From Deltaproteobacteria bacterium tcs-42 (GTDB lineage: Bacteria > Desulfobacterota > Desulfuromonadia > Desulfuromonadales > Geopsychrobacteraceae): a DNA stretch of 50,652 nucleotides. Positions 1 to 50,652 of this stretch are shown in pieces. The DNA lies in the NCBI GenBank assembly GCA_002049545.1, contig LLYT01000008.1, positions 1-50,652 on the forward strand. Reading direction: 5' to 3'. The notes beneath the pieces were generated by a model. That model did no database searches. It was given only the letters and a program-made list of their open reading frames with translations, and was not told the origin of the DNA. The translations under genes and the position numbers were made by a program. Numbering within the stretch: the first letter of the stretch is position 1; each line of letters starts with the position of its first letter.

Positions 1-181
1 TTTGTGAGCAAGACGGAAATCGCATTTTCGGCTTGCGGAGTTGAAAAGGCCCAGGATGGGACTTTTTCAACATCCTGCTAAAACCTCCCTCATGACTTTC
101 TGTGAGGTCGGCCAAAAATAACAGACGCATAACCTTTCCCTGTGTTATGACTGTCTTGTCAGTAGTCATGCCAATCTAACA
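1..181. repeat. Intergenic palindromic sequence upstream of rocD
   Basis: No gene is seen here. The stretch holds overlapping inverted repeats: CAGGATG at 52-58 pairs with CATCCTG at 71-77, and TTGAAAA at 41-47 can pair with TTTTTCAA at 63-70. A second short inverted repeat, ATGACT/AGTCAT, lies near 146-170 just before rocD and could be a regulator site. No convincing promoter was picked out. The first hairpin resembles the short palindromic intergenic repeats seen elsewhere in this window, but no exact second copy was found. Confidence 0.35.
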
Positions 182-205
182 ATGAGTCAAAGCAGGAGTT
201 GTAAT

Positions 206-1408
206 ATGCAGCAACGTGAGTTTATTGGTTTGGAAGATCAATTTGGTGCCCATAATTACAAACCCCTGGATGTTGTCCTGTCGCGGGGCGAAGGGGTCTG
301 GGTCTGGGATGTTGATGGTAACAAATACCTCGATTGTCTGGCTGCCTATTCGGCTGTCAATCAGGGACACTGTCACCCTGAAATTATGCAGGCAATGGTT
401 AAGCAGGCAGAAAAATTGACCTTAACGTCCCGTGCCTTCCGTAATGATCAGCTTGGCCCTTTCTATAAAGAACTCTGCGAGCTGACCAATTCTCACAAGG
501 TTCTGCCGATGAATAGTGGTGCCGAAGCGGTAGAAACAGCCATTAAAACGGTGCGCAAGTGGGGCTATACGGTAAAAGGGGTGCCACAGGATAAGGCGGA
601 AATTATCGTCTGTGATGATAATTTTCATGGCCGGACGATCAGTATTGTCAGTTTCAGTACTGATGAGAATGCCCGGGCCGGGTTTGGTCCTTTTACGCCA
701 GGATTTAAACTTGTCCCCTTTGATGATGCCGCTGCTCTCGAAGCAGCAATTACCGAAAATACGGTTGCGTTCCTGGTGGAACCAATCCAGGGTGAAGCTG
801 GGGTGATGATTCCGCCGGAAGGTTATCTTAAAGAAGCCAGGACTATTTGTGACCGTCACAATGTCGTTCTGATCCTCGATGAGATTCAGACGGGTCTGGG
901 ACGAACCGGAAAATTATTGGCCGAAGAATACGAAGGGATTGAGGCCGATTTGACCATTATTGGTAAAGCCCTCTCAGGGGGGTTTTATCCGGTGTCCGCT
1001 GTGCTATCCAATACCGAGGTGATGGATGTCCTCCAGCCGGGTGAGCACGGTAGCACCTTTGGTGGCAATCCGCTGGCCTGTGCAGTCTCTCGGGCCGCTC
1101 TGAAGGTTCTGTTTGATGAAAAATTGATTGAAAATTCCTATGAGCAGGGCAAGTATTTCCTGGGTGAATTAAGAAAGATCTCGGATCCTCGTATCAAGGA
1201 GATACGCGGGCGCGGATTAATGGTGGCGATTGAATTTCATCCTGAAGTCGGTGGCGCACGCGCCTATTGCAACAAGTTGAAAGAGCAGGGAGTTCTGGCC
1301 AAAGATACCCATGAGAACATCATCCGTTTTGCTCCTCCATTGGTGATCAAGCGTGAAGAAGTGGATCAGATTCTGGCTGCCATTAAACAGGTTTTAGCTG
1401 CATCCTGA
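206..1408 (+). CDS. rocD: Ornithine--oxo-acid aminotransferase
   Basis: PLP-dependent class III aminotransferase that converts L-ornithine and 2-oxoglutarate to glutamate-5-semialdehyde and glutamate in the cytoplasm. The protein is about 400 residues, the family's usual length. It shows the cofactor-binding DEIQTGLGR stretch and the Schiff-base lysine in [15 protein letters not shown], near residue 255. The [13 protein letters not shown] segment is typical of ornithine aminotransferase rather than of acetylornithine or GABA enzymes, although ArgD-like activity cannot be excluded. An ATG at 182 is in frame, but AGGAG at 194-198 lies 7 bases before the ATG at 206, which was chosen as the start. 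The gene stands alone and is followed by a strong hairpin at 1461-1494. Confidence 0.9.
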
Positions 1409-1460
1409 CGATTTTTTTACCCAGATATCGATTTTGGATGCTCGATTTTTGTCTTTGGGC

Positions 1461-1494
1461 AAACAGCCCCCAATCTGTGAGATGGGGGCTGTTT
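1461..1494. terminator. 12-bp perfect hairpin after rocD
   Basis: AAACAGCCCCCA at 1461-1472 is perfectly complementary to TGGGGGCTGTTT at 1483-1494, with a 10-base loop. There is no long U-run, only the terminal GUUUG, so it may act as a weak terminator or an mRNA 3'-end stabiliser between rocD and the radical SAM gene. Confidence 0.6.
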
Positions 1495-1541
1495 GAGTTG
1501 CATCTGCCGAAGAAGGTAGAATAAATTCAAGGATATAGGTG

Positions 1542-2474
1542 ATGTATAAATATTTATTTGGTCCGGTCCCTTCCAGGCGGCTGGGAATGTCCTTGGGGGT
1601 TGATTTAGTCCCCAAAAAAGTTTGTTCCCTTGATTGTGTTTATTGTGAAGTTGGCGAGACAACAAAGCTAACTCTTGAAAGAAAAGAGTATGTTCCTTAC
1701 GCCAGGATTGTTGCCGAGTTGAACAGTTATTTTGCGAGTAATCCTGATCCTGATTATATCACCTTCTCCGGCTCAGGAGAGCCAACACTGAATAGCCGCA
1801 TCGGTGATGTTATTGCATTTATTAAGCAAGTGAAGCCCGGTATCCCTATTGCGGTTTTAACCAATGGAACATTACTTTACGATATACAGGTCCGCTCAGA
1901 ACTTAAATCAGCTGATCTTGTTCTCCCTTCCCTGGATGCAGCGACCGAGGCGGCCTTTAAAAAAATCAATCGTCCTCCCGAGACCCTGACACTGGACCAA
2001 TATTTACAGGGATTGATAGAATTCAGAAAAGAATTTTCCGGAAAGATATGGCTGGAAATCCTAATTCTTCCCGGTTACAACGATAGTGAAGAAGAGTTAC
2101 AGGAGTTAAGAAAGAACATCCAACAGATGAAGCCCGATGCTGTGCAAATTAACACTTTGGACAGACCCGGAACGGAATCGGACCTTCATGGTGCGACCAA
2201 GGCGGAACTTCGCAGAGTTCTTGAGCTGTTACAGTTGGATAATATGGAAATAATTGCTGCAGCACCACAAAGAAAAAATATAAAATCTTACCGGGGTGAT
2301 GCCGAAACAGCGATTCTCGAGACCATTGCCAGAAGACCTTGTACCCTTGAAGACCTGGTGCAGATTTTGGGGATGCATCGAAGTGAAATTAATAAATACC
2401 TTGATGTTTTAGACTCCGAAGGGAAGATCGAAGCTATTCAACAAACGAGGGGCTTTTTTTATAAAAAAAGTTAG
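1542..2474 (+). CDS. Radical SAM protein with C-terminal winged helix (COG0731-like)
   Basis: The N-terminus carries the radical SAM cluster motif CSLDCVYC (CxxxCxxC, around residues 29-36). A glycine-rich SAM-binding segment, FSGSGEPTLNS, follows near residue 80. The last 60 residues look like a winged helix-turn-helix (TLEDLVQILGMHRSEINKYL). This architecture matches the COG0731 group, often labelled wyosine-synthase-like radical SAM proteins; the substrate in bacteria is not known. A GTG at 1539 precedes the ATG at 1542. AAGGA at 1529-1533 fits the ATG best. The last base of the TAG stop (2474) is the first base of a mobile element inserted here. Without the insertion the same frame would have ended with TAA, so the protein is intact. 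Confidence 0.8.
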   Translation: MYKYLFGPVPSRRLGMSLGVDLVPKKVCSLDCVYCEVGETTKLTLERKEYVPYARIVAELNSYFASNPDPDYITFSGSGEPTLNSRIGDVIAFIKQVKPGIPIAVLTNGTLLYDIQVRSELKSADLVLPSLDAATEAAFKKINRPPETLTLDQYLQGLIEFRKEFSGKIWLEILILPGYNDSEEELQELRKNIQQMKPDAVQINTLDRPGTESDLHGATKAELRRVLELLQLDNMEIIAAAPQRKNIKSYRGDAETAILETIARRPCTLEDLVQILGMHRSEINKYLDVLDSEGKIEAIQQTRGFFYKKS

Positions 2475-2618
2475 TAGCTATTCACCACCGCTACTGATAG
2501 GGGCTTGTGGTACTCATGGAAAGGGCGTCTGTCGCCACGGACGGCGACAGTCGAACGGCCATGGACGGCGCAAAGTGGCCCTTGGAATGGGTGCCTCAAG
2601 GCATTGCTGAACAGTTAC
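2474..2618 (-). mobile_element. MITE-like element, copy 1 (145 bp)
   Basis: One of three near-identical copies; the others are at 14568-14713 and 35784-35927, in the opposite orientation. Its ends form an imperfect inverted repeat: GTAGCTATTCACC at 2474-2486, and the complement of GTAACTGTTCAGC at the right end. It is flanked by a perfect 8-bp direct duplication, AAAAGTTA, at 2466-2473 and 2619-2626. There is no coding capacity. The interior contains a hairpin. GTAA-type ends and an 8-bp duplication are features of the IS66 family, so mobilisation by an IS66-type transposase encoded elsewhere is inferred. Confidence 0.88.
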
Positions 2619-2754
2619 AAAAGTTAAAACTTCAAGGGGGTAACCGGATAGCCTTGATGGTGTCATGGATGTGGTGAGCCGCCAGGCCCGTGAGCGGCTG
2701 CTGGAGTTTCTGGACGAAGAGATCGGTAATGCCTGTGCTGCCTGCTGGATGGGA

Positions 2755-3318
2755 TTACTTGATAAACATTCTATGGCGTAGCCTTTGTAATTTTAAGTTT
2801 TGTTTCTCATCATTGTCAGAAAAAGTCACATCTTCCCAGGTCTGATAACAGGTGAATAATCGTGCTCGCATTTCGAGTTCATCCCCATCAAATCCCAATT
2901 CAGCGAATATTTCACGCGAAAAATCAAGACGCATTTTTATGACCTTGTTGACCGCTTCGTGAACCCGTGGATCTGCTTTCGCCCAAGCGTTCATTGCCAG
3001 GTCGTATTTTGTCAGTTTTTTATTTCTGATCATTTTCATGACGGTCAATAGGCGCTCATCCGCAGTCAGTTTTTTAATCTCCAGATCATCAATCAAGATG
3101 CTGGTGTATTCCTGAGACCAGAAATCAAGAAGGTGTTGCAACAGGTCTTGCCGATTTTTGAAATGCCAGTAGAATCCACTTCTTGATATTCCTAGAAGTT
3201 TGGCAAGTTTTTCAATTTTTACTGCCTCAAAACCCTCCAATTCAAGGAGCTCAAGTGCTTTAGCGAGCCATTGATTTTTACTGATGCCTTTATTTTTTTT
3301 TACCTCTGTCGATTTCAT
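2755..3318 (-). CDS. TetR/AcrR-family transcriptional regulator
   Basis: A 187-residue protein with an N-terminal TetR helix-turn-helix. The recognition helix region reads KIEKLAKLLGISRSGFYWHFKNR, at about residues 34-56, and is followed by a helical ligand domain without recognisable specificity. The start is ATG at 3318, preceded on the minus strand by AAGGTGA. The gene is divergent from the DUF169 gene at 3437. The short shared region holds a long perfect inverted repeat at 3332-3361, so it most likely represses itself and the DUF169 gene. The inducer is unknown. Confidence 0.88.
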   Translation of the reverse strand: MKSTEVKKNKGISKNQWLAKALELLELEGFEAVKIEKLAKLLGISRSGFYWHFKNRQDLLQHLLDFWSQEYTSILIDDLEIKKLTADERLLTVMKMIRNKKLTKYDLAMNAWAKADPRVHEAVNKVIKMRLDFSREIFAELGFDGDELEMRARLFTCYQTWEDVTFSDNDEKQNLKLQRLRHRMFIK

Positions 3319-3331
3319 TTTTCACCTTGAC

Positions 3332-3361
3332 TATTTACTGAACAGAACTGTACAGTAAATA
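3332..3361. promoter_or_regulatory. Probable TetR operator between divergent genes
   Basis: TATTTACTG at 3332-3340 and CAGTAAATA at 3353-3361 form a perfect 9-bp inverted repeat with a 12-bp spacer. The spacer's right end contributes to a second palindrome, CTGTACAG, at 3348-3355. The site lies 14 bases upstream of the regulator's start codon and about 75 bases before the divergent gene, a typical position for TetR autoregulation. Confidence 0.75.
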
Positions 3362-3436
3362 TATGATATGTCAATCAGATAACTTTACCCAACAGACAAA
3401 GTACACATGTAGGGCTATTGCATAAAGGAGAATATG

Positions 3437-4180
3437 ATGGATATCGAAATCAAGGCACGTTTTATGGATGCATGGGAAAAACACTTCCCCGGCTGCGATC
3501 TGCCCATCGCTTGTTTTTACACCGATGAGCTGAAAAATGTGGAGTTCCCGGATGCGCTTCATCCTAATCCAAAAGGCAGTACCTGTATTTTTAGCCAGAT
3601 TGTTCCAGTGAAAAAAGGGCGATCCCTCGCTTTTAACAAGGAGAATCTCGGTTGTTTTGGCAGCTTTCTGCCGTTTGGTTTTGACAGCGAACTCAGTGAT
3701 GATGTTAAGGGCTACGTCTGCAATGTGGAACGGGGGATCAAGAGTTTTGAACATCTTGAGAGCATGTACAAACATCGGCCAGCAGGAGCCGCTCCGGGTA
3801 AATATCTGGTGTTTAAACGTTGGGATGCTCTGGAAGAGGAGGACAACCCCCAGGTTGTTTTCTTTATCAATAATCAGGATGTGATCACTGGCCTCCATGG
3901 GTTGGCAAACTTTGATGCTATGAGTCCATACGAGGTGATTGCGCCGTTTGGTACCGGTTGTGATTCGATTGTGGGTTTCCCTATGCACGAATTGCAGCAG
4001 CAGCAACCAAAAGCGGTTTTGGGTCCTCTGGATGTTGCCGTAAGGCAATCTTTCAAGCCAAACCTGCTCACTTTTGCTGCTCCGTGGCCAAAGTTTTTGC
4101 AGATGGTGGACAATATTGAAGATAGTTTTGTGGGAACAGAAGTCTGGGCAAAATTAAAGAGACGACTTTCTAAAGCATAA
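3437..4180 (+). CDS. DUF169 family protein
   Basis: A 247-residue cytoplasmic protein. It resembles DUF169 (COG2043) proteins in overall order: an early LPIACFY segment, a cysteine-containing stretch (TCIFSQIVPVKKGRSLAF, near 55-75) followed by LGCFGSFLPFGF, and a late APFGTGCDSIVGFPMHE segment near 180-196. The function of the family is not established; conserved cysteines suggest metal or cofactor binding. Two ATGs overlap at 3434 and 3437. AAGGAG at 3425-3430 is spaced correctly (6 bases) only for 3437. Expression is probably controlled by the divergent TetR regulator. A terminator follows at 4208-4245. Confidence 0.65.
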   Translation: MDIEIKARFMDAWEKHFPGCDLPIACFYTDELKNVEFPDALHPNPKGSTCIFSQIVPVKKGRSLAFNKENLGCFGSFLPFGFDSELSDDVKGYVCNVERGIKSFEHLESMYKHRPAGAAPGKYLVFKRWDALEEEDNPQVVFFINNQDVITGLHGLANFDAMSPYEVIAPFGTGCDSIVGFPMHELQQQQPKAVLGPLDVAVRQSFKPNLLTFAAPWPKFLQMVDNIEDSFVGTEVWAKLKRRLSKA

Positions 4181-4207
4181 ATAGTTACAATTTGATAGAG
4201 AACTTTT

Positions 4208-4245
4208 TGGAGATTGTCGTATTAATGCGGTAATCTCCATTTTTC
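4208..4245 (+). terminator. Rho-independent terminator after the DUF169 gene
   Basis: TGGAGATT at 4208-4215 pairs with AATCTCCA at 4232-4239, with further CG pairs inside the loop. A U-rich tail (TTTTTCTT) follows. It separates the DUF169 gene from the MFS transporter gene. Confidence 0.75.
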
Positions 4246-4276
4246 TTATAAATTCCCCCAAAGAAGTCTCCAGACC

Positions 4277-5512
4277 ATGTTGCGCAATCGGTATTATCTA
4301 TTTCTCTGGTTCGTTAATATCGCCACAACCCTGGCAATTGAACTGTTTACTGTCACGATTCTGGTGTCAATTTACGAACGGACCGAATCGACTTTACTGG
4401 CTGCCGGGACGATGGTCGTACGGGCATTACCGACACTCTTGCTGGGGCCTGTTGCCGGAGTATTAGTCGATCGCTTTTCCCGTAAAAATATTATCATCAG
4501 CATGGATCTGCTTCGATTGATGTTGGTCGGAGTCGCAATCTGGTTTTTGCAGGGAGATGGAGGTGTTCCGGTTGTCGGGATCTATCTCATTTTGGCAGGA
4601 CTTTCTGTCGCTGAAATCTTCCATCGACCCGCCCGCATGGCTCTTATTCCCTCGTTGGTTCCACATCAGCAATTGATCAAAGCCAACAGCTTTATCCTGG
4701 CGTCAACACAAATCGTGATGGCTCTCTCTTACATGATCGGTGGTTGGCTTATATTGGCACTGCCGCTACGGCAGATTGCTCTGGGTGTGGTCGTTTTGTT
4801 TTTGCTCGCCGCTTTCGCAGCTATGCTTATTGTGGAACCAACGGCTGGTGAAAAAAAGGACTCCGGTGAAAATGAATCCTTTGCAAAATCGTTAGTGTCT
4901 GGCTGGCGATATTTACGTCAACATCCCGTTGCCCGGGCATTGACAGTCATGGAGACAATAGAGCATTTACCACATGGTATCTGGACTGGAGCCGTAATGT
5001 TGGCTTTTACCACCAAGGCGCTGCACGGTGATGCTGCCGATTGGGGTTATCAGGCGACGGGTTATTTTACGGGAATGATCCTGGGTTCTCTTTTTGCTCT
5101 GGCGATTGGCGATTGGCTACGACGCTACACGGGGCGTATCATCGTTATGAACGCTTTTGCTGCCGGTCTGTTTACATTTGCCTATGCCAGCAGTCAAACT
5201 GTTTGGATGGCGGTGGTGTGGGCTTTTGTGTTTGGGCCACCGTTTGCTATCCGTGATGTAGCGCAGGATTCACTGTTACAGGATACAGTTGCATCCGGGC
5301 AGTTTGGCCGGGTTTATGCGACCCGGGAAATGTTACGCAGTACAATGTTTATGTTTGCCGGTCTCTTCTTTGCCTGGCTCTCTGATTTTGTCCCTATTCG
5401 TATGATCTATGTTTCTGGTGGTGTCGCTTATTTACTGACCGGTTTCTATGCATTGAGTAACAAAGCCTTGCGAAAAAGTAAGATGAATCCCGATGCTGAA
5501 ATGAATAATTAA
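4277..5512 (+). CDS. MFS transporter (EntS/MFS_3-like)
   Basis: A 411-residue integral membrane protein with about 12 hydrophobic segments. The conserved MFS loop 2-3 motif is present as GPVAGVLVDRFSRKN near residues 57-71. The N-terminal half resembles the MFS_3 / enterobactin-exporter-like group, which exports small molecules using the proton gradient. The substrate cannot be told from sequence. No strong ribosome binding site is visible before the ATG at 4277. The gene stands alone between the DUF169 terminator and the convergent glcF, whose stop lies only 30 bases away. Confidence 0.8.
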   Translation: MLRNRYYLFLWFVNIATTLAIELFTVTILVSIYERTESTLLAAGTMVVRALPTLLLGPVAGVLVDRFSRKNIIISMDLLRLMLVGVAIWFLQGDGGVPVVGIYLILAGLSVAEIFHRPARMALIPSLVPHQQLIKANSFILASTQIVMALSYMIGGWLILALPLRQIALGVVVLFLLAAFAAMLIVEPTAGEKKDSGENESFAKSLVSGWRYLRQHPVARALTVMETIEHLPHGIWTGAVMLAFTTKALHGDAADWGYQATGYFTGMILGSLFALAIGDWLRRYTGRIIVMNAFAAGLFTFAYASSQTVWMAVVWAFVFGPPFAIRDVAQDSLLQDTVASGQFGRVYATREMLRSTMFMFAGLFFAWLSDFVPIRMIYVSGGVAYLLTGFYALSNKALRKSKMNPDAEMNN

Positions 5513-5542
5513 GTGTTAGATCACGGCAGTTTTGTCGGTTCG

Positions 5543-6844
5543 CTAATCGGGTGTTGCTTCTCCGAGTAGTTCACACAGATGTAATACCGGTTGTGGCATC
5601 TGTGCTTTTCGTAATCCCCACGCTAATTGAAGATGGCAGCCCGGGTTTGCGGTCACCAGAACCTCTGCTTCGGTCTTTTTTACATTGTCAAGTTTACGAT
5701 CAAGGATTTTCTGACTCTCCTCGGTAAATTTCAAGCTGAAAGTTGCCGCTGAGCCACAGCACCAGCTCGATTCGTTCATCTCCCGCAACTCCACTCCGGG
5801 GATCGATTCGAGCACTTTTCGCGGTTGTTTGCTGATCCCCTGGGCGTGGCAGATGTGGCAGGGTTCGTGGTAGGTCACGGTTTTGTTGACCGGTTTCAAT
5901 TCTGCGGTACGAATGCCAACTTCAACCAGGAACTCGCTGATATCTCTGATCTTGCTGTGGAAGTGCTGCAGGCGCTGGTGATCTTCCCGCTCGGCAAGCA
6001 TCTCCTCATATTCTTTCAGTGCTGCGCCGCAGCCGCCACAATCTGTGACAATGGCATCGACGTCCAGATCGAGGAACAGATCGAGATTGTGGCTGGCCAG
6101 TTGGCGCGCTGTCTCTGGATCGCCTTCGGTTAAATGGGGGGCCCCGCAACACTTTTGGGTTTTGGGGGTGATCACATCAAAACCCTGATGGTTGAGGATT
6201 TTTACCGTCTGGCGGGAAACTTCGGCGTACATCAGGGTCATAACGCAGCCAAGAAAGAAGGCGACTGTGCCGCGCTTTTCACCCTTCGCCGGGCTGAGTT
6301 CCGGCAGTTTTTTCCGTAACGGCTGGACCAGTTCGGGCAACATTCCTTCAGCTTTATCGATCCATTCAGGACCAAGTTTCAGCACCTTACTGTTGCGGAC
6401 CAGCCATTGTATCCCGAGCTTCTGGTAGAGTCGTGCCGGGAGCATTGACGTTTCCAGCAGGTTGGGGTTCGGTAACATTTTTTCTAGAATAAAGGTGCGA
6501 AATCCCGCTTGCCATTTGGGTAGTGGTTGCTGCTGGGCAACTTGAGCACGACATATTTCCATCAGGCTGCCCGCTTGGACCCCCGATGGGCAAGCTGTCG
6601 TACAGGCACGGCAATCAAGACAGAAAAAAGCTTCTTCTTTGATTGCCTGATTGAATTCCATCTTCCCTTCGCCAACAGTACGGGCCAAAGCGACACGACC
6701 GCGTGGACTGGAACGTTCCCGCCCGGTTAACGAAAATGTTGGACAGGTGGGGAGACAGAAACCGCAACGCATACACTGCAGGATATCTTCATATTCGGGG
6801 GCATCGGTGGTGGTGAAATTGCCTAGTTTTTCAATTTCGGCCAT
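5543..6844 (-). CDS. glcF: Fe-S subunit of glycolate/D-lactate dehydrogenase
   Basis: A 433-residue electron-transfer subunit. Two 4Fe-4S motifs lie near the N-terminus (CMRCGFCLPTCP and CLDCRACTTACP). Two cysteine-rich CCG domains follow; visible parts are QKCCGAPHL, TDCGGCGAALK, YHEPCHICHAQG and SSWCCGSAATF. It should accept electrons from the FAD subunit encoded just upstream and pass them to the respiratory chain. An in-frame ATG at 6904 would lie inside glcD. The ATG at 6844 follows the glcD stop by a single base, with AGGAG in the glcD tail, and was chosen. No glcE is present, so this is a two-subunit enzyme. Confidence 0.9.
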   Translation of the reverse strand: MAEIEKLGNFTTTDAPEYEDILQCMRCGFCLPTCPTFSLTGRERSSPRGRVALARTVGEGKMEFNQAIKEEAFFCLDCRACTTACPSGVQAGSLMEICRAQVAQQQPLPKWQAGFRTFILEKMLPNPNLLETSMLPARLYQKLGIQWLVRNSKVLKLGPEWIDKAEGMLPELVQPLRKKLPELSPAKGEKRGTVAFFLGCVMTLMYAEVSRQTVKILNHQGFDVITPKTQKCCGAPHLTEGDPETARQLASHNLDLFLDLDVDAIVTDCGGCGAALKEYEEMLAEREDHQRLQHFHSKIRDISEFLVEVGIRTAELKPVNKTVTYHEPCHICHAQGISKQPRKVLESIPGVELREMNESSWCCGSAATFSLKFTEESQKILDRKLDNVKKTEAEVLVTANPGCHLQLAWGLRKAQMPQPVLHLCELLGEATPD

Positions 6845-6845
6845 T

Positions 6846-8240
6846 TCAGGACTCCTGCTCGTCGAAAAATATTTTGCCTGGATTGAGTATTCCATCCGGA
6901 TCAAATGCTTTCTTGATCCGCTTCATGACAGCAACTCCACCAGAGCCAACCTGACGGGCCAGATAATCCTTTTTGGCAATACCTATGCCGTGTTCCCCTG
7001 AAACAGTGCCGCCCCATTCAAGGACTTTTGTGTAGAGGTCATCAAAAAAGGCATGTGCGCGTTTCATCTGGTCAGCATCACGCTCATCACACAGGACAGT
7101 TGGGTGCAGGTTTCCATCACCGGCGTGGCCGAAAGTGCCCACGGTAAGATCGTAATGTTTTGCCAGCCGCTCAATTTCAGCAAACGTTTGCGCCATGCAG
7201 GAACGGGGAACCGTTGCATCTTCCATTAACGTAGAAGGGGAAACCCGTGCCATGGCAGAAAGGGCAAAGCGTCGGGCAGTTGCAAGATCAAGGGCTTCCT
7301 CTGCGTTATTGGCAATGTGGATTTCGGTCGCTTTGACCTGCTTGAGAACCTTTTGGACTTCGGCACTTTCCTCTTCAACGACAGCAGGATGACCATCAAC
7401 CTCAATCAACAAGAGCGCGGCTGTTTCACGTGGTAGTCCAATCTTGACATAGTCTTCAACGCAATTAATGGTGGTTTTGTCCATTATTTCCATGGTTGAT
7501 GGGATAACTTTTGCTGCGATAATCTCCGAAACCGCCTTGCCGGCAGTTTTAATGTCGTCAAAATAAGCCAGCATGGTTTGACTTGTTTGCGGTGGCGGGA
7601 TCAGGCGGAATGTTACCTCTGTGATGATGGCCAGGGTTCCCTCGCTGCTGACCAACAGATCCTTGAATGAATAGCCGGCAACATCTTTGACGCTTTTCCC
7701 GCCAGTAGTGATGATGCTGCCATCCGGGAGGACACATTTCAGTGCCATAACGTAATCACCCGTGACCCCGTACTTCAGGCAGCGTAAACCACCGGCGTCT
7801 TCCATAACATTGCCGCCGATGGTCGAAATCTTTTGCGAGGCTGGATCGGGGGGATAATAGAGGCCCTTTTTCAAAACAGCATTGGCCATGTCGAGGGTAA
7901 TCACACCTGCCTCTGCTGTGACTGTGAGATTTTCTTCATCGATCTCTAAAATTTTATTCATCCGGTTCAGGCAGAGAACAATTCCCCTTTGAACCGGAAT
8001 ACTGCCACCGGATAAGCCGCTGCCGCTGCCACGGGGGGTAATGGGTAGCCCTTCGGCACGAGCCAGTTGCAGTGCGGCTTGAACCTCTTTCGTGCTGGTT
8101 GGGTATACAACAACATCAGGAGCGTGATGTAATCCAGGAGTTGCATCATAACCAAGAACCAATAGGTCTTCTTCCTGCCAAACCACATTTTCTTTTCCCA
8201 GTTTTTGAACCAGCCTATCCAGAATGTTTTTAGCGATCAT
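6846..8240 (-). CDS. glcD: FAD-binding dehydrogenase subunit (glycolate or D-lactate)
   Basis: A 464-residue flavoprotein of the FAD-oxidase C / VAO type. The FAD-binding segment PRGSGSGLSGGSIPVQRG lies near residues 70-87. The C-terminal substrate/FAD region shows FGHAGDGNLHP and GTVSGEHGIG. Family members oxidise glycolate, D-lactate or other 2-hydroxy acids. The nearby L-lactate genes (lutC, lutBA) with the same operator make D-lactate plausible, but this is inference. The gene is tightly coupled to glcF. It has its own promoter and operator in the 151-base gap after the CoA-transferase gene. Confidence 0.88.
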   Translation of the reverse strand: MIAKNILDRLVQKLGKENVVWQEEDLLVLGYDATPGLHHAPDVVVYPTSTKEVQAALQLARAEGLPITPRGSGSGLSGGSIPVQRGIVLCLNRMNKILEIDEENLTVTAEAGVITLDMANAVLKKGLYYPPDPASQKISTIGGNVMEDAGGLRCLKYGVTGDYVMALKCVLPDGSIITTGGKSVKDVAGYSFKDLLVSSEGTLAIITEVTFRLIPPPQTSQTMLAYFDDIKTAGKAVSEIIAAKVIPSTMEIMDKTTINCVEDYVKIGLPRETAALLLIEVDGHPAVVEEESAEVQKVLKQVKATEIHIANNAEEALDLATARRFALSAMARVSPSTLMEDATVPRSCMAQTFAEIERLAKHYDLTVGTFGHAGDGNLHPTVLCDERDADQMKRAHAFFDDLYTKVLEWGGTVSGEHGIGIAKKDYLARQVGSGGVAVMKRIKKAFDPDGILNPGKIFFDEQES

Positions 8241-8298
8241 GGCGCAGCCTTTGAGTTGTTAGTATTGGACTTATGGATAAAAATACATATTGCCTAAA

Positions 8299-8309
8299 TG
8301 GTATGACCA
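8299..8309. promoter_or_regulatory. GntR/FadR-type operator upstream of glcD
   Basis: TGGTATGACCA is a perfect TGGT-N3-ACCA palindrome, the core recognised by FadR-subfamily GntR regulators such as LldR and PdhR. It lies 10 bases downstream of the -10 element of the glcD promoter, where it would block transcription. The surrounding CTAAATGGTANGACCA is shared with the site before lutC at 11411-11421. Confidence 0.7.
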
Positions 8310-8319
8310 ATTGTCTGTT

Positions 8320-8348
8320 AAGGTAGTGCAGGGCTTTTGTTCTGTCAA
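8320..8348 (-). promoter_or_regulatory. Sigma-70 type promoter for glcDF
   Basis: On the minus strand TTGACA (complement of 8343-8348) is separated by exactly 17 bases from TACCTT (complement of 8320-8325). The operator at 8299-8309 follows at about +1 to +10. Confidence 0.65.
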
Positions 8349-8391
8349 GGCAATAAAGCGTCACCTTTAAGCTTTTTTTGTCGCTTAAACA

Positions 8392-9753
8392 CTATGTTTT
8401 CAAATTTGCAGTCACTTTGAAGTCGCAAGCGGTCTTCTCTTTGATCAATTCCAGATCTGCTCCAGGCGCCAGCTCTGTCAACGTCAGGCCTGTTTCGGTA
8501 TCGACTTCAAAGACGGCTAGATCGGTGACAACCATGTCGACAACATTCTTGCCGGTCAATGGCAGGGTACATTCAGCCATCAGTTTGGATGAGCCATCTT
8601 TGGCGCAATGATCCATCATGATAACGATTTTCTTGACGCCGGAGACCAGATCCATGGCACCGCCGGGTCCTTTGATCATTGATCCCGGGATCATCCAGTT
8701 GGCCAGATCGCCGAATTGAGAAACCTGCATGGCACCGAGAACTGACAGGTCGATATGGCCGCCGCGTACCATGGCAAAGGATTCAGAACTGTCGAAGAAT
8801 GCCGATCCGGGCAACCAGGTGATGGTCTGTTTTCCGGCGTTGATCAGGTCGGGATGTTGATCCCCCTCATGAGGGAAGGGACCGACTCCGAGCAGCCCGT
8901 TTTCGGCGTGGAGGGTTACGGTGATTTCTTCAGGGATATAGTTGGCGACGAGGGTTGGCATGCCGATCCCCAGGTTGGCGTACATGCCGTCGTGGAATTC
9001 CTGACTGATCCGTTTGGCCTGCCATTCACGGGCAGGAGAAAATCCTTTTGTTGACATTTTTCCGGCGAGTGTCAACTGCTCAATCGGTTTTTGGTACGAA
9101 TCGCCGACAACAATTCTGTCGACATAGTTTCCGGGCAGGTGAATCTGGTGCGGATCAAGTTCACCGATTTCAACGATCTCTTCAACTTCGGCTATGGTGA
9201 CTTTACCTGCTTTGGCACAGGCGGCATTGAAGTTATTGGCAGTGTAGTGAAAAACCAGGTTGCCGGCTTTGTCGGCTTTCCATGCTTTTACCAGGGCAAG
9301 ATCGGTGGTGATGCTCTCTTCCTGAACATACTCTTTGCCATTAAAAGACTGGACTGGTTTGCCCTCCGCGAGAAGGGTGCCGAAACCGGTCCGGGTAAAA
9401 AAAGCGGGAATGCCGGCACCGCCGGCACGCAGTTTTTCGGCCAGGGTTCCTTGCGGAGTTAATTCAAGTTCCAGTTCGCTACTGAGGAATTGCTTTTCAA
9501 AGATTGCGTTTTCACCAACATAGGATGAAATCATTTTTTTGATTTGACGGGTTTGCAGTAAAAGACCCAATCCGAATTCATCAACTCCGGCATTATTGCT
9601 GACGACAGTCAGTTGTGTTGCTCCGCTGTCACGCAAAGCAGTGATCAGGTTCTCTGGAATGCCGCAGAGTCCAAAACCTCCAGCAGCAACAGTCATATTA
9701 TCATCTGTCAGCCCTTCAAGTGCTTTGGCTGGATCGGTGAAGATGGGTTTCAT
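8392..9753 (-). CDS. Fused 3-oxoacid CoA-transferase (alpha-beta)
   Basis: A 453-residue CoA-transferase that moves CoA between an acyl-CoA, such as succinyl-CoA or acetyl-CoA, and a 3-oxoacid such as acetoacetate. The N-terminal half is subunit A-like (AAGGFGLCGIPENLI near 23-37). The C-terminal half is subunit B-like (GMYANLGIGMPTLV). The catalytic glutamate is in HAENGLLGVGP near residue 305. Bacterial enzymes are usually two separate subunits; here they are fused, as in the eukaryotic SCOT enzyme. It lies 23 bases downstream of the thiolase gene and is surely cotranscribed with it, giving acetoacetate/acetoacetyl-CoA/acetyl-CoA interconversion. Confidence 0.9.
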   Translation of the reverse strand: MKPIFTDPAKALEGLTDDNMTVAAGGFGLCGIPENLITALRDSGATQLTVVSNNAGVDEFGLGLLLQTRQIKKMISSYVGENAIFEKQFLSSELELELTPQGTLAEKLRAGGAGIPAFFTRTGFGTLLAEGKPVQSFNGKEYVQEESITTDLALVKAWKADKAGNLVFHYTANNFNAACAKAGKVTIAEVEEIVEIGELDPHQIHLPGNYVDRIVVGDSYQKPIEQLTLAGKMSTKGFSPAREWQAKRISQEFHDGMYANLGIGMPTLVANYIPEEITVTLHAENGLLGVGPFPHEGDQHPDLINAGKQTITWLPGSAFFDSSESFAMVRGGHIDLSVLGAMQVSQFGDLANWMIPGSMIKGPGGAMDLVSGVKKIVIMMDHCAKDGSSKLMAECTLPLTGKNVVDMVVTDLAVFEVDTETGLTLTELAPGADLELIKEKTACDFKVTANLKT

Positions 9754-9776
9754 TTTTTTTTCTCCTGTTAATTCAT

Positions 9777-10952
9777 TTACACAAGTTCAAAAATGGCGGC
9801 AACGGCTTCCCCGCCGCCGATGCACAGCGTGGCTAATCCATACTTTTCGTTACGTACTTTCATTTCGCGTAGTAATGTGGCAACCAGGCGAGCACCGCTG
9901 GCCCCTATCGGATGTCCGATTGATACGGCACCGCCGTTAACGTTGACTTTTCCCGGGTCGAGAGCCAATTCTTTTATTGCGACCAGAGGGACGGATGAAA
10001 ATGCCTCGTTGATCTCGAACAGTCCGATCTCGCTGGTTTGTAGTCCAGCTTTTGCGCAACACTTTTGAATTGCACCAACCGGGGCTTCGGCAAATAATTC
10101 CGGGTGGATGCTGTTGGTTGCACTGGCAAGGAGCCTGGCTATCGGTTTTAGGTTGTGTTTCGTGACGGCATCGCCACTGGCCAGAAGTGCCAGTCCGGCA
10201 CCATCGTTAATCGAGGAGGCATTGCCAGCAGTGATCGTCCCGTTTTTGCGGAAGGCTGGGCGCAAGTCGGGGAGCTTGCCGATATTGCCGCGCAAAGGTT
10301 CTTCGTCCTCGCTGACGGTGATTTCCCCTTTGCGGGTCTTGATGGTAACGGGGGCAAGTTCTTCTGCGAAGGTACCATTTTTCAGTGCCTCTTGTGACAG
10401 CTGATAAGATCGGGCGGCATACGCATCCTGGTCCTCTCGGGTTACGCCGTGTTTTGCGGTCCAGTCTTCGGTGATATCGCCCATGTGTCTCTGCGAATAG
10501 GGGTCAAGTAGTCCATCCTGGATAATCAGGTCAACCATTTCACCGTTTCCCAGCCGTTGGCCAAAACGTGCCTTGGGGAGGGTGTAGGGGGTTTGAGACA
10601 TGTTTTCCATGCCGCCGGCGAAGGCGACCTGTGTATCGCCCAGGCGAATTGAGTCAGAAGCAAGCATCATGGCTTTTAATCCACTGCCGCAGACTTTATT
10701 GATTGTCATGGCGTGAGTACTGTCAGGGAGTCCTGCCATGCGCATGGCCTGCCGAGCTGGGGCTTGAGCCGCCCCTCCCTGGAGAACCTGACCGATAATG
10801 ACCTGATCAATCAGTTCTCCGGTGAGGGGTGTGCGTTGCATGAGTTCACTGATGATCTGAGATGCAAGTGCTGGTGCGGGGGTGTCAGCCAGGGTGCCGG
10901 CAAACGAGCCGAACGGGGTGCGGAGTGCGGATACGACAAAAACATCTTCCAT
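9777..10952 (-). CDS. Acetyl-CoA C-acetyltransferase (thiolase)
   Basis: A 391-residue thiolase that condenses or cleaves acetoacetyl-CoA and acetyl-CoA. The nucleophilic cysteine is in NKVCGSGLKAMM near residue 87. The catalytic histidine is in GGAVSIGHPIGASG, and the second catalytic cysteine in LCIGGGEA near the C-terminus. The length is standard. An upstream in-frame start at 11000 exists, but AGGAG nine bases before the ATG at 10952 fits the family's usual N-terminus (MEDVFVVSALRTPFG). It is the first gene of a thiolase-CoA-transferase operon. No confident promoter was found. Confidence 0.93.
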   Translation of the reverse strand: MEDVFVVSALRTPFGSFAGTLADTPAPALASQIISELMQRTPLTGELIDQVIIGQVLQGGAAQAPARQAMRMAGLPDSTHAMTINKVCGSGLKAMMLASDSIRLGDTQVAFAGGMENMSQTPYTLPKARFGQRLGNGEMVDLIIQDGLLDPYSQRHMGDITEDWTAKHGVTREDQDAYAARSYQLSQEALKNGTFAEELAPVTIKTRKGEITVSEDEEPLRGNIGKLPDLRPAFRKNGTITAGNASSINDGAGLALLASGDAVTKHNLKPIARLLASATNSIHPELFAEAPVGAIQKCCAKAGLQTSEIGLFEINEAFSSVPLVAIKELALDPGKVNVNGGAVSIGHPIGASGARLVATLLREMKVRNEKYGLATLCIGGGEAVAAIFELV

Positions 10953-11303
10953 AGTTGTAGTCTCCTGAGATGAAAGTTTGTGTTGCTCATTATTAAGCAA
11001 AGACTGTTCCAGGGGATAAAAACCTTATATGCCCTGATTCTTAGCCATTTTTCACTGTCATCAGGATGTATGATTTTGACCCAATAGTGAATCAAAAAAT
11101 TGGTGATGGTTTTAAGTATCTGTATTAAAAGGTTTTATCCATGATTTATATTGTGGTCTATAAAGACATAACTGAGAGACAATGTTGTCGGGTTAGAAAA
11201 ATATGGTGTTTTTCGCAAAAAATCATGGGAGGCTAAGCATAACTTGCGTCCTGCTGGCCTGGTGATTTTTCAGGGGCGAAGGCTTGCATATAGTATCTGG
11301 AGG

Positions 11304-11356
11304 TCCTGAAAAAACAGCGTAACGCCGTAGGGCAGACTTTTTGCGATGCCGTCAAA
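11304..11356 (+). repeat. Dispersed intergenic repeat B, copy 1
   Basis: About 53 bases starting TCCTGAAAAA and including CAGCGTAACG and ACTTTTTGCGA. It matches 14425-14477 at roughly four of five positions. The shared order suggests one repeat family. A weaker reverse-oriented relative may lie at 39905-39945. Confidence 0.6.
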
Positions 11357-11378
11357 CATAACAATGTTATTTTAATAA

Positions 11379-11421
11379 TTGACATCTGCTTTGTGGATAT
11401 GTAGGCTAAATGGTAAGACCA
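11379..11421 (+). promoter_or_regulatory. lutC promoter with GntR/FadR-type operator
   Basis: TTGACA at 11379-11384, a 17-base spacer and TAGGCT at 11402-11407 form a promoter. The perfect palindrome TGGTAAGACCA at 11411-11421 covers the expected transcription start. The same core and the same promoter-operator geometry occur before glcD, implying a common repressor of the FadR/LldR subfamily. No such regulator gene is in the window. Confidence 0.7.
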
Positions 11422-11447
11422 CTTATTGAAAAAAGAGGACGTCATTT

Positions 11448-12011
11448 ATGTCAACGACACAACTTGTAGATCAGTTTTCTGCGGTCGCTATTAATGCTGG
11501 AGCAGAAGTTGTCTCAGTCGCTTCTGTGGGCGCCGCCGCCGATTATATCGCCGGAAAAGTTGCAGGCTCAATGCTGGTTCCATCATTCCCATCTGCGGGG
11601 CGCTTTAAATTGAAAGCGGCCCTCAGGAAATCGGGTGTGTCTATTGAAGTTGACAACTTTCGCTCTAGTGCCGGCCAGGCAGAAGCTGGCATCACCGGAG
11701 TGAACTTTGCCATTGCCGATACCGGAACGCTGGTCCTGGAAAGTACTGCTGAAGATATCCGTCTCGCCACGACTTTGCCGCCAAAACAGTTTGCATTGCT
11801 TGACCCGCAAAAGGTTGTTGCTGATGGCATTGAGGCAGTAGAACCATTACGGAAAATGCATCAGCGTGATGCCAGAAATTATATTGCTTATATCACCGGG
11901 CCGAGCCGAACGGCCGATATTGAGCGGGTTTTGACCATCGGCGTGCATGGACCTAAAGAATTATTTATTCTGCTGGTGCCGGGGATTTCTGATGATTTTC
12001 TCGAAATGTAA
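11448..12011 (+). CDS. lutC: LUD-domain lactate utilization protein
   Basis: A 187-residue LUD (LutC/YkgG) domain protein. The family forms part of the LutABC L-lactate oxidation complex, which takes lactate to pyruvate. The diagnostic segment GITGVNFAIADTGTLVLES lies near residues 81-99. The end HGPKELFILLVPG matches the family C-terminus. The gene is preceded by a regulated promoter. The fused lutBA lies 202 bases downstream. Role assignment rests on this context and the family. Confidence 0.88.
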   Translation: MSTTQLVDQFSAVAINAGAEVVSVASVGAAADYIAGKVAGSMLVPSFPSAGRFKLKAALRKSGVSIEVDNFRSSAGQAEAGITGVNFAIADTGTLVLESTAEDIRLATTLPPKQFALLDPQKVVADGIEAVEPLRKMHQRDARNYIAYITGPSRTADIERVLTIGVHGPKELFILLVPGISDDFLEM

Positions 12012-12051
12012 AAACTTGCCACCAAGGCATTAAGCGCACCCAAAAGATCAT

Positions 12052-12150
12052 TTAACGCAGAGACGCCCAGAGCGCAGAGAAAATCTTTTCGGGGTTTAAA
12101 AATGAAAAGAATTCTCTCCCTCGCTCTCCTTCTCCCCGCCTCTTCGTTGA
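12052..12150. repeat. Degenerate 'ACGCAGAGACGC' type intergenic repeat
   Basis: The segment begins TTAACGCAGAGACGCCCAG and ends CCGCCTCTTCGTTGAAA. The two ends are loosely complementary, like a widespread environmental-bacterial intergenic palindrome built on CGCAGAGACGC / GCGTCTCTGCG. Here it is much eroded. It lies between lutC and lutBA and contains no gene. Confidence 0.35.
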
Positions 12151-12213
12151 AAATTGTTTTTCTTTGTGTCTCCAGACTTCTGTGGTGGATAGAATTTTCA
12201 AAGGGATAAATTG

Positions 12214-14382
12214 ATGAATAAACAGCAGCGCAATAAAGACTATCGTCAGCGGATTGATCAAGCTCTGGCAACCCCGAAATTGCAGGAGGCGCTTCATCAA
12301 TTTGGTGATGCTTTCCTGATTTCGCGGGAAAAAGCCTTCACCGGTCTCGATTTTGAATCACTTCGTGGCAATATTTCGACAATGAAAACCGGGGTGAGAG
12401 AAAACCATGCCGAGTTGCTGCAACAATTTATCGCTAATGCTGAAGCTGCCGGGACAATTATTTACCGGGCAAAAACCGCCGCAGACGCCAATCGCTATAT
12501 TACCGAGTTGGCAAAGAAAAAAGGGGCAAAACTGGCGGTCAAAAGTAAAAGTATGGTCAGCGAAGAGACTCATCTGGGTGCAGCATTGGAAAAAGCTGGG
12601 ACCCAGTCACTGGAAACCGATTTAGGTGAATGGATTGTGCAGCTGGCGGGGCAGCGCCCCAGCCACATGGTGATGCCGGCAATCCATATGTTCAAGGAGG
12701 AGGTTGCCGAATTATTCAGCAAGGAAACGGGAAAGCAGGAACCTGCGGAGATTGAACATCTGGTTGAGGTGGCACGTAATCAATTACGTCAAAGCTATCT
12801 GGAGGCCGATATCGGTATCACCGGGGCCAATATTGCCGTTGCCGAAACGGGCGGAATTGCTCTGGTGACCAATGAGGGAAATGCACGGCTAGCCTCAACG
12901 ATGCCGAACGTGCATGTCGCTTTGGTGGGGATTGAAAAACTGGTTCCAACCCTGGAAGATGCTGCCCGAATTGTTCAGGTTCTGCCGAAAAATGCCACCG
13001 GTCAATTGTTGACTTCCTATGTCACCTGGATTCGTGGTGCGGTTCCCAGTGATGGAGATGAAAAAGAGTTCCATATTGTGCTGCTCGATAATGGCCGCAG
13101 TGCCTTGGCTGAATCGCCTCAATGTCAGGATGCCCTCAACTGCATCCGTTGTGGTGCCTGTGCCAATATCTGCCCGGTTTATCAGACCGTTGGCGGGCAT
13201 GTTTTCGGCCATATTTACATCGGCGCAATTGGTGTTATTCTGACTGCTTTTTATCATGGGCTGGATAACGCGGCGGAACTGGTTAAGGCGTGTATCGGTT
13301 GTCGATCATGCGTTGCTGTTTGCCCCAGTCAGATCGATCTGGAAGAGATTATCCTCCATCTGCGTGAAAAAGTCGGTGATGAAGAGGGGATAGGGACCGG
13401 TAAGGCTTTGGTTTTCCGCAAGGTGATGCAGAACCGTAAATTGTTCCATACCATGATCAAGGCTGCCAGCTTGTTGCAGAAGCCGGTGACCCGCGGGGAG
13501 CGGACGATTCGCCATTTACCACTGTTTTTCTCACCTCTGACAGAATGGCGAACTTTACCTGCGGTTGCCGATAAGGCCTTGCGTGATTCGTTCAGCGAGA
13601 AGGGGCAAAAGGTCGATCAACCACGCTATCGGGTTGCTTTGTTTGGTGGTTGCGCAAATGATTTTCTCTATCCCGAACTCGGCCTGGATCTTATTGAAGT
13701 GATGAATGCTCTCGATGTTGAAGTGTATTATCCCCTGGAGCAGAATTGTTGCGGTATCCCGGCGATCTACTCGGGCGATAAAGAGACTGCTGTTGAACTG
13801 GCAAAGCAGAATATTGATGCATTGCTGGCCGGGAGCCCCGATTACATTCTGACGACCTGCCCTACCTGCGCCATGGCGTTGAAACAAAATTTCGTTGAAC
13901 ATCTCAAAGATAATCCAGTCTGGGCGGAACGTGCAGAACAATTGTCTGCAATCACGATTGATGCCGCCAGCTTTGTGCTGAATCAGTTAGATGGTGCTGA
14001 AATGTTTGCTGATCTGGCTGAAAGTGAAAAAATTACTTACCACGATTCGTGTCACTTGAAACGGGGTGTCGGGGTGTGGCAGGAACCACGTCAGCTGATT
14101 GAGAAATCTGGACACAAATTAGTTGAAATGGATCACGCCGATCGGTGTTGTGGATTTGGAGGTTCTTATTCTCTGACCAGTCATCCCGATATTTCGAAAA
14201 AAATTCTGCAGGATAAGGTTGCCGATATTGAAAAGTCTGCAGCAACCTGCGTGGCAATGGACTGTCCCGGTTGCATGATGCAGATTCGCGGCGGATTGGA
14301 AAAATCTGAATCTTCGGTTCGTGCTCAGCACACCATTGAATTGTTGGCAGCAGCGTTGAGGAATAAAACAACTAAAAAATGA
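12214..14382 (+). CDS. Fused LutB-LutA type L-lactate oxidation Fe-S protein
   Basis: A 722-residue protein. The N-terminal LUD domain shows DIGITGANIAVAETGGIALV near residues 195-214. Two 4Fe-4S motifs follow (CIRCGACANICP and CIGCRSCVAVCP, around 310-370), as in LutB. The C-terminal third carries two CCG domains (NCCGIPAIYSGDKETA, TTCPTCAMAL, YHDSCHLKRG, DRCCGFGGSYSL), the hallmark of LutA. One gene therefore replaces lutA and lutB. It should act with LutC to oxidise L-lactate to pyruvate. TTG at 12211 is followed by ATG at 12214, and AAGGGA at 12201-12206 supports the ATG. Confidence 0.9.
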   Translation: MNKQQRNKDYRQRIDQALATPKLQEALHQFGDAFLISREKAFTGLDFESLRGNISTMKTGVRENHAELLQQFIANAEAAGTIIYRAKTAADANRYITELAKKKGAKLAVKSKSMVSEETHLGAALEKAGTQSLETDLGEWIVQLAGQRPSHMVMPAIHMFKEEVAELFSKETGKQEPAEIEHLVEVARNQLRQSYLEADIGITGANIAVAETGGIALVTNEGNARLASTMPNVHVALVGIEKLVPTLEDAARIVQVLPKNATGQLLTSYVTWIRGAVPSDGDEKEFHIVLLDNGRSALAESPQCQDALNCIRCGACANICPVYQTVGGHVFGHIYIGAIGVILTAFYHGLDNAAELVKACIGCRSCVAVCPSQIDLEEIILHLREKVGDEEGIGTGKALVFRKVMQNRKLFHTMIKAASLLQKPVTRGERTIRHLPLFFSPLTEWRTLPAVADKALRDSFSEKGQKVDQPRYRVALFGGCANDFLYPELGLDLIEVMNALDVEVYYPLEQNCCGIPAIYSGDKETAVELAKQNIDALLAGSPDYILTTCPTCAMALKQNFVEHLKDNPVWAERAEQLSAITIDAASFVLNQLDGAEMFADLAESEKITYHDSCHLKRGVGVWQEPRQLIEKSGHKLVEMDHADRCCGFGGSYSLTSHPDISKKILQDKVADIEKSAATCVAMDCPGCMMQIRGGLEKSESSVRAQHTIELLAAALRNKTTKK

Positions 14383-14424
14383 TGCATTTGCCAAATAGCA
14401 TTGGATGGCTATGCTAAATTTTTG

Positions 14425-14477
14425 TCCTGAAAAACCAGCGTAACGGCTTAGAGCGGACTTTTTGCGACGCAGTCAAA
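14425..14477 (+). repeat. Dispersed intergenic repeat B, copy 2
   Basis: Starts TCCTGAAAAACCAGCGTAAC and ends with TTTTTGCGACGCAGTCAAA. It aligns without gaps to 11304-11356. In both places it sits in the intergenic space flanking the lut genes. Confidence 0.6.
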
Positions 14478-14527
14478 AATATTTCAAAACCTTTTTTATA
14501 CGTGTGAATCTCTCTCCTACGTTATTC

Positions 14528-14559
14528 CCCACCAGAATCTCCTCCCTGGCGGGTATTTT
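14528..14559 (+). terminator. Terminator-like hairpin with CUCCUCC loop (weak sRNA candidate)
   Basis: CCC-A-CCAG at 14528-14535 pairs with CTGG-C-GGG at 14546-14553, with one mismatch. The 10-base loop is AATCTCCTCC and TATTTTA follows. It may end the lutBA transcript. The loop carries the same CUCCU anti-Shine-Dalgarno core as two stronger small RNA candidates in this window. No good promoter was found just upstream; a TATACG at 14497 lacks a -35 partner. Confidence 0.5.
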
Positions 14560-14567
14560 ATTTCAAG

Positions 14568-14713
14568 GTAAACTGTTCAGCAATGCCTTGAGGCACCCAT
14601 TCCAAGGGCCACTTTGCGCCGTCCATGGCCGTTCGACTGTCGCCGTCTGTGGCGACAGACGCCCTTTCCATGGGTCCCACAAGCCCCTATCAGTAGTGGT
14701 GGTGAATAGTTAC
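14568..14713 (+). mobile_element. MITE-like element, copy 2 (146 bp)
   Basis: The left end GTAAACTGTTCAGC has one extra A relative to the other copies. The right end GGTGAATAGTTAC is the complement of GTAACTATTCACC. It is flanked by ATTTCAAG (14560-14567) and ATCTCAAG (14714-14721), an 8-bp target duplication with one mismatch. This copy is in the same orientation as copy 3 and opposite to copy 1. It lies directly after the hairpin at 14528-14559. Confidence 0.85.
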
Positions 14714-14823
14714 ATCTCAAGTAGCATCGAAGTTATAAAGCTTGAAGCTTCCCCCCATCAAATGGTATCTTTTCTTGCATTTATTTAACCTGCGATCGGT
14801 TATTGTTTTCCGGAGAAAAGGTT

Positions 14824-15294
14824 TTGTATCGAATCAACAGCAAGGCAAAGCAAGATGGCTTGACAGCTGTTTCCTCAAGTTTACGGAAAACCGGAAAGAT
14901 GTTGTTGCGGATTTTTCCGAATATTCTGGCCATTGTTCTTCTCTCCGGATTAATTATGGAATTTGTTCCCATGGAGCGGTTGTCGGAGTTTCTGGGGGGT
15001 GGTTTTTTCACCGATGGACTGATCGGTGCGGGAATTGGCTCTGTTTCTATTGGCAATCCTCTGGTGAGCTATGTTCTGGGGGGAGAGCTTCTGGATCAAG
15101 GCGTGAGCCTGATGGCTGTGACGGCTTTGCTGGTCAGTTGGGTGACGGTGGGCAGCATCCAGCTGCCCGCTGAAATTCAAACCTTTGGAGTGCGTTTCGC
15201 TCTGTTCCGCAATGGTCTTTCCTTTCTGTTTGCTCTCGCGATTGCTTTTCTGGTTCTCATAACCATCTCGCTTCTGGGTGGTATAAGCCAATGA
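14824..15294 (+). CDS. Permease-like membrane protein, first half of a split pair
   Basis: A protein of about 156 residues with four hydrophobic segments. It contains PNILAIVLLSGLIMEFVP and a glycine-rich GAGIGSVSIGNPLVSYVLGG. This resembles one half of COG0701 (DUF318) permeases, whose members are implicated in export of arsenic or other ions; the function here is unknown. An upstream TTG at 14803 is possible. GGAG at 14812-14815 is 8 bases before the TTG at 14824, which was chosen. It overlaps the next gene by four bases, so the two are translationally coupled and probably form one transporter. Confidence 0.65.
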   Translation: MYRINSKAKQDGLTAVSSSLRKTGKMLLRIFPNILAIVLLSGLIMEFVPMERLSEFLGGGFFTDGLIGAGIGSVSIGNPLVSYVLGGELLDQGVSLMAVTALLVSWVTVGSIQLPAEIQTFGVRFALFRNGLSFLFALAIAFLVLITISLLGGISQ

Positions 15295-15839
15295 AAAAGC
15301 TGGGTTTTAACCAACAATCAAGCGACAAAAAAGAATCTGTTTTTGGGGCTTATCTTTTTCTTCTGATCGTGGTTATGATCTATTTTGTGGTTTTTCTGTT
15401 TGATTCCAGCCGTACCCTTGTCGCATTGCAGTTCAGTTCGGGGATGTTGAAAAAACTGCTGCCAGTCCTTGGCCTGGTGAGTTGTTTCGTGTTTTTGAAT
15501 AACCTCCTGGTGAAACCGAGCTGGGTGAAACATCATGTTGGTCATGAGTCCGGTTGGAAGGGAGTATCCATTGCCATTATTGGCGGAGCTCTGTCGATGG
15601 GACCGATTTACGTCTGGTATGGAGTTTTGCAGGAATTTCAGCAGAAAGGGATGCGAACCTCCCTGATTGCTTCATTTCTTTATGCCCGGAGTGTTAAACC
15701 ACAACTGTTGCCGTTGATGATTTACTATTTCGGCTGGCTTTATGCCCTTGTTCTGGTTTTTTATTTAATCATTTTCTCCGTGTTCAATGGTGTATTGACT
15801 GAGCGATTTATGGGGGTAACGGTGAATAAGATAAAATAA
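15291..15839 (+). CDS. Permease-like membrane protein, second half of a split pair
   Basis: A 182-residue protein with about five membrane segments. The central IGGALSMGPIYVWYGVLQEF, near residues 97-116, looks like the second glycine/proline-rich repeat of COG0701-type permeases and parallels the segment in the upstream protein. A later SFLYARSVKPQLLPLM segment is also typical of that group. Its ATG lies inside the stop region of the preceding gene (ATGA overlap). No metal-binding or regulatory gene adjoins it, so the substrate is open. Confidence 0.65.
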   Translation: MKKLGFNQQSSDKKESVFGAYLFLLIVVMIYFVVFLFDSSRTLVALQFSSGMLKKLLPVLGLVSCFVFLNNLLVKPSWVKHHVGHESGWKGVSIAIIGGALSMGPIYVWYGVLQEFQQKGMRTSLIASFLYARSVKPQLLPLMIYYFGWLYALVLVFYLIIFSVFNGVLTERFMGVTVNKIK

Positions 15840-15999
15840 TCCGGGAGAAATGGAGACCCCAGAGCAAAAAGAAACTGTATACGGTTTTACCGCTCCCGGG
15901 ATTTATACCCCGATCAAGAGAAATATTGACGGATGCTGATTGATAGTGATGAAATCGAAATTCAAGCTGACTTTTTATACTTGGGGAAAAGGTGGTGTT

Positions 16000-16500
16000 A
16001 TGAAAACAAAGGCCATGATCGTAGGATTGTTGCTGCTATTGCCATTGACAGCCGTAGCACAAGAGGTGGACGTCAAAGTTGTAAGGTATGGGGCCAACCT
16101 GTATGAAGTCGTCGGACGTGACTTGTTTCTCAAAACAGAATATTGCTTTGAAGGGTCGGAGCAGGCTGATATTATATTAAAACTGGATGGGGACGGCAGC
16201 CAGATGCAATTTAAAAAGAGTGGCAATAGCTGTGAAATTCAAATGGTTTATGGCCGTGGCCAGATGGAACCTGGAGAATACGATTTTAACGTCAGCCGCG
16301 ATGATGAAGGCTGGTATGGCATAGATGAACTCGATTTTGCCTTTAAAACCACCGGTTGTTACAGTTTTGCTGAAAACGTTGCAGCAAAAATTATCATGGA
16401 CGAAGAAGGTCGGGGGCGTCTGGCACTTCTTTCAGAAGATGAAGAATGTAAAATTGAAGGGGTTTACGGTAAGGCTGAGTTGAAGATCGTGGCCGAGTAA
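16000..16500 (+). CDS. Exported small protein of unknown function
   Basis: A 166-residue protein with a clear Sec signal peptide (MKTKAMIVGLLLLLPLTAVAQ, cleavage predicted after about residue 20). The mature part is acidic. It has four cysteines, in CFEGSE, SCEIQMVYG, GCYSFA and ECKIEGVYG. The second and fourth sit in similar C-x-I-(x)n-VYG surroundings, suggesting two internal repeats each with a disulfide in the periplasm. An upstream ATG at 15940 is in frame, but it would bury the signal peptide. The ATG at 16000 has a purine-rich leader (GGGAAAAGG). No family was recognised. Confidence 0.7.
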   Translation: MKTKAMIVGLLLLLPLTAVAQEVDVKVVRYGANLYEVVGRDLFLKTEYCFEGSEQADIILKLDGDGSQMQFKKSGNSCEIQMVYGRGQMEPGEYDFNVSRDDEGWYGIDELDFAFKTTGCYSFAENVAAKIIMDEEGRGRLALLSEDEECKIEGVYGKAELKIVAE

Positions 16501-16571
16501 AAAATCTCTGGATTCTTCTTGGTTTGATGTCACGCTCATTCAAGTTTGATGCTTTCGCAGAAAACTCATGT

Positions 16572-16586
16572 GATGGCTCAGCCATC
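16572..16586. terminator. Hairpin between convergent genes
   Basis: GATGGC at 16572-16577 and GCCATC at 16581-16586 form a short perfect hairpin, followed by another possible stem near 16587-16602. It lies between two convergent genes and may end either transcript, but has no U-run. Confidence 0.35.
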
Positions 16587-16602
16587 CTTGCTTTTGCCAA
16601 GG

Positions 16603-17256
16603 TCAGTTTGGTATCACGTAAAACAGAATGGCAAAAAAATGGAAGCAGCTCCCTGCCATGACAAACAGGTGCCAGATAGCGTGGCTGTAGGGCAATTTTT
16701 TCCAGGCATAGAAAACGACCCCACCGGTATAGGCTAACCCACCGAACAACAATAACGCCAACCCCCCTTTGTCGAGAACTGCAAGCATTGGTTTAATGGC
16801 GATGATGACAATCCAGCTCATCGCCAGATAGAAACTGAGAGAAATTCTGGGTCGTCTGCCAAAAGATGTGGTTTTGAGCAGAATTCCTGCGAGGGCAATT
16901 CCCCATATGGACCCAAATAAGGACCAGCCCCAGGGGCCGCGCAAGTTGACCAGCATAAACGGGGTATAGGTTCCGGCGATCAGCAGGTAGATTGCCGAGT
17001 GATCAATGGTGCGGAGAATCCCTTTGATGTTGGGCAGAGGGATGCTGTGGTAAAGGGTTGAAGCGACATACAGGAGAATCAAGGTGCTGCCAAAGATACT
17101 GCAACTGGTGATGTGCCAGGCGTTACCGTGCAAGCTGGCAAAGCCAACCAGAACCGCCAATCCGCCGATTGATAGTAACGCACCGATTCCATGAGTAATG
17201 CTGTTGGCGATCTCTTCACCAACGCTGTAAGTGTTTGTTTCTGTCCATTCAGCCAT
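16603..17256 (-). CDS. Hemolysin III family membrane protein (YqfA/PAQR-like)
   Basis: A 217-residue integral membrane protein with seven hydrophobic segments. It has the family's conserved motifs: NSITHGIGALLSIGG near the N-terminus, STLYHSIP and RTIDHSAIYLLIAGTYTPF in the middle, and SHAIWHLFVMAGSCFHFFAI near the C-terminus. The histidines in these motifs are the expected zinc ligands of the PAQR/hemolysin III superfamily. In bacteria the role concerns membrane lipid homeostasis or is unknown. The start at 17256 has GGGAG eight to nine bases upstream. An in-frame ATG at 17301 lacks one. Confidence 0.85.
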   Translation of the reverse strand: MAEWTETNTYSVGEEIANSITHGIGALLSIGGLAVLVGFASLHGNAWHITSCSIFGSTLILLYVASTLYHSIPLPNIKGILRTIDHSAIYLLIAGTYTPFMLVNLRGPWGWSLFGSIWGIALAGILLKTTSFGRRPRISLSFYLAMSWIVIIAIKPMLAVLDKGGLALLLFGGLAYTGGVVFYAWKKLPYSHAIWHLFVMAGSCFHFFAILFYVIPN

Positions 17257-17419
17257 TATGATTTCTCCCGCATGGATCGCGATATGATTTGATGCAGGCA
17301 TTATGACATGAACGTAAAGGGAAGAGGTGTTGCGGTGGCTGGTTTTACGAAACTATTACCTGGCTTTTACAGGGAAGCAGAAAAAATAAAAGAAGACAAA
17401 AAAAAGTTATATTTTGTTG

Positions 17420-17448
17420 TTGACAATGGTGACTTATTTAGTTATAAA
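17420..17448 (+). promoter_or_regulatory. Strong sigma-70 promoter of the small RNA candidate
   Basis: A perfect -35 TTGACA (17420-17425), an exact 17-base spacer and TATAAA (17443-17448) predict transcription start near 17455. This is the best promoter match in the window. Confidence 0.8.
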
Positions 17449-17454
17449 TGAGCC

Positions 17455-17565
17455 ATCAACGAATTGTTGTGGCAGGCGAGACGTTGATAGTCAAAGTAAA
17501 TATCTTTCGAGAAACCTCTCAAAATGTTGCCCCGTGACCCCCCTCCTGGTCACGGGGTTTTTTTT
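17455..17565 (+). ncRNA. Putative small RNA with CCCCUCCU terminator loop
   Basis: About 111 bases between a consensus promoter and a strong terminator, with no credible reading frame. From the predicted start, ATCAACG (17455-17461) pairs with CGTTGAT (17482-17488). Small AAAG/CTTT and GAGA/TCTC stems follow. The terminator has a 10-bp perfect stem, CCCCGTGACC (17530-17539) with GGTCACGGGG (17548-17557), a loop CCCCTCCT and eight U. The loop is complementary to Shine-Dalgarno AGGAGG, suggesting a trans-acting RNA that binds ribosome binding sites. No known RNA family was recognised. Confidence 0.7.
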
Positions 17566-17639
17566 GTCTTATCTTTATCCCCCTTCAGGGTATACACTAT
17601 CTATCTCCAGCTAGCTTTACAGCAAAGATGAAACAATGA

Positions 17640-17897
17640 AGGTCATACAAATATCCTGGGAAAATCGTTAGCAGTCGAACAGCGCAGCCGTTTTTTGTCA
17701 GTCGGCAGCAGCTGACCAGCATCGCCTTTTTGATCTCTGCTCCGGTTTCACGTTGGGTGCTGGGGCACTTTGGGTATCCGTATAATTATGTCTGGATGTT
17801 TGCTTTAGCGGCGGGATTGTTGTTTATCGTTGTTTCTATCATGGTTGCCAGTGCCTGGTTCCCTGTTTCTGGAATCGTTCCAAAATCGGATCTTTAA
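17640..17897 (+). pseudogene. C-terminal remnant of a membrane transporter (MFS-like)
   Basis: An open frame of 85 codons ends with TAA at 17895-17897 but has no plausible start. Its last 60 codons give two membrane segments (LTSIAFLISAPVSRWVLG and VWMFALAAGLLFIVVSIMVA) in an arrangement like the last helices of an MFS protein. The N-terminal ten helices are missing. It is most simply the leftover of a deleted transporter gene. The family assignment is tentative. Confidence 0.45.
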
Positions 17898-17972
17898 GCT
17901 GACCGAATCTGCTTGTTTATGTTATATCGATAACGATCTGATCCTTTAATTTTTTAGAAGATTTGTACATTT

Positions 17973-18974
17973 ATGTATAAAGAATATTTTGGTCTCAAAG
18001 AAGATCCTTTCTCCATCGCTCCTGATCCTCAGTTCCTTTATATGAGTGATCGTCATCGTGAGGCGCTGGGGCATCTGATTTACGGGATGAAGGCAGACAG
18101 TGGATTTGTTCTTCTCACCGGTGAAGTGGGGACGGGAAAAACCACAGTGTGTCGCTGTCTGCTTGGTCAAATTCCCGAAAACTCGGAAATCGCTTTCATC
18201 CTTAACCCGAAGCTGAGTGTTGTTGAGCTATTGGCAACAATCTGTGATGAGCTGGAGATCTCTTATCCAGAAGGTAATTCCAGCGGCAAAATTTTTATTG
18301 ACCGGATTAACAGCTATCTTCTCGATGCTCATGGACAGGGCAAACAGACCGTTCTGATTATTGACGAAGCACAGAACCTGAGTGTTGATGTCCTGGAGCA
18401 GATCCGCCTCTTGACCAATCTGGAAACCGATAAACGAAAATTATTACAAGTGATCATGCTGGGTCAGCCGGAACTCAACCTGATGTTGGAGCGGCCTGAA
18501 TTGCGTCAATTAGCACAGCGGGTGACGGCGCGTTATCACCTTGAACCTCTCTCCAAGGGTGAAATAGAGGGCTATCTGAACCATCGTCTGGCGGTGGCCG
18601 GGGTAGAAAGACCGCTTTTTCCCATCAAGACCATCAACAAACTTTATAGCTTGAGTGGAGGTGTCCCCCGGGTCATCAATCTGCTCTGTGATCGAGCCTT
18701 GCTTGGTGCCTATGTGAAAGGGGAGAATATTGTCAGTCCCGTTCTCCTTGCCGAGGCGGGCAATGAAGTTTTTGGAAAAAGGGGGACGGGCGGTTCAGGC
18801 AGGAATGATCTCTGGCAATGGTTGTTGACAGCGTTGCTGAGTCTGATTCTGATAAGTGGTATTGCCTTTCTGGTATTACTGATGAAGCAGCCGTCTTTGG
18901 ATCAGGTGACAGAGAGACATGAGCCGACAGAGAAAGTTGGAACACTATCGCCAGATAAAAAGGGTGGGTCGTGA
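17973..18974 (+). CDS. gspA: GspA/ExeA-type AAA ATPase with C-terminal membrane anchor
   Basis: A 333-residue protein. The N-terminal YFGLKEDPFSIAPDP is typical of ExeA/GspA and MshM ATPases. Walker A is GEVGTGKTT (50-58) and Walker B with DEAQ is at about 126-134. A single membrane segment near 280-303 leaves a short periplasmic tail. In type II secretion, GspA and GspB help insert the secretin through the peptidoglycan. The next gene is GspB-like and starts three bases after the stop. No other secretion genes lie nearby, so the pair may serve a distant T2SS or pilus system. Confidence 0.82.
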   Translation: MYKEYFGLKEDPFSIAPDPQFLYMSDRHREALGHLIYGMKADSGFVLLTGEVGTGKTTVCRCLLGQIPENSEIAFILNPKLSVVELLATICDELEISYPEGNSSGKIFIDRINSYLLDAHGQGKQTVLIIDEAQNLSVDVLEQIRLLTNLETDKRKLLQVIMLGQPELNLMLERPELRQLAQRVTARYHLEPLSKGEIEGYLNHRLAVAGVERPLFPIKTINKLYSLSGGVPRVINLLCDRALLGAYVKGENIVSPVLLAEAGNEVFGKRGTGGSGRNDLWQWLLTALLSLILISGIAFLVLLMKQPSLDQVTERHEPTEKVGTLSPDKKGGS

Positions 18975-18977
18975 ACG

Positions 18978-19538
18978 ATGTCGTTTATTCTTGAAGCACT
19001 GAAAAAATCGGAAAATAAACGCAGAATAAAAAGTGGGCAGAGCCCACGGACAATTCATGAACCTGCTCCACGCAATTATGTCAGATCACGTGTCTGGGTG
19101 CTGGGGGTACTGATTCTTCTGGTTGTTAATGCTGCTCTGTTACTCTGGGTTTTCCCTTCCCGACAGCAATCACCACCACAAACAACAGAAACTGTATCGG
19201 TTGATGTCGCTCCAGCGAAATCTGCTATAACAGAGCCTCTTGTCCTGCAGAAACGGCAGCCGAGCGCAAACGACCTTCCGGTTCCACGGAATGACAAGAA
19301 AATTTATAGTTTTGGACAACTGCCAGTTGTGATTCAAAGGAAAATTCCTCCGCTGCAGATGTCATTACACGCCTATAACCGGGAGGATGCTACTGCAAGC
19401 TTGGTGCAGTTAAGTGATCGAATGATGCGAGAAGGGGATATGGTGACCGACAATATCCGCCTCGAACAGATTACTGCTGATGGAGCGGTGTTGCACTATG
19501 ATGGCTATCGGTTTCTGTTGCCCCGGCGAGGTAACTGA
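18978..19538 (+). CDS. gspB: GspB/ExeB-like protein
   Basis: A 186-residue bitopic protein. It starts with the signature MSFILEALKKSENKRR. One membrane segment (about 38-57) is followed by a proline-rich linker, then a C-terminal domain (LPVVIQRKIPPLQMSLHAY ... LEQITADGAVLHYDGYRFLLPRRG) that matches the GspB/PilP-like periplasmic domain recognising the secretin. It is co-transcribed with gspA. The two together would form the membrane complex that couples cytoplasmic ATPase activity to secretin assembly. Confidence 0.82.
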   Translation: MSFILEALKKSENKRRIKSGQSPRTIHEPAPRNYVRSRVWVLGVLILLVVNAALLLWVFPSRQQSPPQTTETVSVDVAPAKSAITEPLVLQKRQPSANDLPVPRNDKKIYSFGQLPVVIQRKIPPLQMSLHAYNREDATASLVQLSDRMMREGDMVTDNIRLEQITADGAVLHYDGYRFLLPRRGN

Positions 19539-19612
19539 GGATGATTTGCCAAAATCAATAAACTGTATATGGTTGGTGCCGGGAAGTTTTAGCGCAAGAG
19601 AGAATAGTTGAT

Positions 19613-19641
19613 TTGACAGAGTGTCTCATTTGCCCGATACT
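19613..19641 (+). promoter_or_regulatory. Possible promoter upstream of the MotA-like gene
   Basis: TTGACA at 19613-19618, a 17-base spacer and GATACT at 19636-19641. It is about 195 bases before the MotA-like start, so a long leader would be transcribed. No riboswitch was recognised in that leader. Confidence 0.5.
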
Positions 19642-19835
19642 GTCGCTGTTGTGAGTCTCGGAGCCAATAACTCTCGTACCATGCGAATCATTGAATTATC
19701 CCGGTAGCAGCTCTTCACCGCTGAACCCGCGGACAAAACAGATTTTTTGAATCAACCGGTTTAAGCTGGGAGACATAAGCCTGAACGAACGATTGCTTGT
19801 TGTCCTCCTGTTGCCGGTCACCACAAGGAGACGTG

Positions 19836-20741
19836 ATGACCCATCCGCGCCAGTATCTCTATCTCATGTTCATCTATCTGACTATCGTCGGGGTCGTCCT
19901 GGCATTTCTCTACCCGGCACTTGAAAGTGCGTTTATGGCTAACTGGGGTTTCAACCTGGTTATTCTTGGCGCTCTCGCGATCGGCATCGGTATCAACATG
20001 TTTCAGGTTCTGCGACTCGAGCCCGAAGTGAGCTGGATCAAAAAGTTCCGCACCGGAGAGATGAGCCTTTCTGTTGCGCGACCACCGACACTGCTGAATT
20101 CACTGACGCACCACTTGACCGGAGTGCATCGTAACCGCTTCAGCCTCTCGGCCCATTCACTGCAGACGGTTCTGGATGGCATCCGTGGTCGCCTCGATGA
20201 GGCGCGCGAGATATCCCGTTACCTGATCGGACTGCTGGTTTTTCTGGGGCTGCTGGGAACCTTCTGGGGACTGCTGCGAACCATCGGCGATGTCGCTCAA
20301 ATCATCGCCGCGTTGGAAGTCGGAACTGACGATATCCCGCTCTTTTTTGATAATCTCAAACGTGGCTTGCGACTCCCGTTAGAGGGAATGGGCACCGCTT
20401 TCAGCTCCTCGCTCTTTGGTCTCGGTGGCTCTCTGATTCTGGGTTTTCTCGATATTCAGGCCGGACACGCCCAGAATCGCTTTTTCAATGAGATGGAGGA
20501 GTGGCTCACCGGGGTGACCTCTCTGATCGATAAAGATAAAGATAAAGATAAAGATGGTGAAGAATCGCCTACCGCGCCAACTTCCACTGCGGATCTCAAT
20601 ATGCAAGAAGCGATCGCGGCACTGCTCAATGAAGTCCGTGAGAATAATCATAAAATCAGCCAAATACTGCACCAGCAACCACCGCAGCAGAGCACCTCTC
20701 GCACCGTCACCGCTCATCAGACAAACCAGGACGATCGTTAG
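19836..20741 (+). CDS. MotA/TolQ/ExbB-like proton channel protein
   Basis: A 301-residue membrane protein with about four hydrophobic segments (near 9-27, 37-58, 128-152, 183-208). The motif GLLGTFWGLLRTI and the later LEGMGTAFSSSLFGLGGSL match the two channel helices of the MotA/TolQ/ExbB family. The tail is charged and hydrophilic, with an in-frame DK repeat (four GATAAA units at 20529-20552). AAGGAG at 19825-19830 fixes the start at 19836 rather than 19797. The MotB-like partner starts four bases downstream. Neither flagellar nor Tol genes are present, so this is an orphan stator-type pair resembling one common in alphaproteobacteria. Confidence 0.82.
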   Translation: MTHPRQYLYLMFIYLTIVGVVLAFLYPALESAFMANWGFNLVILGALAIGIGINMFQVLRLEPEVSWIKKFRTGEMSLSVARPPTLLNSLTHHLTGVHRNRFSLSAHSLQTVLDGIRGRLDEAREISRYLIGLLVFLGLLGTFWGLLRTIGDVAQIIAALEVGTDDIPLFFDNLKRGLRLPLEGMGTAFSSSLFGLGGSLILGFLDIQAGHAQNRFFNEMEEWLTGVTSLIDKDKDKDKDGEESPTAPTSTADLNMQEAIAALLNEVRENNHKISQILHQQPPQQSTSRTVTAHQTNQDDR

Positions 20742-20744
20742 GTC

Positions 20745-22025
20745 ATGCGTAGCTCCAGAAAAAAAAACCAGCAATCGATCGGTGTCTGGCCCGGCTACGT
20801 TGATGCCCTCTCCTCTCTGCTCATGGTGGTCATCTTCGTGCTGATGATCTTTATGGTGGTGCAATTTCTGCTCAGCGAGGTGATTACCGGGCAGGAGAGT
20901 GAACTGGCTTCTCTCCACAAAAAAATCAGCGAACTCACACGGGTGTTGGGCATTGAACAGGAGCAAAGTAGTGCTTTGACCGTTCAGGTTCAGCAACTGT
21001 CGGGGCTGGTGGAAAACTTGCAGACAGAACAACAGGATCTGATAGCAAAAAACACCACCTTGACAGAGCAGACAGTGTCAGACAAGGCAACTATCGAACG
21101 CCAACTGCTCTATATCGCCAGCTACCAGGAGGATATTGCCACGCTGCGGAAACTCCGCTCCGAACTGGAGGAGGAAGTTGGACAACTCGCCACCAAGCTG
21201 CAAGACCGGGAGAGTGAGATCGGCAGCCTGCGTGATCGTTCCAAGAAACTCGAGGCCAATTTCGCTGACCAACAAGAACGAACACTGCTGGCACAAAGTA
21301 AAGTCGAGAAACAGGATATCCGGATTCAGGCACTCAATGCTCTGGTCGGGCAGCAAAAAAAGGCACTCGAAAAAGAGCAGACTCTGGCCGCTAACCGGCA
21401 CGCCGAAATGGCACTGCTCAACCAGCGCATTGCCAATCTACAGCAACAATTGCAGGAGATTAATCAAGCTCTCACCAGCGCCGACCGGAAGAGCAGCGAC
21501 CAGGAGAAGACCATTAAAGATCTGGGTAAGCGGCTCAATATCGCCCTGGCTCGGGAGGTGAATCAACTGAAGCGCTACCGATCAGATTTTTTTGGTCGGC
21601 TTCAAGAGGTTCTCAGTGATGTACCGGCAGTTCAGATTGAGGGAGATCGTTTTATCTTCCAGGCAGAGCTGCTATTCGACTCCGGATCTGCAACGCTGCA
21701 AGCCGCAGGGGAAAAACATCTGGGCGAACTGGCAACTGCGCTGGCAGAGGTCGCCAACCAGATCCCTGAGGATATCAACTGGATTCTACGCATTGATGGC
21801 CACACCGATCGCAATCCCATTGTCGATAACACCCAATATCGCTCCAACTGGGAGCTATCCTCCGCCCGAGCTCTGGAAGTTGTCAGCTTCCTCGCCGCAA
21901 AAGGAATCCCGGAAAAACGCATGGCGGCCGCCGGTTTCAGCAAGTTTCATCCGCTTGATCCAGCAGATACGGCAGCGGCCTATCAGAAAAATCGCCGTAT
22001 AGAGATCAAGCTGACGTCGCGTTAA
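20745..22025 (+). CDS. MotB/OmpA-like protein with long coiled coil
   Basis: A 426-residue partner of the MotA-like channel. One N-terminal membrane helix (about 22-44) is preceded by WPGYVDAL, whose aspartate lies where the proton-carrying residue of MotB sits. About 200 residues of heptad-rich coiled coil follow (residues 50-260). The C-terminus is an OmpA peptidoglycan-binding domain (IDGHTDRNPI, NRRIEIKLTSR). Classic MotB and ExbD lack the long coiled coil. The pair should convert proton flow into a mechanical or signalling movement against the cell wall, but the output is unknown. Confidence 0.82.
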   Translation: MRSSRKKNQQSIGVWPGYVDALSSLLMVVIFVLMIFMVVQFLLSEVITGQESELASLHKKISELTRVLGIEQEQSSALTVQVQQLSGLVENLQTEQQDLIAKNTTLTEQTVSDKATIERQLLYIASYQEDIATLRKLRSELEEEVGQLATKLQDRESEIGSLRDRSKKLEANFADQQERTLLAQSKVEKQDIRIQALNALVGQQKKALEKEQTLAANRHAEMALLNQRIANLQQQLQEINQALTSADRKSSDQEKTIKDLGKRLNIALAREVNQLKRYRSDFFGRLQEVLSDVPAVQIEGDRFIFQAELLFDSGSATLQAAGEKHLGELATALAEVANQIPEDINWILRIDGHTDRNPIVDNTQYRSNWELSSARALEVVSFLAAKGIPEKRMAAAGFSKFHPLDPADTAAAYQKNRRIEIKLTSR

Positions 22026-22262
22026 TCAATGTTGGGTCAAATCCCCCGCGACTTGCCGCATTGGTTGTATGAAATTCAGGAGCCAGGATGTAGAATCCAG
22101 AAGAGATCTTCCCAGGTTCTCCAGATTTTTCTCAGGATGGCGGGGATATGTCGGGTCGATCATGGCAAGATGATCCCTTACGAAGGGGGATATGAATATT
22201 ATCTGCACGAGATCGGTCGTGACCATCGAGCAGCTTAACCGCGCTTTTGTCCGTTGTTTTTT

Positions 22263-25200
22263 CTATTCGATCTCAATCCGGTAGAACATATCGATTCCGC
22301 TTTCGATACCGAAGTTCGACTCAACTTCCCAGACTGGTGTGAGGTTGTAGCGAACTTTGACTTCGTTGGTGTTGCTGAACAGGGAATAGCCCAGGCTGAT
22401 ATAGAGGTCGGGGCTAAGGTACTTGCCGGTGGTGATGATGGATGAGTTGACGTCTCCATCACCGGAACTGATGTCGAAGGTGTCCAGTCCCAGCCGATTT
22501 TTCAGCTTTTCCTGCAGCATGATCGATTCTCCCTGTGACAGCAAGGTTCCGGCCGCAGTCATCAACAGGCTGGTCTGGGCACTATCGGCACCGACCGGCC
22601 GACCGATGACGATATAGGACAGAATGTCGGTATCGGCCATGACCGGTTCCGAGTACAGTTGTACGATCGGGGCCTTTGGTGTGCCGGAGACCTTGACCCC
22701 TGCTTGTACCTCACCCGTTTTTCGCAGTGCCAAAATATCAAGGGTCGGCTGATCAAGCGGACCACCGGTGAAAAAGAGGTTGCCGCGGCGGATGTCGAGA
22801 CTGACGCCGTAACTGGAAAATTTCCCCTTGGCGATGCGGATTTCGCCGTTGCCTGCCAGCTCCTGCTCGGCGGTCGATAGCAGCTGCAGATCCCCTTCCA
22901 GTCGTGCATCTATCCCGGCTGTATTCAGCAACACCCGCTCGCCGAGGACTAACTTCAGGTCGATATCGTGTTGTAACTTTGGCCGACGTGTGGACGGAGC
23001 TTTTTCTCTGTCGACCACCTGCAGGTCCGGGCTGTTGACCGCTTGTGCGGTTTTCTGCTCGCCGCTGATCAGCACATCGGGAAATTCCAACTGCCCCCGT
23101 ACCCTGATGTTCTCCAGGGTTCCGTCAATCGACAGGTCCGGGTTGGCATCAACCTGCAGCTCGGGAAGATTGATCAGTTGGAAATTCTCTCCTTTGAGTT
23201 GTAGTTGATAGGTGGCGGCACGCCAGTTTGGCAGGTCAATCTGACCGTTGCCGCTGAGTTTTCCCTTGCCGGAACTGAGCCGTAGTCTGGCAATTTCCAC
23301 GCGGTCCCTGGCAAAATCTCCCTGCAATTCGATTTCATTCAACTGGACTCCGACAGACGGGAGAAATATCCCGGCGTCGAACAGGTGAAAATTCCCCAGT
23401 ATTTCGGGTTGCTGCCAGGTGTTGGTCAGTTGCAGATCGAGCTTGAGCTGGCCGTGACTTTCCTGGACGCGCCCGGGGAACAGGATCGACAACAGTCCAA
23501 GTTCCTGCAGGCGGGTATGCAGGTTGATATCCACCGGCGCGATCTGGTCGAGTACCAGCGGCAGCCTTGCAGCCAGTGGTAAAGTGAAAGTCGTTTCAAT
23601 GCTGCCATGTTCGCTCAGCTGCAAGTTCAGTTTTCCCTGCAGGTGATTCTGCCACTGCCAGCTCAGCTCTGCGGTTTTGATCTCTGCGCTGATAATATGG
23701 TCTTGTTCCTGCCAGTCAAGATGTCCTGCTTCGGTTCTCGCTTCCCCTGTAAGGTTGAGGGCCTCACCAGCTTGCCAGTTGCCGGAGGCACTCCAACCAA
23801 GGACTCCGTTGATGTTCAATTCCTCAGGTAGCCAGGGACGCAACATCTGCAGTGGAAAATCGTGGCCGGTCAACTGTAAATTTCCCTGTTGCAGCCAGCT
23901 GAAATCAGCTGCCTGGGCAGAGGTCAAAACCCCGTCCAGGTTGGCGCCATTGGCCAGTAATATTTGCAGAGAGCTGTGTAGACCCAGCTCATCCCAATCG
24001 ATCACTATGTCACTGTTTGATAGCTTCAGGTTCAACTGTTGGTGCTGTAATTCTCCTGTAGCAGCAATTTGTCCATGAATCTGGTTGGATTGTCCTCGTT
24101 GCAGTTCAAGAGATCCATGACTCACTCCTGAAATCTGCCACTGGGCCATGAGGGGTCGGAAGAGGGATAGATCCAGATTCCGCCAGTTGAGCTTCGCGGC
24201 TCCGTGGTCAAGATCCTGACGATAGTGGCCCTGCAGCTGCAGTTCACTGCCGCTGTCGCTGCGCAGCAACAGCGGGTCGATGTTTATCAGATTTGTCGAA
24301 AAAACAACCGGTACGGCCTGGCATAAATACCAGTTGCCGATGTGAGCATCAGCCCACTGGAGGTTGGAGAGTTGGCCGCGCCACTGTTGTTCCATCCAGC
24401 CACCACTGAAACTGGCTGAAGCACTGCCTGGTTGCTGCGTCAGGTTCAGTGCTAGTCGATGGTTGTCGAGAGTTCCCTTTATGTCGAGCTCAATCTGTTC
24501 AATCTCCAGCCCCAGTTGGTGATTGTGCAGCCTTTGCCCGGCAAGTTGCAGCTGCCAAAGCCCTTCGGCATCTTCGGTTTTTGTCTGCAGATCGAGTTTG
24601 CCAAGATGCCACTTTTGGAAGACCAGTTGTTCTGCGTCGGCACTCAATTTGGCGGCAAGCTTCTGATCACGCCAGCGGAGCCAGCCGGTTCCTGAAAATT
24701 GTCCGGATGCTTCGGCTAATAGTTGTTCCAGGCGTTCGATCTGCCAGTTGAACGCCAGTCTTTCTTCGGGATTGCCGCTGGCCTGCAACAGCATGCCGTC
24801 GCCGTGTAGTTGTAGCTGTTCGACCTGCAGGGAATTATCTTGTAATTTGATTTGTGCTACGCCTGACAAGGGGTGATTATGCAGGGTAGAATCGTGAAAT
24901 TGCAGTTTCAACTGACCCCGGGGTGGTTTTTGTGGACGACGATTAAGATCAGCCTGAAAATCCAGGTTCAGACGTCCGGCCAGTTGGGGGTGGATATTCT
25001 GCGGATCAATATTTCGGCCTGTCAGTTGCGTCTTCAGTTGCCAGCCTTCTTTCCAGCCGATCTGGGCCTGACCGGTTAGTAGGCCGTTCAGCCATTGGCC
25101 GTCCAGGCTGCTCAGGGTCAGTTGTTCTAAATTTCCGGAGAAATCCCCGGTCAAGCTGGCGTCGGTCAGGCCGGTGGCATGATTTTTCAGGTCGAACTGG

Positions 25201-26177
25201 CCGCTGTATGCTTCCAGATTTCCTTTGAACTGCACCGCACCGGAGAGTTGTACCGGCTGCCCGGTTTCTGCCTGCAGGTCAAGTTTGTTGAGTTGTAGCC
25301 GGCTGATCAGTGCAGGGTTGTCGCCGCTGAACTGTAAACTGCCGTTGGCGGTCATTTTCCCGGCACGATTGGGTCGGCTGAGCTGCAGTTGCTGGAACTG
25401 TAACCGTTCCGATGTTAATCCCAGCTCGGCAGACGCTGCCAGCAGCTTGTCCTCTGGCCCGGTGATGCCGAGTTTTGCCGGCCCATGCAGGATTTGGCCG
25501 GCGCTTCCTGGTTTCAGGTCGATATCGAGCCGTAGCTGCCGCCATGCAGCATTTGAATCAGGTGTGTCGATCTGGGCGACCAGTTTGAGTGAGGGGAGGT
25601 TCAATCGGCAACCGAAAGAACCGCTCACCTGCAGATCAGCGGTTTCAAGGATGAATTTTTTGGCTTCCAGCCTGCTGTCCTTCCAGCGCAGGTCGCTACG
25701 GAACAGTTCGATCTGCAATGGTTGCTGATCTTGCTGCTGCCAGCTGAAATTGTGCACTTCGAGGTTGCCAAGATCGACATGAAGCTGCTTCGCCAGCCAG
25801 GGTGTTTTTGGCCAGAAGAAAGGCTTGACCTCTTTTTTCTGTTGAGCTGTCGTCGATTTGACCTGCAGACCATCAATCTGCAGTTGAGAAGTTTCCAGAG
25901 TGAGTTGCAGCAGGCTGCTCAGCTGGTTGTGCATAGAAAAATGGGCGAGATGAAGCTGCATTCCCTTATGGCGCACTTCGATATTGTCGAGCTGTAGCGT
26001 TCCGCCGAGAGTCCCTTCGATCTCTCCGATGCTCAGTTCGGCGCCGGTCCAATCCGGTAGACGGGTCAGCAGCCAGCGGCTCCCCGTCGGGGAATAGAGC
26101 AGCCAGCTACCCGTACCTAACAGCAGCAGGGCCAACAAGCTGACAAGAATAATTGTGTACCACCAGATCCTTACCAT
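22263..26177 (-). CDS. tamB: Translocation and assembly module protein TamB
   Basis: A 1304-residue AsmA/TamB-superfamily protein. It has an N-terminal membrane anchor (about residues 5-28) and a very long beta-rich periplasmic middle with repeated short strands. The conserved C-terminal DUF490 domain includes DILSYIVIGRPVGADS and GKYLSPDLYISLGYSLFS. It bridges inner and outer membranes, works with TamA, and is implicated in outer-membrane protein assembly and phospholipid transport. Its ATG overlaps the tamA stop by seven bases (ATGGTAA). Length and order fit the family. Confidence 0.93.
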   Translation of the reverse strand: MVRIWWYTIILVSLLALLLLGTGSWLLYSPTGSRWLLTRLPDWTGAELSIGEIEGTLGGTLQLDNIEVRHKGMQLHLAHFSMHNQLSSLLQLTLETSQLQIDGLQVKSTTAQQKKEVKPFFWPKTPWLAKQLHVDLGNLEVHNFSWQQQDQQPLQIELFRSDLRWKDSRLEAKKFILETADLQVSGSFGCRLNLPSLKLVAQIDTPDSNAAWRQLRLDIDLKPGSAGQILHGPAKLGITGPEDKLLAASAELGLTSERLQFQQLQLSRPNRAGKMTANGSLQFSGDNPALISRLQLNKLDLQAETGQPVQLSGAVQFKGNLEAYSGQFDLKNHATGLTDASLTGDFSGNLEQLTLSSLDGQWLNGLLTGQAQIGWKEGWQLKTQLTGRNIDPQNIHPQLAGRLNLDFQADLNRRPQKPPRGQLKLQFHDSTLHNHPLSGVAQIKLQDNSLQVEQLQLHGDGMLLQASGNPEERLAFNWQIERLEQLLAEASGQFSGTGWLRWRDQKLAAKLSADAEQLVFQKWHLGKLDLQTKTEDAEGLWQLQLAGQRLHNHQLGLEIEQIELDIKGTLDNHRLALNLTQQPGSASASFSGGWMEQQWRGQLSNLQWADAHIGNWYLCQAVPVVFSTNLINIDPLLLRSDSGSELQLQGHYRQDLDHGAAKLNWRNLDLSLFRPLMAQWQISGVSHGSLELQRGQSNQIHGQIAATGELQHQQLNLKLSNSDIVIDWDELGLHSSLQILLANGANLDGVLTSAQAADFSWLQQGNLQLTGHDFPLQMLRPWLPEELNINGVLGWSASGNWQAGEALNLTGEARTEAGHLDWQEQDHIISAEIKTAELSWQWQNHLQGKLNLQLSEHGSIETTFTLPLAARLPLVLDQIAPVDINLHTRLQELGLLSILFPGRVQESHGQLKLDLQLTNTWQQPEILGNFHLFDAGIFLPSVGVQLNEIELQGDFARDRVEIARLRLSSGKGKLSGNGQIDLPNWRAATYQLQLKGENFQLINLPELQVDANPDLSIDGTLENIRVRGQLEFPDVLISGEQKTAQAVNSPDLQVVDREKAPSTRRPKLQHDIDLKLVLGERVLLNTAGIDARLEGDLQLLSTAEQELAGNGEIRIAKGKFSSYGVSLDIRRGNLFFTGGPLDQPTLDILALRKTGEVQAGVKVSGTPKAPIVQLYSEPVMADTDILSYIVIGRPVGADSAQTSLLMTAAGTLLSQGESIMLQEKLKNRLGLDTFDISSGDGDVNSSIITTGKYLSPDLYISLGYSLFSNTNEVKVRYNLTPVWEVESNFGIESGIDMFYRIEIE

Positions 26178-27919
26178 CCGAATCCCACACTCAAATGGAG
26201 TCGATATTTATTTTCAGCTGTGCCGATCTGGCGAGCCAGATCGAGGCGTAACGGCCCGATCTGGGTATAGCGACTGACTCCGATTCCGGCACCCTGTTCA
26301 AGCTCATATTCGGAAAGTGAGTTGAAGGCATTACCTATATCATAGAAAATCGCAACCCCCCAATTCTGATTGAGGCGTTTTTCTAATTCGAGATTTGCGA
26401 CCAGCAGATGTTTGCCGCCAACGACTTGCCCCTGATCATCGGTGGGGCCGAGTGACTGGTAGCTATAGCCTCGGACACTACGATCACCCCCGGCGAAAAA
26501 GCGCAGCGAGGCCGGCAACTCGTTAAACGGATCGTTGTGCCAGATTGTTCCTCCGCGCAATCGCAGCAGCAGGGAAAAGTGGTGGGGAAGGGGGTGCAGC
26601 GCGGTTACCTGCCCGGAAAGTTTCAGCAGGCTGGTATCGGAAAGCAACGCATCATGGCTGCCCTGCAATTTCAGTCCGGTCTGGATGCCACGAAGCGGCG
26701 TCAGTGGGTCATCGACCTGTCTCCAGTTCAAGCGGACGCCCGGCAGTAGCATTTGTGACCGGCTTGACTCGTCTCCAATTCGGGAGTGTTCCTGAGACAG
26801 GCGGACAAACAGCGAGCCGGTCAAACTTTTGCAAAACGATCGCTGGTATTCGACTTCGCTGAACAGCTCGCGGCTTAAATAACTATCGGTTTCTTCACGA
26901 TCGACACCTATGTGCAGCAGGGTTTGACTGTCAAGGCGATCGCGGTTCGGGATAATGTAGGTGTTTAGCATCGATTGATTTGTTTCTGCCAAAACCAGTT
27001 CACCCTGCAGCTCATGGCCGCGCTGTAACAGGTTCAGGTTGCGATAGTGGAGTGATCCACGTGCACCGGTATCCGTTCCATAGCCGATGCCGGGACGCAA
27101 CCGGTGGCGTGGGGCTGGCTGCAGGTCGATCTGCACCGGCACGACATCGAACTCTTTCTGATCGGTCAGCGGGGTAATGTCGCTGCTGCGGAACAGATCG
27201 GCATTGCGCAGGTTGAGCTGGGTTTGACCGAGCTTGTCGTGGGAAAAGTATTCCCCTTCACGGTAGCTGAGATAACGATTGAGAAAGCGTTCCGGGTAGC
27301 TGTCGCGACCGCTGTATGAAGTTTTACCGAAGCGATAGCGGATACCGCTGTCTAATTTCAGGATAATATCGACCTTACGCTTGCCACGATCGACCAGAAT
27401 CTGGTGCTGCTGGAAGTGAGCATCAAGATAGCCCAGATTAACAGCCCTCTGCAGTAGAGCCGTTTTCCCTTCTTCGTAAAAATCCTGGCGCAGGATATCA
27501 CTGACCTGCAGCGGAAATTCTGTGAGTTGCCGCCTGAGTTCCGGAAGGTCAGCACCAGAACCCGTCAGGTTGAGTTCGAGACTGGTCACTCGCAGTGGGT
27601 CGTTGGGGTTGATTTCAACATTGAGTTGATACTCACCTGTTTCGATCTCCTCAACCAGACTGCTGGTGTGAGAGTGGAAATATCCGTAGGGCTCGAGGAT
27701 ACTGCCGACCAGTTCCGGCAGTTGTTGCTGGTAGCGTTGAAGCCAGCGATGATTGATATTTTCCCCACTGGTCAGGGTAGAAGGGAGAACCAGGGCTGTC
27801 TCAAGGATTTTCTGCAGCTCACTGTCGACGCCACGAATATTTAAATATAGTGATTCGGCACCGGAGAAGACCGGCAACAAACAAAAGCAGAGGGTTATTA
27901 GCCAGAATTGAAACTTCAT
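26171..27919 (-). CDS. tamA: Omp85-family outer membrane protein TamA
   Basis: A 582-residue protein. A signal peptide (about 1-20) is followed by three predicted POTRA domains and a C-terminal 16-stranded Omp85 barrel. The lid motif FFAGGDRSVRGYSYQSLGP near residue 480 carries the invariant VRGY. The C-terminus ends with an aromatic residue (FGW), as expected for a BAM substrate. It is upstream of and overlaps tamB, the standard arrangement. A gap of 98 bases separates it from the convergent-side membrane protein gene. Confidence 0.93.
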   Translation of the reverse strand: MKFQFWLITLCFCLLPVFSGAESLYLNIRGVDSELQKILETALVLPSTLTSGENINHRWLQRYQQQLPELVGSILEPYGYFHSHTSSLVEEIETGEYQLNVEINPNDPLRVTSLELNLTGSGADLPELRRQLTEFPLQVSDILRQDFYEEGKTALLQRAVNLGYLDAHFQQHQILVDRGKRKVDIILKLDSGIRYRFGKTSYSGRDSYPERFLNRYLSYREGEYFSHDKLGQTQLNLRNADLFRSSDITPLTDQKEFDVVPVQIDLQPAPRHRLRPGIGYGTDTGARGSLHYRNLNLLQRGHELQGELVLAETNQSMLNTYIIPNRDRLDSQTLLHIGVDREETDSYLSRELFSEVEYQRSFCKSLTGSLFVRLSQEHSRIGDESSRSQMLLPGVRLNWRQVDDPLTPLRGIQTGLKLQGSHDALLSDTSLLKLSGQVTALHPLPHHFSLLLRLRGGTIWHNDPFNELPASLRFFAGGDRSVRGYSYQSLGPTDDQGQVVGGKHLLVANLELEKRLNQNWGVAIFYDIGNAFNSLSEYELEQGAGIGVSRYTQIGPLRLDLARQIGTAENKYRLHLSVGFGW

Positions 27920-28017
27920 CGTATCGGGGACCCTGACATTTCACTGTCGCTATACGGGGGATGATTTTTAGGGCTTTCAGTCATGATTAAACCCAGGTAC
28001 TTGCAGTGCACGGCGGT

Positions 28018-28947
28018 TTATGTTTCTTCTGCTTTCGAAGCAGTGATTTTCTCTACTACAGCGTGTTCAACCTTCGGCAGTAGTGGAACCCCAACCAGCG
28101 CTTTAAACAGCCGGAAAATTCCCCAGAGAAAGGCTATTGGCAGGATCACAGTGTTGAGCAGAAAGACCACCAGCAGATCAAGAAAGTTCTCGACCATCAG
28201 GGTGCTGCGTTGCTTCAGCCAGTTTTGAACCTGTTCGAAGTCAATAGCTTGTTCGGCTTGTTTGAGGCGCGAGGTGAACTGTTGCCACCAGCTTTCATCC
28301 TCCGATGTATCGGGAATGGCTTCGACCAGCTGCAGTTCGGCATTGGTTTCGGCGATGGAATGACTGGCAACGTCATGGCGGTCGGCGAGAAAATGCTCGT
28401 AGGTCGTTTGATTGAGGGTGGCAGTCAGCGGTACGGCGAAACGGACAACGATGGCGAGAAACAGCAGTCGCTTGCCAAAAGAGACAAGGTCAACGCGTAG
28501 CCAGCGGCCAAACCAGAGTCCAGCCAGCCACAATAAGAAGGCGAGGCAACCGAGCAGTTCAATCCCGAGCCAGGGGCTGATCTCGATCAGAAAGCGTTGC
28601 ACCCCTAGAGATGCGAGTGCAACCAGCATCACCCAGGAGAAGCGTTCAACCATATCGTTGAGGGGATCGAGGACCTGACCCAGAGCCAGATTCAAACCGA
28701 CTCCGGCAGGGGATACCGCCACTTCCGATTCCTGAATGACCGAGATCACCCCGTTGGTCACCCGGGCCAGGGCAAAACTGGCCAAGGCACGTGTCAGTGA
28801 ATTTTCAACCTGTTCTGTTGCGGTCTGGTCAACTGTCTGGAGGAGTCGATTTTCAAAAACAGCTGTACGCAATGGTGACAGAACGATCACTATCAACAGA
28901 ACGATCAGGATCAGGCTGGTTATGTTTTTACGACGATCATTAAACAT
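28018..28947 (-). CDS. Conserved membrane protein of unknown function
   Basis: A 309-residue protein. Predicted membrane segments lie near residues 9-25, 103-122, 126-146, 160-177 and 255-280. There are two soluble loops: residues 30-100 after the first helix, and an acidic helical region at 180-250 with SEDESWWQQFTSRLKQAE. No enzymatic motif was seen. It lies between tamA and the EF-G-like gene on the same strand. Spacing is about 90 bases to each, so it may belong to either unit. No family was recognised. Confidence 0.6.
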   Translation of the reverse strand: MFNDRRKNITSLILIVLLIVIVLSPLRTAVFENRLLQTVDQTATEQVENSLTRALASFALARVTNGVISVIQESEVAVSPAGVGLNLALGQVLDPLNDMVERFSWVMLVALASLGVQRFLIEISPWLGIELLGCLAFLLWLAGLWFGRWLRVDLVSFGKRLLFLAIVVRFAVPLTATLNQTTYEHFLADRHDVASHSIAETNAELQLVEAIPDTSEDESWWQQFTSRLKQAEQAIDFEQVQNWLKQRSTLMVENFLDLLVVFLLNTVILPIAFLWGIFRLFKALVGVPLLPKVEHAVVEKITASKAEET

Positions 28948-29037
28948 ATGTTAATCCAGAGACCCCAAGCTTGTTGGCCGATCTCTTTTGACCTGAAATT
29001 GTGGATTGAAATTCAGCTTGGAGACTAAGTCGCATGA

Positions 29038-31104
29038 TTATGAAATTCCAAATTTTTGTAACGTCTCTGATGGTGCCTGGTCGAAGTGGGAAAATTCCAT
29101 CGTGAAACTTCCTTGACCCTTGGTGGCACTGCGCAGTTCGGTCATATAACCGAACATCTCCAGTAACGGCACAGTTGCACGGATGAAGTCCTGCCCCGGA
29201 CGTGAGGTGACTCCTTCGACCTGACCCCGCTTCTGATTCAAGCTGTTCATGACTTTTCCGGTGTAATCGGATGGAGCGATCAGCTCCAATGCCATGACCG
29301 GTTCCAGAAGGGTTGGGCTGCCATTTTTCAATACCTGAGTGATGGCCATGTTGATGGCTGCCGAAATACCAAGATCGGTTGTTTTGTTGCTGTGGTAGGG
29401 AGCTTCAACCAGGCTGAGTTGCACGTCTGTCAGCGGATATCCGGCTATTTGTCCGGATTGGCAGGCAGAGGTGAGTTTGGTCTTGATCAATTCGGCCAGT
29501 TCTGTAGGCCAATCCTGGAATAATTGCTCCGGTATGTCAATGCTGACACCACTTTTTCGCTCTGTTGGAGTGATTCTGATCTTGACTTCGCCATGATGGG
29601 TTTTTCCATCGATTTCCCGTTCGAAAACTTCCCGTTGTTCTGCTGCGCAACGAACCGTTTCACGGTAAACAACTTGAGGTCGACCCGTCTGTGTTTCCAC
29701 CCGAAAGTCAGTTTTAAGGCGTTGAACGACAATTTCCAGATGCAGTTCCCCCATGCCGGTCAATAGCGTCTGTCCGGTTTCTGAATCTTCCTTGACTCTG
29801 AAAGTGGGGTCTTCCCACTGCAGTTTTTCCAATGCCAGCGGCAGCTTGTCCCGGTCATCGAGGGTCTTCGGTTCGACCGCCAGTGAAACGACCGGTTCTG
29901 GATATTCGAGCCCTGCCAGCTGTAATGGCAGATTGGGATCGCTGATGGTATCTCCCGTGAGAACGTTTTTCAGCCCGGTTGCAGTGACAATATCCCCGGC
30001 AATTGCCTGATTGATCCGTTCCCGTTTATGTGAATGCATGCGGAATAACCGGGCCACCTTTTCAAGGCCCTGGGTGCGGCTGTTGTAAACGGAATCTCCT
30101 GGTTTGAGGCTGCCGGAATAAATACGCAGGTAGCTCAATTTTCGACCTTCGTCGGCAAGCACCTTGAAGGCCAAAGCACAGAGGTCAGAACCGGGGTCAG
30201 TTGTTATTTCCCGTGTTTCCTGTGTATCAATCCGGGTTGCTGTTGACGGCGGTATATCGAGTGGCGAGGGGAGCAGGGTACAGATCATGTCAAGAAGGGG
30301 TTGAATCCCTTTGTTGCGAAGTGCCGATCCGAGGAGAACCGGATATATTTTACAATCGACAACCCCTTTACGCAGGGCTGGCAAAAGCCGATGTGCTTCG
30401 ATTTGATTGCCGTCAAAAAAATCATGGAGGATGTCGTCATCGTAATCGGCGGCCGCTTCGATAATCTGTTCCCGTTGTTGTTGGACTGTTTCTTGTAACT
30501 CTTCCGGAATTTCAACGGTTTCCAGGGTTTGCCCGTGATCTTCGTCGCGGAAGAGAATCGCTTTTTCTTCGATCAGGTCGATGACACCAGTGAAATTTTC
30601 TTCAATACCTAGCGGCAGTTGTAATAGCACCGGTTTTGCAGCAAGCTTTTCGATCAATGCTTCCAGCACCTGCTGATAGTTGGCACCAATCCGATCCATT
30701 TTGTTGATCAGGCAGATACGGGGCACCTGATACCGGTCCGCTTGTCGCCAGACCGATTCGCTCTGAGGCTGAACCCCTTCAACGGCACTGAAGATGGCAA
30801 CGGCCCCGTCCAACGCCCGCAGGGAGCGTTCAACCTCAATAGTGAAATCGATATGACCGGGGGTGTCGATCAGGTTGAAAGTATAGTCTTTCCAGTGGCA
30901 GTTGGTTGCTGTCGCAGTAATGGTGATGCCGCGATCCTGCTCTTGTTCCATCCAGTCCATCACGGCCAGTCCATCATGGACTTCACCCATTTTGTGGATT
31001 TCTCCAGCATAGAACAGGATTCGCTCTGATACCGTGGTTTTCCCGGCATCAATATGGGAGATAATGCCGAAATTACGAATCTGTTTAAGGTCTGGTTGTG
31101 TCAT
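29038..31104 (-). CDS. Elongation factor G family GTPase (secondary EF-G)
   Basis: A 688-residue translational GTPase. It has G1 SHIDAGKTT (17-25), the switch region [16 protein letters not shown]3 DTPGH and G4 NKMD, followed by EF-G domains II-V ([39 protein letters not shown]). It is not in a ribosomal-protein operon and is shorter and more divergent in the switch region than canonical EF-G, so it is probably a second EF-G copy. Its true role (translocation, recycling or a specialised role) cannot be told. It starts 11 bases after the upstream unknown gene and is co-transcribed with it. Confidence 0.88.
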
Positions 31105-31115
31105 AGAATTATCCT

Positions 31116-32930
31116 TTAGAGCTGCAGTGTTTCTGATCTGAGCTGTTGCAGAAGTTCTGGCTCAAGGTGGTTCAGGGTGAAATATTCCCGTTCCAGATCC
31201 TCGATATAAAAGTGGTCAAGACCACTGTTGGCCAAAAAATCGTTACGCAAATCAATATCATTGTTAGCGATAATCTGTGGAAGCAGCTGGCGTAGATAAA
31301 GTGCTTCTTTTTTGATGTCGTGAATGACTATCTGAAAGAGTGCCGGGTCAAGGGGGGTGCCAATAATGCCACGTGCCAGCAGTTCGTCATTTAATTCATT
31401 GCACAATTCATTTTGTTCCGATTTGGTATTATAGCGTGAATAACGGGTCCGAATGCGGTTTTTTGCATGGCTCAGGACAATATTGTAAAGTTTCTCTTCG
31501 CCATCGATCATTTTCAGCTCAGCAGTTAATCTCTTCGTGCTGGAAACGCCGACAGCAATTTCTGTCAGCCCTTTTTTGAGACACAAGAGTTTCTGTCGCC
31601 CAAACCGTCCCAGGTAGTGATTGACGATAATATCTTCAAAGAACAGCTTGTCAAACAGCCCTTTCACTAATTTGCTGAATTCTTGCCGGCTATCCAACAG
31701 GCTTTGCAGCAGATCTTCTGTGGGGCGATAACTTTCCATGAAGGCAATTTTGCTGATATTGGTTGAGGTGCTGTCGTAGCGGTCAAAAAATGTGATGATA
31801 TAGGAGAAATCTTCCAGTAATGAGAGTGGAGCTCCTTCACGAATTTGTTCATCGAATAACTGCCCGGTTTCCAGCAGGAGCTTTTCAAAGCTGTGATCGT
31901 GATTGCGGCGGGCATGTTGTTTGGCGAAGAGCAACTGGATCATATCTCTTCTGCCAATTCCTTTACGCAACAGCAGGTCATGCAGGATATCTCTTGCGAT
32001 TGCTGTGTATTCAGGCTCATGGACGATGCTGCGGACTTCAGCTTTTAATTTGTCATCGAGTGCTGACAAGAGGGCCGGAGGAATTTCATTACGCAGTGCC
32101 AGGGTTTTAAGTCGTGTCAACCGGGCATGTTGCTGCCGGTCGATATCACCTTGTTGATAACACTCGATCAGCACCTTTTTGTAATCGTCAATAATTCGGT
32201 AGTTGTCACGATGTCGATACATGACGTCGATACACACCCGTTCCCGCTGGTAGGGGTCGAGCCCCAGATTGTCTGCAAGGCTCTGCAGGGCCGCCCGGGT
32301 GTTTTTTGAGATTGAGCGATCCCGATAATAGAGAGTCTGAAACTCTTGCTGAAAATGACCGTGATTGGTGTTGGATAGTCGTACCAGGTAGATAGTGCAG
32401 TGTTCCGGCAGTTGAGAGAGTAACGATTCTGCCAGTCGGGAATCATCTTGTCGATTGAGGTTGGCTGTCCGTTTCAGGGTTTTCCCGAGATAGCGAAGGA
32501 TCTGCTCCTGACGGAGGCGATGGGTATGATCTTCGAGCCCATTGATAAAAAAGAAATAATTATCAACAGCATGGCCTTTGAGGAACACATCCTCATAACT
32601 TTGCTCGGTGTGGCTCTGCCCGCTGATTTCCAGTTGGCCGGATTGATTATAGCCAGCTCCAATGAGCATCAGGCGGTTGAAAATTCCATCCTTGCTCAGG
32701 TCTGAAATAGGCTGATCCACACCAAACATATATTCACAAAAGGTCCCACCTGTTCCTGTCTGGCGTAAACCTGTGGGGCTGAGGATCAACTCACTTCCCG
32801 GAGCAAAAAAACGCAGGTGCTGATCGGTGACCTGGAAAAAATGGTGATGAGCTGTTCTACAACCGGCAGCGGTGGCAAAGTACTCAATCTTGTCATTTAT
32901 TTTGCCGTGCAGGCGTAATTCTGTGTTCAT
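31116..32930 (-). CDS. Conserved protein of unknown function (TIGR04442-like)
   Basis: A 604-residue, mostly alpha-helical, charged cytoplasmic protein without membrane segments. An N-terminal beta-rich part (residues 1-140, with [14 protein letters not shown]-like strands) precedes a long helical body. It resembles, from memory, the deltaproteobacterial family called TIGR04442, which has no known function. No nucleotide-binding motif was seen. It starts four bases after the metallo-hydrolase gene and ends 11 bases before the EF-G-like gene, so the three form one operon. A link to translation or RNA processing is inferred only from that context. Confidence 0.65.
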
Positions 32931-32934
32931 ATCG

Positions 32935-33732
32935 TTATTTCACTTTTGCAGCATTGATATGAAAGTTGAACTGTTGACTATCGTGAGCCAGATTGATCCC
33001 GTCAGGAAGTTCCGGGTCATGAACGGGATGATCAACCTCATGGCTGAGGTGGGTGAGAAGGGTTTGTTTTGCCCCGATTTTTTGTGCCATTTTAATGGCT
33101 TGTGGAATGTTGAAATGGGTATTATGCGGGGTAAAGCGCAGCCCATCTAAAACCAATAGCTCCAAATCATGCAGAAGCATCAGGGATGTTGGCGGAATGG
33201 CATTGCAATCGGTCAGATAGGCAAAAGGTCCGCAACGATAGCCGAATGTTTCCATTTTTCCGTGCCGCATCGGGATTGGAATGATCTCCAGGCCGAATAA
33301 TTCGATCGGTTTGTCAATTGGATGGAGTTCCAGGCGTGGAATGTAGCTGACGGGTTCCGATTTATCAAAAATATAGCTAAAGCTGTTTCTGATTGTCGCT
33401 AAGGTTTGCTCTGAACCGTAGAGTGGAATCGGCTGCTTTGAACGCAGATTGAATCCTCGTAGATCATCAATACCATGAAGGTGATCAGCGTGGCTGTGAG
33501 TGTAGAAGGCGGCATCTATCCGGCGGATATCCTCACGCAACGCTTGTTGTCGCAGGTCGGTTGAGGTATCGATCAGAATGTTGTATTTTCCATAACTGAG
33601 CAGTGCGCTGCAGCGCGTACGTTGGTTGTGGGGATGATCAGAAAGGCAGACCGCACAGCGGCAGCCAAGCACCGGGATGCCGGTGCTTGTTCCAGAACCG
33701 AGAATAGTTATTTTAAGGGTATCTGCCTGCAT
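32935..33732 (-). CDS. MBL-fold metallo-hydrolase (PhnP-like)
   Basis: A 265-residue metallo-beta-lactamase-fold phosphodiesterase/hydrolase. The N-terminus has GSGTSTGIPVLGCRCAVC with PhnP-type cysteines. The metal-binding motif THSHADHLHGID is near residues 78-89. Further ligands are probably the aspartate in LTDCNAIP and the histidine in LLTHLSHEVD. PhnP-like enzymes cleave cyclic phosphodiesters, and relatives act on nucleic-acid or lipid precursors, so the substrate here is open. It is the first gene of the operon with the 604-residue protein and the EF-G-like GTPase. Confidence 0.85.
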   Translation of the reverse strand: MQADTLKITILGSGTSTGIPVLGCRCAVCLSDHPHNQRTRCSALLSYGKYNILIDTSTDLRQQALREDIRRIDAAFYTHSHADHLHGIDDLRGFNLRSKQPIPLYGSEQTLATIRNSFSYIFDKSEPVSYIPRLELHPIDKPIELFGLEIIPIPMRHGKMETFGYRCGPFAYLTDCNAIPPTSLMLLHDLELLVLDGLRFTPHNTHFNIPQAIKMAQKIGAKQTLLTHLSHEVDHPVHDPELPDGINLAHDSQQFNFHINAAKVK

Positions 33733-33841
33733 TCTGAATGTGTCCGGAAGATAAAAGGTTGTATTTAGATTGCTAAACTACCATTTTAATTCAGTTGCAG
33801 ACAACAATTGTTTAATCTGAGTCGGTGGGTAAAGGGTTGCC

Positions 33842-34009
33842 ATGACAGACAAGAAGCAACCTGAAATCAACAAGCTCTGCTCCCGCTGTGTCCGGCAATG
33901 TAAGCAGCTGGATAGTATTGTTATGCTCAATTGCCCGCGATTTCAGCCCCGCCCGTTTAAATCGGAAACGCTGAAATTTGAGCAGCTGGATTTGTTTGAT
34001 AAAGGGTAA
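33842..34009 (+). CDS. Small cysteine-rich protein (55 residues)
   Basis: A short reading frame starts at ATG 33842 with AAAGGG five bases upstream and ends with TAA. The protein has KLCSRCVRQCKQ (CxxCxxxC, residues 13-20) and then NCPRFQPRPFK near 30-40, a four-cysteine arrangement suited to one zinc ion. Tiny proteins of this CxxCxxxC...CPRF pattern occur in Desulfuromonadales; their role is unknown. It is transcribed away from the metallo-hydrolase gene and convergent with metX. Coding character (a sensible Cys pattern and codon use) supports it. Confidence 0.65.
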   Translation: MTDKKQPEINKLCSRCVRQCKQLDSIVMLNCPRFQPRPFKSETLKFEQLDLFDKG

Positions 34010-34065
34010 AGTGTTGCTGTTTGCGAAAGTTGAATGTCTGTCACCATTTTGAGGACGATTCGGGG

Positions 34066-35178
34066 TCAATCAATCTGGTCAAGAAATGCTTTAAGCAAAG
34101 GAATATACTTTTCCGGTTCAACCAAAAAGGAATCGTGTCCATAGTCGGAGTCGATTAAATGGTAGTCGGCAGTTTTATTCAAGCGTTGCAGTTCGGTGAC
34201 CAGCTCTTCGGCTTGCTGGGGAGGGTAGAGCCAGTCGGAGCTGAATGAAAACCAGAGTGATGGACAGTTGATCCGTTCCAGAGCTTCACTGAGAGAATCG
34301 AAACCCCAGGTCACATCATACAGATCCAGGGCTTTGGCCAGATAGAGGAATGAGTTGGGGTCAAACTGATCGACAAAATTCTTGCCGTTGTAATCGAGAT
34401 AGCGTTCAATTTCAAACTTGCCGAAAAAATCGAATATCCCGTCCCGCACCGAAAAACGCCGTTCAAATTTTAACTGCATCGAGACATCTGATAAAAAAGA
34501 GATATGGCCCACAGCTCGTGCCAGGGCGAGTCCATCAGCAGGGGGGTGTTCGGGCTTGTAATTGCCTTTCTTCCATAGTGGATCATTAAATATCGCTTGT
34601 CGTGCCAGTGAATTCAATGAAATCGCCATGGGGGAAGTGCATCCCGTTCCGGCAATGGGGACGATGGAGCGGACCCTGTCTGGAAAATGGATCGCCCATT
34701 CGATTGCCTGCATCGCCCCCATGGAGCCACCAACATTTGAAAGGAGTGACTTGATGCCAAGATGGTCAAGCAGCAATTTTTGTGCGCGAACCATATCGCG
34801 AACCATCAGAACCGGAAAGCTGAGGCGATAGGGTCGTTGAGTGCGGGGATTAATACTGGTTGGGCCAGTTGAGCCGTGACATGAGCCAATAGTGTTGCTG
34901 CAGATAATGAAATAACGATCGGTATCGAGAACTTTTCCCGGACCGATCATATTGTCCCACCAGCCGGGCTTGCGATCTTCGTCTGAATGACGCCCGGCAG
35001 CATGAGCATTTCCGGTCCAGGCGTGGCTGACCATAATTGCGTTGGAAGCATCCTGGTTCAGTTCGCCGTAAGTTTCATAAGCCAGGGTGAGGGGGCCAAG
35101 CAAGCGACCACTTTCAAGCCGGAGTTCGAGGTCAAAATCTACATATTTGGTCGTCACAATACCGATACTGTTGTCCAA
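34066..35178 (-). CDS. metX: Homoserine O-acetyltransferase
   Basis: A 370-residue alpha/beta-hydrolase that makes O-acetyl-L-homoserine in methionine synthesis. The nucleophile elbow is [12 protein letters not shown], and the C-terminal [14 protein letters not shown] holds the catalytic histidine. [13 protein letters not shown] and [10 protein letters not shown] are typical of the family. The longest open frame would begin at 35208 inside the riboswitch terminator stem. The TTG at 35178 has AGGGGA six bases upstream and leaves the family-like N-terminus ([13 protein letters not shown]). Expression is controlled by the SAM-I riboswitch upstream. Confidence 0.92.
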
Positions 35179-35203
35179 GTCACATCCCCTGTTGTCAGTG
35201 CCA

Positions 35204-35247
35204 ATCAAAAAGGCCCTTTCCCATTTTCAGGAAAGGGCCTTTTTGAT
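35204..35247 (-). terminator. Riboswitch-controlled terminator of metX
   Basis: An 18-bp perfect stem, 35204-35221 with 35230-35247, core AAAAAGGCCCTTTCC, ends on the minus strand in a UUUUU run. It lies 28 bases after the aptamer, ahead of the metX ribosome binding site, so SAM binding would favour termination. Confidence 0.9.
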
Positions 35248-35274
35248 ACCATGGCTAACCGTATCTCGGGCACC

Positions 35275-35405
35275 GTCCCCATCTGTCCCTGAGTTGATAT
35301 GTCAGCAGGGCAGGAATTGGCACCGACCTTTTCCTTTTTACAACAAGGAATGTCGGTTGCCGTGGCTTCAAAGGGCCTTCTCCCTCCACCACTCTGGATA
35401 AAGAC
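35275..35405 (-). ncRNA. SAM-I riboswitch aptamer
   Basis: The minus strand contains the conserved SAM-I core: GTGGTGGAGGGAGAAGGCCC, then GAAGCCACGGCAACC and later GGTGCCAATTCCTGC. P1 can be drawn as GTCTTTATC (complement of 35397-35405) with GATGGGGAC (complement of 35275-35283), all nine pairs including G-U. P4 is CCCTG/CAGGG. It is followed by the terminator at 35204-35247 and then metX, so it represses methionine synthesis when SAM is plentiful. Confidence 0.95.
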
Positions 35406-35432
35406 GTTGATCTTTTTCGTTTGCTGAGTGTG

Positions 35433-35462
35433 ACTCTAGCTTACCCCCATGAGGTTTGTCAA
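35433..35462 (-). promoter_or_regulatory. Promoter for the SAM riboswitch-metX transcript
   Basis: On the minus strand TTGACA (complement of 35457-35462), an 18-base spacer and TAGAGT (complement of 35433-35438). It is placed about 30 bases upstream of the aptamer's P1 helix. Confidence 0.6.
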
Positions 35463-35605
35463 TTCTCGCACAAGTCTGATTGGTATTTACTTCTCACGAA
35501 TCTCAAGTGGGTTAAATTTCTTGCGGCTTGCTGCGTAGAATCCAGATTCAAGGGTGGCAGAGGCTCCCCGAAGAAAACTTTAAGCAGAATTAATTTGACG
35601 GACAT

Positions 35606-35633
35606 TTGACGGGGCTTAATTGCGTAGTAAAAT
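35606..35633 (+). promoter_or_regulatory. Promoter of the second small RNA candidate
   Basis: TTGACG at 35606-35611, a 16-base spacer and TAAAAT at 35628-35633, predicting a start near 35640. Confidence 0.55.
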
Positions 35634-35639
35634 AGATAT

Positions 35640-35723
35640 GAACCTGTTCCTTTACAGAAGGCTGTGGCAGCCTTCTGTTTTACCCTGGACGTCCTAATCC
35701 CTCCTGGACTCCAGGGTTTTTTT
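35640..35723 (+). ncRNA. Putative small RNA with UCCCUCCU terminator loop
   Basis: About 84 bases with two strong hairpins. The first is ACAGAAGGCTG (35654-35664) with CAGCCTTCTGT (35668-35678), 11 perfect pairs and a 3-base loop. The second is the terminator: ACCCTGGA (35682-35689), a bulged C, GTCC (35691-35694), loop TAATCCCTCCT, then GGAC and TCCAGGGT followed by seven U. The loop sequence CCCTCCT followed by GG is shared with the small RNA at 17455-17565. No reading frame is credible. A role in binding ribosome binding sites is inferred from the loop. Confidence 0.62.
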
Positions 35724-35783
35724 ATGACTGCCAGAAATTGAAAGAGGTCTGAGAACGTTCGAACTTTTTTAACTTGTTCGGTT

Positions 35784-35927
35784 GTATCTGTTCAGCAATG
35801 CCTTGAGGCACCCATTCCAAGGGCCACTTTGCGCCGTCCATGGCCGTTCGACTGTCGCCGTCCGTGGCGACAGTCGAACGGCCATGGGTACCACAAGCCC
35901 CTATCAGTAGTGGTGGTGAATAGTTAC
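35784..35927 (+). mobile_element. MITE-like element, copy 3 (144 bp)
   Basis: Ends GTATCTGTTCAGC and (complement) GTAACTATTCACC. It is flanked by the perfect 8-bp direct repeat GTTCGGTT at 35776-35783 and 35928-35935. In this copy the interior is a perfect 22-bp inverted repeat (35838-35859 with 35866-35887, loop GTCCGT); copies 1 and 2 have a diverged right arm. The element supplies the stop codon (TAA, complement of 35924-35926) of the Rrf2 regulator gene. Confidence 0.92.
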
Positions 35928-36361
35928 GTTCGGTTTTTTAAAAAATCTAACTTCTCTTTTTCTCTGCGAACCAGATCGGCAATACTGTAGCGTTTCAGGA
36001 CTTCGGCCATTTCACGCTGGGCGTCGTGCCAGACTTCATGAGCCGAACAGTAGCCATCACGGTGGCATGCCGAAGTATCAACAAGGCAGTGGTTTAATTT
36101 CAACTGACCCTCTTCTGCCTGCAAAACGTCGAGCATATTGATTTCACCCGGATCTTTGGCCAGCAGGAAACCACCACCGACGCCACGCTGTGAGCTGACA
36201 ATTCCTGCTTTGATCAGTGGCTGAAGGATTTTTGTTAAAAATGCCGGGGTGACCTCCTGAGTACGGCAGATATCTTTTTTTAACACAATGTCATTCTTGG
36301 GCTGTTGAGCTAAATAAATGACTGTTCTTACCGCGTACTCAGTTGCTCGTGTAATAACCAC
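35924..36361 (-). CDS. Rrf2-family transcriptional regulator
   Basis: A 145-residue winged-helix regulator. It has the Rrf2 N-terminus (ITRATEYAVRTVIYLAQ) and the recognition region AFLTKILQPLIKAGIVSSQRGVGGGF. Three cysteines at about 92-105 (CLVDTSACHRDGYC) are spaced like the Fe-S ligands of IscR/NsrR/RsrR proteins, so redox, NO or Fe-S sensing is likely. The start is GTG at 36361 with AGGAGG six bases upstream. The last codon and stop were altered by mobile element insertion: the original frame would have added one serine before its own TAA. No target gene is adjacent. Confidence 0.88.
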   Translation of the reverse strand: MVITRATEYAVRTVIYLAQQPKNDIVLKKDICRTQEVTPAFLTKILQPLIKAGIVSSQRGVGGGFLLAKDPGEINMLDVLQAEEGQLKLNHCLVDTSACHRDGYCSAHEVWHDAQREMAEVLKRYSIADLVRREKEKLDFLKNRT

Positions 36362-36393
36362 TTCTGACCTCCTAAATATAACTTTTATAGTGA

Positions 36394-36422
36394 TGAATAC
36401 ACTGAAGCTGAATGGTTGTCAA
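36394..36422 (-). promoter_or_regulatory. Promoter of the Rrf2 gene
   Basis: On the minus strand TTGACA (complement of 36417-36422), 17 bases and TATTCA (complement of 36394-36399), about 33 bases before the GTG start. Confidence 0.55.
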
Positions 36423-36493
36423 TGCCATCTTTGTCGTTATTGAATCATTGCGACACTTGACAGCTGGTTATCCCAGCTGCATCATCAATTCCT

Positions 36494-37441
36494 ATGGGTA
36501 GGTTAAACTCTAATCAATTGCTTGAGCCGGTCATTGGCCGCTTCGCTCCCAGTCCGACTGGCCCCCTCCATTTTGGAACCCTTCTGGCGGCACTCGGGAG
36601 CTACCTGTTGGCCAAATGTTCTGGTGGCTGCTGGCTGCTTCGGGTTGAGGATCTTGACCCCCCGCGGGTTATCCCCGGTTCCGCAGATGCCATCCTGACT
36701 CTGCTGGAGCAATTAGGTTTTGAGTGGGATGGTGATGTTGTTTATCAAAGTGATCGATATGAACGTTATCGGCAAATATTAGAGCAGTTGCGCGGGCAGG
36801 GGCGGGTTTTTGATTGTAATTGTACCCGGCGCGAAATTCTGGCCAGCGCTCCACATCCCGGAGAGGAAGGGCCTGTCTACCCGGGAACATGCAGAAGCGG
36901 GGTTCGCGGTAGTCGTTCAGAACGTGCGGTCAGGTTGCGTGTTCCTGATGACGTTATTGGTTATTGTGATAGAGTTTATGGGCAGCAGCAGCAAAATCTG
37001 GAAAAGGAAGTTGGAGATTTTGTCCTGCACCGAGTTGATGGTTTGTTTGCCTACCAGCTGGCCGTGGTTGTTGATGATATCGATGCTGGGGTTACGCAGG
37101 TTGTCCGTGGTGCCGATTTACTTTCATCAACGCCTCGGCAGATTTACCTTTATCAGTGTCTCGGTATGATTGCTCCAGACTATTTTCACCTGCCACTGGC
37201 TTTTGGCCATAATGGCAAAAAACTGAGCAAGCGACATGGGGATATCGGTCTGGTGTCTGTAGACAATGGTTCGAATATGCTCTGGTGGGCACTGGAGTTT
37301 CTCGGGCAATCTCCGCCACCGGAATTATTTGATTCTCCACCGGGTGAGTTGCTATGCTGGGGGCTGGAAAATTTTCAATCCGCAACGATTCCGACACAGG
37401 ATCGCCAAGTTGAATTTCGCCCGTCTATTCTGTTAGTTTGA
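36494..37441 (+). CDS. gluQ: Glutamyl-Q tRNA(Asp) synthetase
   Basis: A 315-residue truncated glutamyl-tRNA synthetase paralogue that attaches glutamate to queuosine at the wobble position of tRNA(Asp). It has the class I signature as RFAPSPTGPLHFG, the KLSKRHGD loop and the zinc-binding cysteines CNC and the later YPGTC. The anticodon-binding domain of full GluRS is absent, as expected for GluQRS. There is no clear ribosome binding site before the ATG at 36494. It is followed by the lipoprotein gene. Confidence 0.92.
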   Translation: MGRLNSNQLLEPVIGRFAPSPTGPLHFGTLLAALGSYLLAKCSGGCWLLRVEDLDPPRVIPGSADAILTLLEQLGFEWDGDVVYQSDRYERYRQILEQLRGQGRVFDCNCTRREILASAPHPGEEGPVYPGTCRSGVRGSRSERAVRLRVPDDVIGYCDRVYGQQQQNLEKEVGDFVLHRVDGLFAYQLAVVVDDIDAGVTQVVRGADLLSSTPRQIYLYQCLGMIAPDYFHLPLAFGHNGKKLSKRHGDIGLVSVDNGSNMLWWALEFLGQSPPPELFDSPPGELLCWGLENFQSATIPTQDRQVEFRPSILLV

Positions 37442-37504
37442 CAGTTCGATAGTTCGATTACTTAAAATCCGATGAGTGAGTACAGGAGCTTCTGGAGGTT
37501 CAAA

Positions 37505-38281
37505 ATGAAAAAATGGTTGTTCTGTGGTTTGATCCTTATTTTTCTGGCAGGTTGTGGCAGTGGAAAGTTTCAGGTTCCAAAGCAGGAATATCAAACCCGG
37601 GTTCAAGTCCTGGGCGTTCTGCCTTTGCTGGTTGATGAAAACAGTTCGCTGAATTATCCGCAAAGAGATATTTTGTTCGATATGTTGACCCGTTCAGCTG
37701 CCGGCAAGCATAATTTTCTGGCGGAACAGCTGAAAAAGAAAAAAGGTTATTTTGATGTACGCTCACTGTCATCCAACCCGCAACTGACAGCCCTTTCACT
37801 TCTGGGAGCAGGCAGCTCTCATGATAAATGGGGCTGGCCACAAGGTTACGCCCTTGACGCTGCAACTGTTGCTGAGATAGCACGTCAGAATGTCCTTGAT
37901 GCGGTCCTTGTGGTGGTGTTTTCCGGAGAGCAGATTGAAGAAACCCGGCGCTCAAGGACCATGCTTGAAACTCTGAGAGCACGCTATAGCGATATTCGGG
38001 CAACCGCGTATGTTGTTGATCGAAATGGGCAGGTCCTGTGGCAGTTGGCTGGAGATGAGAGTTTTCAGGCGATGATTTTGCAATATGCCGACTTTGACGA
38101 AGCATATTATAATCGTACCGATTTTGTCCGAGTCAAAGACATTAACCTGTCGGGGCTGGAACCGATCCTTGATGAAACGTCCGATAAGGACGGGGAGATG
38201 CATCTGCCAGAGATGTATGAAGATCTATTTGCCGAAATTGTGTCTGGAATCAGCCCCAGTTTGCTCGATTCTTTACCCTAA
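37505..38281 (+). CDS. Putative lipoprotein
   Basis: A 258-residue protein with a lipoprotein signal peptide (MKKWLFCGLILIFLAGCGSG; lipobox LAGC). The mature part contains VQVLGVLPLLVDENSSLNYP and later YVVDRNGQVLWQLAGDESFQ, a fold reminiscent of bacterial proteins that read out an ordered periplasmic domain. No family was recognised. GGAGG at 37494-37498 fixes the start at 37505; an upstream ATG at 37472 would spoil the signal peptide. It is transcribed downstream of gluQ and before the rho leader. Confidence 0.75.
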   Translation: MKKWLFCGLILIFLAGCGSGKFQVPKQEYQTRVQVLGVLPLLVDENSSLNYPQRDILFDMLTRSAAGKHNFLAEQLKKKKGYFDVRSLSSNPQLTALSLLGAGSSHDKWGWPQGYALDAATVAEIARQNVLDAVLVVVFSGEQIEETRRSRTMLETLRARYSDIRATAYVVDRNGQVLWQLAGDESFQAMILQYADFDEAYYNRTDFVRVKDINLSGLEPILDETSDKDGEMHLPEMYEDLFAEIVSGISPSLLDSLP

Positions 38282-38655
38282 ATGAGGGGCATTGAAAATT
38301 TTATTTGCGCTTCTAGTTGACATGGAGAGATAAAGCGGGTAAAAGCGACTGTACTAAAGGTGCAAATGTGCCTACCCGCTCATTTTCCTGCTGACGCAGG
38401 TTGGATAAATATAATTCCTCACTATTAAACTCTGATAAAGCCATTCATCATATAACGACTACCAGAAAAAGAGCTTTAAGTTAGCTATAGATATTATGCC
38501 TGCCTCGATTTTGATCCATTGCTGATGGATTACAACGATTCGTTTCCATATGGGAAGCCAGGGAGAGTCATTAACAACACTCCTGTTTTGTCTGCATGTA
38601 GGGAGCCTGCTGAGGGTTTTGTATGTGCCTTTAACTCCTGGGTTGGAGAACCTTT
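38282..38655. other. Leader region of rho with structured elements
   Basis: A 374-base gap without a gene. TTGACA at 38317-38322 may be a -35 box. A perfect 8-bp inverted repeat, AGCGGGTA (38334-38341) with TACCCGCT (38373-38380), encloses 31 bases. It is followed by a stable hairpin, CCTGC-tgac-GCAGG (38387-38400). No known riboswitch was recognised. The rest to 38655 shows nothing further besides GGAG before the rho start. Confidence 0.5.
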
Positions 38656-39903
38656 ATGAATCTGAAAGACCTCAAAAAAACAAAAATGTCTGACCTCATT
38701 GAATTGGGCAAAAAACTGAAACTCGATGAGATTGGTGGAATGCGCCGTCAGAACCTGATCTTTTCGATTCTTAAGGCGACCGCCGCACAAAAGAAAGCGA
38801 TTTATGGAGAAGGGGTCCTGGAAATTTTACCAGATGGTTTTGGGTTTATGCGGGCACCGGATGCCAACTATCTGCCAGGGCCGGATGATATCTATATCTC
38901 GCCATCCCAGATTCGCCGTTTTTCTTTGCGCACTGGAGATACTGTCGCAGGGCAAATCAGGCCACCCAAAGAGGGCGAGCGTTATTTTGCCCTGTTAAAG
39001 GTTTCCGAGGTTAACTTTGAAGACCCGGCGAAAATGCGGGAAAAGACGTTTTTTGACAATTTAACACCGCTGTTTCCGGATGAGCGCCTCAACCTGGAGA
39101 CAACTCCGGACAATCAAGCGACTCGGGTTATTGATCTGGCGGCTCCGATTGGCAAAGGGCAGCGTGGTATTATTGTCGCGCCACCACGAACCGGTAAAAC
39201 GGTTCTGCTGCAGAATATTGCTAATGCTATCTCGACAAACCATCCGGAAGTCTATCTGATCGTTCTCTTGATTGACGAACGTCCCGAAGAAGTGACCGAT
39301 ATGTTGCGGAACGTCGATGGTGAGGTTATTTCCTCAACCTTTGATGAGCCGGCAAGCCGCCATGTCCAGGTCGCTGAAATGGTCATCGAAAAAGCTCGTC
39401 GTCTGGTGGAGCATAAACGCGATGTGGTCGTGCTGCTCGATTCCCTGACTCGACTTGCCCGTGCTTACAATACAATTATCCCTTCCAGCGGTAAGATTCT
39501 CTCGGGTGGTGTCGATGCCCATGCTTTGCACAAGCCAAAACGTTTCTTCGGTGCAGCGCGAAATGTTGAAGAGGGGGGCAGTTTGTCAATTATTGCGACG
39601 GCACTGATCGATACCGGTAGCAAAATGGATGAGGTTATCTTTGAGGAATTCAAAGGGACAGGCAACATGGAGCTCCATCTCGATCGCCGTCTGGCAGATA
39701 AGCGGACTTTCCCGGCGATGGATATAAATCGTTCCGGAACCCGGAAAGAGGATCTTCTTCTTGACACCGCTCAACTGCAACGTATCTGGTTGTTACGTCG
39801 GGTTCTCTCTTCAATGAATACGGTTGACAGTATGGAATTCCTGCTCGAAAAAATGGCTGAATCGGAGACGAATCAGGAGTTTCTGGATTCGATGAACCAG
39901 TAG
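38656..39903 (+). CDS. rho: Transcription termination factor Rho
   Basis: A 415-residue hexameric RNA helicase that ends transcripts. The N-terminal Rho domain begins [20 protein letters not shown]. The RNA-binding cold-shock-like domain has [14 protein letters not shown] (near 49-62). Walker A is [13 protein letters not shown] (near 177) and Walker [16 protein letters not shown]. The C-terminal R-loop [21 protein letters not shown] is complete. Length is standard. It is followed by rpmE, the usual order in this group. GGAG lies upstream of the ATG. Confidence 0.96.
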
Positions 39904-39904
39904 T

Positions 39905-39945
39905 GGCGTCGCAAAAAAATCGATCTGCGGTGTTACAGCCCTTTT
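39905..39945 (-). repeat. Weak relative of repeat B after rho
   Basis: The complement reads GCAAAAAGGGCTGTAACACC and then TTTTTTTGCGAC, resembling the order GAAAAACCAGCGTAACGGC ... TTTTTGCGAC of repeat B. Identity is much lower than between the two main copies. Confidence 0.3.
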
Positions 39946-40088
39946 TGCTTGGCCATTGTCAGCCAGGCAATTGTAATTTGTAGAATAATTTTACTTGCTC
40001 AAAACAGGCAGAAGTGCTATTTAGCTGGTTTGTTTAAGCAAATACTATAGGCCTGTACAGAAGCCAGGCCGCTAAGGAGAGTAAGAAA

Positions 40089-40292
40089 ATGAAAGAAGGT
40101 ATTCATCCCAAGTATGAAGCATGTTCCGTTCGTTGCGATTGCGGTAACACTTTTGAGACGCGCTCAACTCTGGGCAAAGAGATTCACACCGAAATTTGTT
40201 CCGCGTGCCATCCATTTTATACGGGTAAGCAGAAGCTGATTGATACCGCTGGCCGGGTCGAGCGCTTCCGCAAAAAGTACGCCCAGAAATAA
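40089..40292 (+). CDS. rpmE: 50S ribosomal protein L31
   Basis: A 67-residue protein of the zinc-containing L31 type. It starts [12 protein letters not shown]. The zinc ligands lie in CSVRCDCGN and [15 protein letters not shown]. The strong leader AAGGAGA lies nine bases before the start. A strong terminator follows at 40309-40337. It sits between rho and prfA, as in other members of the group. Confidence 0.96.
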
Positions 40293-40308
40293 TCGGGTAG
40301 AATTGGAT

Positions 40309-40337
40309 AAAGCGGCCCGATGGGCCGCTTTTTTTTT
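40309..40337 (+). terminator. Rho-independent terminator after rpmE
   Basis: AAAGCGGCCC (40309-40318) and GGGCCGCTTT (40322-40331) make a 10-bp perfect stem with a three-base loop and a long U-run. The prfA group therefore probably needs read-through or its own promoter. Confidence 0.93.
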
Positions 40338-40376
40338 GGTTATTTTCCGCAAGACTCCTTTTATTGCGAGACCGCT

Positions 40377-41444
40377 ATGTTTACTAATCTGGAAGATGTT
40401 GTCGATCGTTTTCGTGAAGTTGAGGGGCTGCTCTCTGATCCTGCGATTGTTTCTGATCAGAAACGTTACCGTGAACTTGCCAAAGAGCATGCGGATTTAA
40501 CTGAGGTGGTATCGGTTTACGGCCAATACAGACAAGTGTGCAATGAGGTTGAGGGAAACCGGGAGCTGCTTCAGGATAATGATCCCGATATGAGGGAGTT
40601 GGCCAAAGCGGAGCTTCCAGAACTGGAGAAGCAGCAGACCGAGATGGAAGAGCAGCTACGACTGCTGTTAATCCCCAAAGATCCAAACGACGAAAAAAAT
40701 ATTATCCTGGAAATCCGTGCCGGGACGGGCGGTGATGAAGCGGCTTTGTTCGCTGCCGATTTATTTCGTATGTATAGCCGCTATGCTGAGCAAAACCGCT
40801 GGGAGGTCGAGATAATGAATGCCTCGGAGACTCCCGGAGGGGGCTTTAAGGAAATTATTGCCCTGATCAGTGGTGAACGGGTTTATTCTCGCCTTAAGTT
40901 CGAAAGTGGAACCCACCGGGTGCAGCGGGTCCCCGATACCGAAACTCAAGGGCGTATTCATACCTCCGCGTGCACAGTGGCCGTTCTCCCCGAAGTTGAG
41001 GATGTTGATATTGACATAAATCCTGCCGATCTGCGTATTGATCTCTATCGTGCGTCCGGAGCCGGTGGCCAGCACGTCAATAAAACCGAATCGGCGGTTC
41101 GCTTGACCCACCTCCCGACCGGAGTTGTGGTCTCATGTCAGGATGGCAAGTCACAGCATAAAAACAAGGCACAAGCACTTAAGGTTCTCAAATCACGAAT
41201 CTATGATCAGATGCTGGCTGATCAGCAGGCGGAAATGGCGGCTGATCGTAAAGATCAGGTTGGCAGTGGTGACCGCAGTGAGCGGATTCGCACCTATAAT
41301 TATCCCCAGGGGCGCTGCACAGATCACCGTATCGGCCTGACCCTCTATAAGCTCGATGCGATCATGCAGGGGGATGTCGACGAAGTTATTGAGGCTCTGA
41401 TTACCGATCAACAGGCTGCCCAGATGAGCCAACAGGAAGGTTAG
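40377..41444 (+). CDS. prfA: Peptide chain release factor 1
   Basis: A 355-residue class I release factor that recognises UAA and UAG. The GGQ motif lies in [16 protein letters not shown]. The codon-recognition tripeptide is in [18 protein letters not shown] (PxT type), and the end has [19 protein letters not shown]. In-frame ATG at 40320 would lie inside the rpmE terminator. The ATG at 40377 matches the usual N-terminus ([12 protein letters not shown]), although its ribosome binding site is weak. It is followed three bases later by prmC, which methylates this protein. Confidence 0.95.
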
Positions 41445-41447
41445 TTT

Positions 41448-42293
41448 TTGAGCGATAGATGGACTCTGCTGCAGCTTCTTCGTTGGATGACCGATTATTT
41501 TACCGAGAAAGGTATCGATAATCCGCGTCTGGATGCTGAGCTGCTGCTTGTGCATACCCTGAATCTGGATCGGGTCGGACTGTACCTCAATTATGATCGA
41601 CCCCTTGTTGCTGCTGAGCTTGACACCATCCGACCGCTGCTCAAGCGCCGCGGGCAGCGGGAACCGTTACAGTACCTGCTGGGGGTCACTGAATTCTGGT
41701 CGCTCGAATTCAACGTCACTCCCGCTGTTCTGATTCCGCGTGCTGATAGCGAAATTCTTGTGGAAGAGGCACTCGCACGAGCTGATTCAAGCGGAGCATT
41801 GTTGGATGTTGGTACGGGCAGCGGAGCTATTGTGATCAGTCTGGCGAGTGAATTGTCGAACTGGCAGCTGACCGGGTTCGATATCTCTCCTGCCGCGCTC
41901 GAAATTGCGCAGCAAAATATCGACAAAAATCGGGTGGCGGAGAAGGTTCAATTGGTTCAGGGAGACCTTGCTGAATTGCCCACACAACAGTATGATCTGA
42001 TCGTTTCCAATCCCCCTTATATCGACCGGCAGGAATGGGACGGGTTAATGCCCGAGGTGCGTTGCTTTGAGCCGCAGCTGGCTCTGTTGGCAGAAAATGG
42101 TGGTCTGAAGTGTTATCAGCAGCTTGCAGAGCAGGCAGGGCATCGATTGAAAACGCATGGTTGGCTGCTGGTCGAAATTGGCTACGAACAGGCTGATGCC
42201 GTTAAGGCATTGTTTTCAAACGCCGGCCTTAAAAATATATTCGTACGAGAAGATTATTCCGGTCATCCACGTGTGGTTGGTGGCCAGGCATAA
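41448..42293 (+). CDS. prmC: Release factor glutamine methyltransferase
   Basis: A 281-residue SAM-dependent enzyme that methylates the glutamine of the GGQ motif in release factors. The N-terminal helical domain ends with GVTEFWSLEFNVTPAVLIPR. The SAM-binding site is LLDVGTGSGAIVISLA, and the active-site motif NPPY lies in IVSNPPYIDRQEW. The start is TTG at 41448, with AGGAAGG at 41434-41440. It is three bases downstream of prfA, a conserved functional pairing. Confidence 0.94.
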   Translation: MSDRWTLLQLLRWMTDYFTEKGIDNPRLDAELLLVHTLNLDRVGLYLNYDRPLVAAELDTIRPLLKRRGQREPLQYLLGVTEFWSLEFNVTPAVLIPRADSEILVEEALARADSSGALLDVGTGSGAIVISLASELSNWQLTGFDISPAALEIAQQNIDKNRVAEKVQLVQGDLAELPTQQYDLIVSNPPYIDRQEWDGLMPEVRCFEPQLALLAENGGLKCYQQLAEQAGHRLKTHGWLLVEIGYEQADAVKALFSNAGLKNIFVREDYSGHPRVVGGQA

Positions 42294-42392
42294 ATGGTGG
42301 CAGTGCAAAAAAATGCCTCACTGGCGGTGCAGGTATTCAACCCTCTTATTCGTTTTTACGAGATCAGCATATAAATAGAAAGCAGGATTTTT

Positions 42393-43646
42393 TTGGAAAA
42401 GATCGTGATTAAGGGTGGTACACCACTCAATGGAACCGTTCAAGTCAGTGGTGCAAAAAATTCGGCACTTCCTTTGCTCTTTGCGACTTTGCTGGCCGAC
42501 GGCGAGAGTAAAATCTGCAATGTCCCCGCTTTGCGCGATATCAATACAGCCGTAAAGCTGTTGCGGGAACTTGGAGCAGAGGTTGCTTCGCAAGACGGCC
42601 GTTATCGCATCAATACAAAAAAGATTCAAAGTATCCAGGCCCCCTATGATCTGGTGAAAACAATGCGGGCTTCGGTACTGGTCCTCGGTCCGCTGTTGGC
42701 TCGTTTTGGACAAGCCCGGGTGAGTTTGCCCGGGGGGTGTGCTATTGGCGCTCGCCCGATTAATCTGCATTTGAAGGGGCTGGAAGCCCTTGGTGCCCGT
42801 ATCCATATTGATCATGGTTATATTGAGGCGACGGCAGATAAATTGCGGGGAGCCAAAATTTCATTTGATCTGCCTACAGTGGGTGGAACTGAAAATCTCC
42901 TCATGGCAGCGGCTTTGGCCGAGGGTGAGACGGTTTTGGAAAATGCCGCCCGTGAGCCTGAAATCGTACAACTCGCAGATGCTCTGAACAGTATGGGCGC
43001 CCGAATTGAAGGAGCCGGGACAGCAATTATCCATATTCAAGGTGTTTCAAGACTGAACCCGCTTGAGTGTCAGGTGATTCCCGACCGAATTGAAGCTGGG
43101 ACATTTATGATTGCCGCAGCGATCACCGGAGGTCATGTTCTGGTGCGCGGTGCGGTCAGGGAAGATCAGCAAGCCTTGATCAGCAAACTGATTGAGGCGG
43201 GGGCCGATATTCAACCGGAAGCCGATGGCTTGAGGGTTATCGGACCAAAAAACGTCACTTCGGTTGATATCCGTACCAGTGTGTTTCCCGGTTTCCCCAC
43301 CGATATGCAGGCCCAGTTCATGGCCTTGATGACGGTAGCGGGGGGGACGAGTCGAATCTCGGAGACAGTTTTTGAAAATCGCTTTATGCATGTCTGTGAA
43401 TTACAGCGGATGGGTGCCGATATCCAGATTGATGGCCACAGTGCGATTATTCGTGGCACCGATCAAATGACTGGAGCTCCAGTGATGGCAACCGATCTGA
43501 GAGCCAGTGCCTCTTTGATTCTGGCCGGGTTGGCGTCAGAAAATACCACAGAGGTTGCCCGGATTTACCACCTGGATCGTGGTTATGAAAAAATCGAAGA
43601 AAAACTTGCTGCGCTGGGTGCTGATATCTGGCGTGAACAGGAGTAA
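42393..43646 (+). CDS. murA: UDP-N-acetylglucosamine 1-carboxyvinyltransferase
   Basis: A 417-residue enzyme of the first committed step of peptidoglycan synthesis (phosphoenolpyruvate plus UDP-GlcNAc). The N-terminus is [20 protein letters not shown]. The catalytic cysteine is in [14 protein letters not shown] near residue 116, so normal fosfomycin sensitivity would be expected. The start is TTG at 42393 with AGGA at 42383-42386. It lies between prmC and hisG. Confidence 0.95.
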
Positions 43647-43649
43647 AGC

Positions 43650-44312
43650 ATGAGTGAATGGATCACTTTCGCCCTGCCGAAGGGGCGGATTATGCAGGAT
43701 TCGATGGAGCTGTTTTCTCAAATCGGTATTACATGTCCGGAGATGAACGAAAAAAGCCGTAAACTGGTCTTTGAGAATGCGGAGCACAAATTTCGATTTA
43801 TGGCGGTGCGTGCGACCGATGTACCAACTTATGTCGAATACGGTTGCGCTGATCTGGGTGTGGTCGGGAAGGATACTCTTCTGGAACAGGAGAAGAATTT
43901 TTACGAGCCCCTCGATCTGAAGTTTGGTTATTGCCGACTGGTGGTTGCAGAACCAAAGTCCTTGCAAAAAACAGATGATCCTTTGAATTGGTCTAATATC
44001 CGGGTTGCAACCAAATACCCGAATATTACGGAACGTTATTTTGCTGCCAAAGGGGTACAGGTTGAACTGATCAAGCTTTATGGTTCTATCGAGTTGGCAC
44101 CACTGGTAGGTTTGTCAGAGCGGATTGTCGATCTGGTTTCCACTGGCGGGACGCTCAAGGCCAACAATATGGTTGAGGTTGAAACCATTGCCGAAGTGAC
44201 CAGTCGCCTGATTGTCAATCGCGCCAGTTTGAAAACCAAGCACGAGCGCATCAGCAAAATAATTGACGAGCTGGAAAAGGTGATTGGTGACGAAGTCAAA
44301 ATATCTCAATGA
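43650..44312 (+). CDS. hisG: ATP phosphoribosyltransferase, short form
   Basis: A 220-residue HisG, first enzyme of histidine synthesis. It starts with ITFALPKGRIMQDSM and has CADLGVVGKD. The C-terminal regulatory domain of the long form is missing, so the enzyme should need a HisZ partner, which is not in this window. AGGAG lies before the start. The gene begins three bases after murA. Confidence 0.94.
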   Translation: MSEWITFALPKGRIMQDSMELFSQIGITCPEMNEKSRKLVFENAEHKFRFMAVRATDVPTYVEYGCADLGVVGKDTLLEQEKNFYEPLDLKFGYCRLVVAEPKSLQKTDDPLNWSNIRVATKYPNITERYFAAKGVQVELIKLYGSIELAPLVGLSERIVDLVSTGGTLKANNMVEVETIAEVTSRLIVNRASLKTKHERISKIIDELEKVIGDEVKISQ

Positions 44313-44328
44313 AGCAGGTGCGAGGAGA

Positions 44329-44388
44329 AAGGTGCAAGGGGTCAGGTACAAGATATGGTCATGTCTTGATTCTTTAACCTTGAACCTT
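44329..44388. repeat. Nested palindrome between hisG and hisD
   Basis: AAGGTGCAAGG (44329-44339) and CCTTGAACCTT (44378-44388) are complementary at 10 of 11 positions. An inner CAAGA/TCTTG pair lies between them. It looks like a small intergenic repeat. It sits within the operon and should form a 60-base hairpin in the transcript. Confidence 0.5.
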
Positions 44389-44411
44389 CATCCTGATAAG
44401 GAATAAATTAA

Positions 44412-45701
44412 ATGCGAATATTCAAATTCAGTGATCCCGATTTCGCCGGTCAGTTTCAGCAGATTGAGCAGCGGGCTGATGAAGTTCCCGGTGATATTGA
44501 GGAGACGGTCAAGGCGATTATTGCCGATGTGCGGCAGCGCGGTGATGTGGCACTGTTCGAGTTGAGTTCCAGATTTGACCGGATCGATCTGTCCGCCGAA
44601 AATATCGAAGTCAGTGAGGCTGAAATTGATTCGGCCATGGCTGTTGTCAGTGCTGAATCTTTAGCTGCGTTGCAGCTCGCCGCCGAGCGAATCGCTAAGT
44701 ACCACGCCAAGCAGAAACAAGAAACCTGGCTGTCGACCGATGAAGATGATGTTCTTCTTGGGCAGATGGTGCGTCCACTTGATCGCGTTGGTATCTATGT
44801 TCCGGGAGGCAAGGCCGCCTATCCATCATCGGTGCTGATGAATGCCGTCCCTGCAAAAGTTGCCGGAGTTGCCGAGGTGGTCATGGTGGTGCCGATGCCG
44901 GGTGGTGAGGTGAATCCTCACGTACTGGCTGCGGCGAAAATTGCCGGAGTCGACCGGATTTTTAAACTCGGTGGTGCTCAGGCGGTCGCGGCTCTTGCCT
45001 ACGGAACCGAATCGGTCCCACGGGTTGATAAAATCACCGGGCCGGGAAATATCTATGTAGCAACGGCAAAACAGCTGGTGTTCGGCCAGGTTGATATCGA
45101 TATGATTGCCGGGCCAAGTGAGATTCTGGTGATCAACGATGGCAGCGGTACGGCAGCTCACATCGCCGCTGATCTACTCTCTCAGGCTGAGCATGATGAG
45201 TTGGCTTCGGCAGTCCTGGTTACCAGTTCCGAGCAGATGGCGATTGCCGTAGCGGAGGAAGTGGAAAAACAACTGCGACAGCTCAGCCGTGAAACCATTG
45301 CACGACGTTCAATTGAAGATTTTGGTGCAATAATTATTGCGGAGAACCTTGATGAAGCGATTGAATTTTCCAACCGCATTGCTCCTGAACACCTTGAACT
45401 GGCAGTTGACAAACCATTTGAAATTCTTGCAGCAATCCGGCATGCCGGAGCGATTTTTATGGGGCATCATACCCCGGAAGCAGCTGGAGATTATCTGGCT
45501 GGCCCCAATCATACCTTGCCGACTGGTGGCACAGCACGCTTCTTTTCGCCGTTATCGCTGGATGATTTTGTCAAAAAATCGAGCATCCTTTCGTTCTCGG
45601 AAGGTGGCTTGCAGCGGTTGGGCAAAGAGATTGTTCATATCGCCGAGCTGGAAGGTTTAGAGGTACACGCTAAATCAGTATCAATCCGGTTGGGAAAATA
45701 G
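44412..45701 (+). CDS. hisD: Histidinol dehydrogenase
   Basis: A 429-residue enzyme that oxidises histidinol to histidine in two steps with NAD and zinc. It shows RVGIYVPGGKAAYPSSVLMN and FKLGGAQAVAALAYGTESVP. The catalytic and zinc region SEILVINDGSG and SQAEHDE matches the family, and EHLEL completes the active site. Length is usual. It follows hisG after a 99-base gap with a palindrome. Confidence 0.95.
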   Translation: MRIFKFSDPDFAGQFQQIEQRADEVPGDIEETVKAIIADVRQRGDVALFELSSRFDRIDLSAENIEVSEAEIDSAMAVVSAESLAALQLAAERIAKYHAKQKQETWLSTDEDDVLLGQMVRPLDRVGIYVPGGKAAYPSSVLMNAVPAKVAGVAEVVMVVPMPGGEVNPHVLAAAKIAGVDRIFKLGGAQAVAALAYGTESVPRVDKITGPGNIYVATAKQLVFGQVDIDMIAGPSEILVINDGSGTAAHIAADLLSQAEHDELASAVLVTSSEQMAIAVAEEVEKQLRQLSRETIARRSIEDFGAIIIAENLDEAIEFSNRIAPEHLELAVDKPFEILAAIRHAGAIFMGHHTPEAAGDYLAGPNHTLPTGGTARFFSPLSLDDFVKKSSILSFSEGGLQRLGKEIVHIAELEGLEVHAKSVSIRLGK

Positions 45702-45708
45702 CGAATTT

Positions 45709-45736
45709 GTAGGGGCGCTGCTTGCCGCGCCCCTAC
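45709..45736. repeat. 10-bp perfect hairpin before hisB
   Basis: GTAGGGGCGC (45709-45718) pairs with GCGCCCCTAC (45727-45736), with an eight-base loop. It lies seven bases upstream of the hisB ribosome binding site. It belongs to the GTAGGGGCG-type intergenic hairpins found in many environmental bacteria. Confidence 0.7.
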
Positions 45737-45754
45737 GATGTATTTGGAGGTCTT

Positions 45755-46345
45755 ATGACTCGTACTGCAGAAATCAAACGAGAAACTAAAGAAACCAATA
45801 TCAGTATTGAACTTAATCTTGATGGTTCAGGACAACATCATATTGAAAGCCCGGTTCCGTTTTTCAACCATATGCTCTCAGCTGTGGCCAGACATGGTTT
45901 TTTTGATCTGACGGTCAAGGCGACGGGTGATACCGAAATTGATGCCCATCATACGGTTGAAGATCTTGGTATTGTTCTGGGTGAGGTGTTTAAAAAAGCG
46001 TTGGGAGATAAGGCCGGGGTGAAACGTTTTGGACGGTCTACCATGCCGATGCACGAAGCTCTGGCTTCGGTCATCATCGATTTTTCCGGTCGGCCATTTC
46101 TGGTATTCAATGTTGATTTGCCCAAGGCGAAAGTTGGCGAGTTTGACACCGAACTGGTGGAAGAATTTTTCGTTGCTTTTTGTAACCACTCTGGTGCGAA
46201 TATCCACATCAATCTGGCTTATGGTGACAATCTCCATCACATTATTGAGGGAATCTTCAAGGCTTTCGGTCGGGCGTTGGATGAGGCCACCGGACTCGAT
46301 CCCCGGATCCAGGGGGTATTGTCGACTAAAGGTAAGCTGGAATAG
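45755..46345 (+). CDS. hisB: Imidazoleglycerol-phosphate dehydratase
   Basis: A 196-residue manganese-dependent dehydratase, monofunctional (no histidinol phosphatase domain). Metal-binding motifs DAHHTVED and later [14 protein letters not shown] are present. The central [16 protein letters not shown] is diagnostic. GGAGG at 45744-45748 fixes the start at 45755 rather than 45722. It is followed by a 194-base gap with a repeat before hisH. Confidence 0.95.
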
Positions 46346-46406
46346 TTTTTGAGGGGGATAGTCCTTCAGTTTGACTTGGGGCGATTTTAACTAAACCACC
46401 TCAAAA

Positions 46407-46525
46407 GGCGACTCAAACAGGCCGAGATGCAAGGCATTGTGAAAGCCTGAGTCCTGAAGCGTAGATTTCTACGTTGAAGGGCGAAGGGTGAACATAACGC
46501 AGCAGATTGGTCTTTTTCAGTCGCC
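46407..46525. repeat. Palindromic intergenic element between hisB and hisH
   Basis: An element of about 119 bases bounded by the inverted repeat GGCGACT (46407-46413) and AGTCGCC (46519-46525). An inner hairpin CGTAGA/TCTACG and the phrases GAGATGCAAGGC and ACGCAGCAGATT are present. These phrases are known from repeats spread through Desulfuromonadales genomes. It contains no gene and splits the his operon, but no terminator U-run is seen. Confidence 0.6.
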
Positions 46526-46539
46526 GGAGCAAATGAGAT

Positions 46540-47163
46540 ATGATCAATATTATTGACTACGAGATGGGTAACCTGCGCAGTGTTGAGAAGGCGTTTGAGA
46601 GCCTTGGTTTCGACGTGCGCATCAGTGCAGATCCAAATGATATAACAACAGCGGATAAGGTCGTATTGCCGGGAGTCGGGGCTTTCCGCGATTGTATCCA
46701 TCATTTGCGAGATGGTGGATTTGTCGAACCGTTATTGGATCATGTGAATGCGGGCAAGCCGATGCTCGGTATCTGTGTCGGCATGCAGATGCTGTTCGAT
46801 GAAAGTGAAGAGTTTGGCCGACATCAGGGCTTGGGGTTGATCCCCGGCAAGGTGGTCCGTTTTCCCTCCGGTATGGTCGAGAACGGAGAACGTCTCAAGG
46901 TGCCCCACATGGGCTGGAATAATATCAATATCCAGCAGCCGTCACCAATTTTCTCCAGTATCGAGGATGAATGTTTCGTCTATTTTGTCCATTCTTATTA
47001 CTGTGAAGCGACGGAGAATCACGATATTGCAGCCACGTGCCGTTATGGTGAGGTGGAATTCTGTGCCTCTGTCTGGCGTGATAACATCATGGCGACGCAA
47101 TTTCATCCCGAAAAGAGTCAGGCTGTTGGACTGAATATTTTCAAAAATTTTGGAGAACTATAA
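46540..47163 (+). CDS. hisH: Imidazole glycerol phosphate synthase, glutaminase subunit
   Basis: A 207-residue class I glutamine amidotransferase that feeds ammonia to HisF. The nucleophile is in [10 protein letters not shown] near residue 80; the catalytic His and Glu are in TQFHPEKSQ near the C-terminus. The N-terminal [16 protein letters not shown] is diagnostic. GGAG at 46526-46529 gives a ten-base spacing. The stop is two bases before the hisA start. Confidence 0.95.
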
Positions 47164-47164
47164 A

Positions 47165-47896
47165 TTGATTATTTTACCCGCAATTGACCTCAAAGAGGGT
47201 CGCTGTGTCCGGTTGGAACAGGGGCTGATGGATAAAGATACTGTTTATAATGATAACCCGGCTGCTCAGGCGAAAATCTGGCAGGAGCAGGGGGGAGAGT
47301 ATCTCCATATTGTTGACCTGGATGGTGCTTTTGCCGGGGTGCCGAAAAATAAATCGGCAATCACGTCTATTGTTGAAGCCATTGATATCCCCACCGAACT
47401 GGGTGGTGGAATCCGTGATCTGGAAACCATCGAAGCATACCTTGACTTAGGGATAAATCGAGTGATCCTTGGAACTGTTGCCAAAGAAAACCCGGAACTG
47501 GTCAGAGAGGCGTGTGGTAAATTTCCTGGCCGGATTGTTGTCGGTATCGATGCCAAGGATGGTTTGGTGGCGGTACGTGGCTGGGCCGATGTGACCGAGA
47601 AACTTGCCACCGAGATGGCAAAAGAGATGGAAGATTTTGGAGTTGAGGCAATTATTTATACCGATATTTCTCGTGATGGCATGATGCAGGGGCCGAATAT
47701 CGAAGCGACCAAAGCTCTGGCCGAAGCGATTACGATTCCCGTTATTGCCTCCGGAGGTTTGTCGACTTTGGATGATATTAGCCGTTTAATTGCCATTGAA
47801 TCGTCAGGTGTCACCGGTGTCATTACCGGTAAAGCGATCTACTCTGGGGCGATCGATCTGCGTGCTGCTGTTGCTTTGACCAAGAAAGGAAAATAG
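47165..47896 (+). CDS. hisA: Phosphoribosylformimino-5-aminoimidazole carboxamide ribotide isomerase
   Basis: A 243-residue TIM barrel that isomerises ProFAR. It starts [17 protein letters not shown]. The internal repeat motifs HIVDLDGA and [12 protein letters not shown] are followed by [14 protein letters not shown] and IASGGLS. The open frame extends to a TTG at 47150 inside hisH. The TTG at 47165, with GGAG nine bases before it, matches the usual HisA N-terminus. hisF starts immediately after its stop. Confidence 0.95.
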
Positions 47897-48664
47897 ATGT
47901 TAACCAAACGGATTATCCCGTGTCTTGATGTTAAAGATGGCCGGGTGGTCAAGGGGGTTAATTTTGTCGGTTTGCGTGATGCGGGCGATCCGGTTGAAGC
48001 TGCAGAGGCCTACAGCGAACAGGGTGCTGATGAATTGACATTTCTTGATATCACCGCCAGCAGCGATAAACGCGCCATTATTCTCGATGTCGTTGCCAAA
48101 ACGGCTGAACGGGTCTTTATGCCGTTGACCGTTGGGGGTGGCGTTCGTGAAATTGCCGATATCCGCAACCTTCTCAATGCTGGAGCCGACAAAGTTTCCA
48201 TTAACACCGCTGCGGTGCAGCGGCCGGATTTTGTCCGTGAAGCAGCGGAACGGTTTGGCAGCCAGTGTATTGTTGTTGCGGTCGATGCGCGTCGAGTGCC
48301 TGGTTCCAATCCTCAGGCCTGGGAGGTTTATACTCACGGAGGACGTAACCCGACCGGAATTGACGCTATCGAATGGGCGCAAAAAATGGCAGGGTTCGGT
48401 TGCGGCGAAATTTTACTCACCTCAATGGATTGTGATGGCACCAAGGATGGCTACGATATTGCTCTGACGCGTGCGGTTAGCGATGCGGTCGAAGTTCCGG
48501 TGATCGCCTCTGGCGGAGTTGGCAATCTGGAACATGTCCGTGAAGGGTTGGTTGAAGGTGGAGCCAGTGCTGCATTAGCCGCTTCGATCTTCCACTTTAA
48601 AGAATACACAATTGCCGAATGCAAAGAATATTTGCACCAGCAAGGTGTTGCGGCGCGGCGTTGA
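47897..48664 (+). CDS. hisF: Imidazole glycerol phosphate synthase, cyclase subunit
   Basis: A 255-residue TIM barrel that makes IGP and AICAR with ammonia from HisH. It has [27 protein letters not shown] and the catalytic aspartates in [14 protein letters not shown]. Length is standard. It begins directly after the hisA stop and runs into the hisE leader. Confidence 0.96.
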
Positions 48665-48681
48665 TGAAAATGGAGAATGGA

Positions 48682-49026
48682 ATGGCAACTTCAGCACAAC
48701 AACCAGCAGTCTCACAAGATATTCTGGATGCGGTCTATCAAATCATTCAGCAACGTAAATCGCAGGGCGATGGAGAACAGTCGTACGTTAAATCGTTATA
48801 TGACAAAGGGCTGGATAAAATTCTCAGCAAAATCGGTGAGGAGGCAACTGAGACTGCTGTTGCTGGTAAGGGCGGTGACCGTGATGAAGTTGTCTATGAA
48901 GTTACCGATCTCCTGTTTCATGTGTTGGTTTTGCTGGGTTATTATGACTTGCCACCGGAAACAATTTTCGCTGAACTGAGTCGTCGGTTTGGTATGTCGG
49001 GAATCGAGGAAAAAGCGAATCGCTAA
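48682..49026 (+). CDS. hisE: Phosphoribosyl-ATP pyrophosphatase
   Basis: A 114-residue MazG-like pyrophosphohydrolase, the second step of histidine synthesis. The metal-binding signature KIGEEATETAVAGKGGDRD and a later YEVTDLLFHVLVLL are present. Possible ATGs at 48664 and 48670 overlap or touch the hisF stop. GGAG at 48672-48675 with six-base spacing supports 48682. HisI (the cyclohydrolase) is not fused to it and is not in the window. Confidence 0.93.
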   Translation: MATSAQQPAVSQDILDAVYQIIQQRKSQGDGEQSYVKSLYDKGLDKILSKIGEEATETAVAGKGGDRDEVVYEVTDLLFHVLVLLGYYDLPPETIFAELSRRFGMSGIEEKANR

Positions 49027-49041
49027 GGGAAGGAAGCTTCT

Positions 49042-49236
49042 ATGCTGACAATGAAAACAGATAACGTAACGGTAGAAATTGATCTGGACTCCCACTTTTA
49101 TTTGAAGCGCGGGGACGCTGAAGGCGATAGTATCAGGGTTCCATGGAGTGAACTGGATGAAACTGCTGCTGCTAGTCTTAAGCAGTTTGCCGAGATGGTT
49201 GAAGGGACCCTGGAAGGGATGAATCTGCCAGAGTAG
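49042..49236 (+). CDS. Small conserved protein of unknown function
   Basis: A 64-residue acidic protein. GGAAGG precedes the ATG at 49042. The sequence (VTVEIDLDSHFYLKRGD, then VPWSELDETAAASLKQFAEM) suggests a short beta hairpin and one helix. It is 15 bases after hisE and likely co-transcribed. No family was recognised. A terminator-like hairpin follows. Confidence 0.65.
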   Translation: MLTMKTDNVTVEIDLDSHFYLKRGDAEGDSIRVPWSELDETAAASLKQFAEMVEGTLEGMNLPE

Positions 49237-49271
49237 TTGGGGATATTGTTCCATCACGCTGGTGAAAACCA

Positions 49272-49337
49272 TGGACTTTAGTCCAGGACTTTCAGTCCCG
49301 ACCCAAACCACCATGCACTTTCAGTGCATGGTGGTTT
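49272..49337. repeat. Three consecutive hairpins ending the his operon
   Basis: TGGACTttAGTCCA (49272-49285), GGACTttcAGTCC (49286-49298), then a 15-bp perfect stem 49305-49319 with 49323-49337 (AAACCACCATGCACT, loop TTC). A T-rich run follows (AGTTTTTC). The last hairpin probably terminates the operon and overlaps the stop codon of the convergent gene. The repeated -ACTTTCAGT- loops look like REP-type palindromes. Confidence 0.75.
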
Positions 49338-49656
49338 AGTTTTTCTTGTCTGTGGTCAGATGCAGTTTGCAGTGGAAACATTTGCGCACTGGGCGGAACA
49401 GAAAACCATTCATGTGAAAACAGTTTCCACACTCGGGGCATCTGACCAGTGCCATCATGGTTACAGCAACGATCAAAAAGAAAATCCAGACAACAAAGAC
49501 GATTCCTATAGCCTGGGTGGGTTGTGAAGATCGGAGGGCCACCATCATTGCTGGTAAATAAGCCATGATGATAATCCAGAAAAACCAGCGGCGGCGACGG
49601 ATTTTCTGTAATCCAGACTTCAGTTCTCCAGGGCTGATAGCTTCTAAGTTGTCCAC
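49336..49656 (-). CDS. Small membrane protein with zinc-ribbon-like C-terminus, paralogue 1
   Basis: A 106-residue protein. Two membrane segments (WFFWIIIMAYLPAMMVAL and VFVVWIFFLIVAVTMMAL) follow a basic IRRRRW patch. The tail carries CPECGNCFH and KCFHC, a possible four-cysteine zinc site in the cytoplasm. The start is GTG at 49656, with AGGAGG (complement of 49662-49667) five bases upstream. An ATG at 49728 lacks a binding site. It is about half identical to the next gene, which is a tandem duplicate. Function is unknown. Confidence 0.7.
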   Translation of the reverse strand: MDNLEAISPGELKSGLQKIRRRRWFFWIIIMAYLPAMMVALRSSQPTQAIGIVFVVWIFFLIVAVTMMALVRCPECGNCFHMNGFLFRPVRKCFHCKLHLTTDKKN

Positions 49657-49825
49657 TGTAACCTCCTGAGAATGTGCAATCATAGATAACAATACCCAGA
49701 GACTACTTGGTTTGCATCCGGAGGGCAACTTTTTACCCGCTTTGGTGAAGATTCAGATTGTCAATGGTTGAGCCTGGTTGGATGTAACTCTGCTATTGGG
49801 AGGGTTGAAGAGCTACAGGGTGGGT

Positions 49826-50185
49826 TTACTTTTTTGCATATTTTGCTTTTGGCGGTTCGGCTTCTGCGGCTCTTTTATCGGCATTAATATGCAGCGCGCA
49901 ATGCAGGCATCGGCGGAAGGGGAGAAACGTTGGTCCGTGGGTGTGAAAGCATTCTCCACAACGTGGGCAGCGGACAATACAGGCAAAAGCGACAGCGATG
50001 ATAAGAAAAACAACCCAGGTGGCAAAAACGATTGTGACCCAGGTTTTGTAATCGGGGGAATCAAGAGCTACCTTCATTGCCGGCAGATAGACGAGAATAA
50101 TAATCCATAGAACCCAACGGCGGCTACGGACTTTTTTCAAACCGGGGCGGTATTCAACGGGATCTACCTGCTTGTTCTCTTCCAT
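49826..50185 (-). CDS. Small membrane protein with zinc-ribbon-like C-terminus, paralogue 2
   Basis: A 119-residue protein with the same plan as its neighbour: basic RSRRW, membrane segments (WVLWIIILVYLPAM and VFATWVVFLIIAVAFACIV), then CPRCGECFH and RCLHC. It has a lysine/alanine-rich end. Start ATG at 50185; no strong ribosome binding site. It lies 169 bases upstream of paralogue 1 on the same strand. The pair probably arose by duplication. Confidence 0.7.
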   Translation of the reverse strand: MEENKQVDPVEYRPGLKKVRSRRWVLWIIILVYLPAMKVALDSPDYKTWVTIVFATWVVFLIIAVAFACIVRCPRCGECFHTHGPTFLPFRRCLHCALHINADKRAAEAEPPKAKYAKK

Positions 50186-50652
50186 CGGTATGACTCTATT
50201 AGAGGAACTGGTTAATTATGATGGCGTCGCCATCCCATGAATTTTTGCGCAACCATCAATTATGGAGGTGCGATACTACTGATTCTATAGCAAGAGATCA
50301 ATGGTTTAGCGGTTGTTGTTGCCTCACTTGCCTTTTTCTGTACCTTTTATTTCTCCCGCATAAATAAAATATTTAGCAGAATAAAAATATATACAATTTA
50401 TATATCTGGGAATATATCTATGATTCCAGTTAGTTATGATTGTCTCTGAGAGTGGTCTTTCTGTTTGTAGCTCTCCAACTGTATGTCCTCTTTATACACG
50501 AGTCTGTGTGATTTTATTGGTGATCATCTTATTTTAAAAATAATTATTCCAATTATTTCAATAACTTAAGGGTTATTGGATTTTATTTTTTACAACTTGG
50601 CACGGACACTGCTTTATATCAGGTCACAAGCAAACAAAAAAGCAATCAAACA
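50186..50652. other. AT-rich gene-free end of window
   Basis: A 467-base stretch. The first 100 bases have an imperfect inverted repeat (AATTATGATGG near 50214 and CCATCAATTATGG near 50254), including GGCGTCGCC. The rest is AT-rich with no ORF or RNA recognised. It may be promoter sequence of a gene beyond the window. Confidence 0.5.

Follow-up and report, generated by a model that had tools for sequence, protein, structure and literature searches.

A high-copy MITE family with IS66-type ends and a group II intron apparently homing to its tips in Deltaproteobacteria bacterium tcs-42

Introduction

Group II introns that take a repeated mobile element as their main homing site are known from Sinorhizobium meliloti, where, in the available passages of the published account, RmInt2 homes to both inverted repeats of ISRm17 and RmInt1 is found in ISRm2011-2, with 7 and 10 copies, respectively, in strain GR4 (PMC5894124). 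Concerning MITEs, the passages available on MITECca01 of Cardinium describe a high-copy bacterial element of ~240 bp with ends of the IS982 family, whose autonomous parent ISCca4 resides in the same genome (PMC9769881), while those on the "MITEtron" of Thiomargarita describe a MITE lodged within a group I intron of a single gene (PMC4853749). Within the IS66 family, ISDge4, a member of the ISBst12 group, is presented in the accessible part of its report with ends GTGACTACTCAGCA/GTAACTGCTCAGCA, one transposase ORF and an 8-bp duplication (PMC12898284).

The locus studied here is a repeat of about 145 bp present three times in a 50,652-nucleotide stretch of contig LLYT01000008.1 of Deltaproteobacteria bacterium tcs-42, hereafter the window. 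It resembles the RmInt1/RmInt2 systems, as far as these are covered in the passages available, in that a repeated mobile element serves as the main homing site of a group II intron, ectopic insertions occur too, and insertion is thought to curb the host element, as we propose here; it differs in that the host is a non-coding MITE, and in the 31 exact 5' ends found for the present intron, whose body is unassembled, against 7 and 10 copies (PMC5894124). Like MITECca01 as there described, the window repeat is a high-copy bacterial MITE with the ends of a known IS family, but the family, the length and the presence of a parent in the same genome set MITECca01 apart (PMC9769881). With the MITEtron it shares the association of a MITE with a ribozyme intron, although the nesting is reversed (PMC4853749). 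The partner elements found in relatives of tcs-42 are like ISDge4 in their near-identical imperfect ends, 8-bp direct repeat and, apparently, one transposase ORF, to judge from the accessible text (PMC12898284), whereas the window repeat has no ORF, measures 145 bp, resembles ISDge4 in its ends alone and has no autonomous copy that we could find in tcs-42. The parts of the literature searched, mainly open-access, hold no description of a MITE end occupied by a group II intron, and the passages returned for MITEs together with the IS66 family (PMC3281130) describe no IS66 MITE.

Results

The three copies of the window, of 145, 146 and 144 bp, were read directly together with their ends and flanking duplications (Table 1), and the coordinates, lengths, ends and 8-bp duplications (perfect, 7/8 and perfect) given in the initial annotation were all confirmed; 144-146 bp leave no space for a transposase. 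They are 97-98% identical across long matching blocks, one arm of the core hairpin differing in copy 3, and copy 2 owes its length to one extra A (GTAAACTG). Two of them touch reading frames: the first base of copy 1 and its left duplication make up the TAG stop (window 2472-2474) of ORF 1539-2474, and the TTAC end of copy 3 is the source of the TAA stop (35924-35926) of ORF 35924-36361 on the minus strand. The window also holds a SAM riboswitch (RF00162, 73.8 bits, 35276-35404, minus strand), upstream of a homoserine O-acetyltransferase-like ORF at 34066-35208, a function assigned by eye.

Table 1. Positions of the MITE copies, their parts and related elements. Positions refer to the window, except for L040, L053, L069 and L078, which are loci in relatives.
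Feature	Position	Strand	Remarks
Left target duplication, copy 1	2466-2473		8 bp, AAAAGTTA
MITE copy 1	2474-2618	+	145 bp, ends GTAGCTATTCACC / GTAACTGTTCAGC
Site equivalent to the group II intron site, left end of copy 1	2478-2479	+	inferred; unoccupied; copy reads GTAGC
Inner hairpin B of Y-fold, copy 1	2529-2550	+	CTGTCGCC-ACGGAC-GGCGACAG
Inner hairpin A of Y-fold, copy 1	2557-2569 (limits approximate)	+	loop ATGGAC
Site equivalent to the group II intron site, right end of copy 1	2613-2614	-	inferred; unoccupied
Right target duplication, copy 1	2619-2626		8 bp, AAAAGTTA
Left target duplication, copy 2	14560-14567		ATTTCAAG
MITE copy 2	14568-14713	-	146 bp, orientation opposite to copy 1, extra A near left end
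Right target duplication, copy 2	14714-14721		ATCTCAAG, 7/8 match
Left target duplication, copy 3	35776-35783		GTTCGGTT
MITE copy 3	35784-35927	-	144 bp, orientation opposite to copy 1
Right target duplication, copy 3	35928-35935		GTTCGGTT
Element with other interior, L040	2547-2698		perfect 8-bp duplication
Element with other interior, L069	1330-1513		perfect 8-bp duplication
Element with other interior, L078	1421-1489		duplication with one mismatch
Element with other interior, L053	1501-1634		duplication with two mismatches

Across the 2.55-Mb tcs-42 genome, a draft assembly of 121 contigs, the exact 13-bp end GTAACTRTTCASC occurs 141 times (66 + 75), against 1 occurrence of a reversed-pattern control. 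As a copy contributes at most two such ends, roughly 70 MITE copies or more are present, an estimate in which overlapping contig ends may count a few copies twice and copies with mutated ends are missed. The search with the 145-nt unit that the initial annotation had proposed yielded 134 candidates in tcs-42, and all those scored (40/40) match; across tcs-42 and its relatives the MITE was recovered in 21 of 98 genomes.

Target duplications were read in 35 tcs-42 copies with both ends legible, this set being 47 rows minus 7 that are intron junctions, 4 spurious end pairs and L045, which has one bad end. The duplication is perfect in 26 and has one mismatch in 5 (window copy 2 among them, its extra A allowed for) and two mismatches in 2, whereas the remaining 2 (L022 and L050) have none in register, although that of L050 becomes perfect if its last base is counted as lost. 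Altogether, 31/35 copies carry a duplication with no more than one mismatch, where simple arithmetic gives a chance expectation of ~0.01 such pairs. The repeat shows the features by which MITEs are recognised, being short, multicopy and devoid of a transposase ORF, with terminal inverted repeats and target duplications. A rough placement of 28 copies relative to ORFs put 23 of them between ORFs and 5 inside one; window copy 3 is one of these five and sits at the extreme end of its ORF.

The initial annotation had assigned the ends to the IS66 family and expected a full-length partner in the same genome. A profile search for the IS66 transposase (PF03050) gave 0 matches in the tcs-42 draft genome, so that this expectation was not borne out there; among the 98 genomes searched (97 relatives and tcs-42), 16 have matches, all of them relatives. 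Five of the matches form one group (L099-L102 and L106, in genomes G018, G069, G080 and G087), with open frames of 477-483 aa within elements of 1717-1728 bp, and these are the IS66 transposase elements with the same ends that the annotation had suggested looking for. Both their ends read GTAACTATTCAGC, L099 and L101 each having one base off at one end, so that 13 bp are common to the MITE and the five elements with at most one base different per element. Perfect 8-bp duplications flank L100 (AATAAAAG) and L106 (CTTGTTTT), and a readable 8-bp duplication is absent from L099, L101 and L102 (3/5). Apart from this group, ends could be fixed among the PF03050 matches for three further elements (L084, L086 and L090), which end in GTAAGCG and have 8-bp duplications, with one mismatch in L084. 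The protein of L101 scores above the cut-offs of both NF033517 (transpos_IS66, 290.7 bits) and PF03050 (152.2 bits). An element of ~1.72 kb leaves little space beside a frame of ~1.45 kb, and the partner elements of the relatives are apparently single-ORF and ISBst12-like, the ORFs having been listed for L101 only. Given the matching ends in relatives and in ISDge4, the family call therefore stands.

The likeness between the repeat and these five sampled ISs was confined to the ends, none being seen past the terminal 13-16 bp when the outer 90 bp were compared by eye; hence, the repeat did not arise from any of the five by simple deletion. As possible edges of a full partner, we considered the eleven exact ends in tcs-42 whose sequence differs from that of the MITE at base 32; roughly three in four unrelated ends would satisfy this filter. 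Of the eleven, 8 pair as variant MITEs, and the other three (L043, L044 and L045) have other genes as neighbours, the ORFs listed around them including no transposase. A multicopy partner collapsed in the assembly should leave its ends at contig ends, and none of the 11 fits this, which argues that the partner is gone. The IS66 partner has thus likely been lost from the tcs-42 genome and the repeat looks orphaned, its absence from a draft of 121 contigs being likely rather than proven. A richer and apparently also orphan population was seen in G032, a relative of the same family, whose 2.7-Mb draft has 214 exact ends and no PF03050 match.

Among the 98 genomes, exact ends are present in 53 and the MITE itself (E <= 0.001) in the 21 already mentioned, tcs-42 being counted in both. 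The MITE belongs to a lineage present in three families of the order, of which it forms one branch. We aligned 26 oriented elements of 135-145 bp, from 13 genomes (tcs-42 and 12 others) of seven genera and three families. The set consists of 23 of the 27 loci passing filters on ends, duplication and length, together with one tcs-42 copy, L067 and L071; L040, L227, L229 and L247 passed the filters and were left out. The loci were drawn from about 50 of the listed MITE matches and were hence chosen by their likeness to the tcs-42 MITE. Relatives also carry short elements (69-184 bp) in which ends of this kind flank other interiors (L040, L053, L069 and L078). Since L040 and L069 combine the same ends with other interiors and perfect duplications, the MITE ends seem sufficient for mobility, and the fold described below may serve something else.

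The consensus fold of the 26 aligned elements is a Y, formed by a long outer stem and two inner hairpins. Pairing holds in 93.4% of the cells of this alignment and 21/35 pairs have changes on both sides; sliding the structure lowers the covariation score from 0.349 to 0.032-0.060, and shuffling gives 0.129. The gap is large, even allowing for the advantage that the structure gains from being scored on the alignment that yielded it. The outer stem, a variable region with a mean column conservation of 0.73, holds 14 of the 21 compensatory pairs, and mean conservation reaches 0.86 and 0.90 in the inner hairpins and 0.69 in a spacer. GGA is kept in both inner loops, on one strand, in 25/26 and 26/26 sequences, and ANGGA in 24 and 12 of the 26. 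GGA in hairpin loops is a feature of RNAs that bind CsrA/RsmA; the only Rfam match of copy 1 was to RsmZ, below threshold (18.8 bits against a gathering score of 44).

In several MITE copies at contig ends, GTAAC is missing and its place is taken by one common sequence, which matches domains V-VI of group II introns (RF00029, positions 1-77, 39.4 bits, E 2.7e-5), 0.6 bits below the gathering score of 40. The exact intron 3' end is found 21 times in tcs-42, each within 276 nt of a contig end, and two further contigs carry a 12-nt truncated 3' end, which brings the total to 23; the exact 5' end GGGCGACTCGCAGCCCGTTT is found 31 times, one extra match with 3 mismatches being left uncounted. Group II introns usually start with GTG, and this one starts with GGG (GGGCGAC); a 5' end written as GTAACGTGYG was tried and dropped, since it gave 2 matches, fewer than the 5 of a reversed-pattern control. 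The 177 nt on the 5' side are identical in 30/30 loci, an identity that contig overlap may force, and these first 177 nt of an intron whose body is unassembled contain no exact complement of GTAAC (GTTAC). The only assembled part of the putative intron-encoded protein is a C-terminal tail of 55 aa upstream of domain V, which over residues 1-45 matches (39%) the end of a reverse-transcriptase-like ORF, named by eye, in L206, and has no match in NCBIfam, PDB or plasmids; the reverse transcriptase domain PF00078 gave 0 matches in the tcs-42 assembly.

A scan of a genome collection that may omit tcs-42 and very near genomes returned 0 for the intron 3' end, and viral contigs gave 0 and 0. The last 276 nt of the intron match 5/98 genomes, tcs-42 included, three of them over 29 nt only; the related end in G018 (L152) is, by eye, a remnant behind a terminator-like hairpin, outside any MITE. 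L149 differs from the intron 3' end at 3 positions and is surrounded by genes that resemble, by eye, those of ABC transporters; it was taken as a chance match. No occupied MITE was seen outside tcs-42 among the 98 genomes, searched with the intron 3' stretch only. Two other observations concern contig starts and ends. In L119 (1-205, at the start of G000:C64) a different sequence that looks like the 5' end of a group II intron (GTGCGCCGAGC...) is joined to the loop of MITE hairpin B, and Rfam gave no match for L119 at E 0.1; L157, L158, L159 and L163, at tcs-42 contig ends, belong to another repeat family, with a GTTGAAAAAGTCCC stretch and CAGGCTGTTTTTCAACAGCCTG.

The insertion point in the MITE tips is GTAAC^TRTTC. 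All 23 intron 3' exons begin with TR; 17 consist of MITE sequence from base 6 onwards, 7 at the left end and 10 at the right (a diverged copy, L146, among them), and 6 are other sequence. The 5' exons that were read (30) are GTAAC in 28 cases, GTAAT in one and GTTGC in one. Thirteen 5'/3' contig pairs share the 8-bp duplication of the MITE, 12 perfectly and 1 with one mismatch, where ~0.2 would be expected by chance; an AT-rich pair with one mismatch (L177-L010) was left uncounted, and L178-L148, despite its matching duplication, was rejected for want of a GTTAC end. These 13 pairs establish the layout duplication-GTAAC-intron-TRTTC...MITE...GTTAC-duplication, with the intron inside the MITE and zero bases lost, that is, the clean, site-specific insertion without a target duplication of its own by which group II introns are recognised. 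The MITE remainders of intron-bearing copies measure 74, 115, 139 and 140 bp, several sequence and length variants being represented; as both ends are occupied and the variants are several, the insertions are separate events. For the 3' junctions that lie outside MITEs, reading frames pointed to no convincing 5' partner.

Discussion

Taken together, the data are best explained by a high-copy MITE with IS66-mobilised ends, whose partner is probably absent from this genome and whose interior has a conserved Y-fold, and by a group II intron that retrohomes into either end, a reading to which we give a probability of roughly 85%. In this model, the 13-bp ends would be recognised in trans by a TnpC transposase of the IS66 family (ISBst12-like), which would insert the MITE and thereby produce the 8-bp target duplication; TnpC partners occur in some relatives, and none was found in tcs-42. 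The interior would represent an order-wide lineage with a conserved Y-fold, unrelated to the interiors of the sampled ISs. The multicopy intron would retrohome, presumably through base pairing and reverse splicing, between GTAAC and TRTTC of either end, pointing inward, and by splitting the terminal repeat it should make that MITE copy cease transposing.

Each part of this picture has to be weighed against another origin. The 145-bp unit might be a structured repeat of the ERIC or Correia kind, moved by some other transposase that duplicates 8 bp, its IS66-like ends having arisen by convergence; the failure to find an IS66 transposase in the draft genome agrees with this, as does the agreement with the sampled ISs over only ~13 bp, with no common subterminal sequence seen. 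However, the MITE end recurs, with no more than one difference, in all five IS66 elements of the 477-483 aa group, GTAAGCG ends are present in the three other IS66 elements, and the two elements with unrelated interiors, L040 and L069, share the ends together with perfect 8-bp duplications; in addition, an end of this kind and an 8-bp repeat are documented for ISDge4 in the accessible text (PMC12898284). Convergence is thus quite unlikely. The sequence at the contig ends could in turn belong to another site-specific element, an IS or a different retroelement, that inserts at GTAAC^T, and the missing body, the Rfam score just under its gathering value and a protein tail with no database match leave some room for it; but the match to RF00029 runs the full length of domains V-VI, a reverse-transcriptase-like tail lies directly upstream, and compared with empty MITEs not a base is gained or lost, which makes such an element very unlikely. 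That the intron was multiplied inside transposing MITEs, one intron-bearing copy having been copied many times, would suit the sameness of its known parts at all junctions read, a sign of a recent burst unless contig overlaps force it. Nevertheless, we regard this as highly improbable, because introns occur in left and right ends, in several sequence and length variants of the MITE and at 6 sites with no MITE at all, and because an interrupted end should be a poor substrate for the transposase.

Long inverted repeats can homogenise their arms by an established mechanism, and the compensatory changes in the Y-fold might accordingly reflect templated repair between the arms of a palindrome (strand switching), with no selection on structure. 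This is a serious rival to selection on the fold, and we place it somewhat short of even odds: most of the compensatory pairs do fall in the variable outer stem, yet the arms are imperfect palindromes that retain an internal loop, and the inner hairpins keep their sequences while a spacer varies. On the side of selection, the GGA conserved in the loops and the sub-threshold RsmZ match are the basis for imagining the Y-core as a selected functional nucleic acid that spreads with the MITE, in effect a mobile regulator of CsrA limited by the colonising intron; we consider this unlikely.

For tcs-42, the preferred reading, a trans-mobilised MITE with an intron homing to its tips, means that a small genome harbours some 70 or more copies of a MITE family with IS66-type ends. 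The covariation in the core prompts one to ask whether the folds of old MITE lineages encode anything and, if so, what. A group II intron would be using a high-copy non-coding parasite as its landing pad, by which MITEs would join the IS targets of RmInt1 and RmInt2, and, since both MITE ends are targeted and split by the intron, the family may offer a natural test of introns restraining other mobile elements.

Follow-up and report, generated by a model that had tools for sequence, protein, structure and literature searches.

Desulfuromonadia small RNAs ending in C-rich terminator loops as candidate trans-acting anti-Shine-Dalgarno regulators

The window, that is, the whole stretch of 50,652 nucleotides analysed here, contains two loci, sRNA-A and sRNA-B, with the organization of autonomous small RNA genes: a promoter of their own, a covarying 5′ hairpin and an intrinsic terminator. 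sRNA-A is conserved over an order and sRNA-B over the whole class. A conserved free C-rich loop, a promoter and a terminator, the sequence traits of trans-acting anti-Shine-Dalgarno sRNAs, were found. We consider it probable that sRNA-A and sRNA-B are RNAs of this type, sRNA-B being a form of the atoC RNA and sRNA-A a variously regulated RNA, and that a third hairpin, at 14528-14559, belongs to a 3′-end RNA of lutB.

CUCCU loops among the terminators of the genome

Direct reading and folding confirmed the three terminator hairpins described in the first-pass annotation, with the loops CCCCTCCT in sRNA-A (17540-17547), TAATCCCTCCT in sRNA-B (35695-35705) and AATCTCCTCC in the third hairpin (14536-14545), as well as the presence at the loop edge of CCCTCCTGG in both sRNA-A (17541-17549) and sRNA-B (35699-35707). 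The fold energies of the sRNA-A and sRNA-B terminators are -22.3 and -20.4 kcal/mol, and that of the 14528 hairpin, which has an A x C mismatch in its stem and a weak U tail, is -10.5 kcal/mol. CCCTCCTGG alone was discarded as a marker: it has 20 sites in the genome, most of them outside terminators and one in a tRNA-like context.

The check proposed in the first-pass annotation, whether terminators have CUCCU loops more often than expected, gave no clear bulk enrichment. A survey of 450 kb of the genome, sampled as stretches among which the window was counted, gave 77 strong terminator-like hairpins; 2 of them, both in the window, have CTCCT or CCTCC loops, against 0.13 expected from pooled loop letters (P 0.008) and 0.89 expected by shuffling within loops (P 0.21); whether two such loops are unusual depends on the null model chosen. 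The pattern CTCCT-N(3-20)-T6 gave 95 matches genome-wide and the reversed pattern 80, and folding of roughly 50 of the former yielded, besides sRNA-A and sRNA-B, a single hairpin that is strong and leaves CTCCT open in its loop, named sRNA-D. The bulk frequency of these loops is neither proof nor refutation of regulatory RNAs, and in the absence of clear enrichment the case rests on the conservation of these particular RNAs.

Elsewhere in the own genome, two small RNAs of this design emerged in a low-stringency search with the sRNA-B covariance model (R1). One (G000:C101:8118-8176, minus strand) has the C-rich terminator loop UACCCCCCCUCC and relatives in genomes G031 and G017 (L125, L126); the other (G000:C74:11044-11096, plus strand) shows ACCUCCU in its loop and is preceded by the promoter TTGACA-TATAAT. 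As to the earlier description of the three window RNAs as siblings, a common design is supported, and common descent of sRNA-A, sRNA-B and the RNA of the third hairpin, sRNA-E, is not established.

sRNA-A and the control of its promoters

sRNA-A is a stand-alone small RNA of about 110 nt on the plus strand (17454-17565), supported by BLASTN matches in relatives and by a model of its 5′ hairpin (R2). Its promoter, TTGACA-17-TATAAA, was read directly at 17420-17448 (+), and the entire -35/-10 region is kept in about ten relatives. The 5′ hairpin (17453-17490, +) presents GUGGCA in its loop, inside the near-invariant UUGUUGUGGCAGGC; part of the R2 training set was gathered with a loop-fixing pattern, so that loop invariance in this model is partly selected. 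The hairpin covaries, with a score of 0.464 versus 0.187 ± 0.016 and 76 compensatory cells versus 26.9 in shuffled controls. The terminator (17529-17565, +) consists of an 11-bp stem, the loop CCCCUCCU and 8 U, and among relatives its stem letters vary and the C-rich loop is retained. Many copies carry the linker ACCUCCUUUCU, which reads like the 3′ tail of 16S rRNA. Kissing of the GUGGCA and terminator loops, possible by eye in some copies, was rejected for not being conserved.

BLASTN (E ≤ 0.01) detected sRNA-A in 42 of 98 genomes, the own genome included. R2, which gives the window copy 50.2 bits, finds the hairpin in 66 of 200 Desulfuromonadia genomes, at most 8 times in any one of them, and essentially nowhere outside the order. 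Scanning the collection for the hairpin motif plus CCTCC led to Desulfuromusa, Desulfuromonas, Malonomonas and Pelovirga (Desulfuromonadales), and also to chance matches lacking hairpins; by this the window belongs to Desulfuromusa or a close neighbour of it. No Rfam family exceeded its cut-off for sRNA-A. Membership of RF01733 was rejected at 28.3 bits (cut-off 50), since only the terminator aligned well and the 5′ hairpin did not match. sRNA-A is a member of a multicopy family absent from Rfam. At two loci (L065, L071) a second C-rich terminator hairpin, with CCCCCCCUCC in its loop, lies some 180-200 bases upstream of the listed match, an arrangement that suggests tandem small RNAs.

Between the -35 and -10 elements of the window copy lies the operator-like palindrome TGACTTATTTAGTTA (17430-17444, +). 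It matches 13 of 15 positions of an IscR type-1-like motif; none of 300 shuffles reached this match, and no other plus-strand site of the window scores at least 13/15. A relative (L060) has a perfect palindrome of this kind, TGACTATTTTAGTCA. We infer that an IscR-like regulator would act at the window palindrome. Eight sRNA-A copies elsewhere, not the window copy, have Fur-box-like sites matching at 15 of 17 positions (each P ≤ 0.004 against shuffles) when their promoters are scored with the delta-proteobacterial consensus WTGAAAATNATTTTCAW (PMC545781). A search of G017 for the Fur-like pattern with up to three mismatches gave no match, so the Fur reading comes solely from the upstream scans. 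The copies of other families have distal GCACAG and TTTACG...CACGTG elements in common. Copies at L115, L116, L117 and L142 are clustered, a separate GCACAG / TTTACG-CACGTG element lying upstream of each copy, and the distal site of L117 is the palindrome CTGTGCGAATGCACAG. The sRNA-A copies are apparently under different transcription factors, several of them predicted to respond to iron or Fe-S status.

sRNA-B, the atoC RNA and the hairpin downstream of lutB

sRNA-B, of about 83 nt (35640-35723, +; R1), is preceded by the promoter TTGACG-16-TAAAAT (35606-35633, +; 10/12 in the promoter scan), whose TTGAC and following -10-like element recur in the homologues. The proposal of independent genes with their own promoters holds for sRNA-A and sRNA-B, in both of which the promoter was read directly. 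Covariation is found in both the 5′ hairpin (35654-35678, +), which has a GUGGCA loop and 6 of 9 pairs changed on both sides, and the terminator (35682-35722, +; loop UAAUCCCUCCU). Throughout an alignment of 27 sequences whose helices show two-sided changes, CCCTCCTGG is unchanged. Among 53 distinct sRNA-B terminators, with 49 distinct 5′ arms, CCCTCCT occurs in all 53 and CCCTCC falls in the predicted loop in 49, in a count that required CC[TC][TC]CC near the hairpin and would miss copies without it. Evolution fixes the CCCUCCU of the terminator loop, which is predicted to be single-stranded.

sRNA-B, of which a genome usually has one copy, was detected by BLASTN in 40 of 98 relatives and by R1 (99.5 bits for the window copy, itself in the training set) in 169 of 200 Desulfuromonadia genomes. 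In a phylum-wide sample R1 recognized 12 of 14 members of the class versus 8 of about 282 genomes outside it. The Rfam model of the atoC RNA, RF01733, aligns with the window sRNA-B over its full length at 28.9 bits (E 0.0016), below the cut-off of 50, and passes this cut-off in 107 of the 200 genomes; across the class the loci recognized by R1 coincide with those of RF01733 in most genomes. In G075, where RF01733 reaches 53.5 bits and passes the cut-off, gene order equals that of the window, with an alpha/beta hydrolase gene upstream on the opposite strand and an Rrf2 gene and a tRNA-synthetase-like gene downstream. On account of the shared loci and of this gene order, sRNA-B is to be regarded, at the level of sequence and synteny, as a divergent homologue of the atoC RNA, its Desulfuromusa form, and not as a new RNA. 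Both RNAs consist of two hairpins, the second being a terminator with a CCCUCCU loop (PMC2864571), and they differ in the loop of the 5′ hairpin. GUGGCA is found in sRNA-B of the Desulfuromusa family only and is missing from that of other families. A SAM riboswitch (RF00162, 73.8 bits; 35276-35404, -) lies upstream of the window alpha/beta hydrolase gene (34066-35208).

RF01733 is typed as Cis-reg in Rfam, and the atoC RNA was marked 'y' for cis-regulation by Weinberg et al. 2010 (PMC2864571), which raises the alternative that it, and hence sRNA-B, is a leader or attenuator controlling the downstream gene. Some Geobacterales do have a same-strand open frame shortly downstream. However, the gene order around sRNA-B fits this label poorly, no constant gene following the RNA: the next gene is convergent or variable. 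In the window it is a convergent Rrf2-family regulator gene (35924-36361, -; PF02082, 126.7 bits), which is also found at 36 of the 56 sRNA-B loci examined; in Desulfuromonadales the next gene is convergent and there is no fixed upstream gene, and Geobacterales lack a constant downstream gene. Both the convergence with Rrf2 and the variability of the opposite flank speak against cis-regulation, which we hold to be quite improbable, and a trans-acting sRNA would be a better description of sRNA-B than a leader.

The third hairpin lies downstream of a lutB-like fusion gene (12211-14382, +) with LUD, Fer4 and CCG domains (Pfam). The earlier suggestion that its RNA is a 3′-end product of this gene is plausible, given that the 14500-14559 segment recurs 3′ of lutB-like genes, though in only three other genomes (G021, G017 and G024; loci L332-L334), and that in G021 the homologue begins about ten bases past the lutB stop, as fits a 3′-end product. 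The segment comprises a 5′ hairpin (14500-14523, +) exposing CUCUCUCC, with homologues in the three genomes, and the 14528-14559 hairpin (+; loop AAUCUCCUCC), in which CTCCTC is kept in the loop in 4 of 4 genomes and the stem is compensated from GCCAGG/CCTGGC to GTCAGG/CCTGAC, the window copy being the weakest of the four. A weak promoter candidate, TTGCCA-16-TATGCT (14388-14415, +; 9/12), just follows the lutB stop, and at a comparable place G017 and G024 have TTGACA-16-TATATT. The 14528 hairpin is plausibly a lutB 3′-end RNA with the same kind of loop, a third and weaker case. Repeats lie nearby: an interspersed one between lutB and the hairpin (14424-14476), with about two dozen matches in the own genome and many order-wide, and an element of about 140 bases after the terminators of both sRNA-E (14573-14715) and sRNA-B (35790-35932, with a perfect 22-base inverted repeat), whose first 54 bases recur at several other loci of the own genome.

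Proposed mode of action and related systems

In the proposed mechanism sRNA-A and sRNA-B would act in trans, the terminator loop pairing with the Shine-Dalgarno sequence of target mRNAs and blocking their translation; in many sRNA-A copies the ACCUCCUUUCU linker could pair with such sequences as well. Hfq binds the 3′ U tails of RNAs of this type; all 58 genomes inspected, among them the own genome, encode it, and it would probably assist pairing. Against this mechanism it can be argued that seven loop letters able to pair with any strong Shine-Dalgarno sequence give little selectivity alone, that terminators in bulk show no clear excess of CUCCU loops, and that the 14528 hairpin is weak and was found in only three other genomes.

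The same lack of enrichment would agree with ordinary terminators whose loops are C-rich by chance, no regulatory RNA being involved, and the 14528 hairpin may merely end the lutB transcript. For sRNA-A and sRNA-B this explanation is disfavoured, and overall very improbable, in view of an invariant loop beside covarying stems, of their own promoters, and of the class-wide presence of sRNA-B and the multicopy nature of the sRNA-A family. Titration of a protein, in the manner of a CsrB-type sponge, with the GUGGCA hairpin or the C-rich loop as the binding site and in place of pairing with mRNAs, is also unlikely. The near-invariance of the GUGGCA loop of sRNA-A, its presence in sRNA-B of the Desulfuromusa family and the two GUGGCA hairpins at each of L141 and L203 speak for titration; there is, however, usually one such hairpin per RNA, sRNA-B of other families lacks it, and the feature common to sRNA-A, sRNA-B and the other siblings is the CCUCC loop.

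The proposed pairing through C-rich loops has parallels elsewhere. The CcsR 'cuckoo' RNAs of Rhodobacter are CCUCCUCCC-loop sRNAs. SmelA075 and SmelA099 of Rhizobiales are of the same kind (PMC3927594). Like them, sRNA-A and sRNA-B keep an anti-Shine-Dalgarno motif fixed in hairpin loops with variable stems; unlike them, they do not repeat it in each of three or four hairpins, having it in a single loop, that of the terminator, together with the linker, and showing another motif in the 5′ hairpin. IsrR of Staphylococcus and FsrA of Bacillus, which are Fur-controlled, pair with Shine-Dalgarno sequences through C-rich single-stranded regions (PMC9410917). sRNA-A resembles them in these regions and possibly, for some copies, in Fur control, but shares no sequence homology with them, and differs in that the C-rich regions of IsrR lie outside the terminator and in that its iron control is a prediction which does not extend to the window copy. 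The likeness to SmelA075/SmelA099 and IsrR is one of design, without established homology. The anti-hemB RNA of Burkholderia (RF02837) shows a weak GC-rich terminator resemblance (18-19 bits, far under its cut-off of 49.5), which involves the stem and U tail and not the loop.

In the literature consulted, a search on Desulfobacterota and iron-reducing bacteria turned up no account of a comparable regulatory sRNA, and one on the function of the atoC RNA gave one table entry only. A wider reading, which we offer tentatively, is that of a layered system of Shine-Dalgarno-mimic sRNAs in Desulfuromonadia (sRNA-A to sRNA-E). By placing a similar pairing module behind promoters of several types (Fur-like, IscR-like or of another regulator), such a system might form the iron- and Fe-S-sparing arm of iron- and sulfur-reducing bacteria, with the atoC RNA as the class-wide core. 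If the proposed function is true, the atoC RNA, a poorly understood Rfam motif, would become a candidate for a core sRNA in the Geobacter/Desulfuromonas class, Rfam would gain a multicopy family, sRNA-A, and iron-reducing bacteria would acquire testable riboregulators. These RNAs suggest that iron- and sulfur-breathing bacteria may use many such molecules to turn translation off.
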